DNA from: Phycisphaerae bacterium
GTDB taxonomy: Bacteria > Planctomycetota > Phycisphaerae > UBA1845
Length of the DNA: 36,440 nucleotides
Direction of reading: 5' to 3'
Assembly (NCBI GenBank): GCA_029260025.1
Contig: JAJDDZ010000246.1
Coordinates: forward strand, 1 to 36,440
The position numbers were made by a program, and so were the translations under genes. The notes below the pieces were generated by a model. The model was given only the letters and a program-made list of their open reading frames with translations. It was not told the DNA's origin and made no database searches. Position 1 is the first letter of the stretch. Each line of letters begins with the position of its first letter. Below are positions 1 through 36,440 of the stretch, piece by piece.

Positions 1-51
1 TACGGAATCCTTGTGGTAGTCCAATCCGACAAAAACCTTACAATCGTCCAT
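1..51 (-). CDS. IS110-family transposase, N-terminal fragment (runs off the left edge)
   Basis: Seventeen codons read on the minus strand from ATG at 51-49: MDDCKVFVGLDYHKDSV. The pattern VGLDxHKDSV is the start of the RuvC-like (DEDD) domain of IS110-type transposases, and its Asp is the first catalytic acidic residue. A good ribosome binding site (AAGGAG) lies upstream on the minus strand near 61-66. IS110 enzymes recombine DNA without terminal inverted repeats and, in characterised members, are guided by a bridge RNA made from the element's non-coding end. Only the first residues are in the window, so whether the gene is intact is unknown. The call rests on one short but characteristic motif. 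Confidence 0.72.
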   Translation of the reverse strand, partial: MDDCKVFVGLDYHKDSV

Positions 52-53
52 GT

Positions 54-121
54 CCGTTGCTCCTTTGTGTTAGGTGGGCTAGTCTCACGATGATGCTCGT
101 AAACTAACCCGGGAGCAACGG
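54..121 (-). ncRNA. Candidate structured RNA upstream of the IS110-type transposase
   Basis: CCGTTGCTCC at 54-63 is the exact reverse complement of GGAGCAACGG at 112-121. Inside this 10-bp stem, GTTAG at 69-73 pairs with CTAAC at 104-108, and GTGGG (75-79) can pair with CTCAC (84-88) with one wobble. On the minus strand the outer stem includes the transposase ribosome binding site, so folding could limit translation. The location, just upstream of an IS110 transposase start, is where IS110-group elements encode their bridge RNA. Calling it part of a bridge RNA is inference; a translational-control hairpin is the alternative. Confidence 0.4.
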
Positions 122-135
122 GCTTTCATCCCCAT

Positions 136-163
136 CTACAAGACTTGACCTACAAGACTTGAC
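136..163. repeat. Two tandem copies of a 14-bp unit
   Basis: CTACAAGACTTGAC occurs at 136-149 and again at 150-163 without change, followed by CT. It lies about 85-110 bp upstream of the transposase start, near where the left end of the element could be. It may mark an insertion junction or a transposase/RNA recognition site, or be a simple slippage product. Confidence 0.75.
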
Positions 164-404
164 CTTCCGATAACTGGGCCTAAAGTCTTAATGGTAACGG
201 TTGGTATTCGGTGATCGAGTGCGTTCGATCGCTGATCGGCGGATTGGTTTCGGGGACGTGTCGGCGAATGGTCCTACCGGAAGAAGTCAGTTCTTTTTGC
301 GCCAATTCTAGCTAGTGTGTTACGAGTGTGCTTGCGCGGCCTCGGCGGTCGAGCTGCTGCTCGTTGGGTTGCACAATTGGTTATAGAAGGAGGGGGAAGG
401 ACGT

Positions 405-1070
405 ATGAGAACCTGTAATATTGTGGTTATAGCGGTCGTTGCCTTTTTCGCGCCGTTTGTGGTCTGCGCCCCAGCGAGGGCGGGACTCGTTGAAGTCGTC
501 GTGTCCGGCGTAGTTTCAGATACGGACGTGTGGAACTCCCGTGTTCCGGATGCTACAGGCCCAGTGGTCGGGGATCCCGTTGAATTTCGCTATACCCTCG
601 ACTTGGATGAGCCGACCCCATTCACCGACGACTTTCGCTCCTACGCAATGGAAGAATTTACCTTTTCCGTCGGTGGTGATGAATTCTCACTTTCCGGATC
701 ACCATCGGACTCGGTTGGGATTGGGAATCGATCTGATGATTATTGGTACAAAGCTTCCACTTGGCCCAGATCAGACTCGTTTTTGGGATTTTACGGCTTC
801 AGCGTCCGACTAGTGCTAATCGACTCGACAGCTATCGTGCTTGGGGGACTGGATCATCCAGAATCTCTGGACTTGGCAGACTACGACTTCATTGAGTTCA
901 GGGCGGGGTGCGCTGACTGTTTCACTGTTGGCAATGTGGACCCAACCGTGTTCTGGATAACGCCCACTGCGATCAGTGTGAATGTAGTTCCGGAGCCTGC
1001 CACGGCTGTGTTGCTGATGCTCTCTGCACCCTTGTTGTATCGCTGCAGGCGTCACTCGGTGATCCAATAA
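405..1070 (+). CDS. PEP-CTERM sorted exported protein
   Basis: This 221-residue protein is exported and probably anchored or processed at the cell envelope by an exosortase. Residues 1-26 form a signal peptide (hydrophobic run ending ARA, cleavage expected before GLVE). The C-terminus has the complete tripartite PEP-CTERM signal: VPEPAT at 195-200, a hydrophobic helix at about 201-212, and a basic cluster (RCRR) at 213-216. The region between (27-194) is rich in Asp, Ser and beta-prone residues, with one close Cys pair (169, 172). No enzyme domain was recognised. The ATG follows a strong purine-rich ribosome binding site (AAGGAGGGGGAAGG). The gene stands alone; the neighbour on the right is convergent. 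Confidence 0.85.
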   Translation: MRTCNIVVIAVVAFFAPFVVCAPARAGLVEVVVSGVVSDTDVWNSRVPDATGPVVGDPVEFRYTLDLDEPTPFTDDFRSYAMEEFTFSVGGDEFSLSGSPSDSVGIGNRSDDYWYKASTWPRSDSFLGFYGFSVRLVLIDSTAIVLGGLDHPESLDLADYDFIEFRAGCADCFTVGNVDPTVFWITPTAISVNVVPEPATAVLLMLSAPLLYRCRRHSVIQ

Positions 1071-1150
1071 TGGCAGGAGGGAGTAAGATCAGTACAGCGC
1101 GATCATTCCAAATGGTTCATGACGGGCCTTGTTTCTTGCAGCGATTACAA

Positions 1151-1163
1151 ACCGGTGCCACAC
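1151..1163. repeat. Partial GTGILPV-type repeat (right half only)
   Basis: ACCGGTGCCACAC at 1151-1163 matches the conserved right half of the hairpin repeats at 1941-1964, 2135-2159 and 4134-4157, but the left arm of the hairpin is absent. It lies just beyond the stop codon of the minus-strand msrB gene. It is probably a decayed copy of the dispersed element. Confidence 0.55.
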
Positions 1164-1168
1164 GAGAA

Positions 1169-1711
1169 TTATCGTTCGTCGAAGGTTAGGGCTGCTGAGT
1201 TTAGGCAGTATCTTAAGCCTGTTGGTTGGGGGCCGTCTGGGAATACGTGTCCCAGGTGGGCGTCGCATCTTGCGCATAGGACTTCTGTGCGTTTAGAGAA
1301 TAGTGAGTTGTCTGCTGCTTCGGTTACGTTTTCTCTTTTGATGATGTCGTAGTAGCTTGGCCAGCCTGTTCCGGATTCGAATTTTGTTTTTGAGTCGAAG
1401 AGGGGTAGGTCGCAGCAGATGCATTTGTAGGTGCCGTCTTTGTGGTTGTCCCAGTACTTGCCGGTGAAGGCGCGTTCGGTGCCCTTCTTGCGGGTTACTT
1501 TGAACTGTTCTGGGGTTAGTTGGGCCTTCCATTCGGCGTCGGTTTTTGTTATGCGATCGAGACGAGGTGCTGGGTCGGGCGTGTCTGTCATCTTCTTTGA
1601 CTCCTGTTTGGCGGTTGGTTTGGGGGCGCTGTTTTGGTTGCATCCTGGCGAAGAGATCATGGCGGTTAGAATCGCTAGGGATGTTATTGTGCTTTTGATT
1701 GATGGTTTCAT
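1169..1711 (-). CDS. msrB: Peptide-methionine (R)-S-oxide reductase, lipoprotein form
   Basis: MsrB reduces methionine-R-sulfoxide in oxidised proteins. In this 180-residue protein the reductase domain spans about residues 55-178. It shows the zinc site (C97/C100 and C146/C149), the GTGWPSY segment (114-120), the [10 protein letters not shown] segment (152-161) and the catalytic Cys169 in RYCLN. The first 24 residues are a signal peptide ending ISSPGC, so a lipid-anchored periplasmic form is likely, although Pro before the Gly is unusual in a lipobox. The frame stays open upstream to 1942, but that extension runs through the 195-bp repeat, so ATG at 1711 was chosen. No MsrA is adjacent. Confidence 0.9.
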
Positions 1712-1776
1712 TTTTGTTTTCGTTTTCGTTTCTCGTTGGGCGTGTTCCGTTGAGAATGCCGGGGCGATGGTCCGAT

Positions 1777-2166
1777 CTACGGGATTTATTGCCGTTATTG
1801 CGCTGTTGCCGTTTTCTAGCTCCCTTACGGTCGCTGCTCTGATTGGTTTTGCCTTTCTTTGCGTTTGCTCGTTTCTTCTCGCTTGGATTTCGGGTTCGTG
1901 GTCCGCACAGCGGACCCTACGGTTGCGGTCGAGGGTCTGCACCGGTTAGAAACCAGTGCCACACAAGAGCACTACGGGATTCATTGCCGTTATTGCGCTG
2001 TTGCCGTTTTCTAGCTCCCTTACGGTCGCTGCTCTGATTGGTTTTGCCTTTCTTTGCGTTTGCTCGTTTCTTGTCGCTTGGAATTCGGGTTCGTGGTCCG
2101 CACAGCGGACGCTACAGTTGCGGTCGATGGTCTGCACCGGTTAGAAACCGGTGCCACATAAGAGCA
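1777..2166. repeat. Tandem duplication of a 195-bp unit
   Basis: Copy one is at 1777-1971 and copy two at 1972-2166, exactly 195 bp apart. The copies differ at only a handful of positions. Each unit ends with a hairpin of the form ACCGG-TTAGAAA-CC(G/A)GT followed by GCCACA and AAGAGCACT. A 26-bp internal stretch (1818-1843 and 2013-2038) recurs with one mismatch at 18246-18271. The units keep an open frame on both strands (195 is a multiple of 3), which creates spurious ORFs. The similarity between copies points to a recent duplication of a dispersed non-coding element. Confidence 0.9.
2135..2159. repeat. Hairpin repeat of the GTGILPV type
   Basis: ACCGGTT-AGA-AACCGGT (2136-2152) is a perfect 7-bp stem with a 3-nt loop, followed by GCCACAT. 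The sister copy in the first 195-bp unit (1941-1964) has one stem mismatch. The copy at 4134-4150 has the same loop and stem length with two base pairs exchanged together, which indicates that the stem itself is conserved. Confidence 0.8.
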
Positions 2167-2184
2167 CTGGCGGGCAAGCTGCCA

Positions 2185-2256
2185 GTGGCACGCGATTTTG
2201 CCGTCTATGTGGCACCCGGTATTGCCTTCCATGTGGCACCCGATGTTACCGGCTAT
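2185..2256. repeat. Three tandem 24-bp units starting GTGGCAC
   Basis: Units at 2185-2208, 2209-2232 and 2233-2256 each begin GTGGCAC and share a YGRT.TT.CC....TAT-like remainder. The last unit includes the stop codon of the minus-strand epimerase gene (2253-2255), so the array abuts or overlaps the 3' end of that gene. The unit begins with the reverse complement of the GTGCCAC part of the nearby hairpin repeats. Confidence 0.75.
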
Positions 2257-3179
2257 TTTGGGGCTACTTTCTTGTACCATTCGACTGTTTTTACCAGGCC
2301 CTCGGTTAGTGGGGTTGTTGGTTGGTAGTTTAGCAGCTTTTGTGCTTTTCCTATGTCGGCTACGTATCTGGTTACTTCGCCTACTCTGGCTGGTTTGTAT
2401 GTTACGTTTGGAGTTTTGCCGAGAGCTAGAGAAACGATTGCTACTACGTCTACCAGTGTGCTGCCTTGGCCGCAGGCTAGGTTTATTGTTTCTTTGGTTA
2501 CGTTTCGATTCGCTAAGGCGTCGATTCCGGCGACAATTCCCGTAATGCAGTCGTCTACGTAAGTGAAGTCGAGGACTTTGTCTCGGCCGAAGACGGTGAT
2601 GGGCTGGTCCTTGGCGATTTTGTCGTAGAAGAGGGGGATGACTCTTTCCATTCTTGCGAGGTCGTTGTCGAAACGACCATAGACGTTACTGAATCGGAAG
2701 ACCAGGAACGGGAGGTCGTAGCACTGTCCGTAGGAGTAGACTAGCGCTTCGCCTGCTAGTTTGCTTGCGCTGTAGGGACTCTCTGCGACTACGAAATCTG
2801 CTTCTGCTTCGCTTGTGATGTGTCGGTGGATGTCGCCGTAGACTTCTCTTGAGCTTGCGAAGACTATGGGGAGGTTTTTTTTTCGGCAGTAGTCGATTGT
2901 TGTGAAGCTCATGGCGATGTTGTCCATGGCTCTTTCTGGGTGCTCTACTAACTCGTGGACTTTTGCGTTGGCGGCGAGGTGGACTACCAGGTCGAACTTT
3001 GCATCGTCAGTGATCGTAGAAGGGTCGTCTTTGGTGAGGTCGGCGATGCGGGTGTCGATCTTGTCGGTCCATGTGTTTTGGCGTTTGTCGATGCCAATGA
3101 CTGTTTCGCCTCTGTCGATTAATCTGATGGCGAGGTTTGTGCCGATTTGGCCACTGGAGCCGGTGATTAAGATGTTCAT
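2253..3179 (-). CDS. NAD-dependent epimerase/dehydratase (extended SDR)
   Basis: This 308-residue cytosolic enzyme probably acts on a nucleotide sugar, for example as a UDP-glucose 4-epimerase or a related epimerase/dehydratase. The N-terminal Rossmann fold has G7SSGQIG13. The catalytic set is Ser109/110 (ASSREVYG) with Tyr136 and Lys140 (YSASK). The middle part RFSNVYGRF and the C-terminal LGKTP...RVGEVTRYVADIGKAQKLLNYQPTTPLTEGL segment are typical of this family. Start at 3179 follows AAAGGAG. A glycosyltransferase gene is divergent from it. A run of nine A residues in the coding strand (2875-2883) could promote slippage. The exact substrate cannot be read from the sequence. Confidence 0.88.
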   Translation of the reverse strand: MNILITGSSGQIGTNLAIRLIDRGETVIGIDKRQNTWTDKIDTRIADLTKDDPSTITDDAKFDLVVHLAANAKVHELVEHPERAMDNIAMSFTTIDYCRKKNLPIVFASSREVYGDIHRHITSEAEADFVVAESPYSASKLAGEALVYSYGQCYDLPFLVFRFSNVYGRFDNDLARMERVIPLFYDKIAKDQPITVFGRDKVLDFTYVDDCITGIVAGIDALANRNVTKETINLACGQGSTLVDVVAIVSLALGKTPNVTYKPARVGEVTRYVADIGKAQKLLNYQPTTPLTEGLVKTVEWYKKVAPK

Positions 3180-3409
3180 GTTGCGGCGCTCCTTTGGGTC
3201 GGGCTGCTTTGGATTCTTGGGACTTAGCCCTTGTTGCGTGACACACGGTAACCTTGGTGGCCGCTTGTTTCAATATCGAGTTTTGATGGCCCCGCTTTAT
3301 TTCTACGCCCGATGATGACTGTTTGTTTGTCTGTTTGGTGTATCATTTGTGGCTGATGGGATATGGTATTGGGGCTCGGGGCGACTGTTGGCTGGGAGTT
3401 TCTTGAGTT

Positions 3410-4114
3410 ATGAAGACATTATCGATCGTTATTCCGGTGTACAACGAGCTTGCTACGCTTGAGGAGCTTGTGTCTCGGGTTTTGGCGGTTGATGTTGGTC
3501 TGGAGCGGGAAATTATTCTCGTTGATGACGGGAGCACCGACGGGACTCGGGATCTTTATCCTAAGCTGGTTGAGCGGTGGTCAGATGAGACGATTCATGT
3601 GAAATTGCAGGATCGGAATCGGGGTAAAGGTGCCGCGGTTCGGGCGGGGTTTGAGATTGCTAGCGGGGACGTTGTACTCATCCAAGATGCGGACCTTGAA
3701 TATGATCCTCGGGATTATCCGCGACTCTTGAAACCGATCCTTGAGGGGATGGCGGATGTTGTTTACGGGTCGCGGTTTGTTGGGTCGGAGTATCATCGGG
3801 TTCACCTTTTTTGGCACATGATCGGGAACCGGATGCTTACGCTCTGGTCGAACATGATGACGAATCTGAACCTTACCGATATGGAGACTTGCTACAAAGT
3901 GTTCAAGATCGAAGTGATTCGGGCGATGAAACTAACTAGCGATACGTTTACGATTGAGCCGGAGATGACCGCGAAGGTTGCGCGGGGTCGGTGGCGGATC
4001 TATGAGGTAGGGATTAGCTATGCGGGTCGGGACTATGCCGAGGGGAAGAAGATCGGGGTGGCTGATGGTTTTAAGGCGCTGTTTTCGATCTTCTGGTTTC
4101 GTTTTTTTGATTAG
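3410..4114 (+). CDS. Family 2 glycosyltransferase, dolichyl-phosphate-mannose-synthase-like
   Basis: This 234-residue GT-A enzyme probably transfers a sugar from a nucleotide sugar to a polyprenyl phosphate or a similar acceptor at the membrane. Visible motifs are VIPVYNE (7-13), LVDDGSTDGT (37-46), RGKGAAVRAGF (71-81), the metal-binding DAD at 93-95, YGSRF (119-123) and the C-terminal EPEMTAK...IYEVGISYAGRDYAEGKKI (184-215), which is characteristic of the DPM1-like subgroup. No C-terminal membrane helices are present, so it is the short soluble form. It is divergent from the epimerase gene with about 230 bp between them, suggesting a shared role in glycan or envelope synthesis. Confidence 0.88.
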   Translation: MKTLSIVIPVYNELATLEELVSRVLAVDVGLEREIILVDDGSTDGTRDLYPKLVERWSDETIHVKLQDRNRGKGAAVRAGFEIASGDVVLIQDADLEYDPRDYPRLLKPILEGMADVVYGSRFVGSEYHRVHLFWHMIGNRMLTLWSNMMTNLNLTDMETCYKVFKIEVIRAMKLTSDTFTIEPEMTAKVARGRWRIYEVGISYAGRDYAEGKKIGVADGFKALFSIFWFRFFD

Positions 4115-4133
4115 GCGGGGGTCGGTCGTTTTG

Positions 4134-4157
4134 ACCGGCAAGATGCCGGTGCCACAC
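4134..4157. repeat. GTGILPV-type hairpin repeat
   Basis: ACCGGCA-AGA-TGCCGGT at 4134-4150 forms a perfect 7-bp stem with a 3-nt loop, followed by GCCACAC. Read on the minus strand it gives the peptide CGTGILPV, the hallmark of a short dispersed repeat seen between genes in planctomycetes and some other phyla. It lies between two convergent genes and might act as a terminator, though no T-run follows. Confidence 0.75.
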
Positions 4158-4209
4158 AAGACGTGCAGGCGGCGATGCACTAGACGTGCCGGGGTCGCGC
4201 GGGGCACGG

Positions 4210-5469
4210 TTAGTTCTTTTTGGTGTCTCGTTTGCTTCTTAGGGGGTCGTCGCCGACGGGGTCGTCTGTGTTTGGTATTTCGTGCTTTACTCGGCGAGGT
4301 TTCTTGTTGGTTGGGGTTTGATTTAACTGGTCGCGGGCTGCTGAGACCTGCTGGCGGCGGAGAAAGGGGACATCGTCTAGCCTGAGGCAGAGTACACGTC
4401 CGTCTGAACCAAAGAGGTAGACCGCATCTCCACCATTATTGGGGATGGTGAACTGGACCCCTGGTGCGGAAATCGACGCTCCGACGTCACCTGTTTTGGG
4501 GTCTACTATTTCGATGCGGTGGTCTCGGGTGAATAGTACGTCGCCGCCTTCTGTGTGTGATGCTACATTCACTGCTTCTGCGTTGTTCCATCGCTCTTCT
4601 CCGGTGGCGGCGTCAATGGCTGTTAGGCCGTTGTCTGCGCAGTACTGGAAAACGGTATCGCCGCGTGCGACTGGACTTTCTCTGAGTGCGCCGGGGAAGC
4701 GGGATCGCCAAAGGGGTGTGCCGGTGTTTCGGTCTAGTTTGTAGAGTGAGCGGTCGGTGCTTGCGACGTAGATGCCAGTTGGATCGACGGCTGGTCCAGC
4801 GAGGATTGGTCCGCCGGTGTTGTATGACCAATTGAGTTTTTTGTTGGCGGCGACACAGGAGAAGACTCTTCCGGACTGCGAGGCGAATAGTAGCCACCCG
4901 CGATCGTAGAGAAGCGGCGCAGCGGTTACCGGGCCACCTGCCATGACTTCCCAGCGTTTGAAGGGTTGGTCGATCGTTGGGTGGTTGAAAACTAGCGAGT
5001 AGACCTTGCCGTTGCTGCTGCCTAGTAGGAGGTTGTTGTTAAAGGCGACGGCTGGGCTTCCGGAGGGAAACTCGGGGCGGAATCGCTGGAGCTGCTCGCC
5101 GGAAAAGCGATCGAAAACGACTATGTCTGTGACAGTCGGGAAAATGACCGAGCCGGTGTCGCCCTGCTGGACGACGTGGGTTGGTTTGAAGATTCGGTAG
5201 TCTGGTTCTGTGAGATTGAATCCCCATCGGAGGAGACCAACGTCTGCTTTTAGAGCAAAGATGTCGCCGAGGTCTGTCGTGACATATAGTGCTTCGTCGA
5301 CAAGGTAGGCGCTTTCGACCGAGTCGCCGGACTCAATGGGGAGGTTTGCTTCCCAGAAAGTCTTGAAACCTGCCGCCTGGAGCGGGAGCTTCTCTACGAG
5401 TGGGGTCTGTATCGGTGCTGAAATGACCGATGCGGTTAGACAGTAGGCAATCGCCAAAATCGACGTCAT
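4210..5469 (-). CDS. PQQ-type beta-propeller (BamB-like) exported protein
   Basis: This 419-residue protein has a signal peptide (about residues 1-18, ending VISA) and then repeated blades of the PQQ/pyrrolo-quinoline type. Examples are DIFALKADVGLLRWGF, GKVYSLVF, GRVFSCVAANKKLNWSYNTGGPILAGPAV, RSLYKLDRNTGTPLWRSRFPG and GLTAIDAATGEERWNN. These are the A-x-G-x-x-x-W repeats of the fold. The family includes the outer-membrane assembly factor BamB and quinoprotein dehydrogenases. No dehydrogenase residues were seen, so a binding or scaffold role outside the cytoplasm is more likely. The C-terminus is basic and disordered (KKPRRVKHE...RSKRDTKKN). The frame is open to 5619, but ATG at 5469 gives the signal peptide. 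Confidence 0.78.
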   Translation of the reverse strand: MTSILAIAYCLTASVISAPIQTPLVEKLPLQAAGFKTFWEANLPIESGDSVESAYLVDEALYVTTDLGDIFALKADVGLLRWGFNLTEPDYRIFKPTHVVQQGDTGSVIFPTVTDIVVFDRFSGEQLQRFRPEFPSGSPAVAFNNNLLLGSSNGKVYSLVFNHPTIDQPFKRWEVMAGGPVTAAPLLYDRGWLLFASQSGRVFSCVAANKKLNWSYNTGGPILAGPAVDPTGIYVASTDRSLYKLDRNTGTPLWRSRFPGALRESPVARGDTVFQYCADNGLTAIDAATGEERWNNAEAVNVASHTEGGDVLFTRDHRIEIVDPKTGDVGASISAPGVQFTIPNNGGDAVYLFGSDGRVLCLRLDDVPFLRRQQVSAARDQLNQTPTNKKPRRVKHEIPNTDDPVGDDPLRSKRDTKKN

Positions 5470-5649
5470 CAAACCTCTAGCTCCTAATCGTTGGAATCGG
5501 ATCGTCCTCTGCGCGACCGAAGTCGGCGGTTTGACGTCTACAGCCTGGTGCCAAACGGGTCGCCACGCCCGGGCGAACCTCTGATCATAAGTGTAGTCGA
5601 ACTGGCGTCTTAGAGTCAAATCCGGGGGCTGATGCTCCGCTTGGTACGG

Positions 5650-6936
5650 CTATGTGGGGGTGGCTGGGAGTATTTTGGCGGCGCATTTGCCGAATCCTAC
5701 GCGGTAGCCGTCGCCCTGACACCAGCCGGTGAGCGTGACGGTGTCGCCGTCTTCGAAGAATCTTCGCTCGGTGCCATCTGGGAGTTTCATGGGTTTGGTG
5801 CCCTTCCAGCATAATTCAAGCATGGAGCCGAGGGAGTCTTTTGTGGGGCCTGAGATTGTTCCTGAGCCGCAGAGGTCGCCTACTCGCATGGCGGTTCCGT
5901 TGACGGTGTGGTGGGCGAGCTGCTGGGCGATTGTCCAGTACATGTGCTTGAAGTTGGTATGGGTGAGTCGCATGGGTTCGGTCAGTTTTTCAGATTGAAT
6001 GTGGGCTTCTAACTCGATGTCGTAGGCTGCGGCGGACTTTTCCTCCAGGTACGGGAGGACTGGGATGTCTCTGGGTTGGGCGTTTGTCTTGAAGGGTTCT
6101 AGCGCATCGAGCGTGACGACCCAGGGGCTTATGGTTGTTGCGAAGGATTTTCCGAGGAATGGTCCCAGGGGTACGTACTCCCATTTTTGCAGGTCGCGGG
6201 CGCTCCAGTCGTTGATTAGGACCATGCCGAAGATGTGGTCGCTGGTCTGGTCGGTTGAGACCCTTGTTCCGTGGTCGTTTGCTTTGCCGACGAAGAAGCC
6301 CATCTCCAACTCGAAGTCTAGCAGGCGCGATGGGCCGTAGCTGGGGACTTGGGCGTCGTCTGCTTTGGTTTGACCGCAGGGTCTCTTGATGTCGAAACCG
6401 GATGGGAAGACGGTGCCCGCGCGGCCGTGGTATCCTACTGGGAGGTGCAACCAGTTTGGCATTAGGGCGTTTTCTTTTCCTCGAAACATGATGCCTACGT
6501 TCATTGCGTGATGCTTGGAGGAGTAGAAGTCTGTGAAGTCTCCGATTTTGACGGGGAGTTTTAATTTGACGGTTTCTATGGGTTGTATTGCTTTGTTTCG
6601 GAGGTTCACGTCGTCTTTCAAGGCCGGGTCGCCGCCTTCTCTTAGCAGGTCGCAGAGGCGCTGGCGGACGTCGGTCCAGGTTTTACGGCCTGCTGTCATG
6701 AATTTGTTGAGGGCATCTGCCTTGAAGATGTTCTCGGCGGCGATGGCGGTCTTGTTAAACTGTCCGGCGTCGTGGAGGGCTGCCAGGTTGATTACTTGAT
6801 CGCCAATTGCGGTGCAGACTGCTGATGCGCCGTTCGTCGTTTCCATGACAGCGTAGGGGAGGTTTTGGATCGAGAAATCATTGTCGCTGGGGACGGGAAT
6901 CCATGAGCGAGTTTTTGGATCGATTGTGACGGGCAT
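5650..6936 (-). CDS. fahA: Fumarylacetoacetase
   Basis: This enzyme hydrolyses 4-fumarylacetoacetate to fumarate and acetoacetate (EC 3.7.1.2), the last step of tyrosine and phenylalanine breakdown through homogentisate. Its 428 residues match the family length. The N-terminal SWIPVPSDNDFSIQNLPYAV is typical. Residues that fall at the positions of the mouse active site with a constant offset of ten are Asp136, His143 (DFYSSKHHAMN), Glu209 and Glu211 (DFELEM) and Asp243 (INDWSARD). The start at 6936 follows AAAGGAGCAC. No homogentisate dioxygenase is in the window, but a saccharopine-dehydrogenase-like gene lies upstream on the same strand and kynurenine formamidase is near. Confidence 0.95.
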   Translation of the reverse strand: MPVTIDPKTRSWIPVPSDNDFSIQNLPYAVMETTNGASAVCTAIGDQVINLAALHDAGQFNKTAIAAENIFKADALNKFMTAGRKTWTDVRQRLCDLLREGGDPALKDDVNLRNKAIQPIETVKLKLPVKIGDFTDFYSSKHHAMNVGIMFRGKENALMPNWLHLPVGYHGRAGTVFPSGFDIKRPCGQTKADDAQVPSYGPSRLLDFELEMGFFVGKANDHGTRVSTDQTSDHIFGMVLINDWSARDLQKWEYVPLGPFLGKSFATTISPWVVTLDALEPFKTNAQPRDIPVLPYLEEKSAAAYDIELEAHIQSEKLTEPMRLTHTNFKHMYWTIAQQLAHHTVNGTAMRVGDLCGSGTISGPTKDSLGSMLELCWKGTKPMKLPDGTERRFFEDGDTVTLTGWCQGDGYRVGFGKCAAKILPATPT

Positions 6937-7091
6937 TTGGGTCTTGTGCTCCTTTGAACGCTAGTCTCTGTGGCGATGTCGCTGTGTGGGAGAGTAACGT
7001 GGGTTGTTGGGTGCGCCAATCTTGGATTGTTTGGGGACGTATTGATGTCCGGTTTCTTGCAAGACTGGGGCACGCTTTTTTTCGTTTGCTC

Positions 7092-7110
7092 GCGCGGGCT
7101 GAAGCCGCGC
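7092..7110. repeat. GC-rich hairpin between two minus-strand genes
   Basis: GCGCGG (7092-7097) and CCGCGC (7105-7110) form a 6-bp GC-only stem around GCTGAAG. It lies in the 213-bp gap between the saccharopine-dehydrogenase-like gene and the fumarylacetoacetase gene. It could be a terminator, a processing site or a dispersed repeat; no T-run follows on the minus strand. Confidence 0.45.
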
Positions 7111-7149
7111 AGTTCTGTTTTGTTCGCTTCCTTACTGGCGCGAGTCGGT

Positions 7150-8307
7150 CTAGGAATTTACTGGGGTTGCTAGTTGCTCTATCTTGGATTGGATTTTTAC
7201 GCCCGTGTTTGCTAGCTCGGTTACGAAATGGTCGAACAGTCCGGGTTTGGTTGCGATGAGTTCTGGGGGGAGGACTCCGGGTTGGTTTATCTTGCCGGCT
7301 GCGACCAATTGGGCGGCGATGATGTTGGGGAAGGCTGTGGTGCGGGCCATGGATGAATTACTTTTTCCCTCGTCGTACTCGTCGTACAGGTCGTAGGAGT
7401 AGCGGGTGTTGACGCCGTCCTTGATGCCTTCGACGGCGACGCGGAGAACTGTGAACTCTCGCTCTGTTGGCTGCAATTTCCACATGGGGAATAGGAGCTT
7501 CGACGTTACGTCTAGCGGTCTGACCATCGCCCCACCGACTTCGATTGGTTCTTTGCTGAATAATCCGGTCTCTCTGAGCACTCGCATTAGCTCTATGTGA
7601 CCTGGGTATCGAAGAGTTTTTTCTCGCATGTCGGGGATTTTGATTGTGCCGAGGAGGCTTCTTAGTCCGTCGGTGTTGAAGGCTTCGAGGGTGCCGGCGC
7701 GAGGGAAGTCTATCAACTCTGGTTCTGATAAGGCTGGTCTTTCAATGACCATTCCGTTTTCAACGAGACGGGCTGGGCGGGTGTATTCTTCGATGACGTC
7801 GGACGGGGCGAACGGGGCTTTATATTCGTAGGGCCAAGCTCTGTTGATTGGCAAGCCGCCGACGTAGATGACGGCTTTTTTTGCTTCGTCTAGCTGTGAT
7901 GCGCCGTAGGCGACCATCATGTTGGACAATCCGGGCGAAACTCCGCAGTCTACGATGGCTGTTACGCCGAACTCTTTCGCGAGGGGGTCAAGGGAGGTTG
8001 CGTCTTCTGGCATGAATGAGATGTCGCAATATGGTTTTCTTGCGCGGATGACTGCTTCTAGGGCTGCTAGGCCAAATCTGCTGGGTAGTGCGCCGAGGAC
8101 GATGTCGAATTCGCTTGCGAAAGCTTGGACCTTTGCCGGATCGCTGAGGTCGGTTTTTCTGGTGGATAGTCCGGGGGTGCCTTCGATCGAAGCCAGGGCG
8201 GATTCGGAGAGGTCCGTCACCGTTACGTCGAAGTCAGGGAGAGCGGCGAGCGTTTTCGCCATGATTGAACCGATTAACCCGCACCCTAAAACACCAGCTT
8301 TGTACAT
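7150..8307 (-). CDS. Saccharopine dehydrogenase-like NAD(P)-binding protein
   Basis: This 385-residue protein has an N-terminal Rossmann fold (G8CGLIG13, preceded by AGVL) and the layout of saccharopine dehydrogenase-type oxidoreductases: DIVLGALPSRFGLAALEAVIRARKPYCDISFM, then a region with DCGVSPGLSNMMV, and a long substrate domain. These enzymes make or cleave a bond between an amino acid and a keto acid or amine, as in lysine catabolism or carboxynorspermidine synthesis. The specific substrate cannot be read here. The start at 8307 follows AAGGGA. It lies between an EamA transporter gene and fumarylacetoacetase on the same strand, so a role in amino-acid breakdown is plausible. Confidence 0.85.
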   Translation of the reverse strand: MYKAGVLGCGLIGSIMAKTLAALPDFDVTVTDLSESALASIEGTPGLSTRKTDLSDPAKVQAFASEFDIVLGALPSRFGLAALEAVIRARKPYCDISFMPEDATSLDPLAKEFGVTAIVDCGVSPGLSNMMVAYGASQLDEAKKAVIYVGGLPINRAWPYEYKAPFAPSDVIEEYTRPARLVENGMVIERPALSEPELIDFPRAGTLEAFNTDGLRSLLGTIKIPDMREKTLRYPGHIELMRVLRETGLFSKEPIEVGGAMVRPLDVTSKLLFPMWKLQPTEREFTVLRVAVEGIKDGVNTRYSYDLYDEYDEGKSNSSMARTTAFPNIIAAQLVAAGKINQPGVLPPELIATKPGLFDHFVTELANTGVKIQSKIEQLATPVNS

Positions 8308-8348
8308 CGTTTTCTTTCCCTTGCACTATTGGATGCGCGTATGCGCCT

Positions 8349-9302
8349 TTACCTATTTTGAACCGAAGCCTCTTGGATGCTGATGATCCGGCGTCGCCTG
8401 GCGCTTGCCACGAACAGCATGAGCGCGAGCATTATAACCGCCCCGCCTGTTATTGTACTGACGGGAACGATTTCGCCAACGGCGACATATGCCCAGAGCG
8501 GAACGAGGACCGGTTCTATCATTGTAACCAGGGCCGCCTGCGATGCGGGGACTCGGCGGAGTCCTAACGTGTATAGATAATAGGGAAGTCCGAATTGCAC
8601 AACACCCATGAAGGCCAGAACAACTAGCGATTTGATGGAGACGCTGAATGTTCCGGCGAAAAGTACTACTGGAAGCAAGAGCGCTGCGGAGCCGAGGTTG
8701 TTGACGAGAGTTATGGCAGCGGGGTCTGAGTTTCGCATGAGGCGGATCATCAGGGTCAGGAGTGCATAGAAAAGTCCTGCTGCCAGAGCGATGACAAGGC
8801 CTGTCATACTCGTTGATGCGTTTCCTGCGAAAATGATGGCGATGCCGACGCTTGCCAAAGCTACGAACCGCAAATCTCGCATGTTGGGGCGTTCTTTGAG
8901 GATGAGCGGGGAGAGGGCGAAGACCCAGAACGTTGATGTGTATTGGAGGATGATTGCGTTGGCTGCCTCGGTGAGGGTGTTGGCGATCACGAAGAATAGC
9001 GTCATGAGTGTGAAGAACAGTACGCAGAGGGCGGCTGCGGGTCTTAGTCTGCCGAGGAGGCGGGGGCCGTTTTCTGTTCGAAGGGTTGCTACGCGGCGGT
9101 AGGCTATGGGGAAGAGAAAGATCCCGGCGAAGAGCGATCTGTAAAAGGCGATTTCTGGTGCACCGGGTGGATTGTCGAGGTTGATTAGGATTTTGATTAG
9201 AGCGCCGTTTAAGCTCCATAGCAGTCCGGCGAGGAAGAGGAATAATAGGCCTATGAGTGCGTGGCGGTCGGCGATTGATTCTTGTGGGTTGGCGTTTTTC
9301 AT
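8349..9302 (-). CDS. EamA/DMT-superfamily transporter
   Basis: This 317-residue membrane protein has about ten hydrophobic helices in two similar halves (for example LIGLLFLFLAGLLWSLNGALI, AAALCVLFFTLMTLFFVIA and IEPVLVPLWAYVAVGEIVPVSTITGGAVIMLALML). The second half carries the typical EamA pattern, VPASQAALVTMIEPVLVPLWAYVAVGE in part. Family members export amino acids, metabolites or drugs. Only 41 bp separate it from the saccharopine-dehydrogenase-like gene downstream, so the two are probably co-transcribed. That suggests export or uptake of an amino-acid-type compound. The ribosome binding site before 9302 is weak. Confidence 0.88.
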   Translation of the reverse strand: MKNANPQESIADRHALIGLLFLFLAGLLWSLNGALIKILINLDNPPGAPEIAFYRSLFAGIFLFPIAYRRVATLRTENGPRLLGRLRPAAALCVLFFTLMTLFFVIANTLTEAANAIILQYTSTFWVFALSPLILKERPNMRDLRFVALASVGIAIIFAGNASTSMTGLVIALAAGLFYALLTLMIRLMRNSDPAAITLVNNLGSAALLLPVVLFAGTFSVSIKSLVVLAFMGVVQFGLPYYLYTLGLRRVPASQAALVTMIEPVLVPLWAYVAVGEIVPVSTITGGAVIMLALMLFVASARRRRIISIQEASVQNR

Positions 9303-9469
9303 TTATCGTGGTCGTTGGTTTGGCGACGCTTACTCATTTGGGCATTGTGTATTAAGAGTCATGATCGGACAAGCGGGGTCGCTTTTGGGATGACGTTGAC
9401 AGCTTGACTGCGGGTCGAGTTTAATGAGTTTGTGGATTCTGGATTTTCGACTGGCTGGATGCTTTTGGA

Positions 9470-10090
9470 ATGATTTACGATATTTCTCCAACGATTAGCG
9501 ATCGAACGAAGGTTTGGCCTGGCGATACGCCGGTTTCGCGGGAGGTTTTGTGCGATATGGGCCTTGGTGACAATCTGACGCTTTCTACGCTGCGCTCGAC
9601 TGTTCATCTTGGTGCGCATGCGGATGCGCCTAGTCATTATGGCGCGGAGGCGGCGTCTATCGAAGCGGTTGATCTTGCGCGATATGTTGGGGATTGCCGG
9701 GTCGTTCATGTTGATGTTGGTCGCGGAGAGCGGGTGTCGGTTGAGATGGTTGGTTCGGTTAAGGATGTGTCGCGAGTTTTGATCGCGACAGGGACTTATC
9801 CTGACTCTGCTGTTTTCAATGAAGATTTTGCGGCGCTTGCCCCCGAGCTTGTGGATCACCTGCATGGGTGCGGTGTTGAGCTTATTGGAATTGATACGCC
9901 AAGTGTTGATTTGTTTTCTTCTACTAAGCTGCCGGCGCACAGGCGTTTTCTTGCGAACGGGATGGGGATTTTGGAAGGGTTGGTGCTTGGAGATGTTGCT
10001 GACGGAGTTTATGAACTAATCGCGCTGCCGCTGAAGCTGGCGGGGTTTGATGCTAGTCCGGTTCGGGCGGTACTTCGGACAATGGACTAA
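9470..10090 (+). CDS. kynB: Kynurenine formamidase (cyclase family)
   Basis: The enzyme hydrolyses N-formyl-kynurenine to kynurenine and formate in tryptophan breakdown. The 206-residue protein has the metal-binding signature of the cyclase family, H46LGAH50AD52APSH56, where the usual GTH is GAH. It also has the C-terminal YELIALPLKLAGFDASPVRAVL, which is typical of KynB rather than of other cyclases. The middle stretch GIDTPSVDLFSSTKLPAHRRFL also fits. The gene is divergent from the EamA transporter. No tryptophan dioxygenase or kynureninase is in the window, so use in a full pathway is inference. Confidence 0.88.
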   Translation: MIYDISPTISDRTKVWPGDTPVSREVLCDMGLGDNLTLSTLRSTVHLGAHADAPSHYGAEAASIEAVDLARYVGDCRVVHVDVGRGERVSVEMVGSVKDVSRVLIATGTYPDSAVFNEDFAALAPELVDHLHGCGVELIGIDTPSVDLFSSTKLPAHRRFLANGMGILEGLVLGDVADGVYELIALPLKLAGFDASPVRAVLRTMD

Positions 10091-10114
10091 ACGAATCTTG
10101 GGGTGTCGGGGTTT

Positions 10115-13100
10115 TTACTTGCCGGCGAACCATCGTTTTTTGGTTGGGACTTCGACGACTGGGTCGCTCGTGATGTTGATCATTTCCAAGAGCTCGGCGC
10201 CTGATTTTCCGGGATGGAGTCGCTGAAGGGTTCGGAACCTTGTAGCGGTTTCGTCGTCCATGGCGAGCGACGGGAGAGGTTCCTTTTCCTTTGGCTTTTG
10301 AGGTGTCTTTTTCTTCTTGCCGTTGGACTTGATCATATCCTTTGTAAACTTTAGCGGGGCGGTGATGGCGGACTTTGGGTGTGGGTTGGTCTTTGTTGTG
10401 TTGGAAGACTTCTTCATTTTTTTGATCGGTTTTTCTTGGGCTTCTTCGGCGACCTCTGCGCGGGCTGCTGCGAGGGCTTGCTTCATTGCTAGGTCCTGAT
10501 CGACTATCTCTTCGTTGTCTTTGGCTGAGATCGCCTCTTCTGCGAGTTGATCGAAGTGAACTTCTTTTGCTACTGGCGCCGGTGGCGTTCTTGCCTCGCT
10601 CTTTCTTGGCGTTACCGGGAGCGCGAAAGATTGCCAGAAGTCTGCTACTGCCGCGTGACTTTGGCGACCGGTTTCTTTCAGGCGGGCGGCGGACGCCGAC
10701 ACTAATCGCGATTCTTCGATTTCTTCGGCTTGCTGGAGAAGGTACAGTTCTTTTTCTTCGAGCTCTGCGGCCCTTGTCTTTAATGCGACCTGCTCGGCGT
10801 CGTTTGTTCCGGCGGTTGATGCTAGTTTTTGCTCTAGGATTTCGATGCGTTGGGTGTATTCTCGGCGAAGAGCGTTGGTGGTTTCCCCTGCGTCTTGTTG
10901 CACTTTTTCTAGCTGTGCGGTTGAGGTTCGTTGTGCTTCTGCGAACCGTACTTGGGCTTGTTCGGTTACCTCTGCGATCGCGTTTTGAACTGTCGAGTTT
11001 TCCTGCTCTGCCCTCTGGCGGATTTGAACTGCTCCCTCTTGGCGAACTGTGACTAGCTCCGCTCTTGCATCCTCGGCTGACCTTAGCGCTTGTTGCAACT
11101 GGTTTTGGCTGTGGTCTGTTTCTGCTTTCGATTTTTGGAGGGCGTCTTTTAGCTCGTCGTGACCACCGAACGCGTCTTCTAGACTCTTTCGCATTTCGAG
11201 GATTTCTTTTTGGGCTGCGAGGAGCGCGTTTTCTCGTTCTTTGTTCAGGGCGTCAGCAAGCTCCTGTGCTTTATCCAGTGTTCTCTTGTTTGACTCTGCT
11301 CCTGAAAGGGATTTTTCGAGACTCTTGCGCTGTTGGGATAGATCGTGCTCTCGCTGCGTGATTTCCTTGACTTGAATCTTGAGTTTTGCTGCATGCTGCT
11401 CGAGGGCGGTCTCAGATTTTGTTGCGTTTGCCAGGCGATCTGCCAGTTGCCTGGATTTGACAGCAATTTGGTTTTCTAAGTCTTGCATTGCGCGTTGGCG
11501 CTCTGACGATTCCTTTTCGAATGCACTTCGATCGGCGGCGACTTGGGCTCGAACCGATTCGAACTTTGCTTGCTCTTCCTTGAACTTCGCTTCGGTTTCT
11601 TCGACGATACGGGCTCTTTTTTGGGAACTGACCTCGGTATCGCGTGTCTGTTTTTCTCGATTGTCTAGATCGGCGAGTTTCCTTGTGAGATCCTGGTCTC
11701 GACGTGTTATCTGGTTTTGAAGGTCCTTGGCTGCGACTCCTTGCGCTTCGAGGGCTTGGGATTGCGTTTTGACCTGTTCTTGCAGTCGGGTTAGAGCGGC
11801 TTCTCGTTTTTCGCACTCGGCGAGTCGGGCGGTGAGAGCTTTTTGAGTCTCGGCGACCTGGGATTGCTTGGCGGACTGCTCTTTGACTCGGAGTTCGTGC
11901 TCGACTCTAGATTCGCTGAGCTCTTGGCGCTTGGCCTCGAGTTCGGCGCGGTCGTTTTGAAGCGTTTGTTGAGCTTGTTTGAATCTTGCGTTCTGGTCTT
12001 GGGCGCTCGCGTCTACTTGTGCGGCTAGTTCGGTGGAGCGTTTTTGGAACTCTGTTTCTTGCTTTCGGAGACGTGTCTGGTTTTCTTGTTGCTCTTTTGA
12101 CTTTGCTTCGAGGGCCGCTCTGGCGGCGGCGAACTGCTCTTGGGCTTGATCTAAATCCCGCTCGCGAGTCGCGAGTTTCTCTTCTTGGGCATGCCATTCT
12201 CTTGAAAGGGTCTCTTGCTTTTTGGCAGTTGCGGAGCGCTCGGCGTCGAGGGTCTGGCTCTTGTTTCTTACTTCTTCTGTTTGGGATTCGATTTGCTTGC
12301 GCGCGGCGGTCAATTCGTTTTCAAGGGCCTCGAGTTGCTGCTCGCGTTGGGTGAGGGTTCCTCCTCTTTCGGACAAGGTGGCGTTATTTTTTTCTGCTGT
12401 GTCTGCTTGTACTTTTAGCTCGGAGAACCGCTCTTGCAGTTCTGATTCCATCTGGTGAAGGCGCGTTTCGTTCGTCTCTTGCTCTTTGGCTTTTGTTACG
12501 AGCATCGCCTTGGCGGCGGCGAGCTCTTTCTCTGTTCTGGCGAGGGCGTCCTCTCGGTTCCGAATCGCCTCCTGGTGATCCTTATTTTCTACTAAAAGGG
12601 ATGCTCGCGCTTTCTCGACGGCTGATCGGTCAGTCTCTATTGTGCTGCGAATCTTGCCAATTTCTTTTCGCTGGGCGTCTATCTGCTTTTGGTCGTTTGC
12701 CAGCTCTTTCTGAAATGTTCTTAGTTTCTTTTCTCGGTCGGCGACATCTGAATGGAGTGTCGCTGCTTCTTGCTTAGCTTTTTGTGCTGCCTGGGCCTGG
12801 GATTCGATTTTTTGATTTAGTTTTTCTAGTTCGGTTTGTTTGTGTTTTACTTCTTTTTGGCTTGCGGCGATTTCTGCCTGTGATGCTTCTATCAAGTCGC
12901 GGGTCTGGGAGAGCTGTGACTCTTGTGCTCTTGCGCTGGCGGATTGTTTTTCAATTCGGTCGCTGTCGATTTGGAGTTGGCGGCTGGCCTCTTGGATTTT
13001 GTCGTTTTGTTCTTTGAGTTTTGCGGCCTGCTTCTCTAACTGCTGCTCCCTGGCGGCCCACTGTTTTTCGTGTTCCTCACACTGCGCGTTGATGCGATCA

Positions 13101-13219
13101 TTGACATTACTGTTCCAAGTCGCGAACTGTTGCTGGAAAGTTGTGACGCCTACGGCGAAGGCCTCGATAGCTGCTTCTACGTCGGCGATGACGTCGTTTT
13201 GTTTGTTTGCTCGACCCAT
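10115..13219 (-). CDS. Very long coiled-coil protein with a conserved-looking C-terminal tail
   Basis: This is a soluble protein of 1034 residues; no family was recognised. A short N-terminal segment (about 1-40, DVEAAIEAFAVGVTTFQQQFATWN) precedes an almost unbroken coiled coil to about residue 850, rich in E, Q, K, A and R with heptad leucines. Residues about 233-270 and 363-400 align (AAAxAxLxxKxKEQxxNxTRL), showing an internal duplication with a 130-residue period. A basic linker (KKMKKSS...GKKKKTPQKPK, about 930-980) leads to a compact 54-residue tail (981-1034) ending KKRWFAGK. There is no signal peptide or membrane helix. It is divergent from a second coiled-coil gene and probably works with it, as a scaffold or tether. 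Confidence 0.85.
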   Translation of the reverse strand: MGRANKQNDVIADVEAAIEAFAVGVTTFQQQFATWNSNVNDRINAQCEEHEKQWAAREQQLEKQAAKLKEQNDKIQEASRQLQIDSDRIEKQSASARAQESQLSQTRDLIEASQAEIAASQKEVKHKQTELEKLNQKIESQAQAAQKAKQEAATLHSDVADREKKLRTFQKELANDQKQIDAQRKEIGKIRSTIETDRSAVEKARASLLVENKDHQEAIRNREDALARTEKELAAAKAMLVTKAKEQETNETRLHQMESELQERFSELKVQADTAEKNNATLSERGGTLTQREQQLEALENELTAARKQIESQTEEVRNKSQTLDAERSATAKKQETLSREWHAQEEKLATRERDLDQAQEQFAAARAALEAKSKEQQENQTRLRKQETEFQKRSTELAAQVDASAQDQNARFKQAQQTLQNDRAELEAKRQELSESRVEHELRVKEQSAKQSQVAETQKALTARLAECEKREAALTRLQEQVKTQSQALEAQGVAAKDLQNQITRRDQDLTRKLADLDNREKQTRDTEVSSQKRARIVEETEAKFKEEQAKFESVRAQVAADRSAFEKESSERQRAMQDLENQIAVKSRQLADRLANATKSETALEQHAAKLKIQVKEITQREHDLSQQRKSLEKSLSGAESNKRTLDKAQELADALNKERENALLAAQKEILEMRKSLEDAFGGHDELKDALQKSKAETDHSQNQLQQALRSAEDARAELVTVRQEGAVQIRQRAEQENSTVQNAIAEVTEQAQVRFAEAQRTSTAQLEKVQQDAGETTNALRREYTQRIEILEQKLASTAGTNDAEQVALKTRAAELEEKELYLLQQAEEIEESRLVSASAARLKETGRQSHAAVADFWQSFALPVTPRKSEARTPPAPVAKEVHFDQLAEEAISAKDNEEIVDQDLAMKQALAAARAEVAEEAQEKPIKKMKKSSNTTKTNPHPKSAITAPLKFTKDMIKSNGKKKKTPQKPKEKEPLPSLAMDDETATRFRTLQRLHPGKSGAELLEMINITSDPVVEVPTKKRWFAGK

Positions 13220-13658
13220 TTTGTGCTTTCCCGATAGCTTGCAGGGGTTTTCGCGGTTACTGCCATGCGCTGATCCCCAGCTTATGGCGAACTATTTTCC
13301 TCTCGCTGCGAGTACATGCTATGCGTGCCTGGTGCTCTTGCGGGAGGTTAACTCAGGTCAAGTCTACGTTTTGTGATGTTTGGGTGCGGCGCGGAATGGT
13401 GCTTGTAATAGGACGTTTTGGTGGAATTTTCGTGATTGTTGAGTCCAGAAAAAGGGTCGGCGAGTAAACGTCCTAGATAACTTCGTCTGGCGGTGGTTGG
13501 GGTGGGGATTGGGTCTGGGTCTGTGCGATCTGGTGTGGGGACTTTGGCTGAGATCGTATCGTACTCTTGACTCGCCGAGATATGGGAATACGAGGTCGTG
13601 TTATGTGCAGGTGGCGCGCGTGCTTTGTTGTGTCCTGGTTAGGACCGCCCTTGCGTAG
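13220..13658. promoter_or_regulatory. Divergent intergenic region between the two coiled-coil genes
   Basis: These 439 bp separate two divergent coiled-coil genes and must hold both promoters. Short ORFs here lack credible start sites or protein character. No clear inverted repeat or -35/-10 pair was identified by eye. A GGGAAAG sequence before 13219 on the minus strand is the probable ribosome binding site of the long coiled-coil gene. Any shared regulator of the cluster would be expected to bind here. Confidence 0.4.
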
Positions 13659-14528
13659 ATGACGGGGTCTATTTTGGGTATGCCAAATACAATCGACATC
13701 GGATCTGCTGGATTTGATGCGGGGTCTTTGCAGGATCTCGCCTCGAATACTGTCGCGGCGTTGCGGTCCGCGCAAGAGCAACTTCGTGGTGAGGCTGAGA
13801 TACTTCATTCTGAGCGGGATCAGCTCGCTTTGGAGCGGGACCGTATCGTCGGGATTGAGAAGTCTGTTCTGGCGAAATCTCAAGAATGCGACGTGCGAGC
13901 CGGCGAAGTGAGCGACATGGAGTCTCGCATCGCGCGGCGACAGCGTGAGATGGAAGAACTTGCCTCGCGGATTGAAGAAGACGAGAGGCGTATCGCTGCT
14001 CGGCACGTCGAGCTAGATGATCGGAAGAGAGAATTGGCAAATACTTCGTCGCAGACTCGGAGCGAGACGGAGGCGCTTTGTGAAGCGCAGAAGGTTTTTG
14101 CCGCTGACCGGGAAGCACTCTTGGCCGACCAGAAGCAACTTGCCCCGATGCGCGACGCGATTGAAAATGATCGAGCGTCTTTGGCGGCGTTCAAGTCTGA
14201 GTTGGACTCTAAAGCTAGCGCGCTTTATTCGAAGGAAGCGGAGCTCGCGAGCGCTCGCGATGCCCTCTCTTCGGTGCAGAGTCAGCTCGCCCGCGACAGC
14301 GAGGAGCTATCCGAGAAACGCAACGTCTTGTTGAAAGCGGTCGGAGATAGCGCGAGGGGGCCTTCGGTTGAGAAACCGGTTGTTGTTGCGAGCCCGGCTG
14401 AGGTGGTTGAAGAAGTAGACCCGGTTGAAGCGTTACCCGATCCGGGTCGTGCTCCTAAGCCTGCGTCCTCGGCTGACCAGTTTAAGAAGCTGCGTCGCGA
14501 CGCGAAGCGAAAATCATTGAGTTCCTAA
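13659..14528 (+). CDS. Coiled-coil protein with a Pro/Val-rich linker and a basic tail
   Basis: This 289-residue protein belongs to no family I recognise. Residues about 25-230 form a coiled coil (EEDERRIAARHVELDDRKREL and similar). A Pro/Val/Glu-rich linker follows (about 235-265), then a short basic tail (QFKKLRRDAKRKSLSS). The build mirrors the divergent 1034-residue protein: short head, coiled coil, linker, basic end. No signal peptide is present. The start is uncertain: ATG at 13659 or ATG at 13680, neither with a strong ribosome binding site. It is first in a four-gene run with the FGE-fold protein (55 bp gap), the GTPase and the GAP1-like protein. Confidence 0.78.
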   Translation: MTGSILGMPNTIDIGSAGFDAGSLQDLASNTVAALRSAQEQLRGEAEILHSERDQLALERDRIVGIEKSVLAKSQECDVRAGEVSDMESRIARRQREMEELASRIEEDERRIAARHVELDDRKRELANTSSQTRSETEALCEAQKVFAADREALLADQKQLAPMRDAIENDRASLAAFKSELDSKASALYSKEAELASARDALSSVQSQLARDSEELSEKRNVLLKAVGDSARGPSVEKPVVVASPAEVVEEVDPVEALPDPGRAPKPASSADQFKKLRRDAKRKSLSS

Positions 14529-14582
14529 AGGTACGGGCTACGGTAGATCAACGACAGAAATCGTTTGATATGGAGACGGTCA

Positions 14583-15593
14583 ATGGCCATCGGACTGTTT
14601 AGTAAAATGATGTCTCGCAAGGGACGAAAACGTAGTAACCAAGTTTCTCCTATTGAGCACAAAGTTGCGACATTTAAGCCTTCATCCTACGAGAGTCTGG
14701 ATGCTGACCCGTTGAAGCAACTCTTTCAACAGAAGCGACACGCTGTGTTGCTGCGTGAGGAATCGAACGCACCGGAGGGCGGCGATTACGATGCTGTCTT
14801 GTCGGCTGCGAAAGAAGAGTTAGAAAAGAGCATGGCGATCGTACCTGCTGGGTCTTCGGCGATTCCTCAGAGCTTGTTTGACGAGGGAGATGATGTCGAG
14901 ATTCCGGTAGATCCTTTTTTGCTCGATGTTCTTGCGGTCACAAACGGTCGGTACCAGCAGTTTGTTGATGGGGGAGGCTATGACGCTCTTGAGTACTGGC
15001 CTGAGGAGATATGGCCTCACTTGATCGAGCTGAAGGATCTTACTGGACAACCTGGTCCTCGATTCTGGCGGCAAGGGCGTTGCGATGAGCGTCTTTGGGA
15101 TCATCCGGTTGTCGGGATTAGCTGGTACGAGTCGCAGGCTTTTGCACTTTGGATCGGTCAACGACTTCCGAGCGAAGCGGAATGGCAGATGGCTGCTTCT
15201 TGGCATATCAACAGCTCAACGGACATCATGCGCCGGTTTCCGTGGGGCGATGCGATGAACTCTGAAAAGTGCAACATCTGGACGTCGCGGAAGAACGGGA
15301 CTGTGAAAGTTGACGAGTATCCTTCAGGGGTTGCTCCGAATCATGTTTTTCAGTTGGTAGGGAATGTTTGGGAATGGACGGACTCAGAGTACGTGATTTC
15401 CGATGGGACTGGGAACCCAGTTGTTGGCGAGATGCCTATGCACGCGGTTCGCGGGGGTGCGTTTGACACTTACTTTGAATCTCAAGCGACGGCGCACTTT
15501 CGCACTGGGCAGATCGCGCTGGCGAGATCGCATAATACGGGTTTTCGATGTGCCATGGATCTTGGCGAGGCAACGTGGATCAACGGCGGTTAG
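14583..15593 (+). CDS. FGE/SUMF1-fold protein without the catalytic cysteines
   Basis: The protein has 336 residues. After an N-terminal basic and probably disordered part (1-80), residues about 84-326 carry the formylglycine-generating-enzyme (sulfatase-modifying factor) fold: VTNGRYQQFV, HPVVGISWYESQAFALWIGQRLPSEAEW, FPWGD, VGNVWEWTDS, RGGAF (290-294) and NTGFRC (319-323). True formylglycine generators bind copper with two cysteines just after RGGS. Here that region (RGGAFDTYFESQATAHFRTG) has none, so it should not make formylglycine. A binding or other role, as in many FGE-fold proteins of conflict and signalling systems, is more likely. ATG at 14583 after GGAGACGG was preferred to the in-frame TTG at 14565. 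Confidence 0.85.
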   Translation: MAIGLFSKMMSRKGRKRSNQVSPIEHKVATFKPSSYESLDADPLKQLFQQKRHAVLLREESNAPEGGDYDAVLSAAKEELEKSMAIVPAGSSAIPQSLFDEGDDVEIPVDPFLLDVLAVTNGRYQQFVDGGGYDALEYWPEEIWPHLIELKDLTGQPGPRFWRQGRCDERLWDHPVVGISWYESQAFALWIGQRLPSEAEWQMAASWHINSSTDIMRRFPWGDAMNSEKCNIWTSRKNGTVKVDEYPSGVAPNHVFQLVGNVWEWTDSEYVISDGTGNPVVGEMPMHAVRGGAFDTYFESQATAHFRTGQIALARSHNTGFRCAMDLGEATWINGG

Positions 15594-15613
15594 AACCGCA
15601 AGGAGTACCAACG

Positions 15614-16492
15614 GTGGCAACGGCAACATATGACGGAAGCTCGACGATGCCCTGTCTGATCTGCGAGACGAAAAACCCCGCGGATGGGATATTGTGTGAT
15701 GAATGCGGCGCCCCAATGGCGCTGATTCAGGAGGCGGTGACTCGCGACCGCGACCCGTGCATTGTCACGGTTCTCGGCGAGAGTAACGTCGGGAAGACGG
15801 TGTATTTGGGGATGCTGTTGGACATGCTGTCCAAGCGTGCGGAGGACTATGAGGCGATCCCGAAAGGTGCGTACTCTGTCAACGTTCAGCATAACGTGAT
15901 TAGCTATTTGTCGGGTCGACAGTTTCCACCGAAGACTGCGGTGGAGGTCGATGATTGGCATTGGGCGTACTACCAAGTGATGCATAAGCGGCACGGGTCA
16001 AACATTTACGACCTGGTGATGCCTGACATGGCAGGTGAGGCGATCGCTACTGAGGTTGCGAATCCGCAGACGTTCAGGGTGATCCGATCGCTTCTCGAGA
16101 AGAGTGCGGGTGCGATTCTTCTTGTCGACGGAGCGCTGGCGGCGACTGGTTCTCCGCAGCCTGACTTTTTTGCGCTGAAGTTGATGAGCTATCTTGACGG
16201 TGTCGTCTCGGTGAAAAAAGGGGAAAAGATTAAGACTCCTGTCGCGGTGGTCTTGTCTAAGGGGGATCACTGCCCGGAATGCTTTGACGATCCTCACGGT
16301 TTCGCACGTACGAACCTCAACCGTCTTTGGAACATCTGCGAGGCTCGCTTCGAGAACTATGAGTTCTTCGCGACGAGCGTTGTGGGGGCCCTTGGGTTTG
16401 GTACGGATGGTGAAAACGTTGTTCAATATCCTCTTCATGTTGCGCCGCGCGGGATTCTTGAACCGTTTGAGTGGGTGCTATCGACGCTGTAG
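15614..16492 (+). CDS. Zinc-ribbon P-loop GTPase (TRAFAC / DO-GTPase2-like)
   Basis: This 292-residue protein is probably a GTP-driven switch. An N-terminal zinc ribbon (C14/C17 and C28/C31) is followed by a P-loop domain. Walker A is G55ESNVGKT62. The switch-II/Walker-B motif is DMAGE (138-142), like the DxxG of GTPases. A base-specificity motif, SKGD (215-218), resembles [NT]KxD. From memory the closest families are the 'double-GTPase' proteins found with GAP1-type partners in bacterial conflict-like operons; this could not be checked. GTG at 15614 sits 8 nt after AGGAG and is preferred to the upstream ATG at 15548 inside the previous gene. The next gene begins 10 bp after its stop. Confidence 0.72.
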   Translation: MATATYDGSSTMPCLICETKNPADGILCDECGAPMALIQEAVTRDRDPCIVTVLGESNVGKTVYLGMLLDMLSKRAEDYEAIPKGAYSVNVQHNVISYLSGRQFPPKTAVEVDDWHWAYYQVMHKRHGSNIYDLVMPDMAGEAIATEVANPQTFRVIRSLLEKSAGAILLVDGALAATGSPQPDFFALKLMSYLDGVVSVKKGEKIKTPVAVVLSKGDHCPECFDDPHGFARTNLNRLWNICEARFENYEFFATSVVGALGFGTDGENVVQYPLHVAPRGILEPFEWVLSTL

Positions 16493-16502
16493 GTGATCGG
16501 CG

Positions 16503-17930
16503 ATGCAAGAAAAGTTGCTGAGATGTCATCAGGCGATCCACACGTCTATTCGAACGCCTATGGGCGAAGGATATCGCATTGTCGCTGCGTCCAAGGGGCT
16601 GCAACCGCATGACAAGCAGGTGATCACTCGGAATTGCCCGTCGGTCGACTCGATCTGCCTTCCGCCGGAGGGCAGCGATAGCGAGCCACTTGGGATATCG
16701 TTCTACACGCTTCCCACGAAACGACTTTGCCTTGCGCTCTCTTGCTTTGCTGGCGAAGAGCATACCGGTCGGGGCGGGCGGCGCGTTTACACGATCAATC
16801 TAGTCTTCGACGCCGCCGACTTCGCGGATTGCGGGTATAACCCTTTTCGGATCGTTCGGGCGATGGTCGATGCGGGTCTTTGCGAACCGGAATTGCAACC
16901 GGACAAATCACTTCCTACGATCGACCTTTGCGTTGTCGACGATGACCATCTTCTCGAAGGTGCGGGTCTTCCGGCTATTCTCCCAGAGCCTTTTCGCCCC
17001 TTTGTCCTTGAGCAGCTTCTCTTGGGCAAAGGCGTTGTGGTGGATGTTGGTGATGAATGGACCGAGTGCGCGGAGGCTACGCTTCTTGGGGTACCTGGTC
17101 CTCTGCGGAGTGAATTGTCGTTTTCTGCGGGACTTAATTTTTCGACGAGCAGGAAGCACACGCTTCAATTCCTTAGCGACGACAAGGGAAAAGCGAAGTC
17201 AAGATGCTCTGTGATCGGGGCCACTTTTCTTCCGTCAAGGGGTACGCCGCCAAAGGCGCCGTCTAGCTCGATATGGACTTCGATGGCTGCACGCCATTGG
17301 CGCGATGGTCGGCTTGCTGAGTTGTCTCGGCGTACGTCTCGCGCTTACGTGGATACTGGCGAGGACGCTCGCGAACGTCTTGGTTCGATTTTTGCCACTC
17401 TTGATGATGCTCCTTCAATGGACGTCGTGCGACTTGCTACGCTTGCGAGCGAGATCGTGTTCCGTCCATCGGACGGCGCGGAGAAGCAAATTCACGATGA
17501 ATTCGCGGAGTCCATGGGGAAGATCATCCTCTTGCGACTTGGGGTCTCGACTCCGGAAGAACTAGGGTCGCTATTCACACGACTTGTCGGGACTTGGCGC
17601 CGAGGTTGCGATGGTACAAAGTTTGCCGGTCCAATCCTCGACGGGTTGCTTCGCAATTACATGCGCGTGAATCCGCTGGTCGCAGCGCAGATGGCGCTGG
17701 ATGTTGTTTCTGAAGTTCCCGCTGAGGTCGATCGCTCTGGACATGATGCCCTGATCGCTGCGGTATTGACGCGTTTGTCGACTTGGGTGAAGCATGCCGA
17801 CGATCCGGCGCTTTCGCAAGTTCCTGATGTTGTCGCTCGTTGGGAATCTGTTCGTCCGCACTCGCCCGAATTGACGGGGGTTAGCGAGCATTGCGCTAAG
17901 GTTCTTGCAAAGATGACGGCGCGAGCATGA
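16503..17930 (+). CDS. GTPase-associated protein 1 (GAP1)-like protein
   Basis: This 475-residue cytosolic protein is encoded directly behind the zinc-ribbon GTPase. Its N-terminus (QAIHTSIRTPMGEGYRIVAAS, 10-30; then GISFYTLPTKRLCLALS and TGRGGRRVYTINLVF, 89-103) resembles the GAP1-N domain that I recall from GTPase-associated protein 1 families, which occur next to bacterial double-GTPases. The rest (about 200-475) is alpha-helical without known motifs. In that family the partner is thought to regulate or sense the GTPase; enzymatic GAP activity is not established. The adjacent genes agree with this reading. The family name is given from memory and needs a profile search. Confidence 0.62.
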   Translation: MQEKLLRCHQAIHTSIRTPMGEGYRIVAASKGLQPHDKQVITRNCPSVDSICLPPEGSDSEPLGISFYTLPTKRLCLALSCFAGEEHTGRGGRRVYTINLVFDAADFADCGYNPFRIVRAMVDAGLCEPELQPDKSLPTIDLCVVDDDHLLEGAGLPAILPEPFRPFVLEQLLLGKGVVVDVGDEWTECAEATLLGVPGPLRSELSFSAGLNFSTSRKHTLQFLSDDKGKAKSRCSVIGATFLPSRGTPPKAPSSSIWTSMAARHWRDGRLAELSRRTSRAYVDTGEDARERLGSIFATLDDAPSMDVVRLATLASEIVFRPSDGAEKQIHDEFAESMGKIILLRLGVSTPEELGSLFTRLVGTWRRGCDGTKFAGPILDGLLRNYMRVNPLVAAQMALDVVSEVPAEVDRSGHDALIAAVLTRLSTWVKHADDPALSQVPDVVARWESVRPHSPELTGVSEHCAKVLAKMTARA

Positions 17931-17976
17931 CGTTCCCGGCGTCAGGACGATCCGTGACGTATGGGTACTGCCATCG

Positions 17977-18183
17977 TTACGGTTTGCCACAGCACTGTTT
18001 GTATTTTTTTCCGCTGCCGCAACTGCAAGGATCGTTTCGTCCTGGTTTTTCACCAGTCTTGATTGGTTCTACGGCGTCCGGAAGAGGTGAATCATCTTCG
18101 CCGGGGAGCTGCTTTTTGTAGTCCTTTTCCTTTTCCTCGCGGTCGTGAAATCGTTGCGAGCCGGGATCGTTGTGCTTGCCCAT
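17977..18183 (-). CDS. Small SEC-C motif protein
   Basis: This 68-residue charged peptide ends in the zinc-binding SEC-C motif, [20 protein letters not shown] (CxCxnC..CC), as found at the C-terminus of SecA and in many small accessory proteins. The first 40 residues are rich in D, E and K. In SecA the motif binds zinc and SecB or ribosomes; what the isolated domain does is unknown. It is convergent with the GAP1-like gene (46 bp gap) and upstream of mqnD on the same strand. Confidence 0.85.
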
Positions 18184-18245
18184 CGTTGTTTACCTCTTTC
18201 TATTCCTTGTCCCGCCGAGTCGACGGGCATTGCTTACGATTGCTC

Positions 18246-18271
18246 AGCTCCCTTTCGGTCGCTGCTCTGAT
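18246..18271. repeat. Dispersed fragment of the 195-bp repeat unit
   Basis: These 26 bp match positions 1818-1843 and 2013-2038 inside the 195-bp tandem repeat with a single mismatch. The fragment sits in the gap between mqnD and the SEC-C gene, about 16 kb from the tandem copies. This supports a dispersed, non-coding repeat family that settles between genes. Confidence 0.7.
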
Positions 18272-18280
18272 CTTTGTTGT

Positions 18281-19156
18281 TTATCCAACAAAATCTACGC
18301 TTTTCATTTCTGGGACCATTCCGATTTTTGCTCCTCGGCGGAGTAGTTCGCGAACTGCCTCTCTGCCTGGATCGCCGTAGTCTACGGTCCACTTGTTGAC
18401 GTACATTCCTACGAACTTATCGGCTAGGTCGGTGCCCATGTCGCGTGCGTATTGCAGGGCGTGGGCGACTGCTTGCTTTCTGTTGGCTAAGCTAAACTCG
18501 ATGCTTTGTTTCAGAATAGCGGTGACCTCTTGGACTGCGGTTTCGCCTAAATCGCGGCGGATGCAATTCCCGCCGAGAGGAAGAGGTAAGCCGGTTGATT
18601 CCTTCCACCATTGACCGAGATCGACGACGAGGTTGAGTTTCTGATTCGCATAGGTTAGCTGCCCCTCGTGGATGACCAAGCCGGCGTCTGCCTTGCCGTC
18701 GGCGACGTGGTTTAGGATTTCGTCGAACATAACGACTTCGTGCGTGAAGGAGCCACGGCCTAATAATAGATTCAGAGCCAGGAAGGCTGTGGTCTGCTCG
18801 CCGGGGATTGCGATTTTCTTGCCGCGGAGGTCTTGGATGCTCATTGGCGCTTTGGTAACAACCATGGGGCCATACCCGTCGCCCATGCTTGAGCCGCAAT
18901 TGGTCAGGACGTATCGGTCTGTGACGAATGGGTAGGCGTGGATGCTGATGGCTGTGATATCCAGGTCGCCGCGGGTTGCGCGCTCGTTGAGGGTCTGGAT
19001 ATCTTGAAGAACGTGCTTGAAGGACCAGCCCTTGGCGTCTAGCTGGTCTGTTGCCAGGCCGTAGAACATGAATGCGTCGTCTGGGTCGGGGGAATGCCCG
19101 AGGGTCAGTTCTCTTTTACTCACAGCTTTGTCGCTTGCTGGCATTGCGGTAGTCAT
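18281..19156 (-). CDS. mqnD: 1,4-dihydroxy-6-naphthoate synthase (futalosine menaquinone pathway)
   Basis: MqnD converts cyclic de-hypoxanthinyl-futalosine to 1,4-dihydroxy-6-naphthoate, a late step of the alternative menaquinone pathway. The 291-residue protein has the periplasmic-binding-protein-like fold of MqnD/MqnA: GHSPDPDDAFMFYGL (20-34), ITAISIHAYP, GDGYGPMVV, IPGEQTTAFLALNLLLG and the C-terminal YVNKWTVDYGDPGREAVRELL. It is slightly long at the N-terminus (MTTAMPASDKAVSK precedes the core). The start follows GAGGAG. The presence of mqnD suggests that menaquinone is the respiratory quinone, which fits the nuo genes at the right edge. Confidence 0.87.
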   Translation of the reverse strand: MTTAMPASDKAVSKRELTLGHSPDPDDAFMFYGLATDQLDAKGWSFKHVLQDIQTLNERATRGDLDITAISIHAYPFVTDRYVLTNCGSSMGDGYGPMVVTKAPMSIQDLRGKKIAIPGEQTTAFLALNLLLGRGSFTHEVVMFDEILNHVADGKADAGLVIHEGQLTYANQKLNLVVDLGQWWKESTGLPLPLGGNCIRRDLGETAVQEVTAILKQSIEFSLANRKQAVAHALQYARDMGTDLADKFVGMYVNKWTVDYGDPGREAVRELLRRGAKIGMVPEMKSVDFVG

Positions 19157-19251
19157 GGTCGCTCCTCATGGTATACTGCGGGTTTTGGCGGAATTAGACC
19201 CGTTTGCGTGACTAAACGCAAGGGGACGGCTGTAACCCTAGGACTGACGAA

Positions 19252-20877
19252 ATGCGGCTCATCCTAACCGATATGCGTACGATCACCGACCCCGAGCCTC
19301 GACGCGCGCGGTTCGAGTATCGGAACCAACCGGTGAAGCTTGGTTCTCATTCGGAGAGCGGGATTCCGCTTCCGGATACGCGGATCCCTGAGCATCACGC
19401 GACGCTTGAGCCGGTTGGTCATGACTGGTTTTTTCAGCCAACGACTCGCGAAGACGAGTTGACTAAGGTTAACAATGAGCCAGTTACCGAGCGGACGCAG
19501 ATCAAAGACGGCGACATAATTTCGATCACTTACTTCGAGCTGAAAGTTGAGATCGAGGCTGAGGTCGCGGTGGACTTACCCATCCCTGGGAAGGCTGGCG
19601 AAATTGCCCTCATCAAGAAATATCCGATTCCGCCGCGCAGTCTGGTTCGCAAACCGGACGAAGAAATTACGATCTCCGCGGCAAGGCAGAAACTTCTCGG
19701 TGAGCTTGTCTCTTCCCTGCGGGACCGCGTTGATCTCGCTGGGCTCTTGGAGGGACTGGCAGATTTTATTGGTTCACATTTTGAGGCACGAATGGTTTGG
19801 ATTGGTACTCGCCGGAAGCGGAGTGATGCGCTTGATTTCGTTGAGTCGCGTATTGACGGTGAGCATCGTGTGGCAGCTCCTCCGAAGTTCGAAACTTACG
19901 AATACCGATGCCTTTCGCGTGACCAGTTCATCAATATCAAAGGGACGGGCGACGGGTTGACCCAGTCAGTCCTAGCGATTCCGCTGTATGGTCCTCGTTT
20001 CCCAATCGGGATGGTTTATGTAGATACGGCGCGACGTGCGCGTGTTCTTGATGGTGCGGACCTGGATTTTCTGACTGTTTTGGCGAACGTGGTTACACCG
20101 CTCTTCGTCACCGCGTTGGAAGGACCTGTCGGTCTTGCCGCCGCGGCTGCCAGTGAGGGGAACGGAAATACGATTGAGCAGATTCGTGTTGCCATTGATC
20201 CGGTTGCGCTTCCTGAGTCAGATGATTTTGAGGTGGCAGCCCATGCCCATCTTGGGATGACGAATCATGGGGACGTTTTTGACTCAACGCGGATGCCCAA
20301 TGGTCTGTTCGTGATGTTCGCTGGTCATGTTGAGACGGACGAGACGCATCTTGCCGCTGCGTTGGCGGAGATCAAGGGGGCGTTTCGCGTCAGCGTGCTG
20401 CATCAGCACCCACCTACAGCGATGCTGAAGTCGCTCAACTGGTTGCTGTCTTCTGGGGAGACTGAGTGTTTACTTCACGCGGCGATCGCGCTTGTTAATC
20501 CGAAGAATGGTGTGATTGAGATTGCGACGTCTGGCGAAATTGGGGCGGTTGCATTTACTTCGAAGGGGATCGGTAGCAAGCTGACCTCGAAGGACGCGCC
20601 GCCAGTGGGGAACGGAGAAGCTATCGAATACGCCTCGAAAAAAGTGAAGACCGAGCCAGGAACGACGATTGCGCTTTATACGCTGGGTGCTCCTGAGGCG
20701 ACTGACGAATTCGGGACCGAGCTTGGGGAAAACAAGTTTCTTAAGGCTCTGCGGAATGTTGCTTCGAAACCGGCAATGACACAAATTGACGAGGTTTTAG
20801 CGGACCTCGGGTCGTTCTTAGATAATGACAGCACTGAGAGCGACGTTACGGTGTTGCTGGGGCATCGGCCATTGTGA
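19252..20877 (+). CDS. FHA-GAF-PP2C/SpoIIE-like regulatory protein
   Basis: The protein has 541 residues. It begins with an FHA-like domain (about 5-100), followed by a GAF domain (about 145-290) and a C-terminal PP2C/SpoIIE-type phosphatase-like domain (about 310-540). Key residues are changed: the FHA phosphothreonine Arg and Ser are absent (KLGSHSESGI and IPEHHA instead of GR and SRxH). In the phosphatase the first metal motif is NHGDVFD (338-344), but the second, usually DVxGxG, reads AGHVET (357-362). The protein therefore looks like a sensor or scaffold, possibly catalytically dead. It is separated from the kinase/FHA genes by other genes but probably belongs to the same signalling style. 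Confidence 0.75.
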   Translation: MRLILTDMRTITDPEPRRARFEYRNQPVKLGSHSESGIPLPDTRIPEHHATLEPVGHDWFFQPTTREDELTKVNNEPVTERTQIKDGDIISITYFELKVEIEAEVAVDLPIPGKAGEIALIKKYPIPPRSLVRKPDEEITISAARQKLLGELVSSLRDRVDLAGLLEGLADFIGSHFEARMVWIGTRRKRSDALDFVESRIDGEHRVAAPPKFETYEYRCLSRDQFINIKGTGDGLTQSVLAIPLYGPRFPIGMVYVDTARRARVLDGADLDFLTVLANVVTPLFVTALEGPVGLAAAAASEGNGNTIEQIRVAIDPVALPESDDFEVAAHAHLGMTNHGDVFDSTRMPNGLFVMFAGHVETDETHLAAALAEIKGAFRVSVLHQHPPTAMLKSLNWLLSSGETECLLHAAIALVNPKNGVIEIATSGEIGAVAFTSKGIGSKLTSKDAPPVGNGEAIEYASKKVKTEPGTTIALYTLGAPEATDEFGTELGENKFLKALRNVASKPAMTQIDEVLADLGSFLDNDSTESDVTVLLGHRPL

Positions 20878-21068
20878 CCCCGCTCCAGAGGGCCCCAGGG
20901 GGTGTCGATGGGTTATTGGTCGGGGGGTAACGTGCCCGTCACTGGAGAATCCGGGGTTACTTTTGCTTGTTTCTCAGTCCGCCGACAGGTACAATGACGA
21001 TAGGGGACGATCGAGGACGGACGATAGAGATTGCAGCCGGGGTGTTTTTGTAGAGCGAGAAAGCGTCT

Positions 21069-21611
21069 GTGTTGAAGCGTAACGGATTACTGACATTTCA
21101 GGCATTGGGAATACTCGCGTTTGCGACGGGGTGTTTTGATGCGACCAACCCTGCTTCGGCTGAGGGTTTGGGCGGGGAGTCGGCCAAGTGCGTTACACCA
21201 GACGACGAAGACCGCCTGGCTGACCAAGTTCTCCAACTTGTCAACCTCGAACGAGCGGCGGAAGACCTTCCGCCTGTTGTCCTGAATCTCACGCTATCGA
21301 AAATCGCCGATGACTATGCCTGCGAGATGATCGAAGGCGATTTCTTTGGTCATCGTGATCCGGTGAGCGGTCAGGGCCCCGGCGACCGGGCACTCATGGG
21401 GAAATACTCCTTCGCAGCCATTGGTGAAAACCTCGCGGCTGGTCAAGAGACGCCGGCTGAGGTTGTTGCGGTTTGGATGGAGAGTCCGGCGCACCAGGCG
21501 ATCATGATGGATCCCAACTGGACTGAGATTGGTATCGGGGTACAGTTCGGCGGTGAGTACGCTACGTATTGGGTTCTTGAGTTTGGTCGACCTATCAGTG
21601 CTGGACTCTAA
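21069..21611 (+). CDS. CAP/SCP-domain lipoprotein
   Basis: This 180-residue secreted protein has a CAP (cysteine-rich secretory, antigen 5, PR-1) domain. The signal peptide ends LAFATGC22, a lipobox, so it is likely lipid-anchored outside the inner membrane. The CAP cavity residues are present: His95 (FFGHRDP), Glu120 (IGENLAAG), His142 (SPAHQAIMMDPNWTEIGIGV) and Glu153. Bacterial CAP proteins are exported, but their activity is mostly unknown. GTG at 21069 is the start; the adjacent TTG is an alternative. The gene ends 30 bp before the next gene on the same strand. Confidence 0.85.
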   Translation: MLKRNGLLTFQALGILAFATGCFDATNPASAEGLGGESAKCVTPDDEDRLADQVLQLVNLERAAEDLPPVVLNLTLSKIADDYACEMIEGDFFGHRDPVSGQGPGDRALMGKYSFAAIGENLAAGQETPAEVVAVWMESPAHQAIMMDPNWTEIGIGVQFGGEYATYWVLEFGRPISAGL

Positions 21612-21641
21612 CCCCCCTCTTTCCCAACAAAGCGCCAACGA

Positions 21642-22817
21642 ATGAGCATATCAGGAACCGGTCAGCTTCCGTTTGAAAAACATAAGCGGCGACCCCACGG
21701 CGGTGTCCGAGCGATTGTCACCGGGCAAGTCGGACTGGATAAGAAACCATTTCTTGAAGATGTCGTAGCGCTTGCAGCTGCGAACGACCACGAAGTTCGG
21801 TTGTTTAATGTCGGGGAGATGATGTGCGCTGAAGCTCCTGACGTTGTTCCTGGTCGGATTCTCGATCTTCCTCGTCAACGGCTGACTGCGCTTCGTCGGA
21901 GTGTGTTTAAGGATATTCTTGCTGCGGCTGCTGAGGGTGTTGATCTGATAGTCAATACGCATGCGACTTTTCGCTGGAAGCATGGTCTTTTTCATGCCTT
22001 TGATCATCATCAGATTGTTGAACTTGACCCGGACCTGTTTATCACCCTTGTGGACAATGTTGATGCGGTTCATGAGCGACTTAATCGTGATCATGAGCTC
22101 CGTCACACGCTGAAAGATATTCTTGTCTGGCGTGAAGAGGAAATTGTTGTTACCGAGACAATGGCGGAGGCGGTGGGCGGTTTTGGTCACGCGTTTGTTT
22201 TGTCGCGAAGTAATCCGCGGATCAATGCGAAAGCCATGTACCGGTTGATGTTTGAGCCGGATCGCAAGCGGGTTTATCCGTCTTTTCCGATGACGCATGT
22301 GATGGATATGCCGGATGTTCTCAGTGATATTGAGATGTTTCGCGATGCCCTGGCGGATCATTTTATTACGTTTGATCCGGCGGACGTTGACGAAAAGCAA
22401 CTGCTCTTCGAAGCGGGAGAAGCGATAAAGCTTGGGAAGCAGACCGTTGAAATCGAAACGAACGGGCGGAAGCTTTCGCTTTCGACGACCGCGATTACGG
22501 AAATCGCACATGACATTGATGCTCAGATCTATGCTCGTGATTTTAAGCTGATCGATCAGTCGGATATGATCGTGAGCTATATCCCGGCGCTTGCTGACGG
22601 AAAACCTGCGCTATCTTCGGGGGTCGAGCGCGAGTTGCAGCATGCCTTCGAGGGAACCAAAGAAGTTTATGTCGTTTGGTGCCCGGAGAAGGAACCCTCG
22701 CCGTTTATCACTGAGACTGCGACGAAGGTTTTTCGGTCGCTGACCGAGACGTTCGATCATTTTCAATCTTGCGGGTACATTAGCTCTTATCAGTTGCCGC
22801 TGCCAAATGGGCGATGA
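21642..22817 (+). CDS. Nucleotide-kinase-like protein with deoxyribosyltransferase-like C-terminus
   Basis: This 391-residue protein belongs to no family I can name with certainty. Residues about 22-215 resemble an archaeal-type adenylate or nucleotide kinase fold: AIVTGQVGLDKKPFLEDVV where a P-loop would be, then FNVGEMM and VDLIVNTHATFRWKHGLFHAF. The P-loop is degenerate, lacking the GKT/S of Walker A. Residues about 285-350 (IDAQIYARDFKLIDQSDMIV, SSGVERELQHAF, VYVVW) look like a nucleoside 2-deoxyribosyltransferase-type Rossmann fold. A role in nucleotide binding or sensing is inferred. A small unknown gene follows. Confidence 0.55.
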   Translation: MSISGTGQLPFEKHKRRPHGGVRAIVTGQVGLDKKPFLEDVVALAAANDHEVRLFNVGEMMCAEAPDVVPGRILDLPRQRLTALRRSVFKDILAAAAEGVDLIVNTHATFRWKHGLFHAFDHHQIVELDPDLFITLVDNVDAVHERLNRDHELRHTLKDILVWREEEIVVTETMAEAVGGFGHAFVLSRSNPRINAKAMYRLMFEPDRKRVYPSFPMTHVMDMPDVLSDIEMFRDALADHFITFDPADVDEKQLLFEAGEAIKLGKQTVEIETNGRKLSLSTTAITEIAHDIDAQIYARDFKLIDQSDMIVSYIPALADGKPALSSGVERELQHAFEGTKEVYVVWCPEKEPSPFITETATKVFRSLTETFDHFQSCGYISSYQLPLPNGR

Positions 22818-22850
22818 AACTCATCGGTTGTAACGCCACGTGGAGCTTGA

Positions 22851-23228
22851 GTGAGGTGCCCTATCGATTCTAGCAATATTCTTTGTACCGAAGAGACTGT
22901 CGTTGATTGGCGGGCTGACTGTATACCCTTAGACGATTTGCAGGTTTGCTTTGCTGATTTGTTTGAGCGGGCTGCTTATGTTGTTCAGTGCAAGGGGTAT
23001 GAGCAGGACGATACGATAGTCGATCGTTTTTTTGTTTGTGAGATCGGCGAGACGACGCACGTTGTGGAGGCGGCGTTTATTTCTGAAGAAAACCTTTTGA
23101 CGCGGCAACTTTCTCGTGATCTTGGGGTGGTTGCTGGCGGAACGGTTTCGCTTTCGGATGCTCGTGTTGTTGGTCTTCGTGTGGTCACTATTCTGGATGC
23201 CTGGCCTGAGGTTCCGGGGATTTCTTAG
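22851..23228 (+). CDS. Small protein of unknown function
   Basis: This 125-residue protein has no recognised domain. It is mixed alpha/beta, with two cysteines near the N-terminus (C3, C12) and several acidic patches. No signal peptide or helix for the membrane is visible. It starts with GTG after GGAG, 33 bp behind the nucleotide-kinase-like gene, and is probably translated from the same message. The codon use matches its neighbours, which supports a real gene. Confidence 0.6.
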   Translation: MRCPIDSSNILCTEETVVDWRADCIPLDDLQVCFADLFERAAYVVQCKGYEQDDTIVDRFFVCEIGETTHVVEAAFISEENLLTRQLSRDLGVVAGGTVSLSDARVVGLRVVTILDAWPEVPGIS

Positions 23229-23288
23229 GCGTGCGGTTGTCTCTGCGGGTTTGGGTGCCTAGACTCTTGGCGAAGGAGTTTTCCAGTT

Positions 23289-24953
23289 ATGGCTGAGGCT
23301 GAGAACGACCGTCCTGTAACACCTGCCTCCCCCCCCACCACTTCGACCCTAACCCCGACCGCGTCACCGACCCCTTCCGAGACTTCAACCTCGATTGCTC
23401 CTTCTTCTCTTACTGAGGCTATCGAATCTGCTGAGTTTGGTCTTGATGAGGGGGTTGCTCCTATTCCTGTTCGCTATTGGTGGGCGAAGCGGTTGGCGGT
23501 TGCTGTGGTTCCTATTGTTTTTGCGCTGCTTTGTGCTCGGTTTGGTTGGGGGTGGATTGCGCAGCGCAATTTGGATGCGGAGATTGCGAAGTATGTGGCA
23601 GCGGGTGAGCCGATTTATCCTAAGGATTTTGATTCGGTGTTTGTTGAAGATAAGGATAATGCTGCGAAGCTTTATTTGGATGCGGCAACGGCGCTTACAT
23701 TTCCTTCGGGGGATCAATCAATTTTGTCTAACTTAGACAAGCCCTGGGAATATTTTGCGGAGCGGGGTGAGGAGATTGATGCTCTTCTTGAGGCGAACGC
23801 GGTCGTGTTTGAGAAAGTTCGTGAAGCGAGGTCTCTTTCGGGGGTGGATTGGAAGAAACGCTATCGGACACCGATGATTTCTGGCCTCCCTCCGCACCTT
23901 TCCGCAATGAGAGCTCTGTCGAAGTTCTTGGCGCTTGCTACAATTCGCGCCGAGATGAAAGGCGACACGGATGAGGCAGTCGAGTATGTGCTGGACGCCA
24001 TCGCGCACGCTACAGCAAGCGATATGCGTCCAAGTGTCCTCGATCACCTCGTTGCGATCGCGCACTACGCGATGGTGGCGCGGCGTATCGAGGCTTTGCT
24101 CCCTTCAATCAGGATCTGCGACAACGGGCTCGACCCGGAGCAGAGTCGATCTTGCCTTTCGCGCGAGACGGTTGAGAAGTTGGGTGATTTGATGAAGGAC
24201 ACGGATGCGATGTACCGTTCGCATCATTACGCCGCTCTCGTGGAGCGTGCGACGGGACTGGACACGCTGGGATCCGTTACCAACGGGAATACGGCAGCCT
24301 TCGGTCTTGTTGCATCCCCTGCAGGAGTTATTTCGGGACAGCTCATCTTTGCGATCAAACCCGTGCTTCTTGCTGACACGCTTTTTGGGGTTCAACATCT
24401 TGACAAGAATGCGACCGCCTTGAAGGAGGCTACTTGGCCTGCCGCGCGAAAGCTGATGCCCCCCTGGTTGCGGCCCGCTAACATTGTGGATAAATGGTGT
24501 CACTTTCTCAGTAACGCCTATTTGCCTAGCCTCGATCGCGCGATTCAGCTTCATTATAGATGCGCGGCGACTCGGGAGATGGCAGGTCTTGCTCTTTCTA
24601 TTCGGCTGTATGAGTTGGATCATGGGGGGCGGCCTAGTTCTCTTGAAGAGTTGGTGCCTGAGTATATTGAATCGCTACCGATTGATCCTTTTGGGGATGG
24701 GGTGGCGACGTTTGGATATTTGCCGGACGCGTTGTGGCCTCGGATTTACACCGTCGGGCCTAATGGGACGGATGATCTTGGGGAGATTGGGTTTCGACCT
24801 AAAGGGTCAATCAACTGGGATCATCTTGATCCGCCGTTTTTTCTTGAGGGGGCTGCGCCTCGGGATGAGGATGAGTTTTCGAGACCGCGCGGGTCAGGCG
24901 AGGGAACGACTGATGACGATGGCAGAGATGACCAGGGCGGGGATGGCGAATAG
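23289..24953 (+). CDS. Membrane-anchored protein with GspG-like C-terminal segment (paralogue A)
   Basis: The protein has 554 residues. A Pro/Thr/Ser-rich cytoplasmic start (1-60) leads to a single membrane helix (about 68-91), then a large extracytoplasmic alpha-helical domain. Near the C-terminus, RLYELDHGGRPSSLEELVPEYIESLPIDPFGDG followed by YTVGPNGTDDLGEIGF resembles the C-terminal part of type II pseudopilins (LPxDPWG..Y.iyS.GpDG). Similar segments are common in planctomycete surface proteins. It is a paralogue of the protein at 25894-27402 along most of its length. The start has a good site (GAAGGAG). Its 3' end overlaps the convergent zinc-ribbon gene by 60 bp. Confidence 0.78.
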   Translation: MAEAENDRPVTPASPPTTSTLTPTASPTPSETSTSIAPSSLTEAIESAEFGLDEGVAPIPVRYWWAKRLAVAVVPIVFALLCARFGWGWIAQRNLDAEIAKYVAAGEPIYPKDFDSVFVEDKDNAAKLYLDAATALTFPSGDQSILSNLDKPWEYFAERGEEIDALLEANAVVFEKVREARSLSGVDWKKRYRTPMISGLPPHLSAMRALSKFLALATIRAEMKGDTDEAVEYVLDAIAHATASDMRPSVLDHLVAIAHYAMVARRIEALLPSIRICDNGLDPEQSRSCLSRETVEKLGDLMKDTDAMYRSHHYAALVERATGLDTLGSVTNGNTAAFGLVASPAGVISGQLIFAIKPVLLADTLFGVQHLDKNATALKEATWPAARKLMPPWLRPANIVDKWCHFLSNAYLPSLDRAIQLHYRCAATREMAGLALSIRLYELDHGGRPSSLEELVPEYIESLPIDPFGDGVATFGYLPDALWPRIYTVGPNGTDDLGEIGFRPKGSINWDHLDPPFFLEGAAPRDEDEFSRPRGSGEGTTDDDGRDDQGGDGE

Positions 24954-25793
24954 GGAGAGGCCGGTTACGAAACACCATAGCATGGGCACGAGAATTGCGA
25001 TTCCGACCGCCCTACCGGGTCTTTGCGGGAGTAGTCGCCTTGATAAGTGGATCAAATCCAGCCACCAGGCGGCGAGTAAGCCTAGCGGTAACGTGAGGCC
25101 GAGCAGGATTGAGATGCCGCCGATTGTGTTGTCAAACCCGATGACTATCCCCGTTACCAGAATCGCTGCAGGTATGCCAAGTAGGGCCATTGGACCGCAG
25201 GCGTAGTAGCTCAGGGCGATTGCTCTGTTTTGCTGAAGGATTGAGACTTCCTTGGGGTGGTAGAAGTAACTCGGGACGCCGGTTGAACCGGCGAATACGA
25301 GAAATAGACCGACCATGCCCGCGACGCTTAGTCCTAGCGTTGTCGGGATCCCCCAGCCACTTGCGATGCTCGGATCGACTACCTTGGCTGCGACCCCCCC
25401 GCCGATGGCGAGGATGGTTACCGGAACGAATGCCATGAAAACTGTTACCCATCGAAACGATTGTGATTCTTTGAAGCTGACCGGTCTTGCCATTTCGTCG
25501 GCGAAGCGGGCTTGTTTGAACATGACGAAAAAGACCGTCTTCCAATACGCACGGAACCAGCCTAGGCGTCTTCTGTACATCCACGGGATTTCGGGATCGC
25601 CGCCTCGGATGTGCTCGAATGAACTGCCGCACTCTGGGCAGCGGTTGCTTGTTAGACCGCGAAGGTTGTAGCCACAGGTTTGGCAGAAGATGTCTCGGTC
25701 GATGGCGTCGTTTGTGTCTTGGGATTGAGTGCCTTTGGGTTGGGGGCTGTCTGGGTTGGTTTCGAGGTTTGTTGGCCCGACTTCTTCGCTCAT
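24894..25793 (-). CDS. Zinc-ribbon polytopic membrane protein
   Basis: This 299-residue protein starts with a soluble part holding a zinc ribbon, C37QTC40GYNLRGL...C52PEC55G, a pattern very common in planctomycete membrane proteins. Five or so hydrophobic helices follow (about 120-295), such as VTVFMAFVPVTILAIGGGVAA and LLGIPAAILVTGIVIGF. No transport or catalytic motif was seen. The gene lies in inverse orientation between two paralogous genes, overlapping one by 60 bp at its 3' end and divergent from the other. Its function is unknown; a Yip1-like or other small membrane family is possible but not shown. Confidence 0.8.
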   Translation of the reverse strand: MSEEVGPTNLETNPDSPQPKGTQSQDTNDAIDRDIFCQTCGYNLRGLTSNRCPECGSSFEHIRGGDPEIPWMYRRRLGWFRAYWKTVFFVMFKQARFADEMARPVSFKESQSFRWVTVFMAFVPVTILAIGGGVAAKVVDPSIASGWGIPTTLGLSVAGMVGLFLVFAGSTGVPSYFYHPKEVSILQQNRAIALSYYACGPMALLGIPAAILVTGIVIGFDNTIGGISILLGLTLPLGLLAAWWLDLIHLSRRLLPQRPGRAVGIAILVPMLWCFVTGLSLFAIPALVISAIVISRSLA

Positions 25794-25893
25794 GTTTGGA
25801 TTATAGCACTGTTTCTGGGTGTTTCCAGTTTGGTTGTTGATTGGGGGTTGTTGTTGATTTAGACTTTGGGGTCATGGTCGAGGACGGTCGTTT

Positions 25894-27402
25894 ATGAGTG
25901 AGCAACCCCCTACGGCTAGCCAAGAGCGCGATGCGGATGAGGAGGATGTGCGTACGAGATCGAAGCCTCACTGGGTGAAGAAAGTTCTACTCGGCGCAGT
26001 CATAATCATAGTTTTGCAAATATCGTTTCGCGTCTGGTGGGGATTTGACGCGGATCGAGCGCTACAGCTTGAAATCGATCGGATTGTTGCATCTGGCGAG
26101 CCAATCTACCCAGAGGACTTTGATCCAAGTTCACGTATTTCCGACGAAGACAATGCCGCTCGCGTCTATGTTCGCGCGAGTAAAGCACTCCGGGTTGGAC
26201 CCACCGACTACGGATTGCTACGGGACATAGCCAAGAGTATTGAAAGGGTGAATCCACACTTGTCTCAACTCAAGGCACTCGCTACCAAGAACGAAGTCGC
26301 CTTGGACTTGATGCGCAGGGCGAGACCAATGGAATCTACCAACTGGGATGTACGGCAGCGGACCCCCATGTATGCCTTTATGGACGACCGCCTCGATGCA
26401 ATGCGACAACTCAGCCAGTTAGCTTATGCATCAGCTCTATTATGTATCGAAGAGCGCAGGTCTCTCGATGCTTTTGATTTGATCGAGGCTATGGCCGCGA
26501 TGGCTCGCTCTGTTTCTGCCCACCCCACTTTGATCGGAAATCTCAAGAGCATGGCGTATTACGGCTTGGTGATTCAAACTGTCGAGGCAGGTCTACCGAA
26601 GTTACAGATCTCCAGTGACAGAGAAACCGTTGCAGAGTCTCGGATTCCGCGATCACGAATAGAAGCACTAATCCATGAACTCTCGGATGAACATCATGTT
26701 CAGGATGGATTCGTCCGCGCGGTGCAAGTCGAGCGAGCTGGCATAGTTGATTCGATTCACGCGGTGGCGTACGGGAAACTTCGGCCAAGCTCAATGGTCG
26801 AAATACTAGGATCTAAGTTGCAATTCGACATCGTTGTACTTACCTTCCGACCGGCGCTATTGAAGGACGCTCGGTTTAGCCTGCTCCGACTCGATCAAGC
26901 CGTTCGTGCTGCGAAAGAAGAGACATGGCCTGCCTCGGCGGCGGCCTTGCCACATGAATATCCTCAGTTCAGGTGGCTTGATTTCTGGCGCCACTACCTG
27001 AGCAACCTATGGGAACCAGCGATTAATCGATCGGTCTTGCTCCACTTTCGGCACTTGGCCGAGCTGAGGATGGCCTGTATCGCGCTGGCGCTTCGACTCT
27101 ACGAATTTGATCATGGTAAGGTTGCGACTTCGTTGGATGAACTTGTGCCGGACTATCTGCCGGCGGTTCCGATTGATCCGTTTGGGGACGGGGAACAGGC
27201 TCTTGGATACGTAAGAGACATAGCGCGGCCGCGGCTTTATAGCATTGGTCCCAACGGGATTGATGAAGAGGGGCGTGTCACGTTTCGAGGGAATGGAAAA
27301 CTCAACTATGACAGGTTCGACATACCGTTCTTTCTTGATGGATCGAGGCCAAGAACTGCCGAGGAGTTGAATACTCCCGCCCTACCGCTGCCAACTGAGT
27401 GA
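25894..27402 (+). CDS. Membrane-anchored protein with GspG-like C-terminal segment (paralogue B)
   Basis: The protein has 502 residues: a short charged start (1-29), a membrane helix (about 30-49) and an extracytoplasmic domain. It aligns with the 23289-24953 protein across its length: EIDRIVASGEPIYPEDFD against EIAKYVAAGEPIYPKDFD, RQRTPM against RYRTPM, and LRLYEFDHGKVATSLDELVPDYLPAVPIDPFGDG near the end. It lacks the Pro/Thr-rich leader and the acidic Gly-rich tail of paralogue A. The C-terminal pseudopilin-like segment is retained (YSIGPNGIDEEGRVTF). No enzymatic motif was seen. The gene ends 3 bp before the convergent sigma-factor gene. Confidence 0.78.
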   Translation: MSEQPPTASQERDADEEDVRTRSKPHWVKKVLLGAVIIIVLQISFRVWWGFDADRALQLEIDRIVASGEPIYPEDFDPSSRISDEDNAARVYVRASKALRVGPTDYGLLRDIAKSIERVNPHLSQLKALATKNEVALDLMRRARPMESTNWDVRQRTPMYAFMDDRLDAMRQLSQLAYASALLCIEERRSLDAFDLIEAMAAMARSVSAHPTLIGNLKSMAYYGLVIQTVEAGLPKLQISSDRETVAESRIPRSRIEALIHELSDEHHVQDGFVRAVQVERAGIVDSIHAVAYGKLRPSSMVEILGSKLQFDIVVLTFRPALLKDARFSLLRLDQAVRAAKEETWPASAAALPHEYPQFRWLDFWRHYLSNLWEPAINRSVLLHFRHLAELRMACIALALRLYEFDHGKVATSLDELVPDYLPAVPIDPFGDGEQALGYVRDIARPRLYSIGPNGIDEEGRVTFRGNGKLNYDRFDIPFFLDGSRPRTAEELNTPALPLPTE

Positions 27403-27405
27403 TGC

Positions 27406-28299
27406 CTAGTTCATCGTTGATTTTTTTAAGAAGCCTACGCTTGATTGGAACATTCGTTCTGTGTCGGCGTCGGTTCGTTCTTCTTCTTCGTCATCGATGT
27501 CGGCGAGGTTGGCGACGCACATGGGGCAGGCTACTACGTCGAGGTGGAACTGGGTGTAGCTCTTCCATGGCTCGTCCAGGACGCCCAGAGATAGTGAGCC
27601 TAGTGTTGATCGCTTTAGGCAGGTCAGGCGTTGCTCTCGCCAGACGCGGGCTACGGTGATGTCTGCTTGGGACTCATCTAAGCAGGAAAGATCGGATACG
27701 TCTCTATTTGCCAGGAATTTTTGGAGCTTCTGGATTGCTCGGAACTTGATGCCGGCGACGGCTTTTTGGTCGATTTCCAGGAGCTCGCCGATTTCGATGT
27801 TGCGCCGACCGCCGAAGAAGAGTAACTCGATGACCTGAAGGTCGGTGAAGGCTTGGCGGTCGCGCATGTCGTGGATGAGCTCTCTGAGGACTTCGCTCAG
27901 CAGCTTGGCTTGCTCGCCGGTTGCCTCCGCTTGGACGGCGATGCCGCTTGGGGTTTCTTCGGTGCCGGGGACGATGCGGTCCCACCAATCCTCAGAGTCA
28001 GCAGGTTCCGAAACCATCTTCATTTTCTTTGAGCGAAGTAAGTCGTAGAGCTTGTAGCGAAGAATCGTGAACAGATACGTCTCAAGCGATCGGGTTGGAT
28101 CGAAATGAGTCGCTGACTGGAGAAAGCCAATGAAGGTTTCCTGGACCAGATCCTCTGCGTCGGCGAGGCTGGAGGTGCGCGCCCTAGCGAAGGCGAGCAG
28201 GCGACCGGAATAGCTGTCGATAAGCTCTTTCCAGGCGGCTTGGCTACCGGCGCGGATTTGCTCGATGAGATACGCGTTCGGGTTTTCGCCTGGTTCCAT
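27406..28299 (-). CDS. ECF-type RNA polymerase sigma factor with zinc-finger tail
   Basis: This 297-residue sigma-70-family factor has region 2 at about 25-92 (DAEDLVQETFIGFLQSATHFDPTRSLETYLFTILRYKL) and region 4 at about 140-195 (LQVIELLFFGGRRNIEIGELLEI, then VAGIKFRAIQKLQKFL). It then carries an extra C-terminal part with C227, H252, C258 and C261 (FHLDVVACPMC), the HxxxCxxC pattern of zinc-binding anti-sigma (ZAS-like) domains. A fused regulator in place of a separate anti-sigma factor is therefore likely. It lies downstream of two Ser/Thr kinase genes on the same strand, which suggests that phosphorylation controls its activity. Paralogue B is convergent and ends 3 bp away. Confidence 0.85.
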   Translation of the reverse strand: MEPGENPNAYLIEQIRAGSQAAWKELIDSYSGRLLAFARARTSSLADAEDLVQETFIGFLQSATHFDPTRSLETYLFTILRYKLYDLLRSKKMKMVSEPADSEDWWDRIVPGTEETPSGIAVQAEATGEQAKLLSEVLRELIHDMRDRQAFTDLQVIELLFFGGRRNIEIGELLEIDQKAVAGIKFRAIQKLQKFLANRDVSDLSCLDESQADITVARVWREQRLTCLKRSTLGSLSLGVLDEPWKSYTQFHLDVVACPMCVANLADIDDEEEERTDADTERMFQSSVGFLKKSTMN

Positions 28300-28580
28300 G
28301 CTAACGCTCGCCTGTGACGGGGATCGGGATGGCCTATCGAAAAAAACCGGTGCGGGAGACCATCCGAATTACGCCTTGTAATGGTACGCGGATTGTGGTG
28401 ATAATGCTACACCTGATGGGCCGGGCGCGATTAGTATATTGTGAAAACCGTGTATTCCTGTTTGGTTTGGTAGAGAACGCGATCGTTCTGGCGAGAAGAA
28501 TAGAGAAGCCCCGCCCGGCCGGGTTGTGGCGGAAGGACGAGGCGTTCTTGCGTGTTATCTACATTGATCCGGAAGTTGAT
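28300..28580. promoter_or_regulatory. Gap between sigma-factor gene and kinase gene
   Basis: This 281-bp gap separates the kinase stop from the sigma-factor start on the minus strand. It is long enough for a separate sigma-factor promoter. A short plus-strand ORF crosses it (28314-28616) but has no family resemblance and overlaps the kinase 3' end. No terminator hairpin with a T-run was recognised. Confidence 0.35.
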
Positions 28581-31175
28581 CTATGTCGCGCTGCCTTGGA
28601 GGAATTCTTGCGGTGATTTTGGCTTGAAACCTCTTGGGTAAAGCAGGGCGAGGAACGCTATTGAGCATAGGACTAACACGACGACCAAACCTCCGCGTTC
28701 ATCGTCGCCTAGCGTGTAGCGGACGCATTCTCGATGCCCAGCATTTGCCGAGACTGCTGTCGATTGTTCGATGAATTGGCCGAGTTCCATACCGTCAACC
28801 CTAGCGAAGTGTCGGGCGTCTGGTTCGGGCAGCACGATCGGGGTGTCGTGTCCGTGCTCGGAGACGAAAACCTCGCCGCGTGCATTCGCGACGTCGATCC
28901 TGTTTTCGGCGTCAGCGACTCGGGATTCGACGTCGCCGATGACCTGGAACCTCATAGATGAACCCGGTTCGCTCCACTTTTGACAATGGTCCCAATTTCG
29001 TGCGATACCTGTTATTGATGCGCCGACGCCGAACGCGAAGAGGGTCGTCATTAGTGGACGCAATCCGCCTCTCCAGAAACCAATTTTGGCGAATGGGGTC
29101 GCTTTGGTCATCGCATAGACAGCACCGACGAAGCAGGCGATGTTGCCAATGACTACGCCTGTGCGGTCATCGAATGAGAGATCGCCAGCAAGATTTACCA
29201 CGAAGGTCGCGATCGCCCCGCCGCTGAGGGCGAAGGCCATGAGTGCCCAGAAAAACCTTGTGAACCCGCCGCGAAGACGTAACCCGTTAGCGAGCGCGCT
29301 TTGTCGTAAGCCCGTTGCGAATGGGCTTTGTGGGTGTTTAAGTGCATACTCAGCATCCGACGCCGTCTGCGCGGCGTTCATCGCAGGATTGTTGGACCAC
29401 GTCGGCGTATCTTGCTCCGTGACCGTTCGAGCATGCCGGTCCGGGGGCGTTGACGCGCCGGATTCCTTGTTCGTTGTCGGCGAGTGTTGAGGAGTCCATG
29501 TTCCCCACGAAGCGCCCGCCTGGACGATGAAGGCAGCTGCTGCCGCGACTCCGGCGGCAATGAAGAGGTAGCTTTCTTCTTGACCAACATCGAAAAGGCT
29601 TGTGGTAATTGCGGTTAGAATAAATGCACCCAGTGCTTTGCCGAAGATCGGGCCGAAGCGTATTTCGCCAACGTTTTCATCTGCTAGTTTTCGCCAGTCG
29701 GCGAAGGCTGCGCTTGCGACTAGTGCCAAGAACAACGGGAAGCCTCCTTCTGTCTCGAAGGCAGGTCCGGTGCCTGCGGCCAGAAGGGGAGCGGCCGCCC
29801 CTGCGGCGACCATGCGCTGTGCCCAGACGGGACCATCGCCGACGGCGAACCATGAGCTTGCCTTGCTCGCTAGACCAAGCGCTAGGCGCATCGCGACCAC
29901 GAGCATTGCAGCCGCGTATCCCATCTCTTCGTTGTTTCGCAAGTCAGTTCCGATAGCGACCCAAAAACCAAGGCCTACAGCCAGACCTACGGTCAAGAGA
30001 CTGGTTAACATGAACCGCTTGGTATTGAGGCTCGCGGGAGGCGCGGGTGTTGCCCACGGGACAGGTCCTCCCCCTGCGGCGGCCGATGGGACGTGAGCGA
30101 AAGGTCGTTGCGGGGATTGTGGAAGGTCGATCCCCGCTTTGCCGGCGAGCTTGCTCATTTTTTTTTCGATTTTGCGCGAGACCTTGTCGAGCTTCTTCGC
30201 GAGACGGTCTGGCATTGGCATACCTGAACCCGGTTGTCCAGGAGGACGCGGGGGCAGAGGCATTGTTGGCATACCGCTTGGTAGCGGGTTCGGCGAAGGA
30301 TACGGAGAGGCCGCCGGGTCTTGTCCGCCACGTGCTACTGCACCGGGTAGACTCTTTGGACTGAACCCTGCTAAGCTCTTTTGGATTTGCTCGCCTGAGA
30401 GCATCTCTTCGATCATCTCGTCTACGGTTTGATAGCGATCCTTAGGGTCTTTTTCGAGGGCCTTTCGAATTACGTGGGCGAATGGTTTTGGAAGCTGGTC
30501 AAGCTCTGGCTGGGCCGTCAGATGTTTCATCAGCACCTCGGCCATTGACGATCCCTCGAAGGGGACCTTGCCCAGTAGCATTTCGTAGAGCATGACACCG
30601 AGTGCGTAGATATCTACGCCACGTGAATAGTTCCCGCTGCCGATCTCGGGGGCCATGTAGTGGACAGTACCGACGCTTGCGGTTTGGGCGCTGTGCCTGG
30701 AAACGGAGATGAACTTGCTGAGCCCGTAATCTCCAATTTTGACGTATCCGTCGTCGAAGAACAGGTTGCCGGGTTTTAGGTCGCGGTGAACGATTCCTCG
30801 CTCGTGCAAGTAGGATAGACCTTTCGCCGTTTCGCGTGCGAAGAAGGCAGCTTTTTCTGTAGGGAATCCGTTTGGCTCTGCGATCATCAAGTCGCGGAGT
30901 GACGGTCCTGAACAGTACTCCATGATGATGATGTATTCACCGTCATGGGTCTTCTTGACGTCGAAGATCGAGACTAGGTGCGGACTTTTCAGGTTGATGC
31001 AGTGACTGACGCCCCGCAACTCTACGTCCGGGTTTTCGCGCAGGTACTTTAGTGCGACCTCCCGGCCACCGTCGCTGAGCGCGTAGTACACCTCGCCGAA
31101 CCCGCCTCTTCCGACTGCACGCTGTATCGTGTAGCCGTCGAGCGGTCGATCGCCGTGTTTGAATGTGTATGCCAT
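28581..31175 (-). CDS. Ser/Thr protein kinase with polytopic membrane domain
   Basis: The protein has 864 residues. An N-terminal eukaryote-like kinase domain spans about 14-270, with the glycine loop (GRGGFGEVY, 22-30), Lys43 (ALKYL), catalytic H130RDLKPGN, D149YG151 in place of DFG, and the APE motif (175-177). A Pro/Gly-rich linker follows (about 280-375), then about ten hydrophobic helices in the C-terminal half (for example FMLTSLLTVGLAVGLGFWVAIG and ALGAFILTAITTSLF). A soluble insertion (about 755-820) lies before the last helix. The kinase domain is very similar to that of the neighbouring kinase at 31227-32645, so one arose by duplication. The two genes are 51 bp apart on the same strand. 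The membrane part may be the sensor. Confidence 0.92.
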   Translation of the reverse strand: MAYTFKHGDRPLDGYTIQRAVGRGGFGEVYYALSDGGREVALKYLRENPDVELRGVSHCINLKSPHLVSIFDVKKTHDGEYIIIMEYCSGPSLRDLMIAEPNGFPTEKAAFFARETAKGLSYLHERGIVHRDLKPGNLFFDDGYVKIGDYGLSKFISVSRHSAQTASVGTVHYMAPEIGSGNYSRGVDIYALGVMLYEMLLGKVPFEGSSMAEVLMKHLTAQPELDQLPKPFAHVIRKALEKDPKDRYQTVDEMIEEMLSGEQIQKSLAGFSPKSLPGAVARGGQDPAASPYPSPNPLPSGMPTMPLPPRPPGQPGSGMPMPDRLAKKLDKVSRKIEKKMSKLAGKAGIDLPQSPQRPFAHVPSAAAGGGPVPWATPAPPASLNTKRFMLTSLLTVGLAVGLGFWVAIGTDLRNNEEMGYAAAMLVVAMRLALGLASKASSWFAVGDGPVWAQRMVAAGAAAPLLAAGTGPAFETEGGFPLFLALVASAAFADWRKLADENVGEIRFGPIFGKALGAFILTAITTSLFDVGQEESYLFIAAGVAAAAAFIVQAGASWGTWTPQHSPTTNKESGASTPPDRHARTVTEQDTPTWSNNPAMNAAQTASDAEYALKHPQSPFATGLRQSALANGLRLRGGFTRFFWALMAFALSGGAIATFVVNLAGDLSFDDRTGVVIGNIACFVGAVYAMTKATPFAKIGFWRGGLRPLMTTLFAFGVGASITGIARNWDHCQKWSEPGSSMRFQVIGDVESRVADAENRIDVANARGEVFVSEHGHDTPIVLPEPDARHFARVDGMELGQFIEQSTAVSANAGHRECVRYTLGDDERGGLVVVLVLCSIAFLALLYPRGFKPKSPQEFLQGSAT
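30769..30808. repeat. 40-bp block identical to 32239-32278 in the paired kinase gene
   Basis: The block encodes the region around HRDLKPGN in both kinases and is base-for-base identical, including third codon positions. Flanking regions differ at many synonymous sites. This points to recent gene conversion between the two genes or to strong constraint on the DNA. Confidence 0.8.
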
Positions 31176-31226
31176 GATCGTTTCTTTCGTTGAACTTCGA
31201 ACGTATATTCGTTCCCGACCCTTAGT

Positions 31227-32645
31227 TTATTCGATCGCGTAAATGTGTAATGTTCCTGCAATGTGGTCATGCAAACCACGTTTATTGTCACTGAACGCAA
31301 CCATGAGGTACGTTAGACCCAGCGTGCACATATTTAACCAGCCAGCGATAGCACGTGCAAAAGATCGCCAGACGCTACAGGGCCGCCCGTCGTTAGAAAT
31401 GACTTTAATCCCCAGAACTTTCTTGCCGAGGGTCTGACCATTGAACTTTCCGATGAGTAAGCCATCGTAAAGAATTGCTAGACCGACGACCAACCCGTCC
31501 GGCGGATCGCCCGAAATTCCTGTAATTGCGCAGAGAAGTCCAGATGCTCCGGCAATGATGATCATGTCCATCAAGGACGCGAGCACACGAATCCAGAATC
31601 CGGCGTAATACAGCTGTCCTGTGCGCGCTTCGGTACAGATTGATCCGTCATCAGCGAGCATTGCCGGTGTCTGAAACGGTGACAGACGAAAACCGCCCAG
31701 GCCGGGATTCGCAACTGCGACGCCTGGTGCCGCCGGAGCGATTCGAGAAAACGCCGCGACATGTGGAACCGGGGGTGGTGCCTGCCGCTGTCGAGCAACA
31801 TTGCGGACTGCACCGTCGAGGCTCTTGGTGCTGAATCCCGCCAAGCTCTGGGCGACCGTCTCCACATCAAGCAGATCATCCACAAGTTCGTTTACGTTCT
31901 GATATCGATCTTTGGGATCCTTTTCAAGCGCTTTGCGTATGACTTTCCCAAATGGCTCTGAAAGTCCCTCAAGTTCAGGTTGAGAGGTGAGGTGCTTCAT
32001 GAGTACCTCAGCCATCGACGACCCTTCAAACGGCAGGCGCCCGAGGAGCATCTCGTACAACATGACGCCCAATGCATAGATGTCGACGCCCTGCGCATAG
32101 TTTCCGCTGCCGATTTCCGGGGCCATGTAATGAACGGTTCCGACGCTGGCGGTTTGTCCGCTGTGGCGAGAGACGGACATGAACTTGCTTAGTCCGTAGT
32201 CTCCAATCTTAACATAGCCGTCTTCGTAAAAAACGTTTCCGGGTTTTAGGTCGCGGTGAACGATTCCTCGCTCGTGCAGGTACGAAAGTCCCTTGGCGAG
32301 TTCCCTGACAAAGAACGCCGCTTTCTCTGGCGCGAACCCTTTGGGTTCTGCGATGAGCATATCACGAAGAGATGGTCCGCTGACGTATTCCATAATGAGG
32401 GCGGGCTCACCATCGACCGCCTTGACGACGTCGAAGATCGATACAAGGTGCGGGCTTTTGAGATTAATACATGCGCCTACGCCACGAAGCTCCATCTCGG
32501 AGTTGTTGCAGAGGTACTTGATTGCGACCTCGCGACCGCCATCGCTAAGTGCATAGTATACTTCACCGAAACCGCCCTTTCCGGCAGCCCGCTGAATCGT
32601 GTAGCCGTCTACCGGCCGATCGCCATTTTTGAATTTGAATGCCAT
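31227..32645 (-). CDS. Ser/Thr protein kinase with C-terminal RDD domain
   Basis: The protein has 472 residues. The kinase domain (about 14-270) has GKGGFGEVY (22-30), Lys43, H130RDLKPGN, D149YG151 and the same activation segment as its neighbour (SVGTVHYMAPEIGSGNY). After a Pro/Ala-rich linker (about 285-340) comes an RDD domain (about 346-468) with hydrophobic helices. Its marks are YAGFWIRVLASLMDMIII, GKFNGQTLGKKVLGIKVI and the C-terminal DNKRGLHDHIAGT. RDD domains are small membrane modules of uncertain role, possibly transport or sensing. The gene lies between the FHA-protein gene (90 bp upstream) and the second kinase (51 bp downstream) on the same strand, so co-expression is likely. 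Confidence 0.93.
   Translation of the reverse strand: MAFKFKNGDRPVDGYTIQRAAGKGGFGEVYYALSDGGREVAIKYLCNNSEMELRGVGACINLKSPHLVSIFDVVKAVDGEPALIMEYVSGPSLRDMLIAEPKGFAPEKAAFFVRELAKGLSYLHERGIVHRDLKPGNVFYEDGYVKIGDYGLSKFMSVSRHSGQTASVGTVHYMAPEIGSGNYAQGVDIYALGVMLYEMLLGRLPFEGSSMAEVLMKHLTSQPELEGLSEPFGKVIRKALEKDPKDRYQNVNELVDDLLDVETVAQSLAGFSTKSLDGAVRNVARQRQAPPPVPHVAAFSRIAPAAPGVAVANPGLGGFRLSPFQTPAMLADDGSICTEARTGQLYYAGFWIRVLASLMDMIIIAGASGLLCAITGISGDPPDGLVVGLAILYDGLLIGKFNGQTLGKKVLGIKVISNDGRPCSVWRSFARAIAGWLNMCTLGLTYLMVAFSDNKRGLHDHIAGTLHIYAIE
32239..32278. repeat. 40-bp block identical to 30769-30808 in the paired kinase gene
   Basis: Second copy of the identical block covering the catalytic loop codons. See the entry at 30769-30808 for its interpretation. 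Confidence 0.8.
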
Positions 32646-32735
32646 TGCAATTCGTGAAAACGGGGGTTTGTTCGATTGTGTTTTCAGCTTACCGACTACC
32701 TGCCTGCCGGTCGCCTTTATCTCTTGCCTCGTACG

Positions 32736-34337
32736 CTAAAGCTTAGTTGAACCTGGTCTTGCCGCTTGCCATGGTTGAAGCACCATTGTGACCCCGGCAA
32801 TTTCGATCGATTCGCCCAGGTTGAGCGGTTTTGCTTCCGTGTCTACATGTCCATCGCTCTTGGCGCGGATCCACAAACCCCCATCTCTCTCGAACAGGAC
32901 CAGCGTCGGTCCTGCGTGGCGGCAGGTTATATGGGACTTGCTGCTTGATCCTACGGTCGCATGGTGATCGAGCAACACGACGCGTCGGACGTCGTTCGGC
33001 ATTTTTGTTGTATCGCTCAGGTCGAGCACGGCTGTCGTGCTTCGGCGACTTGGCAGGCGGAACGTGAACTTCGCCTTCTTGCCAAGAACGACTCTGTCGC
33101 CGTCGCGCAGCAATTCGTGTTTGGTCATCCGCCGTGCGACTTCGATGTCCTTGGCGCTGAAGATGAAGTATCCGTCGTCAACGCGGGCGACGTTCGCGTG
33201 TCGCTCTGCAACGTCGCTGAAGAGCGGGACATCTGCCGGGGTGTCCGATGCAGCTCGACCGATTGATGCCTGTGGACTTCGCACGATGAGGTAGCTTCCG
33301 CCGCCGTCCACCAAGAGGAGCAGTTTGTCGTGCCCGTTTCCTTGTTGACCTAGGGCTGGCATGCCGGTCGTGTCGTCGAGTGAGGTCGCCCTTCGCTTAG
33401 GGGTATCGCCGCGTACGACCATACTTCGAGCTATGTTTACGCGGTCTGCGAGTGGTCCAGCTGCGAGGTCGGTGTGGAGTTGCTGCAGATTGGAGAGTTC
33501 TTCAACCGCCTTTTCGATCCATTTCGCTTTGGGGAGCTTGCGTGCCAGGCTCATGGCTTTCTGCCTTGCTTCGCCGTAGGCATGTCGTGCAAGACATTGA
33601 CCCGCTTCTGCTGCGATTGCGAGCATGTCGCTGAGTTCTCGCCGTTGCGGAAGCGATTTCCCGAGGTCTCCCAAGCATGCGAGTTCGTTCGAGGCGCGAT
33701 GGAGGTTTCCTTCGCGAAGGGAGTTGGTGGCGTTCTGGAGGACGGCATCACACACCTTCGCTTCGACCTGGGCGACTGCTTCGCTTTGGGCGTCTATTGT
33801 TTTTGCACGGCGGACGCGCTGGGCTGCTTCGCCTAATTGTCCTGCCTTCAGGAGTCGTTCGGCATGTTCTACGTTGCGCGAAGCATCGCCTGTTCTTTCG
33901 TCAACTTTGCGGCGAAGATCCTTGGCTGCAACGTCGTTTGGGGCAGCTTGATCTAGCATATCGCGTCCGGCGGCGAGGGAGCCTCGTTCAATTCGCTTTT
34001 GTACGGCGTCGATGCGACCATGGCGCGAATGATCTTGCCGCTGCTTCTCGGCTGCGACTACTTTGACGTATCCGCGCAGCTCGTCGATTTCGGGGTTTGA
34101 CTGGCCGCCTGCTTGAGCTCGATCGAGGTCCATCATCGCTTCTGTGAACTTGTCGTCTCGGTAGTACTCTCGTGCTCGGTCGAGGAACTTTTGACCGAGG
34201 GCTTCGATGACCGCCAGACTCCGCTTGTGTTCGCGAAGGTCAGGTGCGGACGCAAGTCGGTAGGCCTCGTCGATCCGACCATCGCGGAGTGCCTTCTCGG
34301 CGGCGCGAAGTCGCATGAATTGAAGTTGGCTGAACAT
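32736..34337 (-). CDS. FHA-domain protein with helical repeat region
   Basis: This 533-residue protein has a long helical N-terminal region (1-300) with TPR-like features (AEKALRDGRIDEAYRLA, AERLLKAGQLGEAAQRVRRA, ATNSLREGNLHRASNELACL), then two FHA-like domains. The first (about 337-428) keeps the G360R361 pair and His380 (VAERHANV). The second (about 448-523) is degenerate (TVGSSSKSHITCRHA). Two similar Thr-containing segments, DDTTGMP (321-327) and SDTTKMP (441-447), flank the first FHA domain and could be kinase targets. FHA domains bind phosphothreonine, so this protein is a likely partner of the kinases downstream. ATG at 34337 was chosen over the upstream in-frame start at 34409. Confidence 0.85.
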   Translation of the reverse strand: MFSQLQFMRLRAAEKALRDGRIDEAYRLASAPDLREHKRSLAVIEALGQKFLDRAREYYRDDKFTEAMMDLDRAQAGGQSNPEIDELRGYVKVVAAEKQRQDHSRHGRIDAVQKRIERGSLAAGRDMLDQAAPNDVAAKDLRRKVDERTGDASRNVEHAERLLKAGQLGEAAQRVRRAKTIDAQSEAVAQVEAKVCDAVLQNATNSLREGNLHRASNELACLGDLGKSLPQRRELSDMLAIAAEAGQCLARHAYGEARQKAMSLARKLPKAKWIEKAVEELSNLQQLHTDLAAGPLADRVNIARSMVVRGDTPKRRATSLDDTTGMPALGQQGNGHDKLLLLVDGGGSYLIVRSPQASIGRAASDTPADVPLFSDVAERHANVARVDDGYFIFSAKDIEVARRMTKHELLRDGDRVVLGKKAKFTFRLPSRRSTTAVLDLSDTTKMPNDVRRVVLLDHHATVGSSSKSHITCRHAGPTLVLFERDGGLWIRAKSDGHVDTEAKPLNLGESIEIAGVTMVLQPWQAARPGSTKL

Positions 34338-34632
34338 CGAACTTAAGTCTCCTCGGACACAAAGGCCCGCCTGAATCGGCGATGATACGCCGCAGATGAG
34401 CCGCCACAAACCGGATCGCGTGTTTGGGCCGATAATCTGGAAGATGCTGGCCCTTTCGCGATCCCAACAACCGTGAATTCGTTCGCAAGACGGAATTATT
34501 CGTTGCTGCGACCATGTTTAGGGAAGGTCTTAGCTTCTTCTGGGGTGTAGCCCGGAGACTTGCACCGTCGATAGTGAACAGAAGTGGCGATCGGAGCGCG
34601 GAAGCGACTATCGCCAGAAATGGAGCCCAAAG

Positions 34633-34920
34633 ATGCGGAAAAGCCTCGGAAACCGTCCCATGAGGGGGATCACATGCCTTCTACTCGCTATTTCTATGTC
34701 GATGTGGGGGGGCTGTGCGACGCTCGCCCATCGAAGCAGCTACGACTATCCGGGGAAGCGTCTTGTGGAAGAATGTGAAAACAAAGGGGATACCTGCCCT
34801 TGGCTGGCTGCTGATTTCACGCTGCTCCTTGCCGGCGTCGCTCCTGGTCTCATCGCGCTTGCGGTGGACTTTGGAACGGGCGCCTGGAAGCATGAGCACT
34901 ATGGCGAGTCCCATTTCTAG
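34633..34920 (+). CDS. Small lipoprotein, YceK/YidQ-like
   Basis: This 95-residue protein has a signal peptide ending in WGGC28 and the pattern ATLAHRSS...YPGKRLVEEC...D...LAVDFGTG, similar to YceK/YidQ-family lipoproteins (short envelope proteins of unknown role). ATG at 34633 has a suitable ribosome binding site (GGAG). A second in-frame ATG at residue 10 is possible. The assignment to the family is by eye and rather weak; that it is a lipoprotein is better supported. Confidence 0.6.
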   Translation: MRKSLGNRPMRGITCLLLAISMSMWGGCATLAHRSSYDYPGKRLVEECENKGDTCPWLAADFTLLLAGVAPGLIALAVDFGTGAWKHEHYGESHF

Positions 34921-34967
34921 CAGTCGCACGTAAACCATCTGTGATATCTTCTTGCGAGTGACGATCT

Positions 34968-35008
34968 AACACATTGTGAAATATGGTGTTACGGCGACTT
35001 TGTGAAAT
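34968..35008. promoter_or_regulatory. Direct and inverted repeats upstream of the nuo promoter
   Basis: TTGTGAAAT occurs at 34974-34982 and 35000-35008, 26 bp apart. AACAC (34968-34972) and GTGTT (34986-34990) form an inverted pair around the first copy. Both lie just upstream of the likely nuo -35 box, where an activator could bind. The motif is unassigned. Confidence 0.4.
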
Positions 35009-35014
35009 TTTTCA

Positions 35015-35042
35015 TTGACTCGGGCGGTGGCAAGCGTACACT
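35015..35042 (+). promoter_or_regulatory. Candidate sigma70-type promoter of the nuo operon
   Basis: TTGACT (35015-35020) and TACACT (35037-35042) are separated by 16 bp, close to the consensus for a housekeeping promoter. They lie about 115 bp upstream of nuoA. No competing gene is in the gap. Confidence 0.5.
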
Positions 35043-35157
35043 CTCGGATCGTGTTTGAGCCAGTCTTCTTGGCTGAAGAACGCATGCGGTTGCTGAGTTT
35101 TGACGGGCGAAGAGAATAAGTCCGCTGCAGTTGGCCGGTATTTAGAAGGTTAGAGTT

Positions 35158-35577
35158 TTGACGCTTCTGATGTGGATAGAACCCTACGCCGCAATCGGCG
35201 CAACGGTCCTCATTGCAATCACCGTTGCGATTGGGATGCTCGTTATTGCGCACACGATTGGCCCGAAACGACATGGGCCTGTCAAAGACACGCCTTACGA
35301 ATCGGGGATGCCCCCCCTCATCGATACACACCGTCGGTTCCATATTCGGTTTTACATCGTAGCGATGCTTTTCATGCTGTTCGATGTCGAACTGATCTTC
35401 ATTTGGCCTTGGGCGGTTTCGTTTCATGAGGCTGCGACTACTCAAGCGGTTATTCCGTTAAACCACGGAACTGACGTAGGAAAGGGATTCTTGCTTATTG
35501 CGATGGGCTTTTTCTTTCTACTGTTGCTGTTTGGGCTTCTGTATGAGTGGAAGAAAGGGGCTTTTGAATGGGATTAA
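35158..35577 (+). CDS. nuoA: NADH-quinone oxidoreductase subunit A
   Basis: NuoA is a small membrane subunit of respiratory complex I, located near the quinone site. The 139-residue protein has three membrane helices (about 9-30, 64-84 and 104-127) and the family signatures KDTPYESG (near residue 45), [28 protein letters not shown] at 35158 sits 8 nt after AGAAGG and is preferred to ATG at 35170, which would be too far from it. The last bases overlap the nuoB start (10 bp), so translation is probably coupled. Menaquinone is the likely acceptor, given mqnD in the window. Confidence 0.93.
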
Positions 35578-36164
35578 ACGTCACGGGCGAAATGCCCTTT
35601 CAAGCGAGCAAGGAAGATTTCGTTAGCACGAAGCTTAGTTATCTCGTGGATCTACTCCGTAAGAATGGGGTTAACTGGGCCCGGAAGAATTCTCTTTGGC
35701 CAATGCCTTTTGCGACAGCTTGCTGCGGGATCGAACTGATGGCCACCGGCGCGAGTCGTTACGACATTGCTCGGTTTGGGGCGGAGGTTATGCGGTTCAC
35801 GCCACGCCAATGCGACCTGTTGATATGCGCGGGGCGCGTTGCGATTAAGACAATGCCGGTGTTGCAGCGGATCTATATGCAAATGTCAGAACCTAAGTGG
35901 GTTATCAGCATGGGCGCTTGTGCGAGTACCGGCGGCGTGTTTGATACCTATGCGGTTGTGCAGGGAATCGATCAGTTTCTTCCTGTCGATGTTTATGTTC
36001 CGGGATGTCCGCCGCGTCCGGAGACATTGCTAGAAGGCGTCATGGCGATTCAGAAAATTGTCGAACAAGACGGCGTTCGAAGTAGCGCCGATCGCGGTCG
36101 AGGGACGGGGCTAACCGTTCAGCCAACCATTCAGGTCGATGTGCAAGGAAGGAAGAGCGATTAG
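35568..36164 (+). CDS. nuoB: NADH-quinone oxidoreductase subunit B
   Basis: NuoB carries the terminal iron-sulfur cluster N2 of complex I and passes electrons to quinone. In this 198-residue protein the cluster ligands are visible: Cys52 and Cys53 ([11 protein letters not shown]), Cys118 (GACASTGG) and Cys147 (VPGCPPRPE). The C-terminal extension (about 170-198) is charged and variable. ATG at 35568 overlaps the nuoA stop. nuoC follows directly. Confidence 0.96.
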
Positions 36165-36166
36165 TC

Positions 36167-36440
36167 TTGGGAGCGAGTGACCATCCAATCGTGAAACTCC
36201 TTTGCGAGAAGTTTCCGGGGGTGGACTTTGCCCCTGCGCCGCTACTTGCTCGGGACAACCCGGAGGCCGAACAGATCTACGTTCGGTTGGAACCGTCGAA
36301 CCTGCTTGAGGTGATGCGGTTTCTTTATGACGATGAGCGTTGCGCGTTCGAGCAGATGTGTGACGTTACCTGCGTCGATTATCTGAACTTTCCCAAAGCG
36401 AGAGATCGCTACGGCGTGACTTACTCGCTTCTTTCGATCA
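36167..36440 (+). CDS. nuoC: NADH-quinone oxidoreductase subunit C, N-terminal part (runs off the right edge)
   Basis: The open frame after nuoB reads LGASDHPIVKLLCEKFPGVD and later LEVMRFLYDDERCAFEQMCDVTCVDYLNFP, the typical start of NuoC (30-kDa subunit; FxxLxDxTxVDY pattern). This hydrophilic subunit sits in the peripheral arm next to NuoB and NuoD. TTG at 36167 about 12 nt after AAGGAAGG is the most likely start; GTG at 36191 is an alternative. The gene is cut by the window end. Confidence 0.85.
   Translation, partial: MGASDHPIVKLLCEKFPGVDFAPAPLLARDNPEAEQIYVRLEPSNLLEVMRFLYDDERCAFEQMCDVTCVDYLNFPKARDRYGVTYSLLSI

Follow-up and report, generated by a model that had tools for sequence, protein, structure and literature searches.

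Described GTPase-centric systems and the layout of the locus

The DO-GTPase/GAP1-N2 "GTPase-centric" systems were defined by Kaur, Burroughs, Iyer and Aravind in 2020 as predicted conflict systems, and FGE-domain partners of such pairs in planctomycetes are mentioned in the same work (PMC7159879). Two zinc ribbons in the GTPase are usual but not obligatory in these systems, which have a characteristic FNIII-repeat protein and a variable effector and/or transmembrane (TM) component. A DO-GTPase has also been reported from phage-shock operons, with a predicted role in membrane stress (PMC11237479). In the literature covered, the DO-GTPase/GAP1 pair is a predicted conflict or stress system, and no mechanism is given for GAP1.

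We analyzed a 36,440-nucleotide stretch of DNA from a Phycisphaerae bacterium (the window), in which five genes had been proposed to form one uncharacterised system. All five ORFs were confirmed at the stated positions (Table 1), and the intergenic gaps of the plus-strand run (CC2-FGE-GTPase-GAP1) measured 54, 20 and 10 bp, the first having been given as 55 bp. Promoter and terminator scans of the locus returned nothing specific; the CC1/CC2 intergenic region had no Rfam match, and no sigma-70-like site was found inside it. None of the five proteins contains a TM segment. NCBIfam gave only generic coiled-coil and FGE/EgtB matches, all below cut-off, and PADLOC matched nothing except CC1 and CC2, through generic coiled-coil models.

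Table 1. Features of the five-gene block in the window.
Feature	Positions	Strand	Basis
CC1, 1034-aa coiled-coil protein	10115-13219	-	ORF
CC1/CC2 divergent intergenic region, 439 bp, presumed promoter region	13220-13658	.	coordinates
CC2, 289-aa coiled-coil protein	13659-14528	+	ORF
FGE-fold (SUMF1-like) pseudo-enzyme, 336 aa	14583-15593	+	ORF, Pfam PF03781 5e-35
292-aa DO-GTPase, single N-terminal zinc ribbon	15614-16492	+	ORF, Pfam
GAP1-N2 protein, 475 aa	16503-17930	+	ORF, Pfam PF20013 2e-12

By sequence, the core GTPase and GAP1 form a pair of the DO-GTPase/GAP1-N2 kind described in PMC7159879. The pair shares with that kind the GTPase superfamily, the Walker-B glutamate and an N-terminal zinc ribbon, and its GAP1-N2 gene likewise lies directly downstream of the GTPase gene (adjacent in 79 loci). 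However, the GTPase has a single ribbon, and the GAP1 is of a short type (about 340-520 aa) without TM segments. Neither an effector nor a TM component is present in the gene content, which is constant, and no FNIII domain was matched by Pfam in the five genes or the flanking genes tested. The nearest thing to a described effector is the FGE-fold protein, which lacks the FGE catalytic pair. Also unlike the described systems, the block has two coiled-coil proteins with conserved ends and a vertical, single-copy distribution. The conserved-end coiled coils, the predicted longin/DENN-like fold of GAP1 and its invariant R90 are absent from the text of PMC7159879; the core pair and its FGE partner are not wholly uncharacterised.

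GTPase, GAP1-N2 protein and FGE-fold protein

Profile searches assigned the GTPase to DO-GTPase1 (4e-11) and DO-GTPase2 (1e-9), both above cut-off, and its partner to GAP1-N2, as the original prediction had anticipated. The GESNVGKT, DMAGE and SKGD motifs were found together with switch-I T108 and a single CxxC...CxxC zinc ribbon (C14, C17, C28 and C31), and the key residues of motifs and ribbon are invariant or nearly so among 29 relatives. The Walker-B PDxAGE with its conserved Glu is invariant in the same set. Fold matches of the GTPase were of the TRAFAC type, with MglA only among the generic ones. By sequence the pair is not an MglA/MglB polarity module: Pfam assigned only DO-GTPase and GAP1-N2 to it, with no roadblock or MglA/Arf-like assignment.

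The GAP1-N2 family (PF20013) was matched by all 29 relatives of GAP1. An AF2 model (pLDDT 92.9) contained a longin-like N domain with the strand/helix order b-b-a-b-b-b-a-a, an alpha/beta (GAP1-M/DENN-like) middle and a helical-repeat C-terminal half. Its PDB fold matches, TagF, folliculin and GATOR1, were weak (E 6e-4 to 0.1, TM-scores 0.16-0.40), the best being TagF 9t0n (E 6e-4). Sequence comparison gave only weak helical-repeat matches for the GAP1 profile against PDB sequences, and no match to the longin, roadblock or DENN families of Pfam. On the basis of the topology and of several concordant weak matches, a longin/DENN-like fold is predicted for GAP1. The model shares the longin order with SMCR8-C9orf72, folliculin-FNIP, NPRL2-NPRL3 and the roadblock protein MglB, and folliculin and GATOR1 chains are among its matches. 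It differs from these regulators in that it is one polypeptide, ends in a helical repeat and has a DO-GTPase as partner rather than Arf, Rag or MglA. The likeness to TagF, a type VI secretion repressor that acts through the protein Fha (PMC5995506), consists in the fold match; the five-gene block itself showed no type VI secretion genes.

Five residues of GAP1 (E86, R90, T97, R202 and R217) are invariant in 99 of 99 relatives, and R90 is also aligned in canonical GAP1-N2 proteins. The longin GAP SMCR8 uses an arginine finger, Arg147 (PMC8213707), and GAP1 likewise has an invariant arginine in a loop. By analogy, Arg90 of the beta4-beta5 loop is probably supplied as the GAP arginine, and GAP1 would then act as a GAP on the partner GTPase; a GEF or an effector-binding role are the alternatives.

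The FGE-fold protein was predicted to lack catalytic cysteines, and the CxxxxC pair indeed occurs in 0 of 96 motif-bearing relatives and is missing from the window's protein when aligned to solved FGE. PDB profile matches were to EgtB, SUMF2, FGE and PorK/GldK. It has the FGE fold in common with all of these (FGE/SUMF1 included) and, like SUMF2 and PorK/GldK, is judged from its sequence to be a pseudo-enzyme without FGE catalysis. In contrast to the named relatives, it has a signature of its own (RGGAFDTYFxxQATxxFRTG) and no TM segment, and in almost every locus its family adjoins CC2 and the GTPase.

Coiled-coil proteins and inheritance of the block

The two proteins predicted to form coiled coils showed heptad periodicity (z 8.4 for CC1 and 4.8 for CC2), which was missing from the FGE-fold protein, GTPase and GAP1 in the same test. 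CC1 varies in length, with a conserved N-terminal helix and a conserved C-terminal stretch of ~65 aa that ends in a basic-aromatic tail, KKRWFAGK (a W[FW] tail is present in 49 of 55). CC2 ends in a conserved basic motif, FKKLRRDAKRK, the strict pattern of which was matched in 59 of 72 loci. In sister lineages, a profile of the CC1 C-terminus detected short homologues that lie upstream of CC2, with E-values of 3e-4 to 8e-15 against E>0.4 for a shuffled control. The gene for this module is directly upstream of CC2 and co-directional with it in ~25 sister-lineage loci, mostly overlapping or at most 40 bp apart. Beyond these short forms, only three further long divergent CC1s were significant among 4003 ORFs, and the long divergent form has a single origin on the GTPase/FGE tree. 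These comparisons make CC1 a genuine component of the system. CC1 was not found in Pirellulales loci, and therefore the full scaffold proposed below is not universal. An apparent CC2-FGE fusion in one locus (L100) was rejected, the extension being out of frame.

The FGE-GTPase-GAP1 genes occur together in ~80 Phycisphaerae and Pirellulales loci, the remaining neighbours being shuffled. Over 81 loci, the GTPase recurred in 81, FGE in 80 and GAP1 in 79, followed by the CC2 and CC1 clusters, whereas the next neighbour families reached at most 9. The predicted five-gene unit is thus borne out, as the same five families alone recur. Clustering of all neighbours in these loci found no sixth conserved operon member, and no kinase, phosphatase or regulator conserved with the block. 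Kynurenine-pathway genes, which neighbour it in the window and some distant loci, were not recurrent enough across loci. A flagellar link was also rejected: fliM adjoins the block in several Pirellulaceae-type loci, but is convergent and unseen in other lineages.

Of 298 genomes of the class, 48 carry both GTPase and FGE (the two sets are identical except for one distant GTPase), and GAP1-N2 is present in 47 of these 48. The system is chromosomal and single-copy, and 27 of the 28 genomes sampled from the family have it. GTPase and FGE distances are correlated (r 0.92, 99 loci), and their tree points to vertical inheritance. A mobile origin was rejected, as searches of plasmids, phages and viral contigs yielded no relative. 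Compared with its nearest relative, the GTPase was 89% identical, FGE 85%, GAP1 61%, and the coiled coils 44 and 56%, so that, on these sequences, GTPase and FGE are slowly evolving and GAP1 and the coiled coils faster.

Possible roles

The reading that we prefer, while giving it slightly less than an even chance, is that the five genes encode a GTP-gated cytoplasmic scaffold with a constitutive role in cell organisation, and not an effector-bearing defence island. The zinc-ribbon DO-GTPase would be the switch and GAP1 its cognate regulator, the longin-like N domain of which would supply Arg90 and so speed up the hydrolysis of GTP, in the way that SMCR8 acts on ARF1. The FGE-fold protein, having lost catalysis, may be a rigid hub onto which peptide ends dock. 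CC1 and CC2 would be fibrous scaffold proteins, their coiled-coil length free to vary, with the CC2 basic tail and the CC1 C-terminal module with its basic-aromatic tail as docking points. Loading with GTP would lead to assembly or recruitment of the scaffold, and GAP1 to its release. We infer the GAP activity, the docking, the control of the scaffold and any contact with membranes. Inheritance of the five genes together throughout the planctomycete branch makes a switch-controlled scaffold, rather than an occasional anti-virus weapon, the probable choice of these two.

An envelope-stress or nutrient switch, in which the FGE fold senses a ligand or peptide, with GAP1 as its reader and the coiled coils doing no more than clustering the sensor, is possible but distinctly less likely. 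The phage-shock DO-GTPase cited above is consistent with it, as are the frequent ligand binding among FGE folds (C-type-lectin-like) and the regulation of nutrient signalling by eukaryotic longin GAPs, and an FHA-domain protein at the CC1 position in two divergent loci (L076 and L174) points to phospho-signalling. However, the lack of TM segments in the five proteins and of a conserved linked kinase, phosphatase or regulator argues against such a switch.

We consider it unlikely, by a little more, that the block is a conflict (anti-phage or abortive-infection) system, in which GAP1 and FGE would sense an invader, the GTPase would set a threshold and coiled-coil assembly would be lethal or arresting. 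DO-GTPase and GAP1-N2 define predicted conflict systems, for which planctomycete FGE partners are mentioned (PMC7159879), and the faster evolution of GAP1 and the coiled coils would fit. However, the distribution is vertical and single-copy rather than patchy and mobile, the system is absent from plasmids and phages, and PADLOC gave no match beyond generic coiled coils. The switch and FGE evolve slowly, and no effector, TM or FNIII component is present; canonical long GAP1 systems in the same class are patchy and have a different architecture. The original prediction had suggested a GTPase-controlled scaffold, which is still the preferred reading, and had left the role between membrane organisation and defence; a housekeeping role is favoured over defence because the distribution is vertical, single-copy and near-universal in the family. 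That the described relatives of the GTPase/GAP1 pair are predicted conflict systems is an observation that speaks against a scaffold.

Eukaryotic golgins and other coiled-coil tethers are long rods with conserved ends, controlled by small GTPases and with a longin-type regulator. Rods with conserved ends, a GTPase and a predicted longin-type regulator are alike here, as analogy; homology is not claimed. It seems rather improbable that the block is a bacterial counterpart of the eukaryotic logic of GTPase, longin-DENN GAP and coiled-coil tether, in which a planctomycete GTPase cycle, driven by a GAP of longin fold, would gate rod-like coiled-coil tethers (at most ~200 nm long) at an internal or the cytoplasmic membrane. 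It is very improbable that the GTPase-GAP1-FGE trio is the unit and CC1 an unrelated divergent neighbour, as its opposite strand, the 439-bp intergenic region and its absence from Pirellulales loci might suggest, given the CC1 module next to CC2 in sister lineages and the near-exclusive hits of its profile.

Planctomycetes are unusual in their internal membranes and in how they divide. A coiled-coil scaffold under GTPase control throughout the lineage would be a concrete candidate for part of their cell biology, and the DO-GTPase/GAP1 pair appears here as a conserved, apparently housekeeping unit of five defined parts. GAP1 gains a testable mechanism, longin-like and through Arg90. If the longin assignment is true, this would be a further bacterial GTPase-longin pairing besides MglA-MglB and would bear on the origin of eukaryotic longin GAPs.

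Composition of the five-gene block

All five genes were found at their predicted positions in the window (see table). In the plus-strand run, two of the predicted gaps (20 and 10 bp) were exact and the third was 54 rather than 55 bp, while the starts of the two coiled-coil genes, CC1 and CC2, were divergent and 439 bp apart. The proposed DO-GTPase and GAP1 family assignments were supported by Pfam. CC1 and CC2 matched generic coiled-coil families alone, below cut-off; hydrophobic periodicity at 3.5 residues was far above that of shuffled sequences in both (z 8.4 and 4.8, respectively), as expected for the predicted coiled coils, and was not found above shuffles in FGE, GTPase or GAP1. None of the five proteins had a clear transmembrane segment (top 19-residue hydropathy 1.48).

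Coordinates of the block and of neighboring or related features
Feature	Location	Strand	Length (aa)	Pfam match
CC1, coiled coil	10115-13219	-	1034	
CC2, coiled coil	13659-14528	+	289	
FGE, FGE-fold protein	14583-15593	+		FGE-sulfatase 5e-35
GTPase, zinc-ribbon DO-GTPase	15614-16492	+	292	DO-GTPase1 4e-11; DO-GTPase2 1e-9
GAP1, GAP1-N2 protein	16503-17930	+	475	GAP1-N2 2e-12
Kynurenine-formamidase-like cyclase	9470-10090			
FHA + SpoIIE-type phosphatase protein	19252-20877			
Kynurenine-monooxygenase-like and amidohydrolase-like genes	L084:1253-5048			
Block beside fliM and proA (example)	L175:9870-10901			
FHA-domain coiled-coil proteins	L076:3716-5467; L174:9916-11469			

The GTPase contained all G motifs. 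Residues G55, N58-T62, T108, D138, G141, E142, K216 and D218, as well as the four zinc-ribbon cysteines, were invariant in a profile of 29 GTPases, consistent with the motifs and ribbon originally noted. Its structure model was moderate (pLDDT 77.7) and gave generic matches to translation-factor-class and other GTPases.

PDB matches of the FGE profile were EgtB, SUMF2, FGE and PorK/GldK. As predicted, this fold lacked the catalytic cysteine pair, which was absent in all 96 relatives, so that by its defining residues the protein is not a formylglycine-generating enzyme. The RGGAFDTYFxxQAT motif was nearly invariant in the same relatives. By analogy with SUMF2 and PorK/GldK, its role is presumably one of binding or structure.

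The block is flanked by a kynurenine-formamidase-like cyclase, and kynurenine-monooxygenase-like and amidohydrolase-like genes occurred near it in a distant clade; such neighbors possibly reflect chance. The FHA/SpoIIE-type phosphatase gene, two genes downstream of GAP1, was not conserved with the block.

Distribution and variation of the block

The GTPase profile, run on 298 genomes of the class, gave 49 sharply bimodal matches: those of ~500 bits came from the window's order and one further family, there was one distant match, and beyond these nothing was detected at 1e-20. The FGE subtype was present in 48 of the 49 GTPase-bearing genomes and in no other (hypergeometric 6e-55, a figure that ignores relatedness), and GAP1-N2 in 47 of the 48 containing both. 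A GAP1 query found 30 of 40 relatives. Of the 28 genomes sampled from the window's family, 27 had the GTPase; the window's own genome contained a single copy of the block. One 97%-complete genome of this family (G098) lacked GTPase, FGE and GAP1, probably through loss of the whole unit.

A scan of named genomes yielded 80 loci, nearly all from Planctomycetota and mostly labeled Phycisphaerae, and reached Pirellulales at 42-45% identity. The GTPase also occurred in 46 of the 119 genomes from a further family, which is probably Pirellulaceae to judge by the names in that scan; in nearly every locus read, CC2, FGE and GAP1 lay next to it. Neighbor clustering of 81 loci recovered GTPase in 81, FGE in 80 and GAP1 in 79; beyond the families of the block, none was recurrent (the next unrelated ones were in at most 9 loci), indicating that the block is kept together as the genes around it are rearranged. 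The predicted joint conservation of these genes thus held. Boundaries in draft loci came from a simple ORF caller, so that their start codons are approximate, as are a few frame-shifted copies. Several Pirellulaceae-type genomes (loci L175-L180) have convergent fliM and proA next to CC2-FGE-GTPase-GAP1, which gives the block a constant position on their chromosomes; outside these genomes, no link to flagellar genes was seen.

The long divergent CC1 ranged from 808 to 1632 aa (median 1267, 29 complete cases). In sister lineages, the gene immediately preceding CC2, in the same orientation, codes for a short protein (median 217 aa, range 157-545) whose ends are homologous to those of the long form. 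A profile built on the C-terminal 75 residues of the long CC1 found the short gene in ~25 loci (E-values down to 8e-15; best against shuffled ORFs only 0.4), always just 5' of CC2 and mostly overlapping it or within 40 bp. A basic-aromatic tail, with W followed by F or W close to the C-terminus, was present in 49 of 55 proteins; it was missing from a small clade (L084, L096-L099) that kept the preceding helical module. In a tree built from the GTPase and FGE of 89 loci, where Pirellulales-type loci formed their own clade, the CC1 state (long-divergent or short-codirectional) changed once, versus a mean of 24.7 after shuffling (0 of 500 as low). The shared ends and this single change indicate that CC1 travels with the system; the rod may vary in length but the ends may not. 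The end of CC2 was conserved too, with the basic motif (F)(R/Q)KL(R/C)RDA(K/R)R. Judged from sequence, the conserved ends may be docking sites. In two divergent loci (L076 and L174), an FHA-domain protein with a coiled coil occupied the expected place of CC1, hinting at phospho-dependent docking that replaces the CC1 ends or acts beside them.

Constitutive role or conflict function

As originally noted, DO-GTPase/GAP1 pairs have been described as parts of conflict or signaling operons: Kaur et al. 2020 (PMC7159879) predicted conflict functions and noted FGE-domain partners in planctomycetes, which favors a similar function for this block. A coiled-coil neighbor may be drawn in their figures without description in the text. 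However, canonical long GAP1-N2 systems of the same class (loci L182-L189) occur patchily. They have a GTPase of ~430 aa and a GAP1 of 760-870 aa that in many cases contains a transmembrane segment; their large partner protein (970-1030 aa) matches nothing in Pfam and belongs to no named family. The block differs in each of these respects and is near-universal, single-copy and vertical in the window's family. In addition, it was not found in collections of plasmids, phages and viruses, and its GTPase (89%) and FGE (85%) showed conservation similar to that of the metabolic genes on its flanks (94 and 82%). For these reasons, we consider a constitutive cellular role about twice as likely as any other single reading, including a conflict system.

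GAP1 fold and putative GAP activity

The GAP1 model was good (pLDDT 92.9, pTM 0.88). Residues 3-123 formed a strand-strand-helix-strand-strand-strand-helix-helix order, which we take to be that of longin domains. The best PDB fold matches were weak: TagF (6e-4), chains of the folliculin-FNIP2 complex (9e-4 and 3e-3) and GATOR1 (0.1). Of these, folliculin and GATOR1 both represent GTPase-activating complexes of the longin type. A prokaryotic origin of longin domains, from domains that interact with GTPases, has been proposed (PMC3521125); neither longin nor DENN is mentioned in the text of the 2020 paper that named GAP1 (PMC7159879). E86, R90, T97, R202 and R217 were invariant in 99 sequences. 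R90, which the model places in the loop that joins strands 4 and 5, aligned with the D-Y-T-G-R arginine found in canonical GAP1-N2 proteins, and an arginine finger in a longin domain has been shown by structure for SMCR8 (PMC8213707). We predict that GAP1 would literally be a GTPase-activating protein for the block. Its best fold match, TagF, belongs to type VI secretion; this match suggests that the two may have the same fold, and perhaps that GAP1-N2 and TagF have a common origin.
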